Assembly: GCA_030836185.1 (NCBI GenBank) | Contig: JAURQH010000042.1 | Coordinates: forward strand, 1 to 64,000 | Reading direction: 5' to 3' | DNA: 64,000 nt | Origin: Planctomycetota bacterium | GTDB lineage: Bacteria; Planctomycetota; Planctomycetia; Planctomycetales; Planctomycetaceae | In this document: positions 1 through 64,000 of the stretch, piece after piece | How the letters are laid out: the number at the start of each line of letters is the position of its first letter | Position numbering within the stretch: the first letter of the stretch is position 1 | Notes under the pieces: model-generated | Database searches by the model: none | What the model was told of the DNA's origin: nothing | The model's input: the letters and a program-made list of their open reading frames with translations, nothing else | Position numbers and translations under genes: made by a program

Positions 1-103
1 GTACATCGAGACGTTTTATAATACCGAACGAATCCATCAGTCGTTAAACTACCAGACGCCTGAGGAATTCGAGAAAGACTACGCAGCCAGGCTGGCTGCG
101 TGA
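1..103 (+). mobile_element. IS3-type transposase, C-terminal fragment
   Basis: An open frame from base 2 to the TGA at 101-103 encodes the last 33 residues of an integrase-core transposase. It starts YIETFYNTERIHQSLNY and continues with a TPEEFE motif, the usual C-terminal signature of IS3-family OrfB (DDE integrase) proteins. The remainder lies upstream of the window, so I cannot tell whether the copy is intact. The right terminal inverted repeat should lie within roughly the next 100 bases, but I could not define it without the left end. The genes after it have no obvious housekeeping role, which fits an accessory segment. Confidence 0.8.
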
Positions 104-191
104 ATCAAAGATTTGTTCTCCATTATTGTTGGTCTACCGCATAAGTGTCCTCACTGCAAGAGTGATTTGATGTCGAAAGAAAAGGATATCA

Positions 192-917
192 TCACACCAC
201 CCCCTCGGCGGATGATGCAGTTTCTGCCGCTTGCTCCTCTCCAAGAATCTCCCGGCACTCGCGTTCCAGATAGGCCATCACTTCCGACTCGCGGTGGGCA
301 GCCTCTGTCTCATTGTCTGAGTAGTCCCACCACCTGAGGTTTTGTGGCAGTGGGCGTTCACTCTCACACAGGACTTCCTCGGTGTCGTGGACTATTTTTG
401 GAAGTTCCCGCGTGAGGGTGTATCTGTCAGCTTTGCTGGAAGGATCAAGTTGTTGCGGGGCTGTATCTCCGGGATATACCGTCTTCCTGAATCGTTCGGC
501 GAATGCTTCCCATCGACCGATCAGTATGCCTTGCTGAGCAATACCGACAAACAGGTGAGGTTTGGGAACTTCGGAAATCTCAGGTCGCATCCAGTCGTTG
601 TATTCCGTCCGGCTGAATATGACGGAGCCTATCTTGACCTCAATTCCCATGCGGAAATTCCAGTTCACTCGGCTGTCATCTTCTTCCCGGTCGTAATACA
701 CAATGTCGCCCGGAATGGCTTTCATGCCGTCCGGGTTGACGTAGGTTGGCAGTCCCAAAAACGGAATACCGACGAGCCGGGGGACGAGATACATCGACAC
801 AAAATGATGCTCGCCGGGGATGTGTTTCCGGTTTGCTTTAGGGCCGGTATTGAAATCGAGGATGTACTCTCGAATGTAGTCGGAGTACCTCGTAATCCAC
901 TGTTGTTGATCCGGCAT
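192..917 (-). CDS. Hypothetical protein, possible PD-(D/E)XK nuclease
   Basis: A 241-residue soluble protein I do not recognise as a named family. Starting at the ATG at 917, E36 lies in a helix-like stretch (GEHHF), D71 follows a turn (PGDIVYYD), and E93-V-K95 sits in a strand (GIEVKIG). This E...D...ExK order matches the catalytic core of PD-(D/E)XK nucleases such as restriction enzymes and resolvases. The residue pattern is seen; the function is inference. The C-terminal 60 residues are acidic and helical. The start is set by a TGATG overlap with the stop codon of the 47-residue gene upstream, which implies translational coupling; a GTG one codon earlier is possible. It lies just after an IS3-type fragment, so recent acquisition is plausible. 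No adjacent methyltransferase is visible, which argues against a classical restriction-modification pair. Confidence 0.7.
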   Translation of the reverse strand: MPDQQQWITRYSDYIREYILDFNTGPKANRKHIPGEHHFVSMYLVPRLVGIPFLGLPTYVNPDGMKAIPGDIVYYDREEDDSRVNWNFRMGIEVKIGSVIFSRTEYNDWMRPEISEVPKPHLFVGIAQQGILIGRWEAFAERFRKTVYPGDTAPQQLDPSSKADRYTLTRELPKIVHDTEEVLCESERPLPQNLRWWDYSDNETEAAHRESEVMAYLERECREILGEEQAAETASSAEGVV

Positions 918-1060
918 CACACCACCCTCTCAACAACTGAATACGCATTATTTTCTCTGACATAGTTCGACAGCAGTTTTAAGAAATAATTATCATTAGG
1001 CCCGAACCCTAAATTGGCACCGGAATCTTTGGATTTCTTTTTTGAATTCTTCTTAGACAT
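917..1060 (-). CDS. 47-aa lysine-rich small protein coupled to the 192-917 gene
   Basis: Short gene read directly from the minus strand. The protein begins MSKKNSKKKSKDSG, so its first 12 residues hold six lysines, and it continues with a helical segment (NYFLKLLSNYVREN) ending VVERVV. Its TGA shares one base with the ATG of the following gene (TGATG), a classic coupling arrangement and the main reason to accept so short a frame. No strong ribosome binding site precedes the ATG. The basic N-terminus could contact nucleic acid or the acidic partner protein, but that is inference. No homologue family is recognised. Confidence 0.55.
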   Translation of the reverse strand: MSKKNSKKKSKDSGANLGFGPNDNYFLKLLSNYVRENNAYSVVERVV

Positions 1061-1163
1061 TTGCAGATGTTTCTATCTATGAATGCAAACCGCCCCACAG
1101 TTTGGAGCGCAGATGAACAATTGATCTTACCTGCCCGAAGAGGCTAAAGCAAAAGTTGGTTTT

Positions 1164-1179
1164 GACTTAGGTGTAAGTC
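1164..1179. promoter_or_regulatory. Perfect palindrome upstream of the 62-aa gene
   Basis: GACTTA-ggtg-TAAGTC, two perfect 6-base arms around a 4-base spacer, ends 62 bases before the ATG at 1242. The size and position suit a repressor half-site pair or a small hairpin in the leader. It could also be chance. Confidence 0.3.
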
Positions 1180-1241
1180 AGGCCCCGTATTTTCGTCATC
1201 AAGGTTGTAGAGTGAAGCCTTCGGAACAGGAGGACACCCAA

Positions 1242-1430
1242 ATGACAGACCGCATTCAGAGTTTGGTCGAAACAGTCCTCAAGGCGAGTCCACGATGGAT
1301 CACTGAGGAGATTGTTTTGGAGACTGTGACATTGTTTGAGACGCGATACGGACGAGCATTGGTCCCTGATGAAGTCCGGGAGATCATCGTCAACGTCGGG
1401 CGGTTTGTGGATGTTGTGAAGCGGATGTGA
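1242..1430 (+). CDS. Hypothetical 62-aa protein
   Basis: A small, probably helical protein beginning MTDRIQSLVETVLKASPRW and ending FVDVVKRM, with no signal peptide or membrane segment and no family I recognise. The start is well supported: AGGAGG at 1228-1233 sits 8 bases before the ATG at 1242, one of the best ribosome binding sites in this part of the window. A GTG at 1212 in the same frame lacks such a site. A palindrome lies upstream at 1164-1179. It stands alone between divergent accessory genes. A small DNA-binding or regulatory protein is possible but nothing in the sequence proves it. Confidence 0.6.
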   Translation: MTDRIQSLVETVLKASPRWITEEIVLETVTLFETRYGRALVPDEVREIIVNVGRFVDVVKRM

Positions 1431-1516
1431 GACAGCCGTGTCATGCAACAAAAACAACAGCTTTGAAGGCAGAAAATGGATGCCGTTTAGAGTGAGCTAC
1501 CAGCCTTGTTCATCTT

Positions 1517-1930
1517 CTAGTTATTCCTGAAATCTGATAGGTAGTCATCCCAATTCCCCTCGTGGTCGCTATCAAATTCTTCCCATTCGTGGTCTTCCGA
1601 TCTTCCAGCGAAATCTTCATCAACGACACGGTTTTCTGTACGTCTTGGACGAGGTTGTGAGCGACTTGGAACCTCAAGCACCTCAAATGTACTGAGCGGG
1701 ATTTCCGACAGTTCTCCCAAAGTGAATTCAGCATCTTTTAGTCGAACTTCATTATTCTCTGCTGGGGAAGATTCCTTAAAAAATTTCGGTTGCTCAGCCT
1801 CAGTCTGTTCGATCCCACGAGGAAGAAGAGTCGAGTGAAAACAGTAGCCTTCACCACGATACAAAGCCATTCGTCCATGAGTTCCCACAAAAGCAAGCGG
1901 CTTAAGAGTCTCAAGCGTTGCCGGGCGATC
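1517..1930 (-). pseudogene. 3' remnant of an unknown gene, truncated at the repeat array
   Basis: The frame is coding-like from 1930 down to 1517. It passes through TLETLKPLAF (1889-1915), LYRGEGYCFH and a Pro/Arg-rich linker, then ends in an acidic tail (EEFDSDHEGNWDDYLSDF). No ATG lies near the upstream end; the first usable codons are GTG at 1888 and ATG at 1870, both inside what looks like the protein body. In the upstream direction the frame meets a TGA at 1939-1937, just inside the first repeat unit, whose homology to unit 3 begins at 1931. This suggests that the repeat insertion removed the 5' part of a longer gene. Alternatively it is a functional 123-residue protein starting at GTG 1888. 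No family recognised. Confidence 0.5.
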
Positions 1931-2405
1931 AAGATCTCATTGTCTGGGCCTTCTCTGTTACATGCCCACGCGAGCGAGGGCAGGGCATCAGGCTGATTCA
2001 TCCAGGGCAAGCTATTGCCTGATGCTGGCCGGTAAAACCGGCCCTACCTTCACTGTGAGGAGGAAGTCATGCGGGAGCATGACCTACAAAACTTGGGCTT
2101 CTCTCTCACATGCCCACGCGAGCGAGGGCAGGGCACCAGGTGAGTCATCCAGGGCAAGCTCTTGCCTGATTCTGGCCGGTAAAACCGGCCCTACCTCCAC
2201 CGTGAGGAGGAAGTCATGCGGGAGCATGACCTACTAAGATCTCATTGTCTGGGCCTTCTCTCTCACATGCCGACGCGAGCGAGGGCATGGCACCAGGCTG
2301 ATTCATTCAGGGTAAGCTCTCGCCTGATGCTGGCCGGTCAAACCGGCCCTACTTTCTCGGCGCCAGATGTGTCGAGGAAGTCATGCGGGAGCATGACCTA
2401 CAAAA
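1931..2405. repeat. Three copies of a palindrome-rich interspersed repeat
   Basis: Unit 1 spans about 1931-2087, unit 2 about 2094-2234, unit 3 about 2236-2401. Each unit has the same succession of short inverted motifs: TGCCC/GGGCA around a CGCGAGCGAG core; an imperfect CAGG(G)CAA/TTGCCTG hairpin; GGCCGGT/ACCGGCC; and GTCATGCGGGAGCATGAC. Units end in CATGACCTAC. Units 1 and 3 share the leader AAGATCTCATTGTCTGGGCC; unit 2 lacks its first part. Unit 3 has an insertion before the last hairpin (around 2355-2370). Short frames through the array are by-products of the repeat. No transposase is present, so this resembles a REP- or MITE-like non-autonomous element in head-to-tail copies. Confidence 0.85.
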
Positions 2406-2710
2406 CTTTTTGTTTGTCCGGTAAATCCTGGGGGCTCACTACGTTTGTCCCCAGCCACCCGACTTGTCATTACTCCGCGATCTCGCGTGACGTGGAAAAT
2501 CCGCACCCCGAAAAAGTGACCACTCACCAAAACGAAGTGATCAGCGCAAGCTGAGCTGCGGCAACAAGTTGCTCAAGAGTTTTCAAGATACGGGAAGATT
2601 TGATTCAACATTTGGTCAAGATGTGTTCTCGAATCTCTAAATCTTGACATCTTGAAACGGCGGTTGAGTGTTCGGGGAAATGTCACATGGATGCTCAATT
2701 CTCAGCGCAC
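2406..2710. other. Non-coding stretch after the repeat array, with an inverted repeat
   Basis: No credible gene. A GC-rich stretch (GGGGGCTCACTACG, then CCCCAGCCACCCG) at about 2430-2462 looks like further repeat-type sequence. At 2616-2624 and 2647-2655 there is a perfect 9-base inverted repeat, TCAAGATGT/ACATCTTGA, around a 22-base loop; it lacks a clear T-run, so I do not call it a terminator. Confidence 0.4.
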
Positions 2711-2745
2711 AAAAAAAGGCACGGCCTCAAAAGAAGCCGTGCCTT
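2711..2745 (-). terminator. Rho-independent terminator of the DUF1598 gene
   Basis: On the minus strand, AAGGCACGGC and GCCGTGCCTT form a 10-base perfect stem with a 10-base loop, followed by a run of Ts. It lies about 30 bases after the stop codon of the 2775-4547 gene. Confidence 0.88.
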
Positions 2746-2774
2746 GAATCAGTTCACATTGTTGGAAAAGCGTA

Positions 2775-4547
2775 CTACTTCGCGTCCCACCACCAGCGAC
2801 CTGCGGGAAGTGCAGGGGCAGCGGCGGATTGTTCGATGTTTTCCAAAGCAGCGTTTTCGGCTTGTAGTTCGGGGTTGTTGGCCACGCGGAGGAAGTCACC
2901 CTTCACGCCACCGGCAACCTGGACCACGATGTTACGTTGGTTGTAAACCTTGTGGTTCACAGCCGACATCACAGTTTTTGGTGCGGCATAAGTGCGGGTT
3001 TCGTATTGACCACCGGGAGCGAATGCCCCGCCGTTCCATTCAGCACGCTGGGCAAGTCCTTCACTTTGAATGAGTGCAGCGACTAAAGACAGATCGAAGA
3101 TGTTCTGCATGTCGGCAAAGATCGGATCGGCTTTGGCCAGTTCCTCATAATGCTCTGTGAAGAGTGAAGCGAACAGACTGTTTGTCTTTTCGGCTTTGCG
3201 AGTGGGAACTCGTTCCCCTTGAGCGGTTACAAATTCGTTCTCTGAGAGACACTGAACTGAAGAGCCTTTGATCTCAAAAGCTTCACGATCAGGACTGTGA
3301 GAGATCGCATCGTATTTCATGGTCATCCACCAACGCAAAGCATCAATCGATGTTAAATTTTGTTCGCGAGTTTTCGAAAGCAGTTCAAAGAAACTTGGAA
3401 TTGAATCCACGGGGTCGAGTTTGCCAATGCCGATCAGCTTCATACGGTAATCGGCTTCGACGATGACACGTGCAACGCGACTGTCAACCGGGATACCGTT
3501 GACTTCCACATCTTGGACTCCCAGTTTGTTTTGCAGTTCTTGTGTCCAACCTTTGACTTGTCCAGGAGCCAGTGGTCCGCCAGCATTTGACGCAGCGACA
3601 AAATCGGAAACCGCTTTGAGTCCTTCTTTGCGAGGAACAATCAAACAGTTGAAAGTTCCGGCTCCATCGTGTGAAAACGTACGGAACACGGTGACAAGGT
3701 CGTCAAGTTGCAGCATCGGACGTCCGTTGCTGACTCCAACTGGTTGACCTTCTTCGTTATATCGCCAAGGCTCGGCTGGTCCACCGATGACAATCTCGTT
3801 TTCTTCAGGATAGACGAAAACATATTGAATTTTTGTGAGGCCAGCGAGGTGCTTCATGGAGGTCACAACCGGACGACCTTCGGCAGCCAAGCGAGCAACT
3901 TCTTGTTCCAAGCGAGTCAGTGAAACCAAACGCAGTTGGCTTGGTTTGGCTAAGTCGCCATTGAGTGAAACTTCGCGAGCTTTCAAGCCGAGAGCTTTCA
4001 AACGACCAGCTCGGTCAACTTCGCTCAAAGTTCGCATCAACCCGTTCGGATCGACAGAAACCCCAGTGAAGTCTCCTTCCATCGTACCGACGTTATCATC
4101 GACTGCCGCACCATCATCCCAAGGCGAATCGGGATCGCGGACCGCCAATTGAATCAGGTTCATCAGACGTGTGAAGTCCGGGATCAATGCACCACCCGAC
4201 AACTCGTTTTGTTGAGAGCGTTCACGGTGAGCTTCGTTTCGAGAGTCGCGTTCCGGCATGCGGCGAATCGCGTAATAGGCACTATCAAATTCGCCCATCT
4301 GCATTTGTGCGTCGGCAACCTGTTTGAGCAGTTCTGATCGCTTTTGCTGATCTTCAACAGCTTTCAGACTTTCAAGAGCCGGGCCAAACTCCCCCGCATC
4401 GAGGTGGGCCTGAACTTGTGAGTCGATGTCCGCAGGAATGTCCTGAGCGGAAACCAATGAAGTACTGATCACAGAACCGCTCAGAACGGCAGCAATCATA
4501 GCTTGTCGTGAGACATGAACGATTTGGGCGAAGTGGCGAAGTGCCAT
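2775..4547 (-). CDS. Secreted DUF1598 domain protein
   Basis: A 590-residue exported protein. An N-terminal hydrophobic segment (AAVLSGSVISTSLVSAQ) ends in a likely signal-peptidase site near residue 35. Residues about 35-95 are a helical, TPR-like region (ALESLKAVEDQQKRSELL). Residues about 230-550 match what I know of DUF1598, a family almost confined to planctomycetes and of unknown function (NEIVIGGPAEPW; WMTMKYDAISHSPD). The tail is Ala-rich and ends in GRWWWDAK. It stands alone, with a clear terminator downstream and a divergent start relative to mutM. The family call rests on recognition of sequence style rather than a search. No enzymatic residues can be named. Confidence 0.75.
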   Translation of the reverse strand: MALRHFAQIVHVSRQAMIAAVLSGSVISTSLVSAQDIPADIDSQVQAHLDAGEFGPALESLKAVEDQQKRSELLKQVADAQMQMGEFDSAYYAIRRMPERDSRNEAHRERSQQNELSGGALIPDFTRLMNLIQLAVRDPDSPWDDGAAVDDNVGTMEGDFTGVSVDPNGLMRTLSEVDRAGRLKALGLKAREVSLNGDLAKPSQLRLVSLTRLEQEVARLAAEGRPVVTSMKHLAGLTKIQYVFVYPEENEIVIGGPAEPWRYNEEGQPVGVSNGRPMLQLDDLVTVFRTFSHDGAGTFNCLIVPRKEGLKAVSDFVAASNAGGPLAPGQVKGWTQELQNKLGVQDVEVNGIPVDSRVARVIVEADYRMKLIGIGKLDPVDSIPSFFELLSKTREQNLTSIDALRWWMTMKYDAISHSPDREAFEIKGSSVQCLSENEFVTAQGERVPTRKAEKTNSLFASLFTEHYEELAKADPIFADMQNIFDLSLVAALIQSEGLAQRAEWNGGAFAPGGQYETRTYAAPKTVMSAVNHKVYNQRNIVVQVAGGVKGDFLRVANNPELQAENAALENIEQSAAAPALPAGRWWWDAK

Positions 4548-4864
4548 AATTCAACTCCTTGTGGGCGCGAAACGAGCCCTTGTTTTCTGAAAGGGAGTAC
4601 GACTTACTCTTAGAATCGTCTTCACAGGCCGTTACGTCAAGGAGTTTTCGTGAAAACTGTCTCCTCTGCCTGAACCCCCCTGTTTGACTCGAAAGAATGT
4701 GCATAGGCGGTACAATGAGTCCGATTGTGATGTCTCCTCTGAAAAAATGAGTTTTTTACGCATCTTATGGCTTGTATAACACTTACGTAAAATAAGCAGA
4801 GTTTAAGACACGCTGCTTGGAAAAACCGACTCTCAACCCCCATAATCCGGGCGGAAAACTTATT
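4548..4864. other. Divergent intergenic region, DUF1598 gene / mutM
   Basis: 317 bases holding the leaders of both genes. A TATAAC hexamer at 4775-4780 is a possible -10 for mutM, without a convincing -35. A purine-rich AGGAG-type stretch (reverse of CTCCTTG at 4556-4562) precedes the DUF1598 start. No gene seen. Confidence 0.35.
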
Positions 4865-5722
4865 ATGCCTGAGTTACCAGAAGTTGAGACAATGGTTCGA
4901 GGTATCCGCGACACAATGATCGGGCGAAAGCTGAAATCGCTCGAATCAGTCCCCTGCAAATGCAAGCCAATCACAATGGAACCGTCACTCGGTCGGATTC
5001 GTAAGAAGATTGAAGGCAGCCGAATTGAGTCAGTGGAGCGGTTTGCCAAGCGGATCGTGATTCGGCACTCCACCGGACATCGCCTGGTCATCGAACCTCG
5101 AATGACCGGTTTAATGTTGCTCGAGGATCCTCCCGACCCCGACCATCTAAGGTTGAAATGGACCTTTGCAGGCCGAGAGAAACCGAATCAAGTTTGGTTC
5201 TGGGATCGTCGCGGCTTGGCCACTTGCCGACTCTACACCGAGGAAAGTTGGAAAGAATGGCAGAACTCGGGCAAAGTTGGTCCTGATGCACTTCAGATGG
5301 AGGCGGAACTTTGGCGCGAACGTATTCAATCTTCTGCGCGTGCCGTAAAGGTTGCGATGCTCGATCAAAAGACGATTGCCGGCATTGGAAATCTCTATGC
5401 CAGCGAAATTTTGCATGTTTCTCGTGTTCATCCTGAAACTCGCTGCCAACAGTTAACTCGTGCCCAAATCAAGCGAATTGCCGAGAATACAAAAGCCATT
5501 CTTCATGAAGCGATTCGATATGAGGGATCGACGCTTAGCGATGGCACTTATCGGAATGCACTCAATAAATCGGGGGGGTATCAAAATCAACATCGCGTGT
5601 ATGCCAAAGAGGGAAAACTTTGCTCCTCCTGCGAGAAAGAGACAGTAGTGCGGATTGTTCAAGCACAGAGATCGACCTTCTTCTGCCCGCTGTGTCAGTC
5701 AAAACGTCGAAAGAAGTCTTGA
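4865..5722 (+). CDS. mutM: Formamidopyrimidine-DNA glycosylase (Fpg/MutM)
   Basis: A base-excision repair enzyme that removes 8-oxoguanine and formamidopyrimidines and nicks the abasic site. The 285-residue protein begins MPELPEVET, giving the catalytic P2 and E3 after Met removal, which fixes the start at 4865 although the frame is open further upstream. K62 (ERFAKR) corresponds to the conserved beta-hairpin lysine. The H2TH region reads QKTIAGIGNLYASEIL, and the C-terminal zinc finger is C-X2-C-X16-C-X2-C (CSSC...CPLC). The length is normal for bacterial Fpg (about 270-290). A weak purine-rich site lies a few bases upstream. It appears monocistronic, followed after about 100 bases by a sensor kinase. 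Confidence 0.96.
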   Translation: MPELPEVETMVRGIRDTMIGRKLKSLESVPCKCKPITMEPSLGRIRKKIEGSRIESVERFAKRIVIRHSTGHRLVIEPRMTGLMLLEDPPDPDHLRLKWTFAGREKPNQVWFWDRRGLATCRLYTEESWKEWQNSGKVGPDALQMEAELWRERIQSSARAVKVAMLDQKTIAGIGNLYASEILHVSRVHPETRCQQLTRAQIKRIAENTKAILHEAIRYEGSTLSDGTYRNALNKSGGYQNQHRVYAKEGKLCSSCEKETVVRIVQAQRSTFFCPLCQSKRRKKS

Positions 5723-5827
5723 TTGCCTAGACACTTCGAATTTCGTCTCGTCGCGGTTGAAGGAAATCGATAAGATACACTTTGAAAGAAGACTCATCGC
5801 TCATCTCGATTGAAATCAGTTCTCTGA

Positions 5828-7660
5828 ATGTCATACCGTAGCGTCAAACGAATTCTCGGCGAAACTAGCTTGGAGCGGAAATGCCGTTTCCTGTTGGGAG
5901 CCGGTATGCTGATTCTGATCGCATCCAGTTTCTGGTTCTACTCGTATTTGAATTCCGAATTAATTTACGAACAGAACTTACGTCTGGCTCGAACCATTAC
6001 AGGTCAGGAACTGGCACATAAACATTGGGTTTGGGCACAGTCACCAGAGTCGAGCGAGTCCCGCGACAAAACGACTGACTCCATCGAAACACTCTGGCAA
6101 GATACACGTCCTGACTCTCTCGAAGATCTTGATGTCTATCTTGTCAGCGCTTCACAGAACCCCAGTGATGCCGCCTTAAAGCTGCGTCCGTTGGGTGAAG
6201 ATGATTATCAAATTCTGGAATTACTTCGGAAACGTCAAAAGAAATATTTGGAAAAGGATTCGAATAAAGTCCCCGAATATGTTGACTACAATGAAGAAGA
6301 TGAACTGTTTCGATTCTATCAGTCCGTCACAATTAAAAAATCGTGTGTGAGTTGTCATCACCATCAGAAAGCCGGTCATCAACCGGGTGAAATGGTCGCG
6401 ATGACATCGCTGGAAGTTCCACTAAATGTGATGGAAGGCGATCTTGAATTGCAACGAGCATTTCTGATTGCGACAGCGTTGGTGACCGCCTTTTTAGCCA
6501 TGCTTGGCGCCTATGCCATCGTTCGCTACGTGATTGTCAAACCGGTCCTGCATCTGAAAGATGTCTCGGATGAAATTGCACGTGGAAATCTTGATTTGCG
6601 TGCCGACATTCGTACGGGAGACGAGTTTGAAGAATTGAGCCACGCATTTAATCGCATGCTGAGGCATCTCGTCACGGTACAGGATGAACTGAAGAACGTG
6701 AACCATGATCTGGACGGTAAAGTCGACGAACTGGCTCATGTGAATTTGCAGCTTTACGAAATGAACAATCTTAAGGATGAGTTCCTGGCCACAATGAGTC
6801 ATGAGTTGCGGACACCGCTCAACAGCATTTTGGGATTCAGTGATGTATTGGCCGAAGCCTCGAACCTCGAAGAGAAGCAACTTCGTTATGTCTCGAATAT
6901 TCAATCTTCGGGACGACAACTGATGGCCCTTATCAACGATATTCTCGATCTGGCCAAAATTGAAAGCGGCAAGATGGAGCTGCAGTTGGTGCAATTCGAT
7001 CTTGCTGACTTTATTGAGCGGCAAGTCGGAACAATGCAGCCAATCGCGGACCGCAAAAATATTGAGATGACCTACCATATCGAGCCCACTCTGCTGGAAG
7101 TCTTCCAGGACCGTGGAAAGCTTCAGCAAGTTCTCAATAATTTGCTCTCAAATGCGTTGAAATTCACTCCTGAAGGAGGCCGGGTTTCGGTTTGGGCAAA
7201 GCCTTACGAGAGTGATTTGATGGAAATCACCGTCGTCGATACGGGAGTAGGAATTCGTCTCGAAGATCAGGAGCAGGTCTTTGAAAAATTCCGACAAGGT
7301 CAAGGAGTTCCCGGACAGCAAAATGCCATCACGCGCGAACATGGCGGTACCGGCTTGGGGCTTTCCATTGTCAAAGAGCTCTCGCGACTTCTGGGTGGAG
7401 AGATCTTTTTACAAAGTGAATTTGGAAAAGGAAGTACGTTCGGGATTCGCATTCCCATCCATCACGAACCGGATTCCGACGAATCATTCTCTGATCCACT
7501 CTCCAAATACTCCGGCATCAATCGACTCCGTCCCGATCAACAGGAACTAGGAGATTCCTTTGCCGCAACCGTCGAAGCGGCTGAGCGATCTGAGTCCGAA
7601 TCAAACAGCAACATTGCTGAAGCTCCCGAGGATTCGACAGAAGAGAATCAACCCTTGTAG
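5828..7660 (+). CDS. Membrane sensor histidine kinase with periplasmic CxxCH (DUF3365-like) domain
   Basis: A 610-residue transmembrane kinase. TM1 is at about 22-42; a periplasmic sensor at about 43-210 holds C173-V-S-C-H177 followed by more His; TM2 is at about 211-237. HAMP follows (238-290), then a coiled coil, HisKA with phospho-acceptor H325 (SHELRTPLN), and HATPase_c (NLLSNALKF near 437, DTGVGI, GGTGLGLSIV). The C-terminal 45 residues are acidic and disordered. The CxxCH in a pre-HAMP domain resembles DUF3365/Tll0287-type c-heme sensors, which respond to redox state or small ligands; that role is inference. No response regulator is adjacent, so the partner is probably encoded elsewhere. 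Confidence 0.92.
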   Translation: MSYRSVKRILGETSLERKCRFLLGAGMLILIASSFWFYSYLNSELIYEQNLRLARTITGQELAHKHWVWAQSPESSESRDKTTDSIETLWQDTRPDSLEDLDVYLVSASQNPSDAALKLRPLGEDDYQILELLRKRQKKYLEKDSNKVPEYVDYNEEDELFRFYQSVTIKKSCVSCHHHQKAGHQPGEMVAMTSLEVPLNVMEGDLELQRAFLIATALVTAFLAMLGAYAIVRYVIVKPVLHLKDVSDEIARGNLDLRADIRTGDEFEELSHAFNRMLRHLVTVQDELKNVNHDLDGKVDELAHVNLQLYEMNNLKDEFLATMSHELRTPLNSILGFSDVLAEASNLEEKQLRYVSNIQSSGRQLMALINDILDLAKIESGKMELQLVQFDLADFIERQVGTMQPIADRKNIEMTYHIEPTLLEVFQDRGKLQQVLNNLLSNALKFTPEGGRVSVWAKPYESDLMEITVVDTGVGIRLEDQEQVFEKFRQGQGVPGQQNAITREHGGTGLGLSIVKELSRLLGGEIFLQSEFGKGSTFGIRIPIHHEPDSDESFSDPLSKYSGINRLRPDQQELGDSFAATVEAAERSESESNSNIAEAPEDSTEENQPL

Positions 7661-7697
7661 CTCGTTGACTTTCAGCATCCTCGAATTATCTGCGACA

Positions 7698-7730
7698 CAA
7701 AAAAAGCCTCGGGTAATACCGAGGCTTGAT
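7698..7730 (-). terminator. Terminator between the kinase and ATL-like genes
   Basis: AAGCCTCGG and CCGAGGCTT pair around a GTAATA loop. On the minus strand the stem is followed by seven Ts, so it mainly serves the 7775-8155 gene. It may also stop plus-strand transcripts from the kinase. Confidence 0.85.
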
Positions 7731-7774
7731 TGATTTGTGATGCACTATTTGAGGAGCTGCTTAAGCCATTGAGA

Positions 7775-8155
7775 TCAGGAGGTGACTTCTTCGGCTTCGG
7801 CTTCTTCGGACTCGTCAACACCATCGACAACGGACCAGTCGACAAGATGATCTTCCAGCTCTGCCGGTTTTACGAACTTCTCATCTGAACCAGAAGCTTC
7901 CATCGGATAACCGTTACTCTCGAGATGCGAAGCGTGTTCCGATTTCATTTCAACAAGAGTTTCATCTTCGAGAACACGCCACCATTCGAGATGCGGCCAT
8001 TCGCGTCGAATTTTCTTGAGACACGTGATCATCGTGCGCCCGTTTGTTCCGGCAGAAAAACCCGCCCGTCTGGCAACCGACGTATAGGTTCCCAACTTTT
8101 CGGCTTTCTTCAGTTCCCACAGGACTTCTGCCACGGCTTGTGCACGTATCGACAT
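7775..8155 (-). CDS. Alkyltransferase-like (MGMT-fold) DNA-binding protein
   Basis: A 126-residue protein whose first 65 residues resemble the winged-helix C-terminal domain of O6-alkylguanine transferases: VAEVLWELKKAEKLGTYTSVARRAG, a GRTM stretch supplying a candidate arginine finger (R40), and E57-W58-W59-R60-V at the place of the PCHRV active site. W58 replaces the alkyl-accepting cysteine, as in ATL proteins, which bind O6-alkylguanine lesions and flag them for nucleotide-excision repair. The last 60 residues are acidic (DESEEAEAEE) and absent from typical ATLs. GGAAAGG six bases before the ATG at 8155 sets this start over an in-frame ATG at 8185. Function by family analogy; the match is partial. 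Confidence 0.6.
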   Translation of the reverse strand: MSIRAQAVAEVLWELKKAEKLGTYTSVARRAGFSAGTNGRTMITCLKKIRREWPHLEWWRVLEDETLVEMKSEHASHLESNGYPMEASGSDEKFVKPAELEDHLVDWSVVDGVDESEEAEAEEVTS

Positions 8156-8371
8156 TTGCAACCCTTTCCTTGTTGACTGATGCAATTTTGGGAATCAAGA
8201 GATATTCTTTCTGACTCCATCAGTAAGCCTGTCTTACTGTCCAAACTCGCACCGATCATTTATGCTTTGTGATGATTCGATGATCTCATCTTAACAAAAA
8301 ATGAGACGAAATACTCGTTTGCGTGAGCAATTTTCCCATACGATCTGCCTGAAGACCCAAGTGAGGCCCCG

Positions 8372-8821
8372 GTGAGTCTGCAAACCTATTCAGAACATGG
8401 AATTCAGTTCCTCTATCCTCTCGATTGGGAGCTGCACCAAGAGATTCAGGGGACTACAGTCGCCATTTCAGTGACCAGCCCGGAGACCACGTTTTTAACC
8501 ATTTGGTTGATGCAAGAACGTCCCAATCCGCAAACCATGCTTGATTCTGCACTTGATGCGTTCGAGGAAGACTACGAAAATGTTGATATCTATCGATCAG
8601 AAACGGAAATCTGTGAATATCCCTGCCTCAAATGTGACGTGGAGTTTGTCAGTTTGGAACTGATCAACTCCGCCACAATCCACTCTTTGCGAACGGGCCG
8701 ATTCTCGGTCTTGATTCTCGGTCAGGGAACCGATCACGAGTTGGAATATTCTCGCCCGATTCTGGAAGCAATGATCGACAGTTTTGAATGTGATGTTGAT
8801 GATGACATCATGAAAGCCTGA
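8372..8821 (+). CDS. Hypothetical protein, possibly DcrB/PsbP-like fold
   Basis: A 149-residue cytoplasmic-looking protein with a GTG start (8372). It opens with GIQFLYPLDWELHQE, has a SPETTFLTIWLM strand and an even spread of short strands, and ends in an acidic DVDDD tail. This pattern (F-x-Y-P-x-x-W near the start, a hydrophobic strand series, a C-terminal helix ILEAMIDSF) resembles DcrB/PsbP-like domains, but no signal peptide is present. No catalytic residues are evident. Its stop codon abuts the stop of the convergent yceH-like gene with no gap. Confidence 0.65.
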   Translation: MSLQTYSEHGIQFLYPLDWELHQEIQGTTVAISVTSPETTFLTIWLMQERPNPQTMLDSALDAFEEDYENVDIYRSETEICEYPCLKCDVEFVSLELINSATIHSLRTGRFSVLILGQGTDHELEYSRPILEAMIDSFECDVDDDIMKA

Positions 8822-9631
8822 TCAAACCCCCAATTGCTGCTTGAGATCGTCCATTTGATCATTCAATTGTCGGACAAGTTCTTCCAGGCGATTCAGCTGC
8901 TCAGCTAACTCACGATTGTCAGCCTGCAACTGCTGCTGGGTCTGTTCCAACTGAGAAACAGTCGACTCAATTTCAGACAAATTTGTTTGAGCGGCGATGG
9001 TCTCTGGAGCGATCATCGCGGCAGATGCTGGAGGAGTCGCTTGTTCAATGACCGGGGCAGCAGGCCGTACATCTGGTGGAGAGACATTCGCACCAAACGT
9101 CGATTCTCCTTCGCCGTCGAGATACAAGCCGTGATCAACTTCAATCCCACGTCGTTTCAAGTCTCCCGAAGCTCGCACGGCGTCCATTTGCATCAACCCA
9201 CCAAGAGCCTCTCGGAGAATATCCAGAGATTCAATCGCCGTCATGCGACTCGAACGCGAACGGAGTTCCCCCAGTTGCTGACGTCCGCGAAGTAGCAATT
9301 CTGCCAAGATAGCAATTTGAGGCTCGGAGAGATCAAAGCGGTGCCTGATGTAATGACGATATCTTTCCGCTCGACCACCATCAGTATGAACAGTTGCCGT
9401 AAAACCCAGTTCTCGCAATTCTTCCAGCGTTTCCAACACCGTTTCTTCATCGAGACTCGTGACCGGATCACGATTACTCTTTTGGTTGCAACCGGTGGTG
9501 ACCGCTTTCAGGGTCAGAGGGTAATACTCGGGGGTTGTCATTCCCTTTTCGATGAGCACTCCGAGGACTCGTCGTTGACGACGGTCGAGAGCGGGGAATT
9601 CTGTCAATTTTTCTGTCGTGTGTTCAGACAT
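8822..9631 (-). CDS. YceH family protein (DUF480)
   Basis: A 269-residue protein matching DUF480/YceH: RRQRRVLGVLIEKGMTTP, YPLTLKAVTTGCNQKSNRDP, and the second winged helix around LSEPQIAILAELLLRG. The fold is a tandem winged helix of unknown cellular role. After about residue 170 the protein departs from the family core with a Pro/Ala-rich linker and a C-terminal coiled coil (SQLEQTQQQLQADNRELAEQ), a common form in planctomycetes and other bacteria. The ATG at 9631 is chosen because MSEHTTEKL starts there after a GGGATGG stretch; an upstream in-frame ATG at 9700 adds 23 atypical residues. Confidence 0.88.
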   Translation of the reverse strand: MSEHTTEKLTEFPALDRRQRRVLGVLIEKGMTTPEYYPLTLKAVTTGCNQKSNRDPVTSLDEETVLETLEELRELGFTATVHTDGGRAERYRHYIRHRFDLSEPQIAILAELLLRGRQQLGELRSRSSRMTAIESLDILREALGGLMQMDAVRASGDLKRRGIEVDHGLYLDGEGESTFGANVSPPDVRPAAPVIEQATPPASAAMIAPETIAAQTNLSEIESTVSQLEQTQQQLQADNRELAEQLNRLEELVRQLNDQMDDLKQQLGV

Positions 9632-9728
9632 GCCATCCCTGCAAAAAGAACGCGATGATTTGCAAGCAGGCATTTTGATGGATTTTGATTCTGACTCCAA
9701 GCCTCAGTTCAAAAAGAATCGAAGAAGA

Positions 9729-10649
9729 TTACTTCATTGCACTAATATCAAGCGGTTTTATGGCGACTTTTTGGCCCTCATCCTTGATCGCGGTCGCATT
9801 TGACTGGCTTCGTTCCTGACTGGCAACGAATACGCGAGCCGTCAGGTCGATGAGTTCTTTCTTACGAATGGCCAGTACGCCTTCCATTTTACCGGTGAGA
9901 CCTTCGACCCAATCAGGCTGATGCATCATCGCGAGCGACATCATCTGTACAAACAGGCTCACCTCGCGAAAGTTCCGGTCGATGATCAAACTGCTGAATG
10001 GCTTGGTTAATTTGGCAGCCGTCCCAAAACCTTGATTCGGAAAAGCGACAAACATATCAACGCGGTGGGTCACAAACGTCCGGCCACTTCGATCAGACGA
10101 ATAGACACTGACCAGATGCAAAATGGCTTTGGAACGAATTTTTCGTTTCAAAATCGGACTCGTCATCTCACCGTGGCAGAGCACAACCTGATGATTCTCA
10201 TCACGATGCAAGACTTCGAGGACTCCTAAAGTTCCGTCCCCGCTGTCAGCTTCATAATCCTGAATCCCGGTTTGCTTCATTTGATATTGTGACACATTAA
10301 GGGCTCGCCAGATCGAGACCACCACATCGGGGTGTTGCACGAAGTATCGATACACACTGGGATCGACTTCAAAGCTCAGCGTCGGCAAGCGTCGGAAAAG
10401 GTCCGTCGAATTGACAATCGCACGGACTTCCTGTTGTTGGACTGCGTTTAACTTTGTGAATGGAATCTGTCGAATCGCTTCCTCGCGATCATCCTTAGAA
10501 GAACTCCCTTCCTGAGCCACTTTGACACGTGAAAGTAATTCCTCTGCAGATTTTGGATTGACGGCCCGCACTGTCTCTCCCACCTGGAGAATGAACAGTC
10601 CAGTCGTTAGCAGCATCAAAGATGATTGTCTTAGAGATCGTGCGCGCAT
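9729..10649 (-). CDS. Hypothetical exported protein
   Basis: 306 residues with an N-terminal signal peptide (SSLMLLTTGLFILQ, cleavage near residue 29). The mature part is mixed alpha/beta and lacks cysteine pairs or obvious catalytic motifs. One stretch, HQVVLCHGEMTSPILKRK, may be a strand-turn region. The middle (PDVVVSIWRALNVSQYQMKQTG) and the repeated VTHRVDMFVAFPNQGFG style recall planctomycete exported proteins of unknown function. Monocistronic; 97 bases separate its stop from yceH. No function is assigned. Confidence 0.7.
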   Translation of the reverse strand: MRARSLRQSSLMLLTTGLFILQVGETVRAVNPKSAEELLSRVKVAQEGSSSKDDREEAIRQIPFTKLNAVQQQEVRAIVNSTDLFRRLPTLSFEVDPSVYRYFVQHPDVVVSIWRALNVSQYQMKQTGIQDYEADSGDGTLGVLEVLHRDENHQVVLCHGEMTSPILKRKIRSKAILHLVSVYSSDRSGRTFVTHRVDMFVAFPNQGFGTAAKLTKPFSSLIIDRNFREVSLFVQMMSLAMMHQPDWVEGLTGKMEGVLAIRKKELIDLTARVFVASQERSQSNATAIKDEGQKVAIKPLDISAMK

Positions 10650-11013
10650 GCTCTCCAGACTCCTTGAGTCTTGCGGGAATTCGGGTCAGCGATCGTCAGG
10701 TGAGTTCTTATCGAAACAAATCGTCTCAGTAAGACAAACGATCTTCCTTCTCATCGGCTGAGAAGGAGCGATGTTGTTAAGAGATTTGGCCAGAACCTCG
10801 ACCTGATCGTTAAAATTCGCACAACGCGCGATCCATTTTATCGTTCCTTTGCGCGCCAAGGGAATGATTACTTCGCGCCCGAAATAACTCGAATCAAGTG
10901 TGTTGATTCGTACGGATATTCATCATACAAAGCGTAAAATGATGATAAATGGAACGTGAGAAGCCTTACGATTTGAACTGAAAGGTCACTCTGGTCGATG
11001 CTGGCCACAAAGC
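10650..11013. other. Intergenic region between two minus-strand genes
   Basis: 364 bases, moderately AT-rich towards 10900-10960. It must hold the promoter of the 9729-10649 gene. I see no convincing promoter hexamers, hairpin with T-run, or short gene. Confidence 0.3.
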
Positions 11014-12582
11014 TTAGTTCTTTGGCAATCGATTGAGAGTGTAATAGGCATCGGGATGCAAAAGGGTCTCTCCATCACGATCTCGAATTCCTCGGCACCA
11101 CAATTCATGCACAAAGAGTTCGCGCAATCCTCGAACTTTCAGTTGTACACGATACCCGTCCTCGGAGACTGTCGCCGATTCAATCACCGGGGATTGTTTC
11201 AGGATTTCGTCGCTGCCGTAGGTAGAATGATATTGGTACGTGTAGCTGCTCATCTCGTAGGCTGCGGGGAGTGATGCTTTCTGGAGATCAACCGGCTTTG
11301 TGAAGACGAGTTCAAACCCATCCGAAATTGCGTGCATTTCCTGAATTTCAAAGGGAGTCTTTCCGGTCCAGACGAGTCGCTGTAATCCGTACGACGCCGT
11401 CCCCAGGCTGCTCCAACCTCGATTGGTCAATCCCGCGAAAAGACTTCCATCTGTTCCTTGTGCCAATCGCAGGACGGCTGACGCTAATCCTGAACGAAAT
11501 GGAAAGCAGGCCCCCTGATACTCTCCACCAATTTTTTCCAGGTAGACGCGATTGATGCCAGCTTGAGTAAACTCACCCAAAAAAAACTGTCCCGCAAACG
11601 GACCGAACTTTCCTTTGCTCTCATCCAGCATGATATCTGTGGCCGACTGACCAATTTTTTTGTAAGGCAGCCAAACTGCCGGGGGCTTCAAAGCCGAGAA
11701 CTTTTTGAGTGCCTGCGGGAATGGAAGGCCATTCGGTATTTCTGTGATCCCCTTGATGGGCGAATCGGGTTCATTCATTGATGCCAAAGAGTCTGGATGA
11801 TGAAAGAACGCTCCCCGCCGCATATGATGCAGCGTGTTGGTTCCCACCCAGTTGCCTTGCTGATCGGTGTAAAACATGTCCCCGGCAGTATTCGCCCCCA
11901 GACCACTCGGCGATCGCATCCCTGCACACATGGGAATCATCTTTCCCTCGGGAGTCACCATCATTCCCCAACCACGCCAAAGTCCTTGACGAACTTTCAA
12001 TGTCGGTTCGGTAATGGTGCGATCAAGTTGATCTCCTTTCAGACCGAGACCCGTGTTTAATGTCAGCCAGAAATTCCCATCGCCATCCAATTCGGGACCG
12101 TAGGCATATTCGTGATAGTGGCCGGTCACTCCCCAGCCCTTCGCGACTGTCAAATATTCATCAGCGACCATGTCTCCATCGGTATCTCGAATTCGAGTCA
12201 ACTCACTGCGCTGAACCGTATAAAACGCATCCCCTTTTTTGATCAGACCGAGTGGTTCGTGAAGTGCCGTTGCAAATTGATGGTAGGTCACATTCTTCGG
12301 AGGATCATCATAGACGCCGTCCAAAATCCAGATTTCACCTTTACGAATCGTGACGGCAACTTTCTTATCATCAAGAACTGCGATGCCACTGACTTCGAGT
12401 GCCAACCCGTCAGGAGCCGGTTTCCAGTTCTTCGAGCGAGAGTCGGTTTGCGCTTGAGACGTGACGACTGAGATCAACTTGTAATAGTCACTCTCTTCGG
12501 CAGCATAAGTCGTGGAGGCTCCGTGTGAGCACATGGCCCATAACAGCACAAGAAGAAAGCCTCGCTTGATAGACATTACCAT
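11014..12582 (-). CDS. Secreted beta-propeller (PVC-type dehydrogenase-like) protein
   Basis: 522 residues with a signal peptide (FLLVLLWAMCSHGASTTYA). The mature part is a six-bladed-propeller type sequence related to PQQ-sugar-dehydrogenase-like and 'membrane-bound dehydrogenase' domains abundant in planctomycetes: PDGLALEVSGIAVLDD, GEIWILDG, TRIRDTDGDMVADEY, GMRSPSGLGANTAGDMFYTDQQGNW. The DTDGDM segment is a calcium-loop-like motif. The last 130 residues form a separate beta domain. The start overlaps the end of the pentaheme gene by 7 bases (12576-12582), so the two are translated together and the cytochrome is a likely electron acceptor. Substrate unknown. Confidence 0.82.
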   Translation of the reverse strand: MVMSIKRGFLLVLLWAMCSHGASTTYAAEESDYYKLISVVTSQAQTDSRSKNWKPAPDGLALEVSGIAVLDDKKVAVTIRKGEIWILDGVYDDPPKNVTYHQFATALHEPLGLIKKGDAFYTVQRSELTRIRDTDGDMVADEYLTVAKGWGVTGHYHEYAYGPELDGDGNFWLTLNTGLGLKGDQLDRTITEPTLKVRQGLWRGWGMMVTPEGKMIPMCAGMRSPSGLGANTAGDMFYTDQQGNWVGTNTLHHMRRGAFFHHPDSLASMNEPDSPIKGITEIPNGLPFPQALKKFSALKPPAVWLPYKKIGQSATDIMLDESKGKFGPFAGQFFLGEFTQAGINRVYLEKIGGEYQGACFPFRSGLASAVLRLAQGTDGSLFAGLTNRGWSSLGTASYGLQRLVWTGKTPFEIQEMHAISDGFELVFTKPVDLQKASLPAAYEMSSYTYQYHSTYGSDEILKQSPVIESATVSEDGYRVQLKVRGLRELFVHELWCRGIRDRDGETLLHPDAYYTLNRLPKN

Positions 12583-14939
12583 TGGTACTCAACCTCAATC
12601 ACAAGCGGTTTCTTGGTGGTCAGTGGCAACAAAGAGAGGTTCCACCCATCTTTGGTCGGCGTGACTTTCGATGTCGTCTTCAAGTGGGCTTTGAGTCCCG
12701 CGTCCGATGTGATCGTCGTGGGATCGACATGCTCGGCGTCTGGCAATAAATGCAGATTGAGTGGATGTATTCCGCGGGATTGTCGTTGAGTCCGCATTGT
12801 CCAGATACGCCGAAGGTGTCCGGTCTTCGTCGGAAATATCTGTTCCTCAACCTCGAACCCTGCCAGACGAAAAAGGAAGGTGGGGCGACCTGATTTTTCG
12901 AGGCGATATCCGCGAAAAACGGGTTTAGCTTTTTCGAGACTTAATGTTGGACCAGTCGGCAGTGCGTAATGAAATTCCCCCAATGGATTCGCGGGAGGAG
13001 CGAATCGTTCGTACCAGGTTCCTTGGGCATCAAGAAACCGCCCCGTCCATATTTCCGCCAGTCGTACTTGTTCGGCATCATAGGCAAAGTGAAGCTTCTC
13101 GGGATAGCCGACCGCGATGGCATGAGTCCCCGCTTCGTCCATGAATGTTCGTAAGACAATCGGTTTTTCTTTGGGAACGAGTTCAAAAGTTTGCGAGCGT
13201 GCCGTGATGATTTTTTCCGGCAATGGCTGATTCTTGAGATCCTTTAGATAGGCCCACAAAGAAGCGATCTGCAAATCGACATTACCATCCAGTAGTTGTG
13301 AATTCGAGCTTTTCCCATTCGGGAAGAAGGTCGGCATTCGAGTACGCGCTTTAACGGCTCCTGGATTGAACAAAAACTTTTTGAACCACTCAGGATGTAT
13401 GCGAGTGGTTACATCACTCAAATCAACTCCCACAACACCCGGTAACGCCTCGCCACCCACCGGATGGCATTGCACACAACCGGTATCGAGCAACATTCGT
13501 CCTGAAGTAGCAAGGTTCTTGCTTTGACCGAAGACATCTTGTTCGCTTTGTTTCTGATAATCGTCAACAGCGGCGAATTGCTCAGGCAGCGATTTCACCT
13601 GAGCCGAAGGGAATTGAGGCATTCTTGCCGAGAGATGCGGCCGTACAACACCTGTTCCATCGAAAACTATTTTCAGCCAGCTTTGAGTCAGCTTCTGTCC
13701 GACGCCGGTTAAAGTGGGCGGAATACGTCCTTCATCACCGAGATCGATGTGCCGAACCGTCTCCAAATATGACTTGCGGTTTCGACCAACACCACCACGT
13801 TCATTCCTCTCGTGGCAGCCATAACAATTAAGTTGCAACATGCGCAGGTCGAGTTTCAAATGCTGCTCTAACAAATCATCGTTTTGTAGAGTTTGAACGG
13901 CAGCTTTCAGCGAGGCGGCTTGTTTCTCGTTCAATGGGTAACGAGGCAGCTTCGCAGTGGGATTGCCAACACAGGTTTGCGTTGACTCCCAATTGAGCTC
14001 CGAGAGTTTCTTGGCAGATTTTTTCGAGGCAATTCCTTTGGCCTGATGACAACTGGAACACTGCAATTCTGCAAAGAGTTGACGTCCTTTTTCGATCAAG
14101 TCTTGACTAAAATCAGATCTCTTATTTTGCGAATTTCCAGGACTTTTGGCCTGCAAGTAAGCTGCGATGTGAGAGGCTTCCATGGGAGCCAATTTGAAAT
14201 TCGGCATCCGTCCTGCAGGACGATATTTTTCAGGACTCAACAAGAAGTAGGTCAGTGACTTCGAAGAATATTTCTTTCCCAGTTCGCCATGAGGGACGGA
14301 TTTTACGGGGCGAACATGTTGAGAGAGCCCGAGTTCTTTTAGCTCATCATCATCGAGTTGCTCAATCATTTGGTCGAGTGGGGTTGGTTTGTATTCTGCC
14401 GTTTCATAATTTTGATCGGGTTCATGGCAGGCAATGCAACCAATGCGATGATAAAGCCCTTTCCCTAATTCAGGATCCCCCTTCTCCCAGAATTCAAAGG
14501 GTACAGGACTCAAACCCCCCGCTTTGATTTCTGGGAACTCTTGTTGCTGATTCATCAGAAATGCAGTGAGAGCGACGACCGCATCTTGTTTTTTTGTCTC
14601 AGTCAAACCCGCCAACATGTCGGGCATGGTGGTCCCGGGTTTTATATCGTGAGGGGCAGCCAGATAACTGCGCAACCAATCAACATTCACGCGACTCCCG
14701 ACACCCGTCAAGTCTGGACCACCTTTGGGGTGTAACTCTTCAGAATCAGTCACATGACAAGCCGTGCAGTTTAGCTCAGTCAGTAGTAGCTGTCCGGCCA
14801 GTGATTCAGAGATCGAGTGAGAAGCCGCAAATCGATCATACCCGGAAACAAACGGCTCAGCCGAGTGTGCAATGCCGGGCAGAAAAACACACACTCCACC
14901 GAGGAGTATCGTAAATCGCAATGTCATCCGAATTTTCAT
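12576..14939 (-). CDS. Pentaheme c-type cytochrome, exported
   Basis: 787 residues with a signal peptide (FTILLGGVCVFLPGIAHSA). Five CxxCH heme motifs start at C58 (CTACH), C168 (CIACH), C294 (CSSCH), C372 (CYGCH) and C488 (CVQCH). Candidate Met ligands follow in several domains (TTMPDML, GRMPNFK, ARMPQF, TRMPTFF), so it reads as tandem cytochrome c domains. Residues about 570-787 are a heme-free beta region ending VIEVEYQW. It overlaps the DJ-1 gene by 4 bases upstream and the propeller gene by 7 bases downstream. It probably passes electrons in the periplasm from oxidation by the propeller protein. The role is inferred from context. Confidence 0.9.
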   Translation of the reverse strand: MKIRMTLRFTILLGGVCVFLPGIAHSAEPFVSGYDRFAASHSISESLAGQLLLTELNCTACHVTDSEELHPKGGPDLTGVGSRVNVDWLRSYLAAPHDIKPGTTMPDMLAGLTETKKQDAVVALTAFLMNQQQEFPEIKAGGLSPVPFEFWEKGDPELGKGLYHRIGCIACHEPDQNYETAEYKPTPLDQMIEQLDDDELKELGLSQHVRPVKSVPHGELGKKYSSKSLTYFLLSPEKYRPAGRMPNFKLAPMEASHIAAYLQAKSPGNSQNKRSDFSQDLIEKGRQLFAELQCSSCHQAKGIASKKSAKKLSELNWESTQTCVGNPTAKLPRYPLNEKQAASLKAAVQTLQNDDLLEQHLKLDLRMLQLNCYGCHERNERGGVGRNRKSYLETVRHIDLGDEGRIPPTLTGVGQKLTQSWLKIVFDGTGVVRPHLSARMPQFPSAQVKSLPEQFAAVDDYQKQSEQDVFGQSKNLATSGRMLLDTGCVQCHPVGGEALPGVVGVDLSDVTTRIHPEWFKKFLFNPGAVKARTRMPTFFPNGKSSNSQLLDGNVDLQIASLWAYLKDLKNQPLPEKIITARSQTFELVPKEKPIVLRTFMDEAGTHAIAVGYPEKLHFAYDAEQVRLAEIWTGRFLDAQGTWYERFAPPANPLGEFHYALPTGPTLSLEKAKPVFRGYRLEKSGRPTFLFRLAGFEVEEQIFPTKTGHLRRIWTMRTQRQSRGIHPLNLHLLPDAEHVDPTTITSDAGLKAHLKTTSKVTPTKDGWNLSLLPLTTKKPLVIEVEYQW

Positions 14940-15514
14940 ACTTGGGTACTCGCCGCATTTTCACGAGCTGCTTCCAGTAATTGAATCCACGGCCCGACAT
15001 AATAACCGTTATCGTGGAACGTCCGTCCGCTGACGAGGTTTCCATCGATCACACAGGGCTCATCCACAAAGACACCGCCGCAAACTTCCAGATCAAATTT
15101 GCACTTGGCGACTGTCGCCATGCGGCGGCCTTCCACACAACCGGCGTACGCGGGGATTTCAACTCCGTGACAGACACTGGCGACGGGTTTATTTTGAGCA
15201 AAGAAATATTTTGTGATGCGAACTAAATCTTCATCATAACGAATGTATTCCGGCGCTCGTCCTCCCGAGAACATGATGCCCGCATATTCGTCTTCTTTCA
15301 CTTCGGAGAACGGCACATCACAATTGAGCGTGTAACCTTCCCACTCTTTCGTAATCGTCCAGCCCGGTTTTTGTTCGTGGAGAACCAATTGATAAAGTCG
15401 TTTTTCGGGCGCTGTTACGACCGGCTCAAAACCGGCTTCTTGCAAGCGATAATACGGGTACATGGTGTCGAGCGTTTCCGTCGCATCGCCGATCACAATA
15501 AGCACTTTTTGCAT
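14936..15514 (-). CDS. DJ-1/PfpI family protein
   Basis: A 192-residue class I glutamine-amidotransferase-like protein. The nucleophile elbow is V-C115-H116-G-V-E, with an acidic residue near E13 (DATETLD) positioned as in DJ-1/PfpI proteins. The GIMFSGGRAPEYIR loop is typical of the PfpI/YhbO branch. The C-terminal part (GGVFVDEPCVIDGNLVSGRTF) matches the family's final strand region. Family members are deglycases, chaperones or peptidases, so the substrate cannot be read off. It lies between an exported TIM-barrel protein and a pentaheme cytochrome, overlapping the latter by 4 bases, yet has no signal peptide and should be cytoplasmic. Confidence 0.9.
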   Translation of the reverse strand: MQKVLIVIGDATETLDTMYPYYRLQEAGFEPVVTAPEKRLYQLVLHEQKPGWTITKEWEGYTLNCDVPFSEVKEDEYAGIMFSGGRAPEYIRYDEDLVRITKYFFAQNKPVASVCHGVEIPAYAGCVEGRRMATVAKCKFDLEVCGGVFVDEPCVIDGNLVSGRTFHDNGYYVGPWIQLLEAARENAASTQV

Positions 15515-15538
15515 GATGAATTCCTGGGAGTCTAATTT

Positions 15539-16474
15539 TTATCTTGGAGTAATACGGTTGGCCAGATAGTTTCGGGATCGATTGATTTCCGCAGTGACCT
15601 CCGCCGTCGTTTCGAGAATTGGAATTCCTCGCGGAACGGGGTGCATGAAAATTTCTGTCCAACCGGCATATTTGATGTCTTGTAATGCTTCGATCAACGG
15701 CGCGAAGTCGAGTTCTCCACGACCGGGCATCTGTAGAAGTTCCTGTTCTTTAGGAAGTTTTTTGGAACAGCTCATGCCGTGCTGCCAGGCATAGAACATT
15801 TCTATCGAATCGCCCAAGTCTCGAATCAACTGACTGAGTAGCGTTGTGTCTTGAGGCAAATGATAGGGAGCAAAGGCAATTCCCAAGTGTTTTGAAGGCC
15901 GAAGTTCTGCCAACCATTTCAACGAGTCGGGAGAATCGATCAAATTGTTGCCATGATTCTCGATAGCGATTGTGACACCGGTTTCCTCAGCGACTGCGAG
16001 GTGAGGTTTCATCTGTTCGACAAATTTTCCGACTGCCGATTTGAGTTCTTTTCCTGTCAACCCTACTGGTCCTTTCCCACCCGCAACAATCGTCTTGCAA
16101 CCTAGCCGTTGAGCCAGTTTCATTTCGTTCTGTAAACCAAACGGTCCCAACTTGTACTGCGTGATACAGCCCAGCGTGACATCATGACTTTGTAAGAACT
16201 CTGCAAAGTTGTCTTCTCCCATTGCCTCCAATTGCTCACGCTGATTGCCGTGAACTTTGGGCCAAATGTCTATTGCCGTTGCCCCTATCTTACTGGCCTC
16301 AGGAACAATCTCTTTCAGATCTGCATATCCATACATACACGACCCGAGAATGTACTTGAACTGAAAGTCCGAGGAGTCCTCTGCAAAGAGGTCGGGCCTT
16401 GCTAAACAAAGGGCGCTGACCCCAGACAGAGTGGCGCAGAAATCACGTCGAGTCAAAATAGAATTCAGATTCAT
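15539..16474 (-). CDS. Tat-exported sugar phosphate isomerase/epimerase-like TIM barrel
   Basis: A 311-residue AP-endonuclease-2/xylose-isomerase-like barrel. The N-terminus carries a twin-arginine signal (LTRRDFCATLSGVSALCLA). Barrel strands include IGATAIDIWP, LGCKTIVAGGKGP and VTIAIENHGNN; E and H in IENHG and H in FMHPVP are probable metal ligands. The family isomerises or cleaves sugars and polyols; planctomycetes have many exported versions of unknown substrate. It is the first gene of the four-gene run ending at 11014, 24 bases before the DJ-1 gene. Confidence 0.88.
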   Translation of the reverse strand: MNLNSILTRRDFCATLSGVSALCLARPDLFAEDSSDFQFKYILGSCMYGYADLKEIVPEASKIGATAIDIWPKVHGNQREQLEAMGEDNFAEFLQSHDVTLGCITQYKLGPFGLQNEMKLAQRLGCKTIVAGGKGPVGLTGKELKSAVGKFVEQMKPHLAVAEETGVTIAIENHGNNLIDSPDSLKWLAELRPSKHLGIAFAPYHLPQDTTLLSQLIRDLGDSIEMFYAWQHGMSCSKKLPKEQELLQMPGRGELDFAPLIEALQDIKYAGWTEIFMHPVPRGIPILETTAEVTAEINRSRNYLANRITPR

Positions 16475-16589
16475 CAGCGATCAAGATCAGAAGGAAATGG
16501 ATTGCAGTAATGTGATAACACCCATTGTGACCGATGATGATGAGAATTTCAGCAACGATTCCGAGAATCATTCACCCATCGAATGATAA

Positions 16590-17303
16590 TTACTGGTTCA
16601 TACCCGGCGCATTGCTACAAACAGTCAGTTTTGAGATGGAAATTTTACCCCCAAAGCAAACATCGATATCCCGTCCGGGAGTTAGAGGGCGTCGCTGGTA
16701 ATCGCTGCGATAGACCAATCCCTCCTCCTTCAATTCACACTTAAATTGATAATGCTCGACATCGACTGGACAAAAAACGATCTCCGGGAAACCGTCTCGC
16801 ATTTCAATATCTGGAAAATTCACATTCCAGAACTCGCCCGGTTGTAACGGTTCGCTGAATAATCGTTCGAGGACAGGTTTCGTCCAGCCTGCGATACGGC
16901 TCCAATCAAAGGAAGAGTTCATACCGTTTCGATATTGTGAAAACGCAATACCACGTTTTCCCATCAATGCCGCTTCACGAATTGCGGCAACTGTCCCTGA
17001 CATAAACACATCACAACCAAGATTCCCGCCCGCATTGACTCCAGAAAGAACCCACTCCGTTTTAGGAGCAAGATGTGCCAGACCAATTCTTGCACAATCT
17101 GCTGGCGTCCCTCCAATGGCGTATCGTAAGTTCTCTTTCGCATCGATGGGAATCGGACCGTCTTCACTGATTCTATGGCCACTCCCCGAATGCTGACGGT
17201 CGGGAGCAACCACAATCACTTCGCCAAATTCCACAGCCACATGGCGCAGAGCTTCGAGGCCAGGGGCTTCGATTCCATCATCATTAGTGATCAGAAGGGA
17301 CAT
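16590..17303 (-). CDS. surE: 5'/3'-nucleotidase SurE
   Basis: A metal-dependent nucleoside-monophosphate phosphatase of 237 residues. It starts MSLLITNDDG, with D8 and D9 as metal ligands, and carries the APDRQHSGSGH loop (Ser and His near 40-44) and VNAGGNLG, the conserved Asn region. The ATG at 17303 puts the metal motif at the correct distance; an upstream in-frame ATG at 17366 would add 21 unusual residues. It follows the alpha/beta hydrolase gene by 71 bases on the same strand and may be cotranscribed. Cytoplasmic. Confidence 0.94.
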   Translation of the reverse strand: MSLLITNDDGIEAPGLEALRHVAVEFGEVIVVAPDRQHSGSGHRISEDGPIPIDAKENLRYAIGGTPADCARIGLAHLAPKTEWVLSGVNAGGNLGCDVFMSGTVAAIREAALMGKRGIAFSQYRNGMNSSFDWSRIAGWTKPVLERLFSEPLQPGEFWNVNFPDIEMRDGFPEIVFCPVDVEHYQFKCELKEEGLVYRSDYQRRPLTPGRDIDVCFGGKISISKLTVCSNAPGMNQ

Positions 17304-17374
17304 GCTGGTACTCGAAGATTGACGAAGACATAAATCATATCGAGTACAGATCGAAATCAATCGCAAAGAAGCGA

Positions 17375-18358
17375 TCAGGCAGTTGCCTCTTCAGGCACTC
17401 GAACAGGCGGGACATGCACAGGAGACATTGCGGAAAAGAATGTTTCGATGCGAGACTGATATTCGTCTCCTGCAACCGCATTCCCCATATTGTGCTTCGC
17501 CCCTGGAACAACCCACAGCTCTTCACAATTCTCACCGAGAGAACGCTCAAGTTGCCGGGAAACTTTGAGATCAACAAACGAATCACGTGACCCGGCAATC
17601 AACAGCACTTTCTTTCGGTCAGCCATGCGCTTGAACCGGGGGATAATTTCAGCGTAGACACAGTTTCGTGACCATTGGCTGAATCTCTTGACCAGTTTGA
17701 GAGTGAAATGGGTATGCCAGCGAGGGACAAGATTGTAAATCCATTGTGGAGCAAAAACCTGCACCCAACGATCGACAAAGAACATCATTAACGGCTCGGT
17801 CGGAAAGGCGGAATCGGTAACCACTAATTCGACATCAGGATGATCGGCTCCGACTGCCAAAGCCGTCGCACCACCACGGCTCACACCCATGATCCCAATG
17901 GGGCGTTCTGCCAAGTCTGGACGTGATTTGATATAACGAATGGCTGCATTCGCATCCGCCACTTCGAACTCTGTGGCCCAGTGCAGTTCTCGATAAGAGT
18001 CAACACGTTCACTTTGACCTTGGTTACGGAAGTCGATTGCCAGAACATCAAATCCAGATTCCCATAATCCGTAGCAGTAATTTTTCCAGCTCCACTTGTT
18101 GGCACTAAATTCTGGACAAAAGATAATCAACCCGCGACTCTCGGATTCGGAACGAGCATAGAGACACCCGGAAAGGCGAACTCCATCTTCCGTAAGAATT
18201 TCGACAATTTCTGCTTCCTCGTCGGGACTGGCCTCTTGAGGCATAAACGTCGGAGAGCTTTCAAAAATCGACATCACCAAGCGGACGATCTTTGTTTCAC
18301 CGACGAGATAACCGACAACGATGAGAGAAATCAGAATTTCTGCAATCAGCCACGTCAT
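17375..18358 (-). CDS. Membrane-anchored alpha/beta hydrolase
   Basis: 327 residues. An N-terminal hydrophobic segment (WLIAEILISLIVVGYLVG) probably anchors it in the membrane. The hydrolase core has GLIIFCPEF at the oxyanion strand, FDVLAIDFRNQGQS, the nucleophile elbow G-V-S-R-G-G (Ser near 165), and a late histidine in VPGAKHNMGNAV; a GSRDSF stretch before it supplies the acid. This is the classical Ser-Asp-His set of prolyl-oligopeptidase-like or YqkD-type hydrolases. The substrate is not predictable. It lies 53 bases downstream of fabF on the same strand, so it may share the transcript of the FAS-like cluster. Confidence 0.85.
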   Translation of the reverse strand: MTWLIAEILISLIVVGYLVGETKIVRLVMSIFESSPTFMPQEASPDEEAEIVEILTEDGVRLSGCLYARSESESRGLIIFCPEFSANKWSWKNYCYGLWESGFDVLAIDFRNQGQSERVDSYRELHWATEFEVADANAAIRYIKSRPDLAERPIGIMGVSRGGATALAVGADHPDVELVVTDSAFPTEPLMMFFVDRWVQVFAPQWIYNLVPRWHTHFTLKLVKRFSQWSRNCVYAEIIPRFKRMADRKKVLLIAGSRDSFVDLKVSRQLERSLGENCEELWVVPGAKHNMGNAVAGDEYQSRIETFFSAMSPVHVPPVRVPEEATA

Positions 18359-18411
18359 TGTGACATTCCATTATTGAAGTGAGAATTCAGCTTAAAAATC
18401 GCCGAACGACC

Positions 18412-19689
18412 TCAGGCACATTCGTTGAAAATCAAAGTAATGTTTTGACCGCCGAAACCAAAGCTGTTGGAAAGTGCCCTTTGCACTTTCGCGTCACGTG
18501 CTTCGTTTGGGATGTAATCCAGATCGCAATCGGGATCGGGAGTGGAGTAGTTAATGGTCGGTGGAAGAACTCCGTCTCGCATCGCCAACAGGCAAATGAT
18601 CGCCTCAACACTTCCCGCAGCGGCAATCAGATGTCCCATCATGCTCTTAATGCTCGAAACCGGTGTATTCGCGGCATCGGCTCCCAGAGATTTTTTCACA
18701 GCCATGGTTTCCACTCGGTCATTGACCGAAGTGCTTGTTCCATGAGCATTGATGTAATCGATCTGATCGGTGTTGAGGCCAGCGTCTTTTAAGGCCATTT
18801 CGATACAGGCGACTGCACCACGGCCTTCAGGATGGATATCAGTGATTCGATAGGCATCAGCCGTCGAGCCGAATCCAACGAGTTCGCCGTAGATTTTTGC
18901 ACCTCGGCTTTTGGCCCGTTCGTATTCTTCGAGGATGACCATACCGGCACCTTCACCCAAAACGAATCCATCCCGATTTTTATCGAATGGACGAGATGCC
19001 GTTTCGGGAGAATCATTCCGAGTGGACAAGGCTGTCAACAGATTGAAACCGGTCACACCGAATGGATGAATCATCGTGTGGGCACCACCGGAAAGCATGA
19101 CTTCTGCATCGCCACGACGAATAATTTCAGTCGCTTCTCCAATCGCCTGACTCGATGCCGCACATGCCGTCAAACAGTTAAGGTTCGGGCCTTGAGCGTT
19201 AAACAAACCGGCGAGGTGTCCGGCTGGCATATTCGGTTCTTGTTCGAGTTCAGTTTGAGGATGCAAATTCTCCAAACCGTACTTCGTAAACTTGGCAAGA
19301 TCGACTTCGCCATTCTGCTGAGCTTGGGCAATCATGTTCATGAACATCAGGAAATCCTGTTGTCCTTCACCTGCCCCGAGATAGACACCAAACTGAGCGG
19401 GATCAACCGAGCCCATGATGCCTGAGTCGGCGACTGCTTGGGAAGCCGCACCAATTGCAAAACGAATGTTACGGCCCGCGAATTCAAATGCTTCCGGGTC
19501 GTCCACATACTGACTGAAGTCATAACCTTTGACTTCTGCCGCAAATTTGGTCGGAAAATTAGAGGCGTCGAAATGACTGATTGGCCCCACACCGCTTTTA
19601 CCAGCGCGAATGGATGCCCACATCGTTTCGACGTCATTGCCTATCGGCGTCACACAACCGATACCGGTCACTACCACTCGACGTTTCAT
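18412..19689 (-). CDS. fabF: Beta-ketoacyl-ACP synthase II-like (FabF)
   Basis: 425 residues, a thiolase-fold condensing enzyme that extends acyl-ACP with malonyl-ACP. It begins MKRRVVVTGIGCVTPIG; the active-site cysteine is C176 in TACAASS, with the two histidines in NAHGTSTSVND and KSMMGHLIAAAG; FGFGGQN is near the C-terminus. The stretch at about 105-155 (QQDFLMFMNMIAQAQQNG and beyond) is longer than in E. coli FabF, and TACAASS replaces TACATG, so its chain-length or substrate preference may differ. It is the last synthase gene of a minus-strand cluster with two dehydratases, FabG and an ACP. Confidence 0.92.
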   Translation of the reverse strand: MKRRVVVTGIGCVTPIGNDVETMWASIRAGKSGVGPISHFDASNFPTKFAAEVKGYDFSQYVDDPEAFEFAGRNIRFAIGAASQAVADSGIMGSVDPAQFGVYLGAGEGQQDFLMFMNMIAQAQQNGEVDLAKFTKYGLENLHPQTELEQEPNMPAGHLAGLFNAQGPNLNCLTACAASSQAIGEATEIIRRGDAEVMLSGGAHTMIHPFGVTGFNLLTALSTRNDSPETASRPFDKNRDGFVLGEGAGMVILEEYERAKSRGAKIYGELVGFGSTADAYRITDIHPEGRGAVACIEMALKDAGLNTDQIDYINAHGTSTSVNDRVETMAVKKSLGADAANTPVSSIKSMMGHLIAAAGSVEAIICLLAMRDGVLPPTINYSTPDPDCDLDYIPNEARDAKVQRALSNSFGFGGQNITLIFNECA

Positions 19690-19858
19690 TGCCCAGTTTC
19701 TTTATGTATCCCATTGCCGAACAGTTCCCCAACCGTTCTCTCAACAGGAGCCTATAGTCTGATGGGATCAAGTATAGCTAAACGCCCCCCCTATGAAAAC
19801 AGGTTCACGGGAGTTTCATCTGTGGAGAAATAGCAATTCGATGCGAAAATGACTACTG

Positions 19859-20347
19859 TTACAGTTTTTCCGCTCCGTCTCCAGCTTTCCCAACTTCAAG
19901 AATCCCGAGTAAATTCATCGAGAAAACGAAGTTTTTCTGGTCAATCGCTCCCAGAGTGGGATCTGAGGGATCTAAGTGGGCGAACACAATTTCTGCCTCA
20001 GCCACCAATCGCTCACCAACATGAGCGGTACACTCGACAGTTCCCCCCTCGTCCCGCTCATCCAATAGACGAGCGGTGTAGACGAGAGAATCGCCGGGAG
20101 TCGCCCAGCTATGAAACGTCACTTTGGGAACTTTGGCAAGAATGACGGCATATTTGAAGTCATTCTTTTCTCCCAGAAGAATTCCCCCCGTCTGAGCCAG
20201 CCCCTCGATCATTAACGAACTAGGCATGACTGAGAAGCCCGGAAAATGATCGTGCATATGCTCTTCCGAAAGGCTGACATTTTTGACAGCCTTGGCGTAA
20301 GAACCACTTTCAAATTCGATGAATCGATCGATCCAGAACCAGCGCAT
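19859..20347 (-). CDS. FabZ/FabA-like 3-hydroxyacyl-ACP dehydratase, atypical
   Basis: 162-residue single hot-dog domain. The dehydratase motif has H34 in DHFPGF and E48 in MIEGLAQTGG, the usual His/Glu pair. Where FabZ reads VMPGVL this protein has VMPSSL, so the conserved Gly after Pro is replaced by Ser. It resembles the second dehydratase (21701-22195) in its first 50 residues. It lies between the ACP (48 bases) and fabF (169 bases). Either it is a catalytic partner for a special chain, or one of the two has become a structural or regulatory copy; sequence alone does not decide. Confidence 0.85.
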   Translation of the reverse strand: MRWFWIDRFIEFESGSYAKAVKNVSLSEEHMHDHFPGFSVMPSSLMIEGLAQTGGILLGEKNDFKYAVILAKVPKVTFHSWATPGDSLVYTARLLDERDEGGTVECTAHVGERLVAEAEIVFAHLDPSDPTLGAIDQKNFVFSMNLLGILEVGKAGDGAEKL

Positions 20348-20394
20348 CGGGAAAACTCACTCTTTTTGAAGACGACAATCACTGATCGGGGAAC

Positions 20395-20784
20395 TTACCC
20401 GTTCAGTTTTTGGTCGAGGAAACTCACCATCATACGCACGGTGAACAGGTCTGCGATGTTTTCAACGGCCGGATTTTCGGCCAACTTGTCGACATCAGCG
20501 TGTGGCATTTTTTCTCGCAACTGCGCGATTCCACTCTCGGTCACTTTTCCATCCTGCACGAACGAGGAATCCGCGCTCGCCAGATTCTCGGGAAATAACT
20601 CTCCGCGAGGAATTTTGATGTCGAAGCCTTTTTCGAGGCGGAAAAGAATGTCCAAGAAGTCGATGGACTCTGCTCCCAGGTCTCCCTGAAGAGTTGCATC
20701 CATCGTGACTTCATCATCGTCGACACCAAGAGCGTCTTCGAGTGTTTCCTGTACAACCTTAAAAATCTCATCTTGCGTGGGCAT
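20395..20784 (-). CDS. Enlarged acyl carrier protein
   Basis: 129 residues against about 78 for standard ACPs. The phosphopantetheine site is S40 in LGAESIDFLDI. The first 60 residues and the last 30 (NIADLFTVRMMVSFLDQKL) carry the helices of the carrier fold; an insertion of roughly 45 residues (about 62-105) lies between them. AGGAGA nine bases before the ATG at 20784 sets the start. It sits between fabG and a dehydratase and should carry intermediates for this cluster. The insertion may dock the cluster's own enzymes rather than housekeeping FAS; that is inference. Confidence 0.88.
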   Translation of the reverse strand: MPTQDEIFKVVQETLEDALGVDDDEVTMDATLQGDLGAESIDFLDILFRLEKGFDIKIPRGELFPENLASADSSFVQDGKVTESGIAQLREKMPHADVDKLAENPAVENIADLFTVRMMVSFLDQKLNG

Positions 20785-20877
20785 CTGCAAAATCTCCTGA
20801 AGGTTTCCCAAACGTGTTTCGCTCACCTGCCGATTGCAGCAAATACGAGTTGCCACAATCGCCGAACAGGTTTTGAA

Positions 20878-21627
20878 TTAAATACCGCCGAGGGTTAATC
20901 CCCCGTCAACTTCGATGACTTGTCCCGTGATGTAACTTGCGTCAGGGCTGGCCAAAAAGACGGCCGTACTCGCGATGTCTTCAGGTTTCCCCAAACGGCG
21001 AAGTGCAATCGCTTTCTTAATTTCCCCTTCAGCCGCGTTACGGACGGCTTCCGTCATGTCTGTTTCAATAAAGCCCGGCGCAATGGCGTTGACCGTAATG
21101 TTTCGACGGCCAACTTCCGCAGCCAGGCATTTTGTAAATCCATTGATGCCGCCTTTAGAGGCCGCATAGTTGGTTTGTCCCTGGTTCCCCATCTCAGAGG
21201 CAACACTGGACATGTTGATAATTCGTCCGCTGCGTTGTGACATCATCGGACGCATTACGCTTTGTGTGAAATTGTAAACCGAGTTGAGGTTCGTATCGAT
21301 GACGGTACACCAATCGTCTTCATCCATCGTCGCCAGCAATCCGTCACGAATGACTCCCGCGTTATTCACGAGAATATCAATCCGTTCCCACTTTTCGAGA
21401 ACTTCATCGACGGCTTTTTGTGCCGCTTCTTTGGACTTGACATCTGCCTGAATCGCAATCACTTCGCCACTGGCAGAGAGTTCGCTGACAATGGCATCGG
21501 CAGCATCTTTCGACGAATTGTAGACAAACGCAACCTTGGCACCTTCTTTGACGAATGCTTCGACAATTCCTTTACCAATGCCACGACTTCCACCGGTAAC
21601 CAATGCGACTTGACCTTCGAGTCTCAT
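20878..21627 (-). CDS. fabG: 3-oxoacyl-ACP reductase (FabG, SDR)
   Basis: A 249-residue classical SDR that reduces 3-ketoacyl-ACP with NADPH. The cofactor motif is TGGSRGIGKG, NNAGV follows at about 88, and the catalytic Ser-Tyr-Lys is in MSSVASEMGN and Y-A-A-S-K. The C-terminal ITGQVIEVDGGLTLGG is typical. The start at 21627 (MRLEGQVALVTGG) is preferred over an upstream in-frame ATG at 21672. It lies between the second dehydratase (73 bases) and the ACP (93 bases). Cytoplasmic. Confidence 0.95.
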   Translation of the reverse strand: MRLEGQVALVTGGSRGIGKGIVEAFVKEGAKVAFVYNSSKDAADAIVSELSASGEVIAIQADVKSKEAAQKAVDEVLEKWERIDILVNNAGVIRDGLLATMDEDDWCTVIDTNLNSVYNFTQSVMRPMMSQRSGRIINMSSVASEMGNQGQTNYAASKGGINGFTKCLAAEVGRRNITVNAIAPGFIETDMTEAVRNAAEGEIKKAIALRRLGKPEDIASTAVFLASPDASYITGQVIEVDGGLTLGGI

Positions 21628-21700
21628 TACTTTGCTCTCAATTTCGTTCAAATATGGTATTGCGTAATTCAACCACTACGTGTGTCAACGACTGCAATGG

Positions 21701-22195
21701 TTAAGCTTCTAGTGACTCTGAGACTTCTGGTTTCCACAACTGACGAAACAACTGTTTGTTATGAGTCATGTTTCGTTCGTCTGCAGAAGCCAATGAGGGG
21801 TCACGTTCAACAAGATTCAAACCTTTGAGTGTTAACCGCGCACTCACTGTCGAAATGTCATCAATTGTACCGCTCGCCTTGAAGGTGACTTCTTCGCCTT
21901 CAGACTTATGTATTTTAGATTCGACAACCAGAGTTTTTCCCGGTTGCAGAAAATGATTGAATTTAATGGCCTTCGCCTGCTTCAACAAAATTGTACTGTA
22001 TTGAAAATCGTTAGATTCATGCATCAACCAGGAACTGGCTTGCACCATCGCTTCCAGCATCAACACCCCCGGAATGACCGGAAAGCCCGGAAAGTGATCC
22101 TGAAGATACTCCTCTGCCAGTGAGAGATTCTTGATAGCCGAGATCGAGTTTCCGGTTTCGATCGCGGTGATTTGGTCAATCAGGCAAAAACGCAT
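21701..22195 (-). CDS. FabZ-like 3-hydroxyacyl-ACP dehydratase
   Basis: A 164-residue hot-dog domain with H34 in DHFPGF and E48 in LMLEAMVQ, and the standard VIPGVL sequence, so it is the more canonical of the two dehydratases in the cluster. It is the first gene of the run dehydratase-fabG-ACP-dehydratase-fabF. After residue 110 it has a hydrophilic tail (LVERDPSLASADERNMTHNK) longer than in E. coli FabZ (151 aa). It should dehydrate 3-hydroxyacyl chains on the neighbouring ACP. Confidence 0.88.
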   Translation of the reverse strand: MRFCLIDQITAIETGNSISAIKNLSLAEEYLQDHFPGFPVIPGVLMLEAMVQASSWLMHESNDFQYSTILLKQAKAIKFNHFLQPGKTLVVESKIHKSEGEEVTFKASGTIDDISTVSARLTLKGLNLVERDPSLASADERNMTHNKQLFRQLWKPEVSESLEA

Positions 22196-22596
22196 CTTGG
22201 TGAATCTTTCAAACGATCAGCGAGCTGAACCCCGGAAAAGAGGGTGAGTATAGTTTTCCCACAGTCTCAACACAACCTAACGCCCTGCGATCATCAACGT
22301 CGCGACTCTCTTGGGGAGCTTGGCGATTGATTCTACTGAGAGGACATTCCCCCTGTGCATCACAGCTCTCAGGTCGCAACACTGCTTCACTTCCCTTCAT
22401 ATTCCCTTTCTTCATTGACAGCAAGGGTTTACACCACAAATCATAGGGAAATCGTATCATTGGTAGACGTTGAATTCCTATAATCGTGCAAAACGCTACA
22501 GTTTTGGCGTTATATTGAGCGTCCCACAATGCAGATCGATAAGTGCAGATCGATAAATACTGTGCTTTGCCTCAGAGATACGAGACACCACTAACG
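22196..22596. other. Divergent intergenic region, FAS-like cluster / GNAT
   Basis: 401 bases that should hold the promoter of the FAS-like cluster and that of the GNAT gene. A tandem duplication TGCAGATCGATAA(G/A) occupies 22530-22543 and 22544-22557, about 40 bases before the GNAT start. No gene seen. Confidence 0.4.
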
Positions 22597-23067
22597 ATGA
22601 GCCAGCCTTCAGAAAGCTTTGATATTCAGCCAGCACGACTTGCGGATGCTGAGATACTCGCCCGGTTCAACTGTCAACTGGCTGACGAAACGGAAGGAAA
22701 AGTGCTCAACCCGGAGACCGTCCTCCGTGGAGTCTGTGGACTGTTTGATGACCGGTCACGTGGCAGATACCTAGTCGCTCGTGAAAAAGACTCAGTCATC
22801 GGGCAATTGCTCATCACTATCGAGTGGAGCGATTGGAGAAACGGAGAGATTTGGTGGATTCAAAGCGTATATGTGGCCCCCGAGCAGCGAAATCGTGGCG
22901 TGTTCAAAGCTCTCTATCAGGCTGTTTTTGAAGAAGCAAAGACACGAGACGATGTGGTTGGGATCCGATTGTATGTCGAAGACCACAATCTGAATGCTCA
23001 AAAGGTCTATCAGAACCTGGGAATGTCACACGCTGGCTATCAGGTCATGGAATTCATGAAGACCTAG
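22597..23067 (+). CDS. GNAT family N-acetyltransferase
   Basis: 156 residues. The acetyl-CoA motif A is seen in VYVAPEQRNRGVFKALYQ, followed by GIRLYVEDHNLNAQKVYQNLGM, the typical end of a single-domain GNAT. The acceptor is unknown: an amine of a small molecule, peptide or protein. The ATG at 22597 is chosen because the sequence before it (in frame from 22543) overlaps a short tandem repeat and has no family-like residues. Monocistronic. Confidence 0.88.
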   Translation: MSQPSESFDIQPARLADAEILARFNCQLADETEGKVLNPETVLRGVCGLFDDRSRGRYLVAREKDSVIGQLLITIEWSDWRNGEIWWIQSVYVAPEQRNRGVFKALYQAVFEEAKTRDDVVGIRLYVEDHNLNAQKVYQNLGMSHAGYQVMEFMKT

Positions 23068-23099
23068 CGGTGGTTCAACGGGCTCTGAAGAGCGCATAG

Positions 23100-23133
23100 A
23101 AAAAGCCGGCCACGATTTCTCGTCACCGGCTTG
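23100..23133 (-). terminator. Terminator of the Cys-rich protein gene
   Basis: On the minus strand AAGCCGG pairs with CCGGCTT around a loop, followed by five Ts. It lies 23 bases beyond the stop codon of the 23156-23560 gene. Confidence 0.8.
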
Positions 23134-23155
23134 AACGTCTGCTTTCAGCGGTCAA

Positions 23156-23560
23156 TCAGTCGTCGTAATCGACTTTGACATAACCGTCTTTGACAGTGAC
23201 TTCGACAGAGTACTTACCGTAGTCGTACTTCTGCTTACGTCCACCATTTTTGCACTTCACAACTTCGTGTGTTTCACATCCACAGGCACATGGATTCGGT
23301 GGTGGAACACAAATCTTGACAGCGACACACTTTGGCTCACAGCAACCACAATGGTCCCGGCAAGCACAAGGATCAGGAACCATGATGATCTTGGTGACCG
23401 CACAAGGTGCGATGTTCTCTGGATCTTCAATTTCCACACAGGTGAATAGTTCCACAGCTTGTCCAGCCGCATGTCCGTCAGCCATAGGCTTGGGCGGTTG
23501 TGCATCGGCGACTGAAACCATGATGGCAGTCACCATCAACAAACTCAATAAACTCTTCAT
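23156..23560 (-). CDS. Cysteine-rich secreted protein
   Basis: 134 residues with a signal peptide (SLLSLLMVTAIMVSVADA, cleavage near 20). The mature protein has 13 cysteines, many in CxC pairs (DPCACRDHCGCC, NPCACGC), flanked by short prolines. The end is a basic patch (GGRKQKYDYGKY) and an acidic close (VKVDYDD). Cys-dense exported proteins are common in planctomycetes, where disulfide-rich proteins are thought to contribute to the cell envelope. Metal binding is an alternative. No homologous family is recognised. A terminator follows at 23100-23133. Confidence 0.75.
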   Translation of the reverse strand: MKSLLSLLMVTAIMVSVADAQPPKPMADGHAAGQAVELFTCVEIEDPENIAPCAVTKIIMVPDPCACRDHCGCCEPKCVAVKICVPPPNPCACGCETHEVVKCKNGGRKQKYDYGKYSVEVTVKDGYVKVDYDD

Positions 23561-24152
23561 TTGTAAAACTCCTTCGATGCTGCCGACATTTCCTGAAGGG
23601 ACACCGGCAGCGATGCATCCCCTATTTGTATTATACAGCTTGCCGACCTGACCAAATCGGCCTTACACACAAAACTACCCGCTATTTGAAGAAGGACACA
23701 CCATTCTTCTCATACCAGACTGTTTTCCTCGCTGAGTTTTGTCAAACTCTCTCTCTAGGGATACTAGGAAAAGTTTAAGGCTTCAACCGTCTGCACTCAA
23801 AATTATGCCTATTTGTTATAATTATCAGAATCTTCATATCTTGACTATTTGATATAATCGATAATATCCCGCATCCTTCCCAGAACCTTATTCGGGAGTT
23901 TCAGACTCTTCTGTCGTTGTTTAGCAGTTTTTCCACGCTGAATTCATTTATTGTGTACAAAGGACGACACTCAGTAGTCTTGGCAGAATGAGGTGGAAAT
24001 CCAAACACAGAAATCTCGCGAGTACGACTTCCTTAAACCTTGGTTGGACTTTCTGTCCCGCCTTTCTAAACTGAGCCGACCTTGTTTCGTCAAAGTACCG
24101 ATTGAGACAGAAACCCATTTTACTAGAACCTTGAAGACAACGTAGACTTATT
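23561..24152. other. AT-rich divergent intergenic region
   Basis: 592 bases, distinctly AT-rich around 23800-23880. TTGACT at 23841-23846 and TAATAT at 23862-23867 (15-base spacing) form a weak plus-strand promoter candidate about 285 bases before the CrtI-like gene; TATAAT-like sequences also lie near 23816 and 23854. No gene or T-run hairpin seen. Confidence 0.35.
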
Positions 24153-25580
24153 ATGGCTAAGGATTTTCTCAAAGGCTGCCAAGACCATTACGATGTCGTT
24201 GTTATTGGCAGCGGTCTTGGTGGACTCACTTCGGCCAACATTTTAGCACGCGCCGGCCATTCGGTACTCCTTCTGGAACATCATTACCAACTGGGAGGGA
24301 TGGCGACCTGGTTCAAACGTCGTAACGGCCACATTTTTGATATCTCGTTGCATGGATTCCCCATGGGGATGATCAAGAGTTGTCGAAAATATTGGACTCA
24401 GGAAATCGCGGATAAAATCGTGCAACTGAAAGGGATTCGTTTCGAGAATCCTCAGTTCTCACTGCGCACAACTTTTGACCGAAATGACTTCACGAATATT
24501 CTGATCGAAAAGTTCGGCATCTCGGCGGAAACAGTGCAAGCGTTCTTTGATAAAGCTCGCAGCATGAATTTCTATGACGACCGGTCGATGACTGTCCGCG
24601 AGCTGTTCGAACAATTCTTTCCGGGTCGCGATGATGTTGTTCGTCTGCTGATGGAGCCCATCACTTACGCCAACGGTTCGACTTTGGAAGATCCAGCGAT
24701 CACCTATGGAATCGTGTTCTCCAACTTTATGCACAAGGGAGTCTTCACGTTTGAAGGTGGCACAGACCATCTTGTGAACTTGATGAAAGCAGAGCTGGAA
24801 AAAAATGGCGTGGATATTCGCATCCGCTCTCTCGTCGAAAACATCGAACTTGATGACCATCGAAAAGTCACGGGAGTTGTTGTCAACGGTCGTCGAATTG
24901 GCTGTAACGCAATCGTCTCGAATGCCAATCTGAAACAAACTGTGTTGAAACTCGTTGGTAAAGAGGACCTCGATAAAGAGTACGTGGAAGCCGCTGAAGC
25001 CGTTCGCCTCAACAATAGCAGTTGCCAAGTTTACATTGCTCTGAAGGAAGGAGAAGAATTCGACGATGTTGGAGATCTTCTATTCCATTCGGAGCACAGT
25101 GGTTTTGATATTGATGCGATGCTGAGCAAACAAATCAGTAGTCGAACATTCTCATTTTATTACCCGCGCACCCGTCCTGAACTCAATCGCTATCTCGTCG
25201 TCTCTTCCACCAACGCCAACTACAGCGACTGGGCCGATCTTTCGGAAGAACAATACCAGAAAGACAAGACGGAACTTTGTGAAGGGACTCTCGATTGCCT
25301 CGAACAATACGTCCCCAATATCCGCCAGAAAGTGGATCATGTCGAGGCTTCCACGCCGCGAACTTTCGAACATTACACACGCCACTGGAATGGCGCCTCG
25401 TTCGGCACAAAATTCGAGGGTTTGCAAGTCAGCAAAGATCTTCCAGAACAGATTGGTGGCCTCTATCATGCCGGTTCTGTCGGGATTATCATGTCAGGAT
25501 GGTTGGGAGCCGTGAACTACGGCGTGATCGTCTCGAATGATGTCGATAAATATCTGACACCCGCTTCCTCGACGATCTAA
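24153..25580 (+). CDS. CrtI-like FAD-dependent oxidoreductase (phytoene dehydrogenase/retinol saturase family)
   Basis: 475 residues. The dinucleotide motif [20 protein letters not shown] at about 14-33 is followed by [15 protein letters not shown], the GG doublet typical of phytoene desaturase, carotenoid isomerase and retinol-saturase enzymes. A substrate region ([18 protein letters not shown]) and a final FAD segment ([22 protein letters not shown]) complete the fold. These enzymes add, remove or isomerise double bonds of isoprenoid or acyl chains. No crtB or other carotenoid gene is in the window, so the substrate is open. It lies 2 kb from the FAS-like cluster and precedes an FG-GAP gene by 43 bases. 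Confidence 0.9.
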
Positions 25581-25623
25581 CAGAGTTCTCAACGGTCACA
25601 AGAACTTTGACGGGATATCGAGC

Positions 25624-27555
25624 ATGCGTTATTCGATTTATTCAAGTTTAATTGTTCTCTGCTTTGCAGTGATGACAGGCAGCGCACAAGAGTCGCCGCT
25701 TCAGCGAGTCCCCTACAACAATCCGGGACTGGTCGTCGATCTGGGGGTCGGCTTATGGGCTTGGCCGATGCCAATGGACTACGATTCCGATGGGGATCTC
25801 GATCTGATCGTTACGTGTCCCGACAAACCTTCAAACGGCACCTATTTCTTTGAAAACACCTCTGATGGGAAAGAGAAGTTTCCTATTTTCAAACCGGGGG
25901 TCATCATCGGTCGAGGTTTTCAGAATACGAGAGTTTCGTATGTCAAAAACAAGCCCGTTGTCATGGTACAGAACAAACAATACAGCGATTTTCTAAAGTC
26001 TCAGTACGACAACCCAACAACACTCAAAGTCGATACGTCTTTCCTGAAAGGTCGGAAAACACGCGCACGTCAATGGCATCGCGTTGATTACAACGGGGAT
26101 GGTAAACTTGATGTCGTCATCGGGTATGGAGACTGGACCGAATATGGATGGGATGACGCCTATAATTCAGAAGGTCTCTGGACGAATGGACCATTACGAG
26201 GACTCATGAGAGTCGCCCTGAATGTTGGCACCAATAACGAACCTCAATTCGAGACTCCGACAGAAATTGAAGGCGTGGATGGGAAGACTCCCGAAGTTTA
26301 TGGCTGGCCTTCTCCCAACTTCGCCGACTGGGACGGAGATGGAGACCTCGATCTATTATGTGGTGAGTTCCGTGACACCTTCACTTATTTTGAAAATATC
26401 GGTTCGCGAGCTCAGCCGAAGTATCAAATTGGTAAAACAATCACACATGATGGCCAACCGATTGAGATGGATTTGCAGATGATTGTCCCCACAGCCATCG
26501 ATTGGGACGGAGATGATGATCTCGATTTGATCGTGGGCGATGAAGATGGACGAGTTGCACTGGTCGAAAACACCGGCAAGTTCCAGGACCAAGTCCCTCA
26601 ATTTCTCCCTCCACGTTATTTTCAACAGGAAGCGGAACACATCAAGTTCGGAGCCTTGGCAACACCCTATGCCTTTGACTGGGACCATGATGGTGATCAG
26701 GACATTCTTTGCGGAAATACGGCTGGCTATATCAGTTTCATCGAAAATCTTGGGGGAGGAGAGAACCCCAAGTGGGCTGCACCTAAACTGCTGGAAGCAG
26801 GAGGCGAAACCTTTCGGATTGAAGCTGGCCCAAACGGTTCGATTCAGGGGCCTTGCGAAGAAAAGTGGGGTTACACAACTCTCTCCGTAGGAGATTGGAA
26901 TCACGATGGATTGCCTGACGTTGTCTTAAACTCGATTTGGGGACGCATCCAGTGGCTCGAAAATATCGGAACTCAATCTGCCCCCAAACTGGCAGCCGTC
27001 AAATCGATCCAAGTCGAATGGCCGGGGAAAACTCCTAAACCAGAATGGACGTGGTGGGAAACTGTGGGAAAAGAATTTGTCACCCAATGGCGAACAACTC
27101 CTGTGATTGTGGACTGGAACAAAGACGGATTGAACGACTTGCTAGTTCTTGATCATGAAGGGTATCCGGCGGTATTCCGACGCGAAAAGTCCGATCATGG
27201 ACTGACTCTGTTGCCCGGTCAGCGACTGGTTCTCGATGAAAACGGAAAGCCGTTGCAACTCAATCCCAAAAGAGCTGGGGGCAGTGGGCGCCGAAAGATT
27301 GAAGTGACCGATTGGGACGGAGACGGACGAATGGATCTCCTCCTGAACAGTAAGAACGCAGATTGGTATCGAAATATTGGCGAAACCGACACCGGTTGGA
27401 AATTCAAAAATGAAGGCCCACTCTGTGATCGTCCGTTAGCGGGACACACTAGCAGCCCCGCAGTCGTCGACTGGAACTCCGATGGAGTCCCCGATTTACT
27501 GATCGGCGCTGAAGACGGTTACTTGTACCATGCAAAAAATCCTCGTCGACCATAA
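25624..27555 (+). CDS. Secreted FG-GAP/VCBS repeat protein
   Basis: 643 residues with a signal peptide (SSLIVLCFAVMTGSAQ). The mature protein consists of integrin-like FG-GAP/VCBS repeats marked by Asp-rich loops such as DYDSDGDLDL, DYNGDGKLDV, DWDGDGDLDL, DWDGDDDLDL and DWNHDGLPDV, which bind calcium, each followed by a WFENIG-type strand. This pattern builds a beta-propeller. The role (cell-surface binding or carbohydrate recognition) is unknown. It follows the CrtI-like gene on the same strand by 43 bases and may be cotranscribed, though there is no functional link I can name. A second such protein is at 53782-54939. Confidence 0.9.
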   Translation: MRYSIYSSLIVLCFAVMTGSAQESPLQRVPYNNPGLVVDLGVGLWAWPMPMDYDSDGDLDLIVTCPDKPSNGTYFFENTSDGKEKFPIFKPGVIIGRGFQNTRVSYVKNKPVVMVQNKQYSDFLKSQYDNPTTLKVDTSFLKGRKTRARQWHRVDYNGDGKLDVVIGYGDWTEYGWDDAYNSEGLWTNGPLRGLMRVALNVGTNNEPQFETPTEIEGVDGKTPEVYGWPSPNFADWDGDGDLDLLCGEFRDTFTYFENIGSRAQPKYQIGKTITHDGQPIEMDLQMIVPTAIDWDGDDDLDLIVGDEDGRVALVENTGKFQDQVPQFLPPRYFQQEAEHIKFGALATPYAFDWDHDGDQDILCGNTAGYISFIENLGGGENPKWAAPKLLEAGGETFRIEAGPNGSIQGPCEEKWGYTTLSVGDWNHDGLPDVVLNSIWGRIQWLENIGTQSAPKLAAVKSIQVEWPGKTPKPEWTWWETVGKEFVTQWRTTPVIVDWNKDGLNDLLVLDHEGYPAVFRREKSDHGLTLLPGQRLVLDENGKPLQLNPKRAGGSGRRKIEVTDWDGDGRMDLLLNSKNADWYRNIGETDTGWKFKNEGPLCDRPLAGHTSSPAVVDWNSDGVPDLLIGAEDGYLYHAKNPRRP

Positions 27556-27571
27556 CGGACAACGAGGATTT
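27534..27571 (-). terminator. Terminator overlapping the end of the FG-GAP gene
   Basis: On the minus strand AAATCCTCGT and ACGAGGATTT form a 10-base perfect stem with a 15-base loop, followed by a T run (27534-27539). It should stop the 27600-28862 gene. Its left part is the last codons and the stop (TAA 27553-27555) of the convergent FG-GAP gene, so it may also act on that transcript. Confidence 0.7.
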
Positions 27572-27599
27572 CGGGTATAGTTCGGCCGGCTCTGCTTCG

Positions 27600-28862
27600 T
27601 TACTCGGCTTCTCTTCCTGTCTCAGGAAGAGAAGCCTGTCGAATCACAACGTCTGGCTTCGGTGCAATCAATGGCGAGAACGCGGTTTTGATGTCTGGCT
27701 TAGGTGCCACCAGAGGTAAGAACTCGGCGACCTGTTCTTCAACGATGACCGGTTTCGGCTCTGTGCGTTCCATGAAAATTACCAGTCCGCTGAGAGCATG
27801 GTAAAGAGGACCGCAATCGATGGGGTTTCTTTTGTTATCGATCAGATCATTGGCAACGTGTTCGACACCTTTTCGAATCCAGTCTTTCGAGAGTTCTTCA
27901 TCATCCACAGCCATCATCAAAAATTCGAGAGTGTGACCAGTGGGAGAAAGGCGTTCGGCAAAATTCTTTTTGTAGTCCTGATAAGCAAAGTAGCCACAGG
28001 AAAACGCGCCATCCGAATATTGTAACGCACGTGCAATGTTGATGTGCTTTTTGACGGTCTGATCGGCGACGATCCAAACTCCCGTCAGTTCGTTTCCTTC
28101 AATGGCGAGGTGCTTCTTGCGTGCATGCGAGAGAGCAAACAACCCGTGAGTTCCACCGCAAGCTGCCTTGTTCAGATTGGCTCGTGCCTGTTTGAGCACA
28201 AGCCGTTCGATGCCCCAGCTTTCTCCATCTTTGTTGATCCATTCGGCATCAGACGGAAGATATTTGCTCAAGGCCCACAATGTCCAGGTTTGTCCTTCGC
28301 GGTCGTTGACAACCATCTTGGCATGCTCAACCATCTGCTGAATCGTGACCGGTACTGCAGTTTGATTCTGCCATGCCATAAACTCTGTATCGGCTGGAAG
28401 ATCGGACATCGTCAGAATTGCCAGAAACTGATTAGGATGACCTTCAAAGTGATAAGGCTGGGTATAGGTGTGAAAGTGACCGCCATAAGCCGACTTCTTT
28501 ACCCAAGGCTTTCGATCATAGCTTTGTCCTTTTTGCATCCATTCGAGAGCCGACGTTTTCTCGCCCTCGATTTTGATTTCATAGTCACCTCGCAAGGCGA
28601 GCATTCCGTGCAGAATTTGCCATGGAGTGTGCAGTTTGCCATCAAGATACCGACGTTTCGAGATTTCAATGGCCAGTTTCGCTTTTTCGCGAAGAGGGTC
28701 CATTTCTGCCTGTTCTTGCGTCTCCGAATCATTGGCCTCAGTCGCTCCGTTGAGCGGATCCAAATTGCTCTCTTCAGCACGTAATGTGGTTGCTGAGTTG
28801 AGGGCCAGAGACAGGCAGGCAAGAAGAAAGAATGCGGAACGAATAGAAATCACCGTCGCCAC
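27600..28862 (-). CDS. Exported hypothetical protein, possible alpha-toroid fold
   Basis: 420 residues with a signal peptide (FFLLACLSLALNSATTLRA). The middle (about 60-370) is rich in paired helices. YSDGAFSCGYFAYQ, SPTGHTLEFLMMAV and GGTHGLFALSHARKK give the Gly-Phe-rich repeats of squalene-cyclase or prenyltransferase-like alpha/alpha toroids, but no DxDD or zinc-ligand set is evident. The last 60 residues are a low-complexity Pro-rich tail with repeated LVAPKPD / LIAPKPD, suggesting a flexible or wall-bound end. I recognise no named family. A terminator follows at 27534-27571. Confidence 0.65.
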   Translation of the reverse strand: MATVISIRSAFFLLACLSLALNSATTLRAEESNLDPLNGATEANDSETQEQAEMDPLREKAKLAIEISKRRYLDGKLHTPWQILHGMLALRGDYEIKIEGEKTSALEWMQKGQSYDRKPWVKKSAYGGHFHTYTQPYHFEGHPNQFLAILTMSDLPADTEFMAWQNQTAVPVTIQQMVEHAKMVVNDREGQTWTLWALSKYLPSDAEWINKDGESWGIERLVLKQARANLNKAACGGTHGLFALSHARKKHLAIEGNELTGVWIVADQTVKKHINIARALQYSDGAFSCGYFAYQDYKKNFAERLSPTGHTLEFLMMAVDDEELSKDWIRKGVEHVANDLIDNKRNPIDCGPLYHALSGLVIFMERTEPKPVIVEEQVAEFLPLVAPKPDIKTAFSPLIAPKPDVVIRQASLPETGREAE

Positions 28863-29378
28863 TCCGTTGGGTAGGTAGAATTAGGAAGGATCAATGTAGG
28901 CCAGGTGAGCGTTTTATCGACTTAATAAGCCGACCTACCTATATTCGGGTAGAGGCTTATCACCGTATGAGGTTTCTTTCAAAAAAAACATTTTGAGTCA
29001 ATTGGAGATTCTGAATATCTGTTACCAATCTCAGGAAATCCCCCACTCAAACTGCCACAGTTTCTTCATCGGACGATGCCCATCATCAAATCAAAAATTT
29101 GATGGTATGAACAAACAATCGCTGGAAATCATGAAATTGTCATAGACCCACTAAATGTTAATATCGGTAACTATGGCAAGGAGATACAAATTGCACAATA
29201 TTTCATTCTAGGAAAGATCTAACCGTCAGCCGTCAGCACTTGCCAATGGACTCGTTCGATTTTCTCTCTCTCGAATATCATGAAATTGTCGCCCCTCTTC
29301 CAAGCGCTTCAAATGCCTCTAGCGAGATTCTTGGCACTATGTCAGAATCAAATCCGTCCCAAAACGGTGGAACCTTCG
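28863..29378. other. Divergent intergenic region before maf
   Basis: 516 bases, AT-rich around 28970-29230. In-frame codons reach upstream of the maf start to 29280, but the family motif begins at 29379. No clear promoter, hairpin or gene. Confidence 0.35.
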
Positions 29379-29969
29379 ATGAATCTGATTCTTGCCAGCA
29401 GTTCGCCTTACCGAAAAACTCTTCTAAAAAGATTGGGGTTGCCTTTTCAGGTCATTCCTCCTGCGGTGGATGAATCTGAATTAAAGCAGGCAATTTCAGA
29501 ACCACAACAACTGGCAGTTTCTCTGGCACAAGCCAAAGCACAAGTCGTTGCAGAGGATCATACCGACGCACTTGTGATTGGTGCTGACCAACTCGCCGTC
29601 ATCGAGAATGAGATTCTCGACAAACCTGAAAATCGAGAAAGAAATATCTCACAGTTAACCAAGCTTTCTGGTCAATCACATCAACTTCTGACAGCGATTT
29701 GTCTGATTCATCAAAAGACAGAGCGTTTACTGCTTGATCGCACATTTCTCCGCATGAGACCTCTGACCACTGCCGAAATTGAAGCTTATATCGATCTCGA
29801 TGAACCGTTCGACTGTGCAGGAGGCTACCAGTATGAAGCTCACGGCGTGAGTTTGTTCGAAGATGTTCGTAGCACCGACACCACAGCCATTGAAGGGTTG
29901 CCTCTTCTACTCGTTGCAAAAACTTTGCGAGAGTTCGGTTTGAAGTTTCCCCAGAATCAATCAAATTGA
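29379..29969 (+). CDS. Maf family nucleotide pyrophosphatase
   Basis: 196 residues. It begins MNLILASSSPYRKTLLKRLG, the SSSPYR form of the YceF subgroup, which hydrolyses 7-methyl-GTP and similar nucleotides as a housecleaning enzyme. VIGADQLAV carries the catalytic Asp region, and CAGGYQYEAHG with IEGLPLLL are the later conserved parts. The start at 29379 is placed at the family motif. The gene converges on the M28 peptidase gene: their ends overlap by 9 bases (29961-29969). Cytoplasmic. Confidence 0.92.
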   Translation: MNLILASSSPYRKTLLKRLGLPFQVIPPAVDESELKQAISEPQQLAVSLAQAKAQVVAEDHTDALVIGADQLAVIENEILDKPENRERNISQLTKLSGQSHQLLTAICLIHQKTERLLLDRTFLRMRPLTTAEIEAYIDLDEPFDCAGGYQYEAHGVSLFEDVRSTDTTAIEGLPLLLVAKTLREFGLKFPQNQSN

Positions 29970-31571
29970 TGATTCGTTTGTGGAAGTCTCCGATTCGGCC
30001 TTCGGCGTCGGCTTTGAGATTCTTTTGAGCGGTTGTAATTTCGTTTTGGAAACGACGCCGTCACGAGAGAATTCAATCATTATCGGCTTTTGCGCACCGA
30101 GCAATTCATCGGCAGATTGTTGAGTGGAATAAACAGGTTTTTCAGACACAAGTATAATTCGATCATTGCGCTGTAAGCCTGCATTGGCAGCCGGAGAATC
30201 AGAGACGACATGAGAAACAATCAGCGAATGGGTTTCCGCATTGTCTGCTCGAAATGCGAGCCCTAATAAAACAGGTTGACCTTTTAACTGAATAAAAAGT
30301 TGTTCGCTCTCTTCCGATTGAGCCCGCCGAATGGTCATTTCAGAGTCGGCTTCGGACGCATAAACATTCTGAACAAACACCGCCGAGTTCTTGAAGGGGC
30401 GACCATTCAAGGCCAGTATTCTGTCTCCCGGACGTAATCCTGCAGTCCAGGCAGGAGAAGTCGATACCAAATTTCGTATGATTAACTCGCCCGCCTGCTC
30501 ACTTTGTTCAGTGTTCCAGGAAACTCCCAAACGCGACACCGCAGGAGACAACGCTGACTCAATGTTACGCCTGACTCCTTCATTTTCAGCCAAACATTTT
30601 CGACGAAATCCGGGCAACTCGTCGGTGTTGGCCAGTTGCCATAAAATTCGAAACCAATGTCGCGCAATTTTCGCATGTCCATCAAAGTTAACTTTGTCAA
30701 AGTCATCGGAAGCACGATGGTAATCCACATGTTTTTTCGTGAACGGCATCACAAAAGGAATGTTCTTCTGCAAAAACGAGTAGTGATCGCTATCAGGTCT
30801 TAAGTACCAATTGAACTTTGCACGAATTCCGTCTTCATTAGTGGACGAATACAGCCGACGCAAACCGTCTGCGGTTCGACTCCCGTAAACTTCCAATTCG
30901 TTATCGGTGAGTCGTCCGACCATGTCGAGATTGATGTAGTATTTGACGCGGTTCAAATTGATCGTCGGTTTGGTCGTCCAATGCTTTGAACCAAGAAGGC
31001 CCAGTTCTTCAGCATCCCAGAAAACAAACAGGATCGACCGACGAGGAGCGGTTTCTAGCAGGGAAGCGGCTTCGATAAACTCCAGAATCGCTGCGACTCC
31101 GCTGCCGTTGTCATCAGCACCATTATGAATCTGCCCCACTGTTCCACGAGAGTTTCCCGAGTATCCATAGCCGACATGATCGTAATGTGCCCCAACCACA
31201 ATAATTTCGTCTGCCAAATCGGGGTCACTTCCCGGCAGGAGTCCCAGCAAATTTTGATAGTTCTTCCCGAAACTCTGCCGGTAGGTTTCGTCATCACCGA
31301 CGGGCTTCAGGCCGAACTTCTCCATCTGCTCAATCAAATAGACGGCTGCTGCACGCGAACCTTCTGAGCCTGCCTCTCGGCCTTCGAGTGCATCACTGGC
31401 TAGAAATGCGACTGATTTCTTTAAGTCCTTTATTTGTATAGAGCTTACAGCAGAAACCAAGTTCGAGTTGGCTTCACTCTCTGCCGCTGAAGAGAGCGTT
31501 ATTGTGTTGAGTGATAGCCCAATCGCCAGTGAAAGTGCTACTGAATTTCGATATGAGTGAAACCGATTCAT
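29961..31571 (-). CDS. Exported M28 family aminopeptidase with two PDZ domains
   Basis: 536 residues with a signal peptide (VALSLAIGLSLNTITLSSAA). The catalytic domain (about 45-320) has H129 and D131 in GAHYDH, D153 in GADDNGSG, the Glu pair E188-E189 in WDAEEL, and the late INLDMVGR, the di-zinc set of M28 peptidases. Two PDZ-like modules follow (about 345-425, GLRPGDRILALNGRPF; 440-515, GLQRNDRIILVSEKP), then a Ser/Thr tail. Substrate and partners are not visible. It overlaps the convergent maf gene by 9 bases and stands opposite the promoter of the 31739 gene. Confidence 0.92.
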   Translation of the reverse strand: MNRFHSYRNSVALSLAIGLSLNTITLSSAAESEANSNLVSAVSSIQIKDLKKSVAFLASDALEGREAGSEGSRAAAVYLIEQMEKFGLKPVGDDETYRQSFGKNYQNLLGLLPGSDPDLADEIIVVGAHYDHVGYGYSGNSRGTVGQIHNGADDNGSGVAAILEFIEAASLLETAPRRSILFVFWDAEELGLLGSKHWTTKPTINLNRVKYYINLDMVGRLTDNELEVYGSRTADGLRRLYSSTNEDGIRAKFNWYLRPDSDHYSFLQKNIPFVMPFTKKHVDYHRASDDFDKVNFDGHAKIARHWFRILWQLANTDELPGFRRKCLAENEGVRRNIESALSPAVSRLGVSWNTEQSEQAGELIIRNLVSTSPAWTAGLRPGDRILALNGRPFKNSAVFVQNVYASEADSEMTIRRAQSEESEQLFIQLKGQPVLLGLAFRADNAETHSLIVSHVVSDSPAANAGLQRNDRIILVSEKPVYSTQQSADELLGAQKPIMIEFSRDGVVSKTKLQPLKRISKPTPKAESETSTNESSI

Positions 31572-31738
31572 CTGAGTATCCTGACTTTCGCAGCAATGCG
31601 TTACGTCGCTAATCGTGATAAAGACTGGGGTTGTCGCAATTTTCCATAATACGATACAACTTGCTCAGGATCAGGTGAGACCCCGCAAAAATTCTCATCT
31701 GATAGGAAAATGACCCAGAACTGATTGGCAGGGACGCC

Positions 31739-34700
31739 ATGTCTCAATCAATGGAATTTCTTCGACGCTCTGCGCGCCGATGGAGCCGCGTGCTCACTCC
31801 TCATTCACTCTGTTGCCTGTTCGCAGGTGTCGGACTCACCTTGGCGACCAACAGTTGGATCGCACTTTACGGGTTGGGACTCTCGGTGGCGATTGCTTCC
31901 GTGATCGCATTCACGGCAGGTGTCTCCCTGACATTTTGGGCTTTAAAATCTCAGAAACTCCCAAAAGTACCTCAATGGGCGTGCTGGCTCGCGATGACAT
32001 CATGGCTGGGTCTCTTGCCATTGCTGGTGAACCTAGGAAATCTGGGTCCCCATTGGTTTACAACAACTCAACTGGAATCAGTCACGCTGCAAGTGCTCAG
32101 TCTCCTTCCAGCAGCACTGGGACTCATCGGAATTCCCAGTGTGCTGATGAGCTATACGGTTTTTCAACAATCGACAACACAGGCCACACGATCACTCTGG
32201 ATTCTGTTTGCCGGGGCAGTCTTTTCCATCTCAATTCTGCTTCCCTATATCCCAACCGAGTACCTGCTGTGGGGGACCACAATTCTGTTACTTGGATGCA
32301 CGGGATGGAGCTTGCAATCAGCCAGTCTGGTTTCAGTCCATTCAATCATCCAAAGTTCGAACTCTAATTTTTCTCGGTCTGAGACATTCCAGTTTTGGCT
32401 CACTCCCAGTTTGATTGCCGGGTTGTGGACATGCCTTTCTTTAATCACACGTCCCTGGGCGTTGCTGAATACGACCATCTTTATGGGGCCACCGCTCATT
32501 CTGATCAGTTCTGCGTTGTTGGCATTCAGTCTGAGTGGAACACGGCGAGTGGGTGGAATGCTCCGCAGATATCCACCAACAGTCTGGCTTTTAGTGACCT
32601 GTCTTTCAGCGACAGCGGTGGTTCTTCTGGAATCGACCCTGACCAATTGGTTGTTGCAACTGTCGTCCAATTGGTCAAACGCCTTCCTGCAGCAATCAGC
32701 GCGACTCCTGATCCTCGGAGCGTTTCCTGCCTTTGCGGGGCTGACAATGGGTATGTGGTTTCGACGTTATCATTCAATATTCACCTCAAACAGAACTGGC
32801 AGTGTCATTTCTGCTTTCTGGTGTACTGCATTCGTGTGGTTTACGTTTCGGTTACTGCTTCATACTGGCATACCTGCAACACGCCTCATGGTAGGGACAG
32901 GAATTCTGGCTGCAATCAGTGCTGTCTTGACATTGAGAACCAACTGGCGTTCTGATTGGCAACCGGGTCGCAGATTGAAACTGATCTTCACCAGCGGAAC
33001 TCTTGCCGCCGTGCTCGTCACTTCTTTTTTGCTGCCGTCGCAAACGGGTACGCTTCCCGCGAAGATATTATTTCATTCTTCTGCCTGGATTCAGCATCGA
33101 AGTGGAGCGCCTTGGGAAACCCTTCCTTTTCTGGACGACGGACGCTTGACTCACACGATCCAGACCGATCAAGAACTTTTCACCGTTTTCAATTATCGAG
33201 GGCTGGAAACATCGATCCGCCGCAACGGATTACCGCAAGGATACCTGAGTCTCGATTATCGGGTTATGCCACAATTCCCCACAGACGTTCTCATGACGGT
33301 CCTTCCGACCGCCATTCATGGGGATGTCTCAAATGTCGCCATTTGTCGTTGGGGCTGCGGCGTGACGGTTTCCAGCACGCTCGACTTTCCTGTCCAGCAC
33401 ATCGATTGCTTTGATGCCGACCCTGCGTTGGTTCAGGCCACATATGGAGCACAAACAGAGAATCCCTGGGCTGGATTAAATCCTGTCACCGATTCTCGCG
33501 TCACGCTGCAAAAAGTCTCTCCTGAGTTGGCGTTGCGTGCCAAAGGCGTAATGTACGATGTTATTATTTCGAGCCCCATGCGTTCGGCAACGGTCGAAGG
33601 TACAACCGAGATGACCGTGAATTTCTATCGATCAGCAGCAGCTCGCTTGGCTCCCAATGGCCTCTTCTGTCAGCGATTCCAACACTACGATCATGGACCG
33701 GCTGCATGGTCTGATGTTCTCTCGACATTACAAACAGTGTTTCCTCAAGTGGTTGCCATTGAAATGCTTCCGGGGGAAACATTATTTCTGGCAGGGACCA
33801 CCGACAAGCTACAATACAATACCGAACTTGCCGACCGATTGCAGAAGCCACAAATACGTCGAGTTCTGGCACGTTTCGGGTGGGACTGGGGGCATGTCCT
33901 TCAACTGCCCACGGTCACCGCTGACAAAACGGCTGATCTGCTGGTTGCCGTCTCGGGGAAGACACAAACGGCTTTGGCCCCACAGCTTCTCTTCACGCAT
34001 AGTCAGGACTCACTCCGTTGGGCCAACAAGTGGGACGAAAAAACCGACGCTCTATCGCCCTACCGATCACGATTAATGAGTCTGGCGGGAGAAGATGGAC
34101 AGACAGCCGATATCAAACGTCGCATCGAAGAAGTGTCGGCTCAGCAAAAATACATGGCCGATCTTGTTGATCTTCCCTGGGCTTATCGATCTAAGCTGAA
34201 AGAATTTCTCAGCACAAAGCCTCGCAGTGAACTTCGACAGGTCAAAGGGGAAAAGCCGCGTCAGGAAATGCACCCCATCGACAAACGTCGCGTTGAATAT
34301 CTCGAAGCACTCTCTGATGCTCATCAGACAAAGCCCGGATCAGCGGAGTTGATTGGTGAACTTAACCAGTTTTCGGAACCTTACGATCCTTTGATCAGTT
34401 ATTTTCTTCATCATGAAGCGGCCGAGTTGTATGCCCGGAATCCAGGTTTAGCTCCGCAAGCAGAATATTATCATCGGTTAAAGACCATCTACTTTGGCGA
34501 CGTACGTGATAAATCGGTTCGCAATGTCATCGGAGCGCTCGATTTAATCTTGGAAGAAAAAAGTTTGATCCCAGATGACCAACAGCGGTTCGATCAACTT
34601 CACGGCCTCGTCCAGTTTCTCATGAATCGCTGGCAATTACGAAAAGGGTACTCCCCACGAAATGTCGATGAAGGTTTGATCGATGTCCGTGAAAGTCTGC

Positions 34701-34891
34701 AAGTCGCCGAAAAAGCACTCGATGAACTGGAATCTCTGGCGGCCGTCACTGCTTATGGAGCAGAAGATTGGGAAAAACGGCAAGAATACCTCGAACTGCA
34801 TCTTGTCAAACCGCTGCGTGCTTATCGGGGGCACTTGATCCCTCATCACAAGCAAAAAACAGTGAAGCCTGACGACTTGGCGGAAGAATAA
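31739..34891 (+). CDS. Polytopic membrane protein with spermidine-synthase-like domain
   Basis: 1050 residues. Residues about 15-440 hold a dozen or so hydrophobic segments (LFAGVGLTLATNSWIALYG; LGLIGIPSVLMSYTVF; LLLGCTGWSL). After a soluble linker, about 520-690 has a Rossmann methyltransferase-type domain (GDVSNVAICRWGCGVTVSST, then HIDCFDADPALV) as in the spermidine-synthase-like membrane proteins of planctomycetes. The C-terminal 300 residues are helical and soluble. No S-adenosylmethionine-binding GxGxG is perfect, so catalysis is uncertain. The ATG at 31739 follows AGGGACG. The 31571 gene is divergent. The function is not known; polyamine transfer is only suggested by the fold. Confidence 0.82.
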   Translation: MSQSMEFLRRSARRWSRVLTPHSLCCLFAGVGLTLATNSWIALYGLGLSVAIASVIAFTAGVSLTFWALKSQKLPKVPQWACWLAMTSWLGLLPLLVNLGNLGPHWFTTTQLESVTLQVLSLLPAALGLIGIPSVLMSYTVFQQSTTQATRSLWILFAGAVFSISILLPYIPTEYLLWGTTILLLGCTGWSLQSASLVSVHSIIQSSNSNFSRSETFQFWLTPSLIAGLWTCLSLITRPWALLNTTIFMGPPLILISSALLAFSLSGTRRVGGMLRRYPPTVWLLVTCLSATAVVLLESTLTNWLLQLSSNWSNAFLQQSARLLILGAFPAFAGLTMGMWFRRYHSIFTSNRTGSVISAFWCTAFVWFTFRLLLHTGIPATRLMVGTGILAAISAVLTLRTNWRSDWQPGRRLKLIFTSGTLAAVLVTSFLLPSQTGTLPAKILFHSSAWIQHRSGAPWETLPFLDDGRLTHTIQTDQELFTVFNYRGLETSIRRNGLPQGYLSLDYRVMPQFPTDVLMTVLPTAIHGDVSNVAICRWGCGVTVSSTLDFPVQHIDCFDADPALVQATYGAQTENPWAGLNPVTDSRVTLQKVSPELALRAKGVMYDVIISSPMRSATVEGTTEMTVNFYRSAAARLAPNGLFCQRFQHYDHGPAAWSDVLSTLQTVFPQVVAIEMLPGETLFLAGTTDKLQYNTELADRLQKPQIRRVLARFGWDWGHVLQLPTVTADKTADLLVAVSGKTQTALAPQLLFTHSQDSLRWANKWDEKTDALSPYRSRLMSLAGEDGQTADIKRRIEEVSAQQKYMADLVDLPWAYRSKLKEFLSTKPRSELRQVKGEKPRQEMHPIDKRRVEYLEALSDAHQTKPGSAELIGELNQFSEPYDPLISYFLHHEAAELYARNPGLAPQAEYYHRLKTIYFGDVRDKSVRNVIGALDLILEEKSLIPDDQQRFDQLHGLVQFLMNRWQLRKGYSPRNVDEGLIDVRESLQVAEKALDELESLAAVTAYGAEDWEKRQEYLELHLVKPLRAYRGHLIPHHKQKTVKPDDLAEE

Positions 34892-35063
34892 GCAGAACTC
34901 TCCCGCATTCTCCAAGGCAGACTTGCACTTATCGAGCGTTTGCTCGACGATCTCTAAAGACAACCGCGGATCGTTCTTCTTTTTCAGAGAAGATGTTCCG
35001 TGTGTGTCTTGATTGAGTTCTCTCACCATTTGATTTTGCACACAGTCTATCAGGAGAATCGGA

Positions 35064-35480
35064 ATGCTTCACAAAAAGAGTTCATGGGCAATGTTTTGCG
35101 CATTTGCTATCAGCGGTTTGCTAATCACTACGACAACACAAAGTGTGTCTGCCGAAGATAACGGCATGGTTTACGAACTTCGAACTTACACCTGCCACCC
35201 CGGTAAACTTCCCAATCTGCATGCTCGCTTCAAAGACCATACGATGGCAATTTTCGAGAAGCATGGGATTAAAAACATCATGTATTGGACTCCGGTCGAC
35301 AAAGAAGACACGCTGATTTATGTGGTCGCCCACAAGAGTCGCGAATCCGCCGATCAATCATGGAAAGCATTCATCGCCGACCCTGCCTGGAAAAAGGCTT
35401 ACAAAGAGTCGATCGCCGATGGAAAGCTCGTCATGAAAGTCGAACGACAATACATGACACCCACCGAGTACACACCTTGA
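35064..35480 (+). CDS. Exported NIPSNAP family protein
   Basis: 138 residues with a signal peptide (FCAFAISGLLITTTTQSVSA). The mature 105 residues are a single ferredoxin-like NIPSNAP domain: MVYELRTYTCHPGKLPNLHARF, then a hydrophobic strand (LIYVVAHKS), and a C-terminal ERQYMTPTEYTP. NIPSNAP domains bind ligands of unclear type. Planctomycetes hold several exported copies. It is 172 bases after the spermidine-synthase-like gene and about 65 bases before mtnA; possible but unproven cotranscription. Confidence 0.9.
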   Translation: MLHKKSSWAMFCAFAISGLLITTTTQSVSAEDNGMVYELRTYTCHPGKLPNLHARFKDHTMAIFEKHGIKNIMYWTPVDKEDTLIYVVAHKSRESADQSWKAFIADPAWKKAYKESIADGKLVMKVERQYMTPTEYTP

Positions 35481-35546
35481 CCCACTTTCTGTGAAACCTT
35501 CAGCTCACCGTGTGAGATCAACTTGCGCGGTGAGTTCTCTTCAGCT

Positions 35547-36617
35547 ATGACCGAACAACCCTATAAGACTTTGGAATGGATGGGCGATTGCCTCTCCGGG
35601 CATCTTCGTCTACTCGATCAAACAGTGCTTCCTTTGGAGGTCGTCTTTCTCGACTGTCAGGATGTCAAATCCGTCTGGGATGCCATTAAAAGACTCAGTG
35701 TACGCGGAGCCCCCGCCATTGGAGTCTCGGCTGCTTACGGAGTCATCGTCGGCTTACAGTCGTCTGCGGATGTACAGCGTCCTCAGTTCAATGAGAAATT
35801 GACAGTAGTGACCGACTATCTGGCCACGAGTCGGCCCACAGCCGTGAATCTCTTCTGGGCACTTGACCGGATGAAAGCGTTTGCCAACCAGCATCCCGAT
35901 CTGACATCGCGGGAACTCTTGCAACAACTTCTTGAAGAGGCACAAAGAATTGATCGAGAAGACCAGCAAATGTGTCTGGCCATCGGGCAGAACGGAGCAG
36001 CATTACTCCCCGACGAGTGCAGTGTGTTGACGCACTGCAATGCGGGCGGGTTGGCGACTGCCGGCGATGGCACCGCATTATCCGTATTCTTTGCCGCTAA
36101 TCGCCAGGGAAAAAATCTGCACGTCTATGCCGACGAAACTCGCCCCTTGTTACAAGGCGCCCGCTTAACCTCCTGGGAACTTCAACAACGTGACATTCCT
36201 GTGACGGTCATTTGCGATTCTGTCGCTGGTTGGGCAATGAAACAGGGACGTATTCAAGCCATTGTGACCGGAGCAGATCGGATTGCAGGAAACGGAGATG
36301 CGGCGAACAAGATTGGGACTTATTCTGTTGCCCAATTAGCCAAAGTCCATAATATTCCGTTTTATGTCGCCGCTCCATCCAGCACATTCGATCTCTCACT
36401 CGCGTCTGGTGATGATATCCCTATCGAGGAACGCAGTCGTGATGAAATTGCCCATGGGTTTGGTCAACAAACCGTTCCCGATGGCGTTGATGTGTTTAAC
36501 CCGGCATTTGATGTGACGCCGTCAGAACTCATCACGGCTATCATTACGGAAAGAGGCGTCATTCAAGAGATTAACACATCGTCTATTGCCGATCATTTAC
36601 AGACTGCGGCAACCTGA
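35547..36617 (+). CDS. mtnA: S-methyl-5-thioribose-1-phosphate isomerase
   Basis: 356 residues. This enzyme isomerises MTR-1-P to MTRu-1-P in methionine salvage. The eIF2B-like fold is evident from SVRGAPAIGVSAAYG, the conserved Cys in LTHCNAGGLAT (about residue 160), and the acidic TGADRIAGNGDAANKIGTY with the catalytic Asp near 240. The ATG at 35547 is preferred to an upstream TTG at 35523. No other mtn gene is adjacent; salvage genes may be scattered. A spermidine-synthase-like gene lies 0.7 kb upstream, and polyamine synthesis releases the MTA that this pathway recycles, but the link is inference. Confidence 0.95.
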   Translation: MTEQPYKTLEWMGDCLSGHLRLLDQTVLPLEVVFLDCQDVKSVWDAIKRLSVRGAPAIGVSAAYGVIVGLQSSADVQRPQFNEKLTVVTDYLATSRPTAVNLFWALDRMKAFANQHPDLTSRELLQQLLEEAQRIDREDQQMCLAIGQNGAALLPDECSVLTHCNAGGLATAGDGTALSVFFAANRQGKNLHVYADETRPLLQGARLTSWELQQRDIPVTVICDSVAGWAMKQGRIQAIVTGADRIAGNGDAANKIGTYSVAQLAKVHNIPFYVAAPSSTFDLSLASGDDIPIEERSRDEIAHGFGQQTVPDGVDVFNPAFDVTPSELITAIITERGVIQEINTSSIADHLQTAAT

Positions 36618-36750
36618 AATCAACAGATCTTGCGACTTTCGTCTGCTCTCTGGCGTGGTCGAATTTACTGTGAACTCGTAAGATAACGTATTGAGACGTT
36701 TAAGTCTCATCATGTTCCCGCTTCCCTAAGACCTATTCCTTCGGCAGATT

Positions 36751-37923
36751 ATGAAACTCGGACTTCTCGGCGATCACGAACAGATTGAAAGGTGGTTACC
36801 CGTTTTAACAAACGGACGACGACACCAGATATTCTGGGCTGTCGGTTTGAGCGATTTTGCGAGCGACCTTCCTCAGCAAATTGAACGTCTGGCCGAGCCT
36901 GCTCAACTGCTAGAAGTCAATGGAATCGATGCCATTCTTCTGTGTGGCAGTCGTGAGGCGAATCTGCAAACAGCCAAACAACTCGCCGCTCAACAAATTC
37001 CGCTCATCATTTTGCCGGCAGCCGGTCAAGGATCGGCCTTTCTGTATGAACTCAGTCTGATTCGTGATGACAATCAGGTTCCGCTGTCTCCCTTGTTCCC
37101 ATTGCGTCGGCATCCTCTCGTGAATCGGTTTCGTGAGATATTGGACGAAGGCAAGATCGGTGAGACGGTCGAAATTACGATTCAGAGACGACACCCACAC
37201 CCTGCCGGAAACCCTCGAATCAAGATTTCAGAGTGCAATCAACATTTGTTATGGGATGTCGATTTATTCTGGCAACTTTGCGGCAAGTACGGTCAGGTGA
37301 CGGCATTGCGGAGTGGCGAACTCGACTCTGCCGTCGCGATGCAAAACGTCACATTGTCTGCCGCACATCTGCCGGAGGCAATCTGGTCGATTGTTCCAGC
37401 AGCCGAAGAATCGTGGGAACTGACTTTACGCGGGAACGATAGTAACATCACATTGAGCGGAGGCAACGATCACACGCTCTCCGAACTGAGACTGGAAGAG
37501 ATTTGCGAAAGAGTCAATGAAGAGGAAGTCGAAGAAGCATTTCTGGAAGAACTTGATGCGATTGAAGCCAGCTTCCATGATCCTCGCTTACAAGGGGACT
37601 GGCCCGAGTTTGTGCATGCCATGGAACTTGTCGAAGCCACGCAGCAATCCATTCGCCGTCGCCGTACTGTTGATCTTTATTTTGATATGACCTCCGAACG
37701 CTCCCAGTTCAAAACGCAAATGGCGGCTCTGGGATGCGGCGTCTTGATGTTGACCCTGTTTTTGTTGGTGGTGGTTTTAATGCTGGGACAGATGTTGTCT
37801 CCCGGGGCGATGAAGTGGGCACGAATCCTGGCATTTACCCCCTTGTTCGTCTTCCTCGCCCTGCAAGTTCTTATCGTCTTGGCGCGTCCGTCTGCCTCAG
37901 AATCCTCAGCGGACAAGTCGTGA
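36751..37923 (+). CDS. Membrane-anchored Gfo/Idh-like protein
   Basis: 390 residues. The first 130 are a Rossmann-type region of Gfo/Idh/MocA style: MKLGLLGDHEQIERWLP at the start, GIDAILLCGSREANLQTAKQ, then HPLVNRFREILDEGKIGE. The dinucleotide motif is degenerate (GLLGDHEQ in place of GxGxxG) and the usual EKP is missing (PLIILPAAG), so it may have lost NAD(P) binding. Residues about 240-300 are acidic and helical (ERVNEEEVEEAFLEELD). Two TM helices close the protein (GVLMLTLFLLVVVLMLG; ILAFTPLFVFLALQVLIV). A membrane-bound regulator or scaffold is one reading; degenerate oxidoreductase another. Confidence 0.65.
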   Translation: MKLGLLGDHEQIERWLPVLTNGRRHQIFWAVGLSDFASDLPQQIERLAEPAQLLEVNGIDAILLCGSREANLQTAKQLAAQQIPLIILPAAGQGSAFLYELSLIRDDNQVPLSPLFPLRRHPLVNRFREILDEGKIGETVEITIQRRHPHPAGNPRIKISECNQHLLWDVDLFWQLCGKYGQVTALRSGELDSAVAMQNVTLSAAHLPEAIWSIVPAAEESWELTLRGNDSNITLSGGNDHTLSELRLEEICERVNEEEVEEAFLEELDAIEASFHDPRLQGDWPEFVHAMELVEATQQSIRRRRTVDLYFDMTSERSQFKTQMAALGCGVLMLTLFLLVVVLMLGQMLSPGAMKWARILAFTPLFVFLALQVLIVLARPSASESSADKS

Positions 37924-38120
37924 CTCTCTCCAAAATGTTAATTTGCGAGTTTTGGGGCGATTGCGTGGCGTGAATTTCTCATGTCAGACATGCGGACAAG
38001 ATCTATACCCCCAATTCGGTCTCGACACGATCTTCGGAGTTCTCTAATCTTTCGCTCCCTTCCGAGTTTCCTACCTCCCTATCTGTCGATTTCCTCATTT
38101 CACCATGGATGGTGATCATC

Positions 38121-39758
38121 ATGCGTAGTTCCTCTGCAGCCATTTGTGTTGTTGCTTTAATTATGGGATCTGGATGCCAATCCGGTACCAGTGGGTTTCG
38201 CAATCCGTTTAAAAATCCGTTTGCGAGGTCAGTTCCCGATAATTCCACCGGACTCGTCGCCAAATCAAAAATCGATGCGCAAGATCAAAAACCGAATGTC
38301 TTTGAGATTGCCCAGCAAGAGGCCGCTTCTCAACCAGAAGCGCCGGCAGTGGCCAGCGTGAAACCCATTCCAGATTCGCTGGGACAATCTGACCGAGATC
38401 TCAAACAACCACTTTCAAAAATTGACCAATTGCTGTCGCAAGCCGATCAAGCTTTTGACAAAAAACTCCCCGCCAAAGCGGCTGCATTTTATGATGAAGC
38501 CGTACGAATGGATCCGGCGAATGTCCATGCACACCATCGCTTGGCGATCATTGCCGACATGCAGAAAAATTATTCCTTGGCAGAATCACACTATACCGCC
38601 GCTCTGAAAGTTGACCCGAACAATCTGAATCTGCTCAACGACTTGGGGTATTCGTACTATTTACAAGACAACTATGAGGAAAGCGAAGCCTATCTGAGTT
38701 ATGTTTTACAAATGGACTCTTCCAATAAATTGGCGATGAAAAACCTCGGACTCGTTCTGGCTGCACAAGGAAATGCTCAAGAAGCGTATGCGTTACTGCA
38801 ACAAGGAGGCTTGAATCCGGGCGAGAGCCAGAAAAAAATTCAACAAGCTATGGCGCAAGCGAGCGAGAGTTCTGTGAATCGGAATCCCAGCGGCATTGTC
38901 TCTCTCAACAACACCAATCCCGGCACACAAAATATCCAACCGACGGCTGGCGAATACAACTTCCCGAATCACAATTCGGTAAGAGATAATAATGCGAATT
39001 CATCAGTCAACCAATTCGGTGGAGAGAATTCGCGAACCAGCCAACCTTGGTCCTACGGCGAATCGAACTCTCAGCAAGATTTAAGAAACTCTCCTCATGC
39101 TCCGATGCCAACGCGAGTCGAGAAACCAGCCAATCCGAATGACTATTCGCAGTATGATTCCCATCATCCACAGCAATCAGACCAAGATCGACAAGACTAC
39201 CTGTTGGAGCGAGCCGCTTTGAACACCGGTTTTGGAAATCTTTTCCCCATTACTTCTGCTGAGGAATATCATCTAGCCCAGCAAGCACGTCCGGTTTCCT
39301 GGGAACAGTCGCCCGCTGAAACTGCCGATGCACGCCGGGCCTATTATGAACAGTTTGGCAATCCACCAAATGGAACACCCAATATCCATAATGCTCACCA
39401 CGCACAGCCCTCAGCGAATTCAACTCCGAATTTCCATCGTTCTTCTCAAACACCCATCCATCAAACCGCTCTGCAATCTGAAAACTCAGGCTCTCAGAAC
39501 CGTCAATCAGTACCAGTGACTCAACCTTCGTTCCAACCACAACCACCCGTCCAATACGACCAATTTCCACGAAGTACAACACCTCAAGGTCAATCCGCGA
39601 ATCAGTACCAACAACCCACAGGCAACTCAGAGCCGACATATGGTACAAACACCGGGGCGATGAACCAACAAAATCCACCTCGGAACGCACTACGGGAGTA
39701 CCAGCAAGGATTGCAGGAATTTGAGTCCTCGCCCTTCAATCAACCACAGTATCGTTGA
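38121..39758 (+). CDS. TPR lipoprotein with low-complexity tail
   Basis: 545 residues from the ATG at 38121. The signal (AAICVVALIMGSGC) ends in a lipobox with the lipidated Cys near residue 19, so it is probably membrane-anchored. Residues about 105-235 hold three to four TPR helices pairs (AKAAAFYDEAVRMDPANVHAHH, then AESHYTAAL and EAYLSYVLQ). The rest is a Gln/Asn/Pro/Ser-rich tail. GGATGG eight bases upstream supports this start over an in-frame ATG at 38109. TPRs suggest an assembly factor or scaffold; no partner is adjacent. A 16-base duplication crosses its stop codon. Confidence 0.82.
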   Translation: MRSSSAAICVVALIMGSGCQSGTSGFRNPFKNPFARSVPDNSTGLVAKSKIDAQDQKPNVFEIAQQEAASQPEAPAVASVKPIPDSLGQSDRDLKQPLSKIDQLLSQADQAFDKKLPAKAAAFYDEAVRMDPANVHAHHRLAIIADMQKNYSLAESHYTAALKVDPNNLNLLNDLGYSYYLQDNYEESEAYLSYVLQMDSSNKLAMKNLGLVLAAQGNAQEAYALLQQGGLNPGESQKKIQQAMAQASESSVNRNPSGIVSLNNTNPGTQNIQPTAGEYNFPNHNSVRDNNANSSVNQFGGENSRTSQPWSYGESNSQQDLRNSPHAPMPTRVEKPANPNDYSQYDSHHPQQSDQDRQDYLLERAALNTGFGNLFPITSAEEYHLAQQARPVSWEQSPAETADARRAYYEQFGNPPNGTPNIHNAHHAQPSANSTPNFHRSSQTPIHQTALQSENSGSQNRQSVPVTQPSFQPQPPVQYDQFPRSTTPQGQSANQYQQPTGNSEPTYGTNTGAMNQQNPPRNALREYQQGLQEFESSPFNQPQYR

Positions 39759-39780
39759 TCAGGCGTATCGTTGATCAGGC
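39749..39780. repeat. 16-base perfect tandem duplication at a stop codon
   Basis: GTATCGTTGATCAGGC occurs at 39749-39764 and 39765-39780. The first copy contains the TGA of the TPR lipoprotein gene. The duplication lies wholly at or beyond that stop, so the protein is unaffected. Confidence 0.9.
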
Positions 39781-39796
39781 ATGGTGTTGAGCAAGG

Positions 39797-40888
39797 CTAC
39801 ACATTGAACAAAAAGTGGCAGATATCGCCATCATGCATGATGTACTCTTTACCTTCGACTCGTAATCGACCGGCTTCTCGAATCGCTTTTTCGGAATGAA
39901 ACTCTTCCAGATCGTCGAGTGAATAGACTTCAGCGCGGATGAATCCTCGCTCAAAGTCCGTATGAATGACGCCCGCTCCCTGTGGAGCTGTCGCACCGAT
40001 CGGGACCGTCCAGGCACGCACTTCTTTTTCACCGGCTGTGAAGTAACTGTGTAGTCCCAACACTTTGTACGCGCCGCGTGCTAACACGCTCAATGCAGGT
40101 TCGCCCAAACCGACACTTTCCAACATTTCCAATCGATCTTCATCATCCAATTCAGCCAATTCAGCCTCTAAGCGAGCACAAACGGGGACAACTTCGCTGT
40201 TTTCCTCTTCCGCTTTCTGGCGAACTCGTTGTACTAACTCTCCCTCGCCAGAGAGATCATCTTCTTCCACGTTGGCGACATACAGAACAGGCTTGGCTGT
40301 CAGGAATTGAAAACTGTTGAGAAGTTTTCTCAACTCAGGATCGGTAATTTCCAGGGATCGAATCGGTTTATCGGCTTCCAAATGCTGCTCGCACTTATCG
40401 AGAAGCTCGAGTCTCTGTTTGGATTCTTTGTCACCGGCTCGTGCTTTTTTTTCTGCTTTTTGACGTGAGGCTTCGATACTTTGAAGATCGGCGAGCATCA
40501 ACTCAATCTCGATAGTTTCGATATCTCGTAACGGGTCGACATCACCATCAACGTGCGTAATGTCGGGGTCGTCAAAACAACGAACCACATGCACAATCGC
40601 ATCGACCTCGCGAATGTGGGAGAGAAACTTGTTCCCCAAACCTTCCCCTTTGGAAGCCCCCCGAACGATTCCCGCGATATCGACCAGCTTCAGGATCGCA
40701 GGGATGACTTTCTGAGTCGCGATATAAGATTGAATGGTTTCCAGACGAGGATCGGGAACCTGAACAATTCCTGTGTTGGGCTCGATGGTACAGAAGGGAT
40801 AATTTTCGCTGGCAATGCCCGCCGAGGTGAGCGCGTTGAACAACGTCGATTTTCCCACATTCGGCAGTCCGACAATTCCCGCTTCCAT
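39797..40888 (-). CDS. ychF: Ribosome-associated ATPase YchF
   Basis: 363 residues, the normal length. The P-loop is [12 protein letters not shown] at 7-18; the OBG-type [10 protein letters not shown] loop and DIAG follow; ANVEED replaces the NKxD of true GTPases, which underlies the ATP preference of this family. A coiled coil (about 130-190) and a C-terminal TGS domain ([19 protein letters not shown]) complete the protein. It binds ribosomes and affects stress response in E. coli. Cytoplasmic. It starts at the ATG at 40888; nth lies upstream by about 110 bases on the same strand. Confidence 0.96.
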
Positions 40889-40999
40889 ATCTCAAATCTT
40901 TCCATCTGTTTGGCAAGCTAGCGCGACTACAATTTTTATCGCGTAAATCTGATTCTAATCATTCATACGGTCCGCGAAAACTCTGGCACCCCTTGCCGT

Positions 41000-41695
41000 T
41001 CATTCCGTCAATGCAGGCAGTCCCACTCGGGGACAATGCTTTAATAGCGGGCAATCAAGGCATTGTGGGCGGCGAGCGATACAAATCTTTCGGCCATGAT
41101 GAATTAAACGGTGCGAATACATAATCCATTCCGATTTCGGTAATATTTCGCACAGATTGCGTTCGATGATCTCGGGATTTTTGCTGGTTGTCAGCCCCAG
41201 TAAATTGCTGATTCGCTTAACATGGGTGTCGACCACAACGCCGGAAGGGATATTGAATGCGGTCCCCAGTACGACATTGGCTGTTTTGCGTCCAACCCCC
41301 GGCAAGGCAACCAATTCTTCTAATGTTTGCGGGATCTCACCATTGTGATGCTCCATGATGGCCTTGGCCATGCCTGTGATGTTTTTTGCTTTGGAGCGGA
41401 AGAAACCGAGTGGATTGACGATCTTTTCGACCTCGGAAATTTTTGCCACAGCCAGTTTATCAGGTGTGGGATATTTCTTGAACAACGCTGGCGTCGTGGC
41501 GTTCACACGCTCGTCCGTACACTGAGCAGAAAGAATTGTGGCAGTCAGGAGCTGAAATGTTGTCTCGTGAGCCAGCGCACACTCCACGTCTTTGTATCGT
41601 TTTTTCAAGGCCCGCAGGATTACTTTGACCCGTTTTCGAAACTCGGGACTGTCTGTCGCCGCTGTGGTTTCACGTTTCGTTTTATTGGCTGCCAT
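41000..41695 (-). CDS. nth: Endonuclease III
   Basis: 231 residues from the ATG at 41695 (a GTG at 41704 is an alternative). A base-excision glycosylase/AP lyase for oxidised pyrimidines. The helix-hairpin-helix is LPGVGRKTA with catalytic Lys near 137, the Asp is in VDTHV near 156, and four cysteines in C-X6-C-X2-C-X5-C ([17 protein letters not shown]) hold a [4Fe-4S] cluster. The N-terminus carries a basic extension (ANKTKRETT) beyond E. coli Nth. With mutM, this window carries two separate base-excision repair genes, but not in one operon. Confidence 0.96.
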
Positions 41696-41838
41696 TGCTC
41701 TCACAATTCCTCATCCAGTGATTAAGATTGGTTCTTATCCTGACGGTTTCGCTCTCGACTGGCAACACGAGACAAGACTGCTAAGATGTCTCAAAAGAAA
41801 TCAGGCGAAACACGCGACTTATGGAGGGAGATTATTCC

Positions 41839-42219
41839 GTGACAGACGAATGGCCGGAGAAATATGTCGAAGGTATCCGCCTCTTCAACGAAGAGGAGTT
41901 TTTCGAATGTCACGATGTCCTCGAAGAATTATGGGCCGAAACCCTCGGCGAAGACAAAAAATTCCTACAAGGTCTCATTCAGGCATCAGTCGCGCTCTTT
42001 CACTTCGGCAATGAAAATCTCGGTGGTGCTCGCAAGTTGTATCATGCTTCGCTCGAAAAGCTGGAGCCTTACGGCGATGCTCATATGGGCCTGGATTTGG
42101 TCAAGTTCAAATCAGATTTCAAACATTGCTTTGAAGAAGTGTTACAAGCCGGCAATGAGTATCCGAAAGACGTAGTCATTCAGGATGAACGTGTGCCTCG
42201 CATGGAAGTTGATTTCTGA
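41839..42219 (+). CDS. DUF309 domain protein
   Basis: A small helical protein, 126 residues from the GTG at 41839. The signature EEFFECHDVLEELWAE with nearby LQGLIQASVALFHF identifies DUF309, an all-helical family of unknown role widely present in bacteria and plastids. A GGAGGG-type site at 41823-41829 lies before the GTG and would fall inside the coding sequence of an in-frame ATG at 41821, so the GTG is preferred. The next gene, a Lon-N domain protein, begins 66 bases on. Cytoplasmic. Confidence 0.88.
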   Translation: MTDEWPEKYVEGIRLFNEEEFFECHDVLEELWAETLGEDKKFLQGLIQASVALFHFGNENLGGARKLYHASLEKLEPYGDAHMGLDLVKFKSDFKHCFEEVLQAGNEYPKDVVIQDERVPRMEVDF

Positions 42220-42285
42220 AAAGGATGACAGCAGGAAGCTCGCTGACCGACTTGTCCAGAATTCGGGCGATAGATCTACAAAGTT

Positions 42286-42981
42286 ATGACTGAAATCTTC
42301 GATCTCAACAGCACCCTCAAAGATTTCTCGGGACGGACTCCGATATTCCCTCTTCCCGATGTGGTTCTGTTTCCTCACGCATTACTCCCCTTGCATATCT
42401 TCGAACCTCGGTATCGCACAATGATCGACGATGCCTTGGCGAGCGACCGATTGATCGCCATGGCACGTCTCAAAAACGATTATCAGGATTTCTATCACAC
42501 GAAAGAGGCTCCGCTTTACGATTCGGTCTGCTTAGGACGAGTGACAGCCGACCAAAAATTACCCGATGGTCGTTACTACCTCATTCTCGAAGGAATCGTT
42601 CGCGCCACGATTCTCGAAGAACCTGAAACCTCCAAACCCTATCGTGTGGGAGAACTCAAACTCCATCGCGATCGGCATCGCTTTGCCGAAAAATTTGATC
42701 CCAAACAACAGACTGAAAAACTTCTCAAGCTATGTCGCAGCCAACTTGGTGCAGAAGCCGGGCATAAAGGCTTGATCAAGATTCTGGAATCAAATTTGAA
42801 GCTAGGTACCTTGTGCGATATTTTGTCCTATGCATGTCCGTTGGAAATCGAGCAAAAACAAGCGTTACTTGAAGAAACCAACATTGAAAAACGAAGTGAA
42901 TTGCTGGTCCAGGGACTGATCAACCTCATCCAGCAATCGACCGATAATGAGAATTTTCCGCCACAATTTAGCCTGAATTGA
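42286..42981 (+). CDS. LON peptidase N-terminal domain protein
   Basis: 231 residues with only the substrate-binding PUA-like domain of Lon: TPIFPLPDVVLFPHALLPLHIFEPRYRTMIDDAL at the start, then the LILEGIVRATILEE strand. No AAA+ or Ser-Lys protease domain is present. Such stand-alone proteins are found near housekeeping genes and may bind unfolded polypeptides. The C-terminal half is helical. It lies between DUF309 and folE on the plus strand. No regulatory sites are apparent. Confidence 0.92.
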   Translation: MTEIFDLNSTLKDFSGRTPIFPLPDVVLFPHALLPLHIFEPRYRTMIDDALASDRLIAMARLKNDYQDFYHTKEAPLYDSVCLGRVTADQKLPDGRYYLILEGIVRATILEEPETSKPYRVGELKLHRDRHRFAEKFDPKQQTEKLLKLCRSQLGAEAGHKGLIKILESNLKLGTLCDILSYACPLEIEQKQALLEETNIEKRSELLVQGLINLIQQSTDNENFPPQFSLN

Positions 42982-43121
42982 ACAACGATCTCGAATGTCT
43001 CTGAGAATCGCTTTGTTGACGCTTGCAGAGTCGGGGTCTAAGATCCTCTGATCGGCTCAAATTTCCGGTCTTCATAAACGATTTTCACAGACGACCACCC
43101 AGACCGGAGAAGACCAGACCG

Positions 43122-43757
43122 ATGGTATCGAACCCCACTCGCGAGAGATCACTCAGAGAAAGTGAGATTCCCTTGGAAGCTCAACAAAACGTCGATTTGG
43201 ACCGCATTGCTCGTGCAGTTCGTGAAATTCTGATTTCCATCGGTGAAGACCCCGAACGGGACGGCTTACTCGAGACCCCTGATCGGGTTGCTCGTATGTA
43301 TGCCGAATTATTTTCGGGGTTACATACCGACCCGACACATCATTTGCACAAAGTCTTTGAAGAAACTTACGACGAATTGGTGCTCGTTCGTGACATTTCT
43401 TTCAACAGCATGTGCGAACATCATCTGCTCCCCTTTATGGGAGTTGCCCATATTGGGTATCTGCCCCGCGGCAAAGTGACCGGGTTGAGCAAATTGGCAA
43501 GAGTGGTGGAAGAAGTTTCAAAGCGTCCGCAAGTGCAAGAAAGAATGACGCACCAGATCGCCGATCTCGTACATCAGGAACTCGATACCAAAGGGGTCAT
43601 TGTGGTGATTGACGCCGAACACACTTGTATGACAATTCGCGGAGTCCGCAAGCCAGGCAGCACGACGATTACCAGTGCCGTACGCGGTTTATTCAAAACC
43701 AACGAATCTTCACGAGCAGAAGCGATGTCTCTCATTAACCGCCCAGCCTCCTCGTAG
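43122..43757 (+). CDS. folE: GTP cyclohydrolase I (FolE)
   Basis: 211 residues. It converts GTP to dihydroneopterin triphosphate for folate or pterin synthesis. [19 protein letters not shown] opens the conserved region; zinc ligands are in MCEHHLLPF and DAEHTCM; the C-terminus has TRGVRK-like [11 protein letters not shown]. The ATG at 43122 follows GGAGA and gives a normal N-terminus; in-frame sequence upstream from 43023 is not family-like. It lies 140 bases after the Lon-N gene. Cytoplasmic decamer in known members. Confidence 0.96.
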
Positions 43758-43816
43758 CGGTAGAAACGTGGTATCATTCTCTCCATCATTTAGCGTGACA
43801 TTTGTGGAACCGGAGA

Positions 43817-44593
43817 ATGATTGCTCAATTTACGTTGCGATTGATTGTCGGCATCAGTTTCATGTGGGTCGTCATGCCCCGCAAGGAAGTGACGTGTGGA
43901 TTCTTTCGTATTCAAATGATGGTTGTCCTGGGATTAAGTGTTCTGACGGGGCTCACAATCGGCCGTGATGCGGTGCCTCTTCCCAGCGGAGAGCCACTAC
44001 TTTCAGAGACAGCATTGCAGGTGCTGTGTGGGCTTTCTGCCGTCATTGCCTATGTTGGCTCAGTTGTCTGGATGCTGGCACGACGCAAATCGGGAAATAT
44101 GACCGTCTACCTGATCTTTTTGATCTCATCGATCTGCCTCGCCGCATTGGTTGCCTCCGAAGAGTCTCTCAAGACTTCCACTGGCTGGCTGATTGTCGTC
44201 TCTGAATTTGCCACGGCTCTCATTCTCGGGGCCGCCATGACGGGAATGCTGCTAGGACACTGGTACCTCACCGCAACCACAATGTCGATCAAACCCCTCT
44301 CAACGCTGACTTTGTGGTTTGGAGTCGCTGCGGGCATTCGCCTGCTTGTCTCGGCGACATCCTGGCTGGTGCTCGCACCTGAAATGCCTTCGAGTACAGA
44401 AACAGTCTGGCTGGCCCTTCGCTGGATTGCCGGCATATTGGGGCCTCTTGCCGTCTTTGTGATGACTTGGAAAATCCTCCAGTACCGGAATACACAATCT
44501 GCAACAGGTGTACTGTTTGTCGGGGTGATCCTTACATTTCTGGGGGAACTCTCGGCACTGTTACTGTACCGCAGCTTGGGGATCCCTCTATGA
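43817..44593 (+). CDS. Hypothetical polytopic membrane protein
   Basis: 258 residues with about seven hydrophobic segments (LRLIVGISFMWVVM; MMVVLGLSVLTGL; LCGLSAVIAYVGSVVWML; LIFLISSICLAALVA; FATALILGAAMTGMLLGHWYL; GVAAGIRLLVSATSWLVLA; GILGPLAVFVMTW; GVLFVGVILTFLGELSALLLY). A GHWYL segment in a helix is the only conspicuous polar motif. I recognise no transporter or enzyme family. The start is uncertain (TTG 43802 or ATG 43817); the ATG has purines just before it. The zinc-ribbon membrane gene follows 61 bases on. Confidence 0.65.
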   Translation: MIAQFTLRLIVGISFMWVVMPRKEVTCGFFRIQMMVVLGLSVLTGLTIGRDAVPLPSGEPLLSETALQVLCGLSAVIAYVGSVVWMLARRKSGNMTVYLIFLISSICLAALVASEESLKTSTGWLIVVSEFATALILGAAMTGMLLGHWYLTATTMSIKPLSTLTLWFGVAAGIRLLVSATSWLVLAPEMPSSTETVWLALRWIAGILGPLAVFVMTWKILQYRNTQSATGVLFVGVILTFLGELSALLLYRSLGIPL

Positions 44594-44654
44594 TAGATCT
44601 TTGCTGCCAGTAGGTTTGGCACGATGATCGACAGAGAGAATGAAGAGGTTTCCG

Positions 44655-45134
44655 ATGCACATGGCATTTTTATGCCCAGTTTGCGAACAACAGACACAAT
44701 GTGAATGCAACGACGGGACAGAAGTTCTGAAGTGCGAACACTGTGATTGGTCACGCACAATACCCAATGATGCGATCGACAACGGTGCGACTCATTCCTG
44801 CATCGCGTGCGGCTGCGGCGATCTCTGGAAACAACGCGACTTTCCACAATGGTTGGGAATTACCTTCGTTGCAATCGCGGCGACTCTCAGCACCATCGCC
44901 TGGGCGATGTACGAAAACATTTGGGCCATCGGCATCTTGATGGCCTTCGGTCTGCTTGATTACATCTTCTACGCAATTATGCCTGATGTCCTTGTGTGCT
45001 ATCGCTGTCGAGCCCGTTATCGTCATTCGACAGACGAGGAAGCGATCCCAAAATTTGATCACGAAACTGCCGAACGGTATCACCAGGAAGAAATTCGTCT
45101 GGGGAACTCAATCAAGTCTCCTCCTTCACAATAA
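44655..45134 (+). CDS. Zinc-ribbon membrane protein
   Basis: 159 residues. Paired cysteines in CPVCEQQTQCEC, CEHCDW and CIACGCGDLW form a zinc-ribbon-like N-terminal region. Two TM helices (WLGITFVAIAATLSTIAWAM; AIGILMAFGLLDYIFYAIMP) follow, then another CYRCRARY knuckle and an acidic/hydrophilic tail. This layout is typical of small planctomycete membrane proteins without a name. The ATG at 44655 is preceded by an AGAGG-type site; an upstream ATG at 44640 is possible. It ends 30 bases before the GlcDF fusion and may be part of that transcript. Confidence 0.72.
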   Translation: MHMAFLCPVCEQQTQCECNDGTEVLKCEHCDWSRTIPNDAIDNGATHSCIACGCGDLWKQRDFPQWLGITFVAIAATLSTIAWAMYENIWAIGILMAFGLLDYIFYAIMPDVLVCYRCRARYRHSTDEEAIPKFDHETAERYHQEEIRLGNSIKSPPSQ

Positions 45135-45164
45135 GCTTATCACTTCCAACAGGATAAATCTCGG

Positions 45165-48100
45165 TTGCCTGCAGCCAACGAACAGCAACGCCGCATCACT
45201 GAAGATCTGCATGGGCAGTTCTCGGGAGAGGTGCGCGTTGACCCGTTGACCATCTCCATGTATTCGACAGATGCCAGTCTGTATGAAATTCAACCGCAAG
45301 CCGTTGCGTGTCCAAAAACGGCAGAAGATGTCTCTGTTCTTGCGGCTTATGCCGAGGAAGAACAAATTGAACTGATTGCCCGCGGCGCAGGTTCAGGACT
45401 CGCAGGCGGTGCGTTAGGGCAAGGAATTATCATTGATTTTTCTCGGCATATGACGGCCATCGAGCAAATTGGTGAGGAAACCGTCCGCGTGCAACCGGGC
45501 GTTGTATGTAGCCGTCTAAATCGTGTGTTGCGACAACAGGGGCGATACTTTGCTCCCGATCCGTCGAATGCCGCCATTACCACCATTGGTGGCATGATGG
45601 GAGTCGATGCGGCGGGATCTCATGCTGTGCGGGTTGGTTCCACGCGAGACCATGTCCTTTCGATGGATGTGGTGCTTGCGGGAGGAGAACGGTTTGAAGC
45701 CAGCACAATTCCCCTGGAAGCCTTATTGCGACAAGCATCCCTGGAAACCTCCTTCGATCAACGATTCGAATCGGCTTTTGAAAAGCTCGACGACAACCAA
45801 TTTTCAATTCGTGACCGACTCTCTCGCTTGGTACAAGTTCTGAAACAGAATCACGATCTTATTGAACGGTATCAACCTCCCATGATTCGCAATTGTAGTG
45901 GTTATCAATTGCGAGGAGTGTTGCGAGATCAGCATCTGCATTTACCCCGTTTGCTGGTCGGTTCTGAAGGGACTTTGGGATTATTTACATCGGCGGTACT
46001 TCATACCTCGCCTTTGCCCGAACACCGAGGAGTCGTTTTACTTTTGTTTGGAGATATGAACTCGGCATTGGAAGCGGTTTCCATCACCTGCAAGCTGCAA
46101 CCGAGCGCCTGTGATCTTTTGGACCGTCGTCTCTTGGGACTCGGTCGAGAAGCCGCCTCGTTTTTTGAAAAAACCATTCCCGAGACCGCCGAAGCTGCAT
46201 TGATTATTGAACATACGGGAAATTCCCGACAAGAGATTCATGACCGAATGTCTCATCTGATTTCGGCGATTCAAGACAAATCGATCAAAGTCTTGAAGGC
46301 CGCAGAAGCGTATGAACCTGAAGATATTGACTTTCTATGGACACTCCCCGGAAGAGTTGTTCCTCGATTAACGCAACTCCAAGGGAAAGAACGCCCGCTT
46401 CCGTTCGTGGAAGATATTGCTGTCCCGCCGGAAATGCTCCCTGAGTTTTTCAATCGTGCGCAAAGAGTGTTGCAGAAGCATGAAGTGACAACTTCGGTGT
46501 ATGCTCATGCGGCGTCGGGACAAGTTCATATGCGTCCTTTCCTTTCAGCTCCGTCCGAATTGGATGGAGAGCGTATGGAAGCATTGGCTCGCGATCTGTA
46601 CCAAATTGTATTTCACATGCGGGGATCGATTAGCGGTGAACATGGTGATGGATTATCGCGTACGGCATTTTTGAGATCTCAATACGGCCCGATGTATAAG
46701 CTGTTTCAGGAAGTGAAGGATATCTTTGATCCGCATAATCTCATGAACCCTGGGAAGATTGTGAGTGATGATCCCCATCTGACCCGCCGACACTTTCGAG
46801 AAATCCCCACAGACCCCGTCCCCACCATCGAACAACCGACTTACGAACTACAACTTCGCTGGAATGAAGAAACGGCTTCGGACTCGACCATGCGTTGCAA
46901 CGGTTGTGGACAATGTCGCACGCAGGAAGAAGATTCACGGATGTGCCCGTTCTTCCGAATCGAACCCGACGAAGAAGCGAGCCCGCGTTCAAAAGCGAAT
47001 TTGCTCCGCGAATACCTGACCGGTGATCTTGCCGCGCAAGACTTCACTTCAGACGAAATGTTGCGTGTCGCCAACCTCTGTTTCAACTGTAAACAATGTG
47101 AAATTGAGTGTCCTTCGCGTGTTGATATCCCCAAGATGATGATTGAAACGCGTGCTTCTTATGTACAAATGAACGGCCTCAGCCGTTCCGAGTGGATTCT
47201 CTCACGCGCCCATTCCTTTGGTGCCATTGGGTGTATGATTCCCCCACTGAGCAACTGGATGTTATCCAATCGCGTGACACGCTGGCTCCTCGAAAAAACA
47301 TTGGGAATTTCTCGACAACGTCGTCTCCCCAAATTTGCCAAAAAAACCTTCTCCCAAAGATACGCTCGCCGTAATCCTCCCCGCCCACAGGCGGGAGACC
47401 AAAACGTCGTCGTTTTCTTCACCGATAGCTACGTTGATTATCACGACCCAGAACTCGGCGAAGCACTCGTCGCTATCTGCCAGCATCACGGGTATGAGGT
47501 CTATGTCCCTCCCGATCAGCGACCGTCGGGAATGGCGATGATTTCCGCCGGAGATCTCGATTCTGCCGAACATTTGATCGAACAAAACCTGCGTGTTCTG
47601 GGTGAATTTGCTCGCGAAGGGTTTCCGATTATTGCTGTGGAGCCTGCGGCTGTACTGTGTCTCACACAGGAATACCCCAATCTTACCGACCATCCTGATA
47701 CCTCGGCTGTGGCTAAAGCCACCATCGATGCAGGCCAATTCCTCGGAAACCTGCGTTCCACTGGTCAGTTGAAAACCGAGTTTCAGAGAATCGAGCATTC
47801 GGCAGGATTTCACACACCCTGTCATACCAAAGCTCTGGGAACCGAACGGCATTGGCGAGAATTACTGGCTTTGATTCCGGGGTTCGAGGTCCATAATATA
47901 GAAAAAGGATGTTCGGGGATGGCGGGAGCCTTTGGGCTGACCAAACAGAACTATGACATTTCACTCCAAATTGGACAGCCACTATTCAACCACTTGCAGA
48001 AAAACGACTATTCAATGGGGGTGACTGATTGTACGAGTTGCCGACTTCAAATCGAACAGGGTTCCTCGCTAGCCGGCGTTCATCCTTTAAAGATCCTGGC

Positions 48101-48173
48101 ATTGGCTTACGGCTTGATGCCTGAACTTAAAACCAAGTTTACTCCTTCATCCAATCCCTTGATTAGCACCTGA
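45165..48173 (+). CDS. FAD-linked oxidase fused to Fe-S (GlcD-GlcF type) dehydrogenase
   Basis: 1002 residues. The FAD-binding PCMH domain (about 30-260) has RGAGSGLAGGALGQGIIIDF and the SEGTLGLFTSA region; the FAD-oxidase C-terminal domain follows. Two [4Fe-4S] motifs start near C578 (CNGCGQC) and C639 (CFNCKQCEIECP). The last third holds the GlcF-type CCG domain (HTPCHTKAL; KGCSGMAGAFG). It is a one-chain D-2-hydroxyacid dehydrogenase, like YdiJ, that oxidises D-lactate, glycolate or 2-hydroxyglutarate. The start is a TTG at 45165, uncertain. It begins the moaD-moaE-moaA run, 15 bases from moaD. Confidence 0.92.
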   Translation: MPAANEQQRRITEDLHGQFSGEVRVDPLTISMYSTDASLYEIQPQAVACPKTAEDVSVLAAYAEEEQIELIARGAGSGLAGGALGQGIIIDFSRHMTAIEQIGEETVRVQPGVVCSRLNRVLRQQGRYFAPDPSNAAITTIGGMMGVDAAGSHAVRVGSTRDHVLSMDVVLAGGERFEASTIPLEALLRQASLETSFDQRFESAFEKLDDNQFSIRDRLSRLVQVLKQNHDLIERYQPPMIRNCSGYQLRGVLRDQHLHLPRLLVGSEGTLGLFTSAVLHTSPLPEHRGVVLLLFGDMNSALEAVSITCKLQPSACDLLDRRLLGLGREAASFFEKTIPETAEAALIIEHTGNSRQEIHDRMSHLISAIQDKSIKVLKAAEAYEPEDIDFLWTLPGRVVPRLTQLQGKERPLPFVEDIAVPPEMLPEFFNRAQRVLQKHEVTTSVYAHAASGQVHMRPFLSAPSELDGERMEALARDLYQIVFHMRGSISGEHGDGLSRTAFLRSQYGPMYKLFQEVKDIFDPHNLMNPGKIVSDDPHLTRRHFREIPTDPVPTIEQPTYELQLRWNEETASDSTMRCNGCGQCRTQEEDSRMCPFFRIEPDEEASPRSKANLLREYLTGDLAAQDFTSDEMLRVANLCFNCKQCEIECPSRVDIPKMMIETRASYVQMNGLSRSEWILSRAHSFGAIGCMIPPLSNWMLSNRVTRWLLEKTLGISRQRRLPKFAKKTFSQRYARRNPPRPQAGDQNVVVFFTDSYVDYHDPELGEALVAICQHHGYEVYVPPDQRPSGMAMISAGDLDSAEHLIEQNLRVLGEFAREGFPIIAVEPAAVLCLTQEYPNLTDHPDTSAVAKATIDAGQFLGNLRSTGQLKTEFQRIEHSAGFHTPCHTKALGTERHWRELLALIPGFEVHNIEKGCSGMAGAFGLTKQNYDISLQIGQPLFNHLQKNDYSMGVTDCTSCRLQIEQGSSLAGVHPLKILALAYGLMPELKTKFTPSSNPLIST

Positions 48174-48188
48174 ATATTTTTGAATCTT

Positions 48189-48434
48189 ATGAACGTCACT
48201 GTCAAATTGTTTGCTCAGGCTCGAGATCTCGCGGGGACTTCGCAGGCAAATCTTTCATTGAATGAAGAACAATCCGTGAAGGAGATGCTGGCATCACTCA
48301 TCGACAAATACCCGGCACTCTCCCAAATTCAAGGAAACCTGTTAGTCGCAGTGAATAATGAATACGTCTCTTCAGAATCCCTGATCCCCGCAAACGCAGA
48401 GATTGCCTGTTTCCCACCCGTTAGTGGTGGTTGA
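48189..48434 (+). CDS. moaD: Molybdopterin synthase sulfur carrier subunit (MoaD)
   Basis: 81 residues, beta-grasp ubiquitin-like fold. It begins MNVTVKLFAQARDLAG and ends in the diglycine of PVSGG, the site of adenylation and thiocarboxylate formation. The ATG at 48189 is chosen; an in-frame TTG at 48180 is upstream. It lies 15 bases after the GlcDF fusion and 34 bases before moaE. The sulfur on the C-terminus is probably supplied by a cysteine desulfurase, and one is encoded at the end of this run. Confidence 0.94.
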   Translation: MNVTVKLFAQARDLAGTSQANLSLNEEQSVKEMLASLIDKYPALSQIQGNLLVAVNNEYVSSESLIPANAEIACFPPVSGG

Positions 48435-48468
48435 ACATTTCTTCCCAACACAAATCCAATACACTTCC

Positions 48469-48915
48469 ATGACCGTCAAACTGATAGACACTCCGATCGA
48501 TTATCACGCCGTGACTGAATCGGTTCGTGATCATCGTGCCGGTGCAGTGGTGCTGTTTTTAGGCACTGTGCGTGAATTTACAAACGACCAACAAACAACG
48601 GCTCTCGATTATGATGCTTATCCCGAGATGGCCAATGCCAAGATGCAAGAATTAATCGACGAAGCGCGAGACCGCTGGCCCATCATCCACGCGGTGATCG
48701 AACATCGTATTGGTCACTTAGAGTTGGGGGAAGTTTGTGTTGCCGTGGCCGTCAGTTCTCCCCATCGCAAAGATGCGTTTCATGCAGGCCAATTTTTGAT
48801 TGATGAATTGAAAGTTCGTGTTCCCATCTGGAAGAAAGAAAACTGGATCGACGGCCAAACGGAATGGGTCCATCCAGCAAGCGAAAAGTCCTCGTCACCT
48901 CCTCCGCCAGCATAA
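48469..48915 (+). CDS. moaE: Molybdopterin synthase catalytic subunit (MoaE)
   Basis: 148 residues. GAVVLFLGTVRE is the conserved opening; HRIGHLELGEVCVAVAVSSPHR and PIWKKE with the active lysine are present. It combines with MoaD to insert two sulfurs into precursor Z. The ATG at 48469 is placed at the family start; in-frame sequence upstream overlaps moaD. The C-terminus carries a short Ser/Pro tail (SSSPPPPA). Part of the moaD-E-A operon. Confidence 0.95.
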   Translation: MTVKLIDTPIDYHAVTESVRDHRAGAVVLFLGTVREFTNDQQTTALDYDAYPEMANAKMQELIDEARDRWPIIHAVIEHRIGHLELGEVCVAVAVSSPHRKDAFHAGQFLIDELKVRVPIWKKENWIDGQTEWVHPASEKSSSPPPPA

Positions 48916-48945
48916 GCCTCAACGTCATTGAGCAAAGCGATTACT

Positions 48946-49941
48946 ATGAATCAGCCCTTAGTCGATACCTTCGGACGAGCACACGATAACCTGCGTATCA
49001 GTGTGACTGATCGATGCAACATTCGCTGCTTCTACTGCATGCCTGCCGAGAACGTCGAGTTCATGCCCAAATCACATTTACTCACGTTTGAAGAGATTGA
49101 GCGATTTCTCAAGGTTGTCGTGAAACGTGGCGTCAAAAAAATTCGACTCACTGGCGGAGAGCCATTGGTACGTCGGGATCTGCATAAGTTAGTACAACAG
49201 ATCGCACTGATTCCCGAAATCGAAGATATCGGACTGACCACCAACGGTATCTTGCTCGCTGAACAAGCAGAAGGTCTTTATCAGGCCGGGCTTCGCCGCA
49301 TCAACGTCAGCCTGGATGCACTTGATCCTGTCAAATTCAAGGAAGTCACTCGGCGAGAGGGTTATGAAAAGGTGATTGAAGGAATCGAAGCCGCACAACG
49401 AGTGGGCTTCAAACCGGTCAAAGTGAATGCCGTCTCGATCAAGGGACTGACGGAAGATCAAATCATTCCATTTGGTCGCATGGCGCGAGAAACGGGTGTT
49501 GAAATACGCTTTATTGAGTTCATGCCACTTGATGCCGATGCTGCTTGGCAACGTGATAAAGTTTTATTTGCCCGAGACATTATCGACACCTTGGAAGCAG
49601 AATTCGGAACATTGAAACCGCGTGGACAACTCGACCCTTCCGCTCCGGCAACCGACTTTGAATTCGCCGATGGTGTGGGACGCATCGGCATCATCGCGTC
49701 CGTGAGCCAACCATTTTGCGGAAAATGCAATCGTTTCCGTCTGACTGCTGACGGGAAAATCCGCAACTGCCTCTTCTCGCTGGAAGAAACTGACATCAAA
49801 GATTTATTGCGCGGCGATGCCACCGACCAGGAAATTTTAAGTGCCGTTGAGCAATCTATTACCTCCAAAAAGGAAGGCCACGAAATCAATTCTGCACGTT
49901 TCATCCAACCCGACCGCCCCATGTATTCCATTGGCGGGTAG
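48946..49941 (+). CDS. moaA: GTP 3',8-cyclase (MoaA), radical SAM
   Basis: 331 residues. The radical-SAM cluster is C24-X3-C28-X2-C31 (CNIRCFYC); GGEPL follows; the second [4Fe-4S] site is CGKC plus a third Cys 13 residues later (IRNC). The C-terminus ends in SIGG, the GG pair needed with MoaC. It makes the cyclic intermediate for precursor Z from GTP. No moaC is in the window. A TTG at 48928 is a less likely start. The cysteine desulfurase starts 5 bases after the stop. Confidence 0.96.
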   Translation: MNQPLVDTFGRAHDNLRISVTDRCNIRCFYCMPAENVEFMPKSHLLTFEEIERFLKVVVKRGVKKIRLTGGEPLVRRDLHKLVQQIALIPEIEDIGLTTNGILLAEQAEGLYQAGLRRINVSLDALDPVKFKEVTRREGYEKVIEGIEAAQRVGFKPVKVNAVSIKGLTEDQIIPFGRMARETGVEIRFIEFMPLDADAAWQRDKVLFARDIIDTLEAEFGTLKPRGQLDPSAPATDFEFADGVGRIGIIASVSQPFCGKCNRFRLTADGKIRNCLFSLEETDIKDLLRGDATDQEILSAVEQSITSKKEGHEINSARFIQPDRPMYSIGG

Positions 49942-49946
49942 TCGTT

Positions 49947-51116
49947 ATGCCAGTCTCTGATTCTCGAATTTACCTCGACAATGCTGCCACTTCGTGGCCC
50001 AAGCCCGAAGCCGTTTATAAAGCCGTTGATCGCTATCAACGCGAAAACGGTTCTCCCTTTGGTCGGGGAAATCACGATTCAGGTGCCGAGGTGCAACGAC
50101 TGCTGACGAATTGTCGACAACGAGTTGCCAAGCTCTTGGGAGTCGGCAATCCACAACGTGTTATTTTCACCTCAAATGCAACTGACAGTCTCAACTTGGC
50201 TATTCATGGGCTCCTGAAGCCGGGTGACCACGTCGTGACGACAACTTTGGAACACAATTCCGTCAGTCGGCCTCTCACGTTTCGACAAGACAACAATGAT
50301 CTTGAAGTCACTCGAGTAGAACCTGATGACTCGGGTCTGATTACAGTGGACTCTGTCCGAGCCGCCTGCCAAGACAATACACGATTGATCTCAATCCTCC
50401 ATGCCTCCAATGTGACCGGAACAATTCAGCCCATTCAACAAATTGGAGAGCTCGCCAAAGAACTGAAGATTCTGGTTCTTGTCGATGCGGCACAAACAGC
50501 AGGGGCTATCCCGATAGAATTTGATTCATTGCCCATAGATATGATGGCCTGCGCAGGACACAAAGGTCTTTTGGGGCCATTGGGAACCGGGATCCTGTGC
50601 CTCTCTCCAGAAATAACGAATTTTTTACAACCAGTCCGACAAGGTGGCACGGGAACACAAAGTGAACTCGCATCTCAGCCCGAGACACTACCAGCACGAT
50701 TTGAATCGGGAAACCATAATGTTCCTGGCCTGATTGGGCTTCATGCGGGTGTCGGCTATCTTCTCGAACAGGGTGTCGAACAGATTCAATTACACGAACA
50801 AACACTCCTTCAGCAATTGGACGAAGGATTGCGTTCCATCACTGGTGTCACCATTCATGCCAGAAGTTCGCAAGCCCCCCAACTGGGTGTACTGAGTGTG
50901 ACAAGTGATCTTTATGATTCCCAAACGCTCGCTACGCTTCTTTCACAAGAGTTTGGGATCGAAACTCGAGCAGGTCTACATTGTGCCCCCGGTGCTCATG
51001 AATGGCTGAGAACAAAATCAACAGGGGGAACTGTTCGGCTGAGTGTTGGACCGTTTGTCACGGTCGAGCAAATCGATCAGACCGTGAATGCATTTAAGAC
51101 GTTGCATCAATTCTGA
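49947..51116 (+). CDS. Cysteine desulfurase (class V aminotransferase)
   Basis: 389 residues. PLP lysine K206 is in AGHKGLLGP, with H103 and D180 in the cofactor site, and the persulfide Cys C346 in RAGLHCAPGAHE. The start MPVSDSRIYLDNAATSWPKP is typical of the SufS/CsdA-like group. It lies 5 bases after moaA, which suggests it supplies sulfur to MoaD rather than to general Fe-S assembly. No suf or isc gene is nearby. The pairing is inference from position. Confidence 0.92.
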   Translation: MPVSDSRIYLDNAATSWPKPEAVYKAVDRYQRENGSPFGRGNHDSGAEVQRLLTNCRQRVAKLLGVGNPQRVIFTSNATDSLNLAIHGLLKPGDHVVTTTLEHNSVSRPLTFRQDNNDLEVTRVEPDDSGLITVDSVRAACQDNTRLISILHASNVTGTIQPIQQIGELAKELKILVLVDAAQTAGAIPIEFDSLPIDMMACAGHKGLLGPLGTGILCLSPEITNFLQPVRQGGTGTQSELASQPETLPARFESGNHNVPGLIGLHAGVGYLLEQGVEQIQLHEQTLLQQLDEGLRSITGVTIHARSSQAPQLGVLSVTSDLYDSQTLATLLSQEFGIETRAGLHCAPGAHEWLRTKSTGGTVRLSVGPFVTVEQIDQTVNAFKTLHQF

Positions 51117-51128
51117 GTTGGTATTGTA

Positions 51129-51413
51129 TCAAGTTTTCAATCCCAATCGGTCGAGAAGAAAAAGCAAAACACCAGCACCAACGACTGCTGAAAGGGCGGT
51201 TTGCATCACGGGCGGAAACCCGATATTCACAAGGTCCACAATTTCAAAACGCTTAAATAAGAATCCACCCAAGAGAGCGCCCAGAAATCCAATAATGGCA
51301 TTTCCCAAGAGTCCATAACCTTCGCCCTGCCTCAGTTCGCCCACAATCAATCCAGCCAATAAACCAATACAGACAAACATCAGCAAATTTGTCATCTCAT
51401 TGTCGAAAAGCAT
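51129..51413 (-). CDS. GlsB/YeaQ/YmgE family small membrane protein
   Basis: 94 residues with three hydrophobic segments: LLMFVCIGLLAGLIVG, GNAIIGFLGALLGGFLF and ALSAVVGAGVLLFLLDRLG, in the pattern of the 'transglycosylase-associated' YeaQ family (G-x-I-G-x-LG repeats). The function is unknown; members are often stress-induced. GAGG shortly before the ATG at 51413 supports this start over an internal ATG. Its stop converges with the desulfurase stop 13 bases away. Confidence 0.88.
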   Translation of the reverse strand: MLFDNEMTNLLMFVCIGLLAGLIVGELRQGEGYGLLGNAIIGFLGALLGGFLFKRFEIVDLVNIGFPPVMQTALSAVVGAGVLLFLLDRLGLKT

Positions 51414-51636
51414 TTTTAGCCTCGCACATGACAGCTTGAAGAGATTTCATATCAGATGACATGAATCGAAGTCGCATACTTCTCTGAACTGTGATTGTAC
51501 GAATTAGAATTGAACTGTTTATGAGGAATTCCCTCAAAAAACGATAAAGAAGTTCCTAGGGGAAAAGATGGGGTACAGGACTGCGAACACTACTGTGCTC
51601 TGATGCTTATGCCACAAAACTCACCATGGCAATCAC

Positions 51637-53010
51637 TTACCGCCCCAGAATATGTCGCAGACAGTCCTCTAAACCGGGCGTCCTAAATTGATACTCCGTT
51701 GACTTAAGAACACCGTCATCGACCCGCGTGCTTGCCAGCAACAATGCTTCTGCCATCTCACCAAAAGCCAACTTTGCCATAAATCCAGGGACAGGGAAAA
51801 TTGTGGGGCGACTGAGGACACGACCGAGAGTTTTTGTGAACTCGTAATTAGTGACGGGATTGGGTGCCACGCAGTTCACCGGTCCCTCAATCGAATCCGT
51901 CATCAACGAGTGATAGATGGCTCCCGCAACATCATCCAACCCGATCCAACTCATGTACTGTTTTCCGTCCCCGAGAATTCCCCCTGCTCCCATTTTGAAG
52001 GGCAGCAGCATTTTAGCCAACGCTCCCCCCTTGGGACTTAAGACAATCCCAATACGCGGATTAACGACACGTATACCAGCATCGCGGGCAGAGTGTGAAG
52101 ACTCTTCCCAGGCTTTACAAAGTTCCGGCAGATACCCTTCACCGGCTGACGCATTTTCTCCGACCAATTCATCGCCGCGATCACCATACCAGCCGATGGC
52201 AGAAGCCGAAATGAGTGTTTTCGGGGGAGTTTCCATTGAGGTGAGAACTGAGACCAACTTATTTGTCACGTCAATGCGGCTGTTCCAAAGTCGATCTTTG
52301 AAAGAACTGGTCCATCGTTGTCCGGCGATATTCTCACCGGCAAGATGAATCACAGCGTCGGCACCCGCAAACCATTCGGGGTCATATTCTGAGATGGCAG
52401 GATCCCACTGCCTCTGATGATCCTGTGTCGCAACCTTTCGAGTCAGGACAATTGGCTCATGTCCCCCGGTCGAAAGAAGCGATTGTAACTCTTGTCCAAT
52501 CAATCCACTGCCACCAGTTATGACGACTTTCATGCGAGGCTGCTTTCGATATTTTTGATGACACTTCAAATCATCGATTGTTCTGCAATGACGCCAGCGA
52601 AACATCCGTTCCAGCTTATGTCGTGAAAAACGTCCCCCCAGAAGCTGTCCAACAGGACCACCGGGAAGACGATAATGGATCAAATCGGTGAGCAGTGACT
52701 TCTCATCACTCACGGGTGACATTGTATGCGTGTGTTCCCACTTGGCAAACGGACCACTTACCTGAACGTCTTCAAAAGAAGAACCAACCGTATAATTTCG
52801 ATGCTCGGCAACCCATTTTTGAGAGAGTGGGCCAATCTTCATGCCGATGACAGCGCGATCTCCGTCTTCGATCCCTTCATGTGACAACAACTCAACCGGT
52901 TCCCAAGGAGGGGTGAGCCGATCAAATGCTCCGGGGCGAGCATGCCAATCAAACAAGGCATCGGCAGCAGCCTCGATCTCGGAAGATTTTTGAAAAATGA
53001 TATCAGGCAT
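51637..53010 (-). CDS. SRPBCC domain fused to TIGR01777 NAD-epimerase
   Basis: 457 residues in two parts. Residues 1-150 are an SRPBCC (START-like) ligand-binding domain: IFQKSSEIEAAADALFDWH, FAKWEHTHTMSP. From about 158 a Rossmann domain begins MKVVITGGSGLIGQ, with the HLAGENIAGQRWT segment and SASAIGWYGDRGDE, and ends in a DUF1731 region (SRPTIFPVPGFMAKLAFGEMAEALL). TIGR01777 proteins are nucleotide-sugar-epimerase-like of unknown substrate. The fusion suggests a bound hydrophobic ligand. It starts 3 bases after the stop of the sigma factor, so the two are cotranscribed. Confidence 0.9.
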   Translation of the reverse strand: MPDIIFQKSSEIEAAADALFDWHARPGAFDRLTPPWEPVELLSHEGIEDGDRAVIGMKIGPLSQKWVAEHRNYTVGSSFEDVQVSGPFAKWEHTHTMSPVSDEKSLLTDLIHYRLPGGPVGQLLGGRFSRHKLERMFRWRHCRTIDDLKCHQKYRKQPRMKVVITGGSGLIGQELQSLLSTGGHEPIVLTRKVATQDHQRQWDPAISEYDPEWFAGADAVIHLAGENIAGQRWTSSFKDRLWNSRIDVTNKLVSVLTSMETPPKTLISASAIGWYGDRGDELVGENASAGEGYLPELCKAWEESSHSARDAGIRVVNPRIGIVLSPKGGALAKMLLPFKMGAGGILGDGKQYMSWIGLDDVAGAIYHSLMTDSIEGPVNCVAPNPVTNYEFTKTLGRVLSRPTIFPVPGFMAKLAFGEMAEALLLASTRVDDGVLKSTEYQFRTPGLEDCLRHILGR

Positions 53011-53013
53011 CGA

Positions 53014-53649
53014 TTATCTCAACTCCTCAAATATCTCTTCAGGGGGCATCACCAATTTGGTCTGAATCGCCAAAATCGCCTGTCGAATAAGTTGCCGCAC
53101 TCGTTCTTTACTCAAACCAACTTGCTCGGCAACCTGCCGGTAACTGCGGAATTTTCGTTCAACATCCAATCCAAAGCGTAACTCCACCAATTTTCTTTCG
53201 CGATCCGAGAGTTCCTTGAGAATCGTTTTCACAATTTTTTGTGACTGATCTCGGATGACGATTCCCTCTCCCGATGTTGACATCAGTTGAGTTTCTTCGT
53301 CAATCGGCAAAAAGTTAGGACCGCGGTTTCGATTTCGAAACAAACGGTAAATCCGATTACGGATACAAGTCGTTGCATAGGTACTGAATTGAAATCCTCG
53401 TTCAGGATCAAATTTATCCACCGCATCCATTAATGCCAAGCATCCTTCAGAATACAACTCTCTTTCGTCTTGCCAGTTATTGGAGAGCTTAATGGCCATA
53501 CTACGAACGAGCCCCAGATTCATTTCCATAACCTGATTTCGTAATTTTCTTTTCTGAACTACGTCTTTCTCTGACTGATAGGCAATCAACAGTTCCAGGT
53601 TCCGTTTTCCTTGCGATATTTTCTGAGTTTTGGGGGCCGTTAAAATCAT
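53014..53649 (-). CDS. RNA polymerase sigma-70 family factor
   Basis: 211 residues. Region 2 is GLVRSMAIKLSNNWQDERELYSEGCLALMDAVDKFD with FQFSTYATTCIRNRIYRLFR; region 4 has LSDRERKLVELRFGLD and a helix-turn-helix (QVAEQVGLSKERVRQLIRQA). No region 1.1 and a short region 3 make it a group 3-like factor related to planctomycete alternative sigma factors. The ATG at 53649 has AAGGGA five bases upstream; ATG 53670 is an alternative. The next gene starts 3 bases after its stop. No anti-sigma gene is adjacent. Confidence 0.9.
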   Translation of the reverse strand: MILTAPKTQKISQGKRNLELLIAYQSEKDVVQKRKLRNQVMEMNLGLVRSMAIKLSNNWQDERELYSEGCLALMDAVDKFDPERGFQFSTYATTCIRNRIYRLFRNRNRGPNFLPIDEETQLMSTSGEGIVIRDQSQKIVKTILKELSDRERKLVELRFGLDVERKFRSYRQVAEQVGLSKERVRQLIRQAILAIQTKLVMPPEEIFEELR

Positions 53650-53781
53650 GTTATCCCTTGGTTTGATCATGGATATCTTTTGCACTAACCGGAATACCAA
53701 AAGCGAATTAACTCGTTTGGCCGTTCTGGCTCCGTTAAAATGGAACGATGTTTTACCTCTCGCCAGAAAGTGATTAAATCC

Positions 53782-54939
53782 ATGAAGCCACTGTTTTCAT
53801 TCTCAATATTTCACCTGCTCGTTGTTCTCTTTTGGATCACGCCTGGCGTTCATGCGAATTGGGAAAAAGTCATTGTGCATGAAGGAGACCGTTGCACCAC
53901 GGCTGTCGCCGATGATGTGAATGGTGACGGCTTGCTGGATGTTTTTACAAACAGTAAGAATCAGACAAACCTGTTTCTTGCCCCCGACTGGAAACAAATC
54001 ACGTTACACAAAGGTGTCGGCTGTATTCATTCAGAACTGATTGACGCAGATGGCGATGGAGACCTGGATTGGGTCGGTGCCCGCTACAATCCCGGACTCA
54101 TCATTTGCCTCTTACGCCCCGATCACCCCCTCACCGAACCGTGGCCTATGAAACTTGTTGATGATCAGGTTCACGGAATTCATGGGTTGCTGACGGGAGA
54201 TGTTGACGGTGATGGTGTCAATGATTTGCTGGCGACGAGTGCGCAACCAAAGCCTCCCTTTCCAAATTCACTTGTCTGGTATCGCGTCCCCAAAAATATT
54301 CAGCAAGCCGAAAGGTGGCCGCGGTTTGTCTTCGCCGATCAAGATGCTCCCGGCCTCACTCATTACCTTGGTCTTGGAGACATCAATGGTGATGGTCGAG
54401 CCGATGCCGCGACCGGAGCAAAAGGAGGCCCACAAGCGGAAGAGGGGACAGGAGAATGGTTCGCATGGTGGGAAGCGCCTGTTGATCCGACCAAAACCTG
54501 GAAAAAACATCTCATCGCCAAAAACCAACCGGGGGCAACGAATATTCATCCGGGGGACATCAACGGAGATGGCAAGACCGACCTGCTGGCCTCACGAGGA
54601 CATGGACTCGGCGTCGTCTGGTTTGAAAACCCGAGTTGGAAAGAACACACAATGATTGCCGACTTAAAGGAACCACATTGCCTAGTCGTAGAGGATCTGG
54701 ACCATGATGGTGATCTGGATGCTGCGACATGTGCCTACGGATCAAAACGAGCGGTGTGGTTTGAAAACGACGGTCGTGGAAACTTCCAAACACACACTGT
54801 CGCTGAGGACCAAGAGGCCTACGATATTCGAGCAGGCGACATGGATGGTGACGGAGATATTGATTTATTGATCGCCGGGCGAGGGAGTCAGAATGTGGTC
54901 TGGTATCGCAATCCCGACAGTCCCGACAAATGTGATTGA
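53782..54939 (+). CDS. Secreted FG-GAP/VCBS repeat protein
   Basis: 385 residues with a signal peptide (FSIFHLLVVLFWITPGVHA). The mature protein is a seven-blade-type propeller of FG-GAP/VCBS repeats with calcium loops: DDVNGDGLLDV, DADGDGDLDW, DVDGDGVNDL, DINGDGRADA, DINGDGKTDL, DLDHDGDLDA and DMDGDGDIDL. The ATG at 53782 is chosen as the signal-peptide start. It stands opposite the sigma-factor gene and converges on cpaE. Function unknown; the repeats suggest extracellular binding. Confidence 0.9.
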   Translation: MKPLFSFSIFHLLVVLFWITPGVHANWEKVIVHEGDRCTTAVADDVNGDGLLDVFTNSKNQTNLFLAPDWKQITLHKGVGCIHSELIDADGDGDLDWVGARYNPGLIICLLRPDHPLTEPWPMKLVDDQVHGIHGLLTGDVDGDGVNDLLATSAQPKPPFPNSLVWYRVPKNIQQAERWPRFVFADQDAPGLTHYLGLGDINGDGRADAATGAKGGPQAEEGTGEWFAWWEAPVDPTKTWKKHLIAKNQPGATNIHPGDINGDGKTDLLASRGHGLGVVWFENPSWKEHTMIADLKEPHCLVVEDLDHDGDLDAATCAYGSKRAVWFENDGRGNFQTHTVAEDQEAYDIRAGDMDGDGDIDLLIAGRGSQNVVWYRNPDSPDKCD

Positions 54940-54948
54940 AGCGACTGG

Positions 54949-56160
54949 TCAGCCGTTGGATAAAAAGCTGAAGAGGCCCTTTTTAGGCTTCTTCGGCATC
55001 TCTTCACCGGGTTCTCCCTCATGGAAGACTTCTGCAATGGCCTCAATCGCCTTGGTAATTCGGGCCTTGGGAGCTTGCTGCATTAACGGAACACCGTTGT
55101 TACGACTGTCTACCATTGCTTGATAGTCGTTGGGCAATTGACAAAAGATCTCGCGATCAATCGTCTCTTTGGCTTTGCTCATGCTGATTTGAGTCTCTTC
55201 GATTCCCATGCGATTCAAAATGACACGCACTTTATCGTTGATGCCTTCGTATTCATCAAAAAACTGATTCAATCGAACGACGTTACGCAGCCCCGGCAAA
55301 TCGAGCTGAGTCAGTAACAAAATGGTATCCGCAGAGTCCAAAGCTGCCATTTCCAACTCGCCATAATTCTTACTCAAGTCGAGAATCAGATGAGAGAACG
55401 TCGACTTGAAAAGTGAAATCACACGTTTCAACACTTCACCATTCACCGAGTTGCGATCACTCATTTGTACCGGTCGAGGTAATAGATAAGCACCACATTC
55501 GTGACGTGTGAGAGATCGTTTCAAGAGCGAATAGTCAATTCGTTGGATGTTCTCTGCAAGATCTTGAATTGTGTAATCGGGTAATAGGTCGAGCCAGACG
55601 TCGGCATCTCCCAGCGAGAGATCGAGGTCAAGAATCGTCACACTGTTCGATTTATGAGAAGCGAGCATACAGGCCAGATTCACAGCCAACGAAGTACAAC
55701 CTACTCCCCCCTCGACACCCGCAACTGCGATCACTCGACTCGAACGAATTCGCGTCATTGTCGATCCTGCAACCATGCTCGGCGGAGTAGAACGGACACG
55801 ATCCAAGGCCGCCAGAATGTCTTCCAAGTGAAGAGGAAAATTCAGAAATTCGCGAGCCCCATTTCGCATGGCCTGCAAAATGAGCGACCCTTCCTGAGAA
55901 CCACTCACCGCCAGCACGGCACATGTCGGAAGTTGACGACTGACTTGCTGAATCAGTGACAACCCTTTCACCGGATCCGCGTCGAGAGAAACGATGGCAA
56001 TATCGGGAGTCGCCTGATCAAGGACGTCAATAAAGAACTCGTAGCGTGAACAATCGGCTTCCAACCATAAAGACTCGACCCCTAAGAGCATATTCTTCAT
56101 GGAAGCGCGCGAAATATCATCAGGATCGACGATGGCAACACGCAATACATTTTCATCCAT
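54949..56160 (-). CDS. cpaE: CpaE/TadZ-like pilus assembly ATPase with degenerate P-loop
   Basis: 403 residues. Residues 1-125 are a receiver-like domain (RVAIVDPDDISRASM; IAIVSLDAD with D60). From 140 a MinD/ParA-type domain follows: VIAVAGVEGGVGCTSLAVN. Compared with the KGGVGKT consensus, the signature lysine is E150 and the P-loop lysine is C155, so nucleotide binding is doubtful; TadZ proteins often have altered P-loops. LDLDLSLGDADVWL and LILDLSKNYG match the switch regions. Tad pilus assembly locates it at the inner membrane, where it helps localise the apparatus. It is the last tad gene in the window. Confidence 0.9.
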   Translation of the reverse strand: MDENVLRVAIVDPDDISRASMKNMLLGVESLWLEADCSRYEFFIDVLDQATPDIAIVSLDADPVKGLSLIQQVSRQLPTCAVLAVSGSQEGSLILQAMRNGAREFLNFPLHLEDILAALDRVRSTPPSMVAGSTMTRIRSSRVIAVAGVEGGVGCTSLAVNLACMLASHKSNSVTILDLDLSLGDADVWLDLLPDYTIQDLAENIQRIDYSLLKRSLTRHECGAYLLPRPVQMSDRNSVNGEVLKRVISLFKSTFSHLILDLSKNYGELEMAALDSADTILLLTQLDLPGLRNVVRLNQFFDEYEGINDKVRVILNRMGIEETQISMSKAKETIDREIFCQLPNDYQAMVDSRNNGVPLMQQAPKARITKAIEAIAEVFHEGEPGEEMPKKPKKGLFSFLSNG

Positions 56161-56592
56161 ATCGAAACCCTTAGGGATTTACGTGACACTCAACGAAAAA
56201 AGAAGTTGATCGGGTCTCTTCACATTATCGGAAAACTCGGCGCGAAGTCTAATACCAACGACAGAAAATGAACATTTTCGTCTGCGCCAAAACTGCATCT
56301 GCGCAAAATCAAGGACCAGCAACATTCGACTGGCCCTTGAGTTGAGTTCATACGGTCACAAGTGAATGATTGAGGAATTCCTTGATTACTGTCGTGGTGC
56401 CCACCCTCGACTGGTACGAGTCGTATCTGTCTGTGCTTGATAATCGTATTCGACTTTCTGCACATTCGACCCGGAATAGTTGGAGGGCTCCCAGTTTTCG
56501 ACCGTTTTTGTCCCTTGTGCCCAGAATTCTCCTCATGGAAACGGGGCTGCCGATTTATGTCGGGGCTCCGCTCGTGATTGAATGGGAGCAAG
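56161..56592. other. Intergenic region between secretin and cpaE
   Basis: 432 bases. It contains the terminator-like hairpin at 56305-56339 and should hold the promoter of cpaE. Short frames on both strands show no protein-like features. Confidence 0.35.
56305..56339 (-). terminator. Terminator-like hairpin after the secretin gene
   Basis: On the minus strand CAAGGGCCAG pairs with CTGGTCCTTG (10 pairs, one G-U) around a 10-base loop, followed by ATTTT. The T run is short, so termination may be partial. Confidence 0.5.
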
Positions 56593-58119
56593 TTAATCCG
56601 CAGAATGGGCCTCAATTGCCGGAGCGGGTGGCAATTGGGGATTCATCGATTCCATCGAACCTTGATTCATGCTTTCTGGTGGTCGCATGTAAGGGCTCGT
56701 AGGAATCGGAGTGTAGTGCTGATGGTACATTGGTGGAGGCGGAGCAAACTCCGCAGGATCACCATACTTGGGGACTTCCAACAGCCCATCAAAGAATAAT
56801 TCGCGATCTGTCGGACGTGTTGTGTTTTCACCCGGTCCTAAAGGCACAGGATCATTGGCATCCAGAGGACTCACATATTCGGGAGTCACCATCACAACAA
56901 GTTCGGTTTCTGCTTCTTCATACCGCTTACGGCTAAAGAATGTCCCAATCACCGGGAACTCACCAAGCCACGGAATTTTGGAGGTGCTGGCGGTATCTCG
57001 ACGTGAGATCAATCCCGCAATCATCAATGTTTGGCCAAACTTCATTTCGACTTGTGTGTTCACCCGGCGAGTGGTTAAACCGGGAACCTGCAAACCATTG
57101 ACTTCAACAGCATTCGAAAAATCTCGTTCACTCACTTCAGGTTGAAGTTCGAGTCGTAGGCGACCATTGCCTAAAATAATTGGAACGGCTTCCATGTTGA
57201 CACCAAATTCACGCCATTCGATGGTGGCTGTACCGAGTCCTTGTGGAACCAAGATCGGGAACTCACCACCGTTGAGCAATCGTGCCGGGCGTCCGTTGGT
57301 GGTCACCAATGACGGTTCAGCTTTAATTTTCAACAGTCCTTCTTCTTTGAGGGCTTCCAGAAAGCCATTAAAGATGTCCCCCGAATTGATGATCCCCAAA
57401 GCGACTGTTGGATCAGCGAGTCCCCCCAGCGTCACTCCAGGATTCGAGATGCCTGCCACAGGAGTTAATGCCCCAGGTGTACTCACTAAAAAACTTTCTT
57501 CACCCGAGAAGGCGAAGTTGAATCCCATTTGACGAACTTTTGTCCGTTGGACTTCCATGACTTTGACCTTCAGCATCACTTGCTGAACGCCACCGACCTT
57601 CATTTGATTCAGGACACGAGGATAAAACTGCTCGGCAATTTCCATCATTTCCGTGATGTGTTCAGGTTGAGTCACCCAGCCTCGCAGAACAACACTTTCC
57701 TGAACTTCGACAGCATCGACTGAAGAACTGGGGAATAATTGGGACAAATAAGCTTGCAGATGACGAACATCTCCGGTGACAAACACTTCCACCGTATAAA
57801 TTTGATTATTCTCATCGAGGATGTTGACTGTCGTGACGCCGGGCTTCAATGCCTGAACTCGAAGCCGATTGACTTCGACAGGCGATACACTGATGACATC
57901 GGCATCAAAGTCTCTCGCTTCCACAATTTTGGCATTTGTCTCGATGATCTTCGAGAACTTCTCAACGAGTTGAAAATTGCCCTTCTTCTGTGTCAAACGA
58001 TACAGAGGTTCGAAGTCGGGAGCATTTGGATCGGAAGGAGCCTGCGCAAACGCTGGAATGCCAAGCATCAGCGGAACTAACGCGCAGAATAAGAATCTCA
58101 CTGTTCTTCCATGAACCAT
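56593..58119 (-). CDS. cpaC: Tad pilus secretin (CpaC/RcpA)
   Basis: 508 residues with a signal peptide (FLFCALVPLMLGIPAFA). An N-terminal pilus-assembly domain (FSKIIETNAKIVEARDFDADVISV) is followed by a BON-like segment (AVEVQESVVLRGWVTQPEHI) and the secretin domain (about 250-420: LKIKAEPSLVTTNGRPARLLNGGEFPI, then VNTQVEMKFGQTLMIAGL). A Pro/Met-rich tail follows (PPPPMYHQHYTPIPTSPYMRPP). It forms the outer-membrane channel for the Flp pilus. cpaB lies upstream after about 220 bases with a terminator between, so the tad genes here are in several units. Confidence 0.92.
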   Translation of the reverse strand: MVHGRTVRFLFCALVPLMLGIPAFAQAPSDPNAPDFEPLYRLTQKKGNFQLVEKFSKIIETNAKIVEARDFDADVISVSPVEVNRLRVQALKPGVTTVNILDENNQIYTVEVFVTGDVRHLQAYLSQLFPSSSVDAVEVQESVVLRGWVTQPEHITEMMEIAEQFYPRVLNQMKVGGVQQVMLKVKVMEVQRTKVRQMGFNFAFSGEESFLVSTPGALTPVAGISNPGVTLGGLADPTVALGIINSGDIFNGFLEALKEEGLLKIKAEPSLVTTNGRPARLLNGGEFPILVPQGLGTATIEWREFGVNMEAVPIILGNGRLRLELQPEVSERDFSNAVEVNGLQVPGLTTRRVNTQVEMKFGQTLMIAGLISRRDTASTSKIPWLGEFPVIGTFFSRKRYEEAETELVVMVTPEYVSPLDANDPVPLGPGENTTRPTDRELFFDGLLEVPKYGDPAEFAPPPPMYHQHYTPIPTSPYMRPPESMNQGSMESMNPQLPPAPAIEAHSAD

Positions 58120-58237
58120 GATTCACCTCGAAGCTGGAATTGTATCGGGTCGGAATTCATCCATGAACCCGTGCAGTCTCATTGTATTATCCAAGAACGG
58201 CTTTGAGTCATTGAAGGGACAATGATTCTGCCAACAT

Positions 58238-58279
58238 AAAAACCTTATCGACCAGAAGAGACTCCCCAGTCGATAAGGA
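58238..58279 (-). terminator. Terminator of cpaB
   Basis: On the minus strand CCTTATCGAC and GTCGATAAGG form a 10-base perfect stem with a 16-base loop, followed by TTTTTA. It lies about 60 bases beyond the cpaB stop. Confidence 0.82.
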
Positions 58280-58339
58280 TTATTCCCATTTTGTAATCAG
58301 TAGGATTACTACAACCCTACCTCGTCATTCCAGAGGCCC

Positions 58340-59452
58340 TTAACTCCCTTCAAACAAACGATTTAACAACACCTGCATAGGGTTTTCCTCTTCTTTTTCC
58401 TGAACAGGAGTAAGAGAAGAAGTTTCCTGATTTTCTGGTGAAGTGTTAGTTGGCTGCTTGGTCGGAACCGTTACCGGAACTTCTTTTTCAACTTCTCCGA
58501 TGACGAATTCCGATTCTTCGGTCTCGCCACCTTGAACAATTTTGATCTTCCATACCTCGGGTTCAACAACCTTCACCACTTCTGCAACTGTCTCGGGATC
58601 AACTTTCTTGCTGAGGCTGGCCAACAACCGTTGGTTCTCTGACTTCAACTTCGCCAGCTCGGCAGAATGCTCGTCTGCCAACTGTAGACGCAACTTCTCA
58701 AGTTCGCCTTGGTGGGCTTTCTCAAGTTCGTCCCGGACAGATTTCGCAGTTCCCAAGTTGTCAAAATCTTCTTCAGTTAATAATTCGACTTTTGTTGCGG
58801 CTGTTTCATTCTTAGGGCGAAGTGCAAAGTGCAAATCACCTTTAGACTCGGCCATCATCAAAATGGCGGCTTGTTTGGGCGTCACCAACATCGACACATT
58901 TTTGGCAATGATATCAGCGTTGGTGGGTGAGTTTTCGTCACGATCTCCTCCCATGGAAAACACTTCGATCCATTCAAGAATCATTTTTGTTTTCAGGCTA
59001 TCGACTCGTGAAAGTCCATCCTTATCTTTGTAGGTCACAAAAATGTCAACTCGGTCTTTTGGACGGATCTGCCCACTATGTGACGATGTTTGCGTGATGG
59101 GTGTTGTATAAACCCGATATCCATCAGGGATTTCTGTCGAGGCATCAAAATCTCCCTTTTCCCCCAAATTCGCTTTCACGATGGGAGTTCCTGGAAAGGC
59201 TTTTGATCTCAACGCACGTCGCTCGTATTCTTCTTTCGTTGTGACAGCTCCCAAAGGAACCATTTCCTTGGAATACTCTCGAAATTCAACATGCTCCTCT
59301 GTTAATGGCAAATAAGGTGAAATCTCTGCCTTGGCAACGAGAACCATCTGTTTCTCTTCAACGTCCTTCTTGCCCGACTGAGTCACGCCGAAAGCCGCTA
59401 ATGTGCCACTTCCTAAAGCCATCATTAACAATAAAAATGATTTGGGTTTCAT
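58340..59452 (-). CDS. cpaB: Flp pilus assembly protein CpaB (RcpC)
   Basis: 370 residues. An N-terminal hydrophobic segment (LLLMMALGSGTLAAFGV) anchors it. The SAF domain (VLVAKAEISPYLPLTEEHVEF) and the RcpC/CpaB region (GYRVYTTPITQTSSHSGQIRPKDRVDIF) define the family. A coiled coil (about 245-285) and a Thr/Glu-rich tail follow. GGAGAG shortly before the ATG at 59452 sets the start; an in-frame ATG at 59506 is rejected. It works in the periplasm with the secretin. A strong terminator follows. Confidence 0.92.
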   Translation of the reverse strand: MKPKSFLLLMMALGSGTLAAFGVTQSGKKDVEEKQMVLVAKAEISPYLPLTEEHVEFREYSKEMVPLGAVTTKEEYERRALRSKAFPGTPIVKANLGEKGDFDASTEIPDGYRVYTTPITQTSSHSGQIRPKDRVDIFVTYKDKDGLSRVDSLKTKMILEWIEVFSMGGDRDENSPTNADIIAKNVSMLVTPKQAAILMMAESKGDLHFALRPKNETAATKVELLTEEDFDNLGTAKSVRDELEKAHQGELEKLRLQLADEHSAELAKLKSENQRLLASLSKKVDPETVAEVVKVVEPEVWKIKIVQGGETEESEFVIGEVEKEVPVTVPTKQPTNTSPENQETSSLTPVQEKEEENPMQVLLNRLFEGS

Positions 59453-59728
59453 ATTTTCTCTCCAGCCGTTAAGTGTGGAATGGCGATTCTTCGCGACTCC
59501 AACCAATTGACGATTGGATCATCAATGCTGGCCTGAGAGATGTCATGACAACACAAGCTGCCACATCATTTCTATCGGCCTGGTTGGTCCGAGGTCTTCA
59601 ACATTTACAGTCACCCAGTTGGGGTGGTTCTGAAAAACTTGTTCGGAAATTATTATAAGATCGTCTGTTATTTCTCGTTTTCTCAAGTTTGGCTCAAGAT
59701 TCTCATCGACCAAGAACCGGAACCATTG

Positions 59729-60280
59729 CTAAATTAAACCCGCATAGAAAAAGTATCCAATGGAGCCGATGCAGATCGGTATGCCATACGGCAAGAGCAG
59801 CATGGTTGGCTTTCGTTCTGCGGCAAACTCGGAAAGTTTTGCAGGGTTTTTCACCGACAGCCATTCGTTGACAATGACCAGGAAGTTGATGCTGTGTTTC
59901 TCGAAGGCTCTTCTGCGAGCAACCATCACGACGGCCATGAACGCCCCGACGAATACGGAAACCACAAAGGCGGCGAGAGTAATCTCCCAGCCGAGCCAGG
60001 CTCCCATACCGGCCATCAATTTGACATCACCGGCCCCCATTCCTCCGACTGAGTAAAGTGGTAACAGGCAAAGCAGCCCGGTCACCATCCCCAGCAAGCC
60101 GAAGCCGAGTCCTTCCCAGCCTCCCAGAACGGTATTGGCAACCAGTCCAGAGAGTACCATCGGGAAAGTAATCCAATTGGGAACTCGAAGTTCTTTACCG
60201 TCGATCCATGCCGCCCAGATTAAGACGACCGCAACGACGAGGACTTCCCAATGATTTAACAGATATGCTTGCCAGTCCAT
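59729..60280 (-). CDS. cpaA: Prepilin peptidase (CpaA/TadV, A24)
   Basis: 183 residues, about six TM helices. The two catalytic Asp are D27 in WIDGKELRVPNW and D84 in GAGDVKLMAG, the A24 aspartic peptidase set. No N-methylase domain is present, as in TadV/CpaA. It cleaves the leader of Flp pilins such as the one at 60590-60778. A hydrophilic loop (FEKHSINFLVIVNEWLSVK) lies near the C-terminus, before the last TM. The gene is 309 bases downstream of flp, on the same strand. Confidence 0.93.
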   Translation of the reverse strand: MDWQAYLLNHWEVLVVAVVLIWAAWIDGKELRVPNWITFPMVLSGLVANTVLGGWEGLGFGLLGMVTGLLCLLPLYSVGGMGAGDVKLMAGMGAWLGWEITLAAFVVSVFVGAFMAVVMVARRRAFEKHSINFLVIVNEWLSVKNPAKLSEFAAERKPTMLLLPYGIPICIGSIGYFFYAGLI

Positions 60281-60589
60281 TTTGACTTACCTTTCTTCGC
60301 ATAAAGCTCCAAAAGTCCCATGCCTGAGTTTTCGGAACAACTCCTGGACGAATCACGTCATTCAGGAATTCTATTTTTGTTAATGTGATGTCTGAATCGA
60401 TTGACTGCAATTGTTCGAGTAGGCTTTTCAATTTTTACTTGCCACTCGATGAAATTTGTCTCCACGAATGACTTGGCGAGTGTCGCACACTCAAAACAGG
60501 TCAACAAACTTGAACAAACTGTTTGCCGACCTCTCCAGATTGTTTCACTGGAGAAGTCGATCAAACATTCGTTCTTGAATCTCAAAAAC
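60281..60589. other. Intergenic region between flp and the prepilin peptidase gene
   Basis: 309 bases. No hairpin with a T run was found and no gene. An AGGTC/GACCT pair and repeated AAACTTGAAC-like sequences near 60497-60535 are weak. The ribosome binding site of cpaA appears as AAAGGTAAG-like purines just before its ATG. Confidence 0.35.
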
Positions 60590-60778
60590 CTACTGTCCTG
60601 TTGTTGGAGCAAGATCATCAGAAACATTACTGAAGGTGGTACTTGCACTGGTACCAACTGCACGAATGGCAACAATACAAACCACGATGATCAACGCCAG
60701 CATCACGGCGTATTCAACAGCCGTAGGTCCATCTTCTGAAACCAGAAAATTCTTCACACTTTTGGCAAACTTCTTCAT
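60590..60778 (-). CDS. flp: Flp family type IVb pilin
   Basis: 62 residues. A short basic leader (MKKFAKSVKNFLVSEDG) ends at G17; the mature protein begins PTAVEYAVMLALIIVV, with E22-Y23 at +5/+6 as in Flp pilins, then the hydrophobic assembly helix and a short Ser/Thr-rich tail. The leader would be removed by the prepilin peptidase at 59729-60280. AAGGA precedes the ATG. Only one pilin gene is seen. Confidence 0.95.
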   Translation of the reverse strand: MKKFAKSVKNFLVSEDGPTAVEYAVMLALIIVVCIVAIRAVGTSASTTFSNVSDDLAPTTGQ

Positions 60779-61128
60779 CTCAACCGTCCTTTCGAAAAGT
60801 CCCGGAACACAATTTCGGGCAGGGATATTTTGCAGAGAACCAACTCTGCAGATATGTCTGTACTCGTTGTTTGCTCGTTTCAGCGTCTCACCGATTCGTG
60901 CGAACGTACAAAGCTAGGTCACACATCAAGGCAGTCAAGCGGGTGTTAGAAAAATTTGGAAAACAATTTGGCCCTCAGTTACAACGTGGAGAATTCGCAT
61001 CACGCCACTGAGATTGAGAGGTCTCTTCGCTCGGTAAAAACAGGCTCACATGGCATCTGTTCCACGAAAACAACAACATTTATTTTTTTGCAGGAAATCT
61101 CATCGCGACGGAGTTTCGTGGCCTATAT
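60779..61128. other. Upstream region of flp
   Basis: 350 bases between flp and a divergent gene. It should hold the flp promoter. GCAGAG-AACCAA-CTCTGC (60832-60849) is a perfect 6-base-arm hairpin that may lie in the flp leader. CCCG/CGGG near 60801-60819 is another short pair. No gene seen. Confidence 0.4.
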
Positions 61129-62040
61129 TTGTCATCGAGGGAGGGGATTTCCCCATACATAACCTGTCTAACGAGACAAAACGACGTGACTGTCAATCGC
61201 ATTTTCCCACACGCAAGACACGACCATGACTTGCCGGATCAGATCGAAAAAGTAGAGTCCCCCTCGGCGGGAATGGACGCTCTGCTGAAATCAGTCTCCG
61301 CGCAGAACGATGACGAACGGGAAGGCCGGTTTCTGTTTTTGATCGCCAATCAAAGAACCAGCAACCTCGATCAAATCCTCAACGATCTCCCCGAAAACCT
61401 CTTCGATGAAATCGTACTGATCGATGCGGGATGCTCAGAACGCGTGCTCGAACAGGGGATGATGGCGGGCCTGCAACTTGTCTCTGCCCCTCATGGCGAT
61501 CGTCCCGGGTTGATACGAAAGCTGTGCTTCGATATCGCTCAAAGACAATCTGCCAATATGCTGGCCCTGTTTGAACTTCAGCATATTCGTGATCTGGCTG
61601 CATTACCGGCCATTGTGAAACTGATCGACCAAGAGATTTGGGATGTTATTCTGGGAACGCGGTTTGACGACTTCATACCGATGTCGAAACGATCACATTT
61701 GACGCCACACCAACTCGGCCCTCGACGTGGCAAACAATTGATTGCCGATCTCTTTTATGGGCAACGTCTGATTGACCCGGATACCGATTTCTTAGCGTGT
61801 CGAGTCCATCCGCTCTGGGTCTTGCCGTATCACGAAAACGAAAATTCGCGAATCTTTTCTTGGCAGTTTATCGCCCAGACATTAGGAGCCGGTTTTCGAA
61901 TCGGAGAATTACCGCTACGAGTGGCCCATTCCGAAGACGAGATTTCGACCGCTTCCAGCATCAGCTTTTCGGATCGATGGGCGTGTGCGAAAACGGTGTT
62001 CAAATCGTGGACCAAAAGATTCCGTATTTGGCGTAAATAA
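61129..62040 (+). CDS. Glycosyltransferase family 2-like protein, degenerate
   Basis: 303 residues as drawn from a TTG at 61129; the start is uncertain, with GTG 61186 and ATG 61273 as alternatives. FLFLIANQRTSNLDQILNDLP and DEIVLIDAGCSE resemble the first strands and DxD-type area of GT2 enzymes, and DVILGTRF plus GPRRGKQLIADLFYG recall dolichol-phosphate-mannose synthase-like proteins. No clear DxD is seen (LIDAG, ALFELQH instead). The C-terminus is basic (KTVFKSWTKRFRIWRK). It is divergent from flp, and a role in pilin or envelope glycosylation is possible but not shown. Confidence 0.6.
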   Translation: MSSREGISPYITCLTRQNDVTVNRIFPHARHDHDLPDQIEKVESPSAGMDALLKSVSAQNDDEREGRFLFLIANQRTSNLDQILNDLPENLFDEIVLIDAGCSERVLEQGMMAGLQLVSAPHGDRPGLIRKLCFDIAQRQSANMLALFELQHIRDLAALPAIVKLIDQEIWDVILGTRFDDFIPMSKRSHLTPHQLGPRRGKQLIADLFYGQRLIDPDTDFLACRVHPLWVLPYHENENSRIFSWQFIAQTLGAGFRIGELPLRVAHSEDEISTASSISFSDRWACAKTVFKSWTKRFRIWRK

Positions 62041-62388
62041 GGTTCACTCGGGATTTGCGTATTCATCTTGAAGCTTGACGAAAAGCGGACATCTCTTACC
62101 CACGTTGAATTGTTCAACGATCCCACATTGGGAAACCAAATATGTTGGAAAATTCGTCAAGCGCATGATGAAGCAACGAAAGGATAGCTGGATTCGCAAG
62201 AATTCAGACGAAATGCGAGGGTAGTGTTGGTCCTTCTGAACTCTTGCGAGTCCAGCTACAGGCGAGGTTCGAGCCGTGGGCTACGGATTGGAGTCCTTAA
62301 TGCCCACACGCTCTGATGAAATATTCCAGAGACCGGGAAAAACCTAAAGGCGAAGGTTTTAGCCCCATCGTTTGGTAACGAACTCACG
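62041..62388. other. Non-coding stretch with a long hairpin
   Basis: 348 bases between convergent genes. The centre is the 24-base-arm inverted repeat at 62185-62258. The rest (62260-62388) is without features I can name. Confidence 0.4.
62185..62258. repeat. Long inverted repeat (24-base arms)
   Basis: The arm at 62185-62208 starts TAGCTGGATTCGCAAGAATT and is complementary to 62235-62258 at 22 of 24 positions, around a 26-base loop. There is no T run, and the length exceeds a usual terminator. It resembles a MITE-like or intergenic hairpin element that could recur in the genome. Confidence 0.75.
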
Positions 62389-64000
62389 TCAATTCGCGGT
62401 CGACTCGTCAAATGGCGTTGCTGGCTTCTTGGTAAAGTGGGTCACAATTATCGACACCACAAACACACCCAGCAATCCTAGCAGAATATATTTCTCCAAA
62501 CCGCTATTTGTACTGGGGCTCCAACTGCCACTCTTCAATTTGCTCCACAAGCTCCATCCGCTTCCGAAACTGGCCAACGCCACAGCAACACCCATCGCCA
62601 GATTCCATTTGAGTCGGCGTCCACCTTCGGGGCGATTCTCTCCCAACAAGCTTTTCGAATTCAACATGCAGAAGAATGTGATGTAGGCAATCGGCAGGAG
62701 AATCATACCGAAGACAGACGTGGGAACGGCTAACCAGAATTTCGCATCTCCCCGCCATAAAAACGGGCCTAATGCCCCGGTACAACCTGCCATCAAACAT
62801 CCCAATCTGTGAGGCATACCAGTTGAAGGCAGATTAAGCATTTCACAGACAACGAAACCGTTAATCAGCATGAGAATGATGATGGTGGAAACAGCCATCC
62901 CCAGGACACCAATCCCGAATAGATAATGTCCAATCGATTTGGGTTTAGCGGCGACGGCAACTTTCTCTTCCTCATCTGATGGCTCTGTCTCAGGTTGATC
63001 TGTTGCCCCCTCAAAGAGCGGCTCCAACGATTTCGACAGATCAAACGCATCCCGTTTGACCAACATGGCAGCCAGTTCGCGATCACCATCGGTAATCGGC
63101 TCGGCAGAAGCATCCTCACGACCGGCAAGGAGCTTATCGAACCCCCCTTTCATCGCAGCAGTTGCGGTCACAGCATTCCCATTCGCATCAACCTCTGAAA
63201 GTAATCCCGGTGCGGGTTGCCCATGAAACTGACTTGCAGAAGCAATCACCACGCAACTGGTTGCCATCATGAAAGGGATGAACAAGCCTGTTCCGAGATC
63301 GAACATGGCCAAGCCACGAAAATCTTTGTCCCAACCTCTTTGTAGCATGGAATAGGGAAGCAGGAAGGTCATATTGATTCCAACCGCCGTTGCAGCAGCA
63401 GTAATCATCACGTCCCGTTGGTCTTTCATAATGATCGCTCGCCAGTGATCGGCATCTCCTGCACGAGATAACGCATCTGAAAAGACGGCAGAAGGTTTAA
63501 ACAGGACACTTGGATTGGGAATAAATCCTCCCAGAATTTCTCCCCAGGCCAATCCCACCTGGCTGGTCGCCATCTTGAACACGACACCAAAGAAACTGAG
63601 GACGACGACGCCTACCATAATCTTCAGAATGATCTCAAACAGTCGAATACCCCAACCGCCCGAGTTATAAAACCAAACGACAGTCACCGCCGGCACAAAT
63701 AACATAATCACGGTGATGATATCTCGCGAATTCTCCAATGAGAGCCCACCGATTGATTCCACACCGCTGAAATAGTCAGCGGCCAAATTTTGTTGCAAAG
63801 CCGCCGAACCCAAAGCAAATTGAGGCATACACCAGACAAGATTTGCCATCATGGTGGCAATCGCCCAACCCCAGCCAAGTGCTGGATTGACATGATTTCT
63901 CACTGCGACAAACGGGCGTTCTTTGGTCGAAAGTGCGACATATCCAATCGCACTGAGCATGATTACACCCATCACCATTGCCAACGGCTGTAACCACATC
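62389..64000 (-). CDS. Nramp-like divalent metal transporter, N-terminus outside the window
   Basis: At least 536 residues read to the window edge; the frame stays open, so the start is missing. Ten or so hydrophobic helices are present (VMGVIMLSAIGYVALS; ITVIMLFVPAVTVVWF; IMVGVVVLSFFGVVFKMA). The TM1 DPGN motif must lie beyond the edge. A hydrophilic stretch (about 265-355) with acidic Glu runs (PETEPSDEEEK) lies between membrane segments and is longer than in usual Nramp proteins. The family imports Mn2+ or Fe2+ with protons, but the TM6 MPH motif of metal-selective members is not obvious (TFLLPYSML instead), so metal use is unsure. Confidence 0.75.
   Translation of the reverse strand, partial: MWLQPLAMVMGVIMLSAIGYVALSTKERPFVAVRNHVNPALGWGWAIATMMANLVWCMPQFALGSAALQQNLAADYFSGVESIGGLSLENSRDIITVIMLFVPAVTVVWFYNSGGWGIRLFEIILKIMVGVVVLSFFGVVFKMATSQVGLAWGEILGGFIPNPSVLFKPSAVFSDALSRAGDADHWRAIIMKDQRDVMITAAATAVGINMTFLLPYSMLQRGWDKDFRGLAMFDLGTGLFIPFMMATSCVVIASASQFHGQPAPGLLSEVDANGNAVTATAAMKGGFDKLLAGREDASAEPITDGDRELAAMLVKRDAFDLSKSLEPLFEGATDQPETEPSDEEEKVAVAAKPKSIGHYLFGIGVLGMAVSTIIILMLINGFVVCEMLNLPSTGMPHRLGCLMAGCTGALGPFLWRGDAKFWLAVPTSVFGMILLPIAYITFFCMLNSKSLLGENRPEGGRRLKWNLAMGVAVALASFGSGWSLWSKLKSGSWSPSTNSGLEKYILLGLLGVFVVSIIVTHFTKKPATPFDESTAN

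Follow-up and report, generated by a model that had tools for sequence, protein, structure and literature searches.

A conserved four-gene cluster in Planctomycetota combines a TIM-barrel and DJ-1 gene pair with a five-heme cytochrome and beta-propeller pair

Described systems and the four-gene locus

Among the described systems closest to the locus considered here are the 3-keto-sugar oxidation-elimination pathways, namely Lgd for levoglucosan, DgpA-DgpB/C, and YcjS-YcjR. A second point of comparison is provided by the soluble PQQ aldose sugar dehydrogenases (Escherichia coli YliI, 2g8s; Streptomyces coelicolor Adh, 3das; and 3a9g), which are propellers with a G-x-R-N/S-P-x-G arginine motif and a nearby histidine. 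In Caulobacter, sugars are reported to be oxidized on the periplasmic side of the membrane by the LacABC lactose 3-dehydrogenase, described along with a DUF1080 hydrolase (PMC9007349), and a planctomycete study has tied DUF1080, now regarded as a 3-keto hydrolase domain, to xanthan use (PMC5673643). Finally, propeller and heme are combined in the TIGR02604-HEAT-CxxCH proteins of the PVC group, one of which, Lac161_ORF7, has been tied to lactose use: the verrucomicrobial cosmid Lac161 reportedly enabled Lac- Sinorhizobium meliloti to grow on lactose (PMC5342196).

The window analyzed here, a stretch of 64,000 nucleotides from a 5.16-Mb draft genome of Planctomycetaceae (97.9% complete), contains four adjacent genes (Table 1), hereafter A (Tat TIM barrel), B (DJ-1/PfpI), C (pentaheme cytochrome), and D (beta-propeller). 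An earlier note on this DNA had placed all four on the minus strand with one short gap and two overlaps, and the open reading frame coordinates confirm this layout; a motif count likewise finds the CxxCH motifs of C at C58, C168, C294, C372, and C488. Export-type N-termini are present on A (twin-arginine), C, and D (the latter two Sec-like, as judged by eye), whereas B has none, as the note had claimed. Its family names also agree with Pfam and NCBIfam, although the TIGR02604 match of D is below that model's own cut-off. The gene spacing suggests that A-B-C-D may be co-transcribed; a promoter scan was uninformative (3 sites versus 6.3 expected, none on the minus strand). We recognized no description of the four-gene set among the open-access papers listed in our searches.

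Table 1. Features of the four-gene cluster and its flanks, in coordinates of the window.
Feature	Position	Strand	Description
306-aa protein	9729-10649	-	Downstream of D; without match in Pfam at 0.1; retained in G257 (73%) and L034 (92%)
D	11014-12582	-	522 aa; exported beta-propeller (DUF7133/TIGR02604-like) with C-terminal strand-rich domain
C/D overlap, 7 bases	12576-12582	-	From ORF coordinates
C	12576-14939	-	787 aa; exported five-heme c-type cytochrome with DUF6797-like C-terminal part
B/C overlap, 4 bases	14936-14939	-	From ORF coordinates
B	14936-15514	-	192 aa; DJ-1/PfpI without signal peptide; E13, C115, H116
A/B gap, 24 bases	15515-15538	-	From ORF coordinates
A	15539-16474	-	311 aa; exported TIM barrel, xylose isomerase-like, AP_endonuc_2; Tat-type N-terminus RRDF
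SurE-type gene	16590-17366	-	Upstream of A; kept in the three genomes of the genus

The cluster shares traits with each of the described systems and departs from each of them. As in the Lgd, Dgp, and Ycj pathways, a Gfo/Idh/MocA oxidoreductase gene lies beside isomerase-fold enzymes in many relatives of A-B, and A has the corresponding fold; unlike in those pathways, A and the inspected Gfo proteins bear Tat-type motifs, and in the window C-D stands at the place of Gfo, with most metal ligands of A apparently changed. D shares the predicted propeller fold of the soluble PQQ aldose sugar dehydrogenases (Z 26.9-29.2) and may retain their arginine motif and nearby histidine, but does not reach the GSDH profile, has an extra C-terminal domain, and is accompanied by a five-heme cytochrome in a genome in which PqqC and PqqE do not exceed their cut-offs. 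Compared with LacABC, a propeller takes the place of the LacA-type enzyme, whereas compared with Lac161_ORF7 the same propeller family and heme are split between two genes, one of them encoding a cytochrome with five heme motifs. We tentatively read A-B-C-D as a periplasmic oxidation operon for a sugar or glycoside, giving this reading a little under an even chance.

Conservation of the gene order and the two modules

The genomes searched are a sample, and relatives were taken among the matches listed. In this set, the order A-B-C-D is found in five genomes from two distant families, namely all 3 examined genomes of the genus (G000, G257, and G477) and 2 members of family f58 (G198 and G220); conservation of the order among planctomycetes was one of the checks that the earlier note had proposed. 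The nearest named relative found, the Planctomycetaceae MAG L034, has a contig identical to one of G477. In the latter genome, B is split by a contig end: its first 22 residues lie on the same contig as A (87%), and its remaining part lies with C and D on another. Between the window and G477, dN is 0.035-0.088 and dS 0.60-0.73 for B, C, and D; in the comparison with G257, dS is saturated.

Within the genus, conservation of the order is weak evidence, because the flanking genes are kept as well: A is preceded by SurE in the window (gap 115), in G257 (70%), and in G477 (88%), and the gene for the 306-aa protein is also retained (Table 1). By contrast, G198 and G220 belong to the same phylum but lie outside the class, and the identical order at their diverged loci (B 76-80% identical to that of the window, A 46-53%, D 52-55%, and C 34-35%) is beyond chance. 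The cluster is real and conserved across two distant families. At these 2 loci, no SurE was seen near A in a search at E 1e-5, which places it outside the unit common to both families, although in the window it could be co-transcribed with A. Among the 9 f58 genomes, 4 carry B at 74% identity or more: C-D follows in G198 and G220, A-B is present without C-D in G476, and the contig of G475 ends after B. Three further loci (L036; L181 in G346; L182 in G445) have B-C-D without A.

Elsewhere in the window, a cluster of fatty-acid type (18412-21672, minus strand) is located further upstream, with a ketoacyl synthase recognized by Pfam and an acyl carrier and a reductase by eye. A histidine kinase (5828-7660, plus strand) with a weak, below-cut-off Tll0287-like match and a CVSCH motif is perhaps a heme-bearing sensor kinase.

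The cluster consists of two separable modules, A-B and C-D, which are mostly found apart. C-D is an old pair, present in Planctomycetota and Verrucomicrobiota (as judged by record titles): in 51 of 58 loci examined, D comes after C in the same orientation, the other 7 comprising 3 cut by contig ends, 1 without D (L058), 1 with a weak C match, and 2 with no C match. In the window's own family, C-D is kept with other neighbors, e.g., in G048, G069, G181, G227, and G238. Trees were built for D (51 rows) and for C (55 rows); too-short rows were dropped by coverage, L037 was left out as the same locus as L081, and the cut loci L057 and L062 were left out of the C tree. In both, the 8 B-linked C-D pairs group together on one side, with the ThuA-linked pairs opposite; finer placement is unsure due to long branches, including those of G198 and G220.

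Of 53 C ORFs, 10 have a ThuA-like gene in their vicinity (9 of these 10 served as profile seeds, and L037 and L081 represent the same locus twice); 2 of them were examined with Pfam ThuA. DJ-1 and ThuA belong to a common fold class, and the ThuA-linked pairs form a separate clade, but at least 4 of 6 inspected ThuA N-termini look exported, whereas B does not, so we do not press the idea that DJ-1 replaced a ThuA-type neighbor of C-D. Beside one C-D-ThuA cluster, a gene (L046:5152-7686) encodes a protein with deiodinase-like, EF-hand, and carboxymuconolactone decarboxylase parts, and in L051, L055, and L056, C-D adjoins a longer propeller gene with one CxxCH.

The usual partners of B emerge from a scan of 135 loci, 75 of which carry B at 65% identity or more (69-95%). 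Within 6 kb of B, A is found in 30 of the 75 (on B's strand in 29), Gfo/Idh/MocA at 50% or more in 28, XylR/AraC-type sugar regulators in 24 (19 on B's strand), C in 7, and a 3-keto-disaccharide hydrolase in 3; B thus occurs in many other gene settings, and 32 loci have none of A, Gfo, C, and the hydrolase nearby. The earlier note had regarded DJ-1 as an unusual partner, a view that these counts overturn: both DJ-1 and the TIM barrel have a customary partner gene, which makes the cluster more interpretable than first thought. Representative orders are regulator-Gfo-A-B in f2 (e.g., L151 and L152) and regulator-B-Gfo-PhyH-A-sulfatase in g3 (e.g., L166 and L167). The 4 Gfo N-termini inspected read RRDW, RRTF, or RRDF. 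A 3-keto-disaccharide hydrolase (PF06439) adjoins B in L169, and L163 and L194 have homologues in the vicinity of B.

Of the 31 loci with A-B, including the window, Gfo accompanies the pair in 22 and C-D in 4, never both together, and 5 have neither, 3 of the latter being situated no more than approximately 1.1 kb from the end of a contig; counting G477 would raise the loci with C-D to five. These counts ignore kinship, many of the loci being close kin, and the independent cases of A-B-C-D amount to two lineages. In this pattern, C-D appears to stand in for the NAD-type oxidoreductase of A-B relatives. The genome of the window does contain other Gfo genes (30 matches, the best 49% identical).

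The modular pattern also feeds the principal alternative, in which A-B serves one sugar pathway and C-D another respiratory task, the two modules sharing a transcript without a common substrate. C-D without A-B is the rule, 27 of the 31 A-B loci lack C-D, and B itself stands without A, Gfo, C, or the hydrolase in 32 of its 75 loci; set against this are the overlapping genes, the identical four-gene order in two distant families, and the grouping of the B-linked C-D pairs (8 out of 8) in one part of either tree. On balance, we consider this alternative doubtful, albeit a serious contender. The earlier suggestion of a periplasmic oxidation path for a sugar or aldehyde is thus supported in part: the gene order and the predicted fold of D speak for it, but the cluster is not one fixed system.

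Properties of the encoded proteins

D matches DUF7133 at 27.5 bits (cut-off 27) and TIGR02604 at 41.7 bits (below the cut-off of 122.2). For its AlphaFold2 model (pLDDT 90.2), the top six VIA-align rows are all annotated as sugar/glucose dehydrogenases (rmsd 2.7-3.0 over 286-298 residues), the sixth standing 2.7 Z units above the next row (Z 24.2). In a single profile-profile comparison, YliI with planctomycete GSDH proteins matched D with a probability of 89% and E 2.1e-6, placing GIRNPQG of YliI opposite GMRSPSG of D. H157 and R223 of D are invariant in 31 aligned rows; the arginine is aligned with that of YliI, and the histidine is one residue off in spacing, as judged by eye. Their counterparts in PQQ sugar dehydrogenases would be the catalytic histidine and the PQQ-contacting arginine. 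Conversely, the GSDH profile (PF07995) did not match the window's D at 0.1 and reached just 2 of 31 relatives (E 0.021 at best).

PqqC gave no match over its cut-off in the window's genome, nor any match in the control genomes, and PqqE gave only below-cut-off matches, as it did in all 14 controls. GSDH-type proteins are encoded elsewhere in the genome (7 matches, best E 1.3e-50), so that enzymes of this type may occur here even without PQQ synthesis. Hence, of the previous description of D as PQQ-dehydrogenase-like, the nearest predicted fold is upheld, whereas the PQQ dependence of D is unproven, the PQQ searches having weak controls. The best match of the genome to the PqqE profile (48994-49443, plus strand; 60 versus 381 bits) is probably another radical-SAM protein. 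PDB sequence searches with D were of no use, yielding designed Pizza propellers via one repeat motif, a few propeller-like kinase chains, and single weak matches to cytochrome c4 and an N-acetylglucosaminidase chain.

Alternatively, D could be a glycoside- or lactone-cleaving propeller rather than a dehydrogenase, with C serving another enzyme. Lactonases and SMP-30 are the next folds to D (Z 23-24), the propeller fold being common to lactonases and others at Z 22-24, the SGL profile matches 6 of 31 D relatives, and purified Lac161_ORF7, a TIGR02604-HEAT-cytochrome protein, was reported to hydrolyze lactose (PMC5342196). The lead of the sugar/glucose dehydrogenases in the fold comparison and the steady presence of a five-heme cytochrome next to D argue against this possibility, which we judge quite unlikely. 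The cosmid complementation and the lactose hydrolysis by ORF7 favor a glycoside substrate and also feed the hydrolytic alternative; Lac161 is the one experimental clue that we found for the wider propeller-heme group.

Pfam Cytochrom_C matches C in 4 stretches, and its C-terminal part scores 20.1 bits against DUF6797, below the cut-off of 24.9. Among 55 C-like ORFs, 49 have five CxxCH motifs, 4 have six, and 2 have two; paralogues carry a PA14 insert (L067 and L086) or match DUF6797 above cut-off (L067 and L085). The NCBIfam SoxX equivalog TIGR04485 also matches C, in 2 stretches, at 77.4 bits versus a cut-off of 61. We do not assign C to SoxX and provisionally take the match as one to cytochrome c in general, since SoxX is a short protein, unlike C with its 787 residues and five CxxCH.

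A is an AP_endonuc_2 TIM barrel (Pfam E 3.4e-19), the twin arginine of which (R9 and R10) is invariant in an alignment of 18 relatives; in a 25-row alignment, the most distant row (L114, 40%) shows no such pair and 2 rows are cut at the start. A single-sequence PDB search returned nothing at 0.01. The AlphaFold2 model (pLDDT 89.6) has an isomerase/epimerase fold, nearest to UlaE, IolI (Z 24.3, rmsd 2.8, 254 residues), IolE, and tagatose epimerase, with 3-keto enzymes lower in the list: the 2-hydroxy-3-keto-glucal hydratase 8ro4 (Z 21.4), DgpB-DgpC 7bvr (21.2), and the 3-keto-glucoside 4-epimerase YcjR 6wn6 (20.9). Xylose-isomerase-like enzymes bind metal through four ligands, Glu-Asp-His-Glu. 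In a profile alignment with TM_0416, the conserved E172 of A falls on the first ligand, a Glu, whereas A200 (invariant), Y/Q228, and F276 (invariant) fall on the other three; E274, two residues before F276, is found in most rows, not all. Most ligand positions thus appear to be replaced, and A probably differs from ordinary metal-dependent isomerases. LgdB1, annotated as an isomerase, eliminates 3-keto-levoglucosan and reportedly gave the same product spot with or without Mn2+ (PMC7676230).

B is a DJ-1_PfpI protein (E 1.1e-31 in Pfam), close to PfpI, that looks cytoplasmic from its N-terminus. Its C-H-G (C115, H116) is invariant in 32 of 32 distinct relatives, and the acidic E13 is kept in rows not cut at the start. 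In a carbonyl-stress operon, B would act as deglycase or glyoxalase, with damaged sugars or aldehydes handled by the exported proteins. This reading would suit the retained E13, C115, and H116 and the best PDB relative of B, plant DJ-1D, but is improbable considering those neighbors of B that were identified in other genomes (sugar regulators, Gfo/Idh/MocA, sulfatases, and 3-keto-disaccharide hydrolase); with A nearby in 30 and Gfo in 28 of the 75 loci, sugar-carbonyl metabolism seems likelier for B than a stress add-on.

A possible respiratory outlet for sugar oxidation

We infer each step of the proposed pathway from gene order, protein families, predicted folds, and the module pattern. D, as a propeller of the soluble sugar-dehydrogenase type, would take electrons from the substrate, as suggested by its fold, the retained arginine motif, and the nearby histidine. 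C would accept these electrons and pass them to the respiratory chain, the cytochrome-linked propeller thereby occupying the place of the usual NAD-type oxidoreductase, Gfo/Idh/MocA. The Tat-exported A would then alter the oxidized sugar, probably by beta-elimination, hydration, or epimerization, reactions known for this fold with 3-keto sugars, and B, in the cytoplasm, may act on the reactive carbonyl product after uptake, which is the weakest step.

Several observations weigh against reading the cluster as a sugar oxidation system. The GSDH matches are few and the fold of D is common to lactonases, which speaks against D being a dehydrogenase; neither PqqC nor PqqE exceeds its cut-off; the best folds of A rank above the 3-keto enzymes, and with its metal site apparently changed, A may follow another chemistry. 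Furthermore, B looks cytoplasmic and A, C, and D exported, C-D occurs without A-B in most relatives, and the SoxX match of C, if taken at face value, would suggest sulfur oxidation. That Gfo and C-D exclude each other is drawn from only two A-B-C-D lineages, with C-D lacking in G476 of f58 and other Gfo genes present in the window's genome. We hold as unlikely a more specific form of the sugar oxidation reading, a respiratory keto-sugar oxidation-elimination in which an unusual propeller dehydrogenase with its own five-heme cytochrome replaces the NAD-type Gfo/Idh/MocA, so that every sugar oxidation would deliver its electrons straight to the electron transport chain, the elimination being performed by a Tat-exported TIM barrel that needs no metal.

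On this evidence, the cluster represents no new kind of system but known modules in a new combination. Heme-and-propeller genes without an assigned function are numerous in Planctomycetota and Verrucomicrobiota, and the cluster ties one such pair to a pair of sugar-chemistry genes. It also offers a small, testable entry, with four soluble proteins and a short list of substrates. If C-D is indeed the electron outlet of a periplasmic sugar oxidation, a function would be on offer for the wider C-D family.
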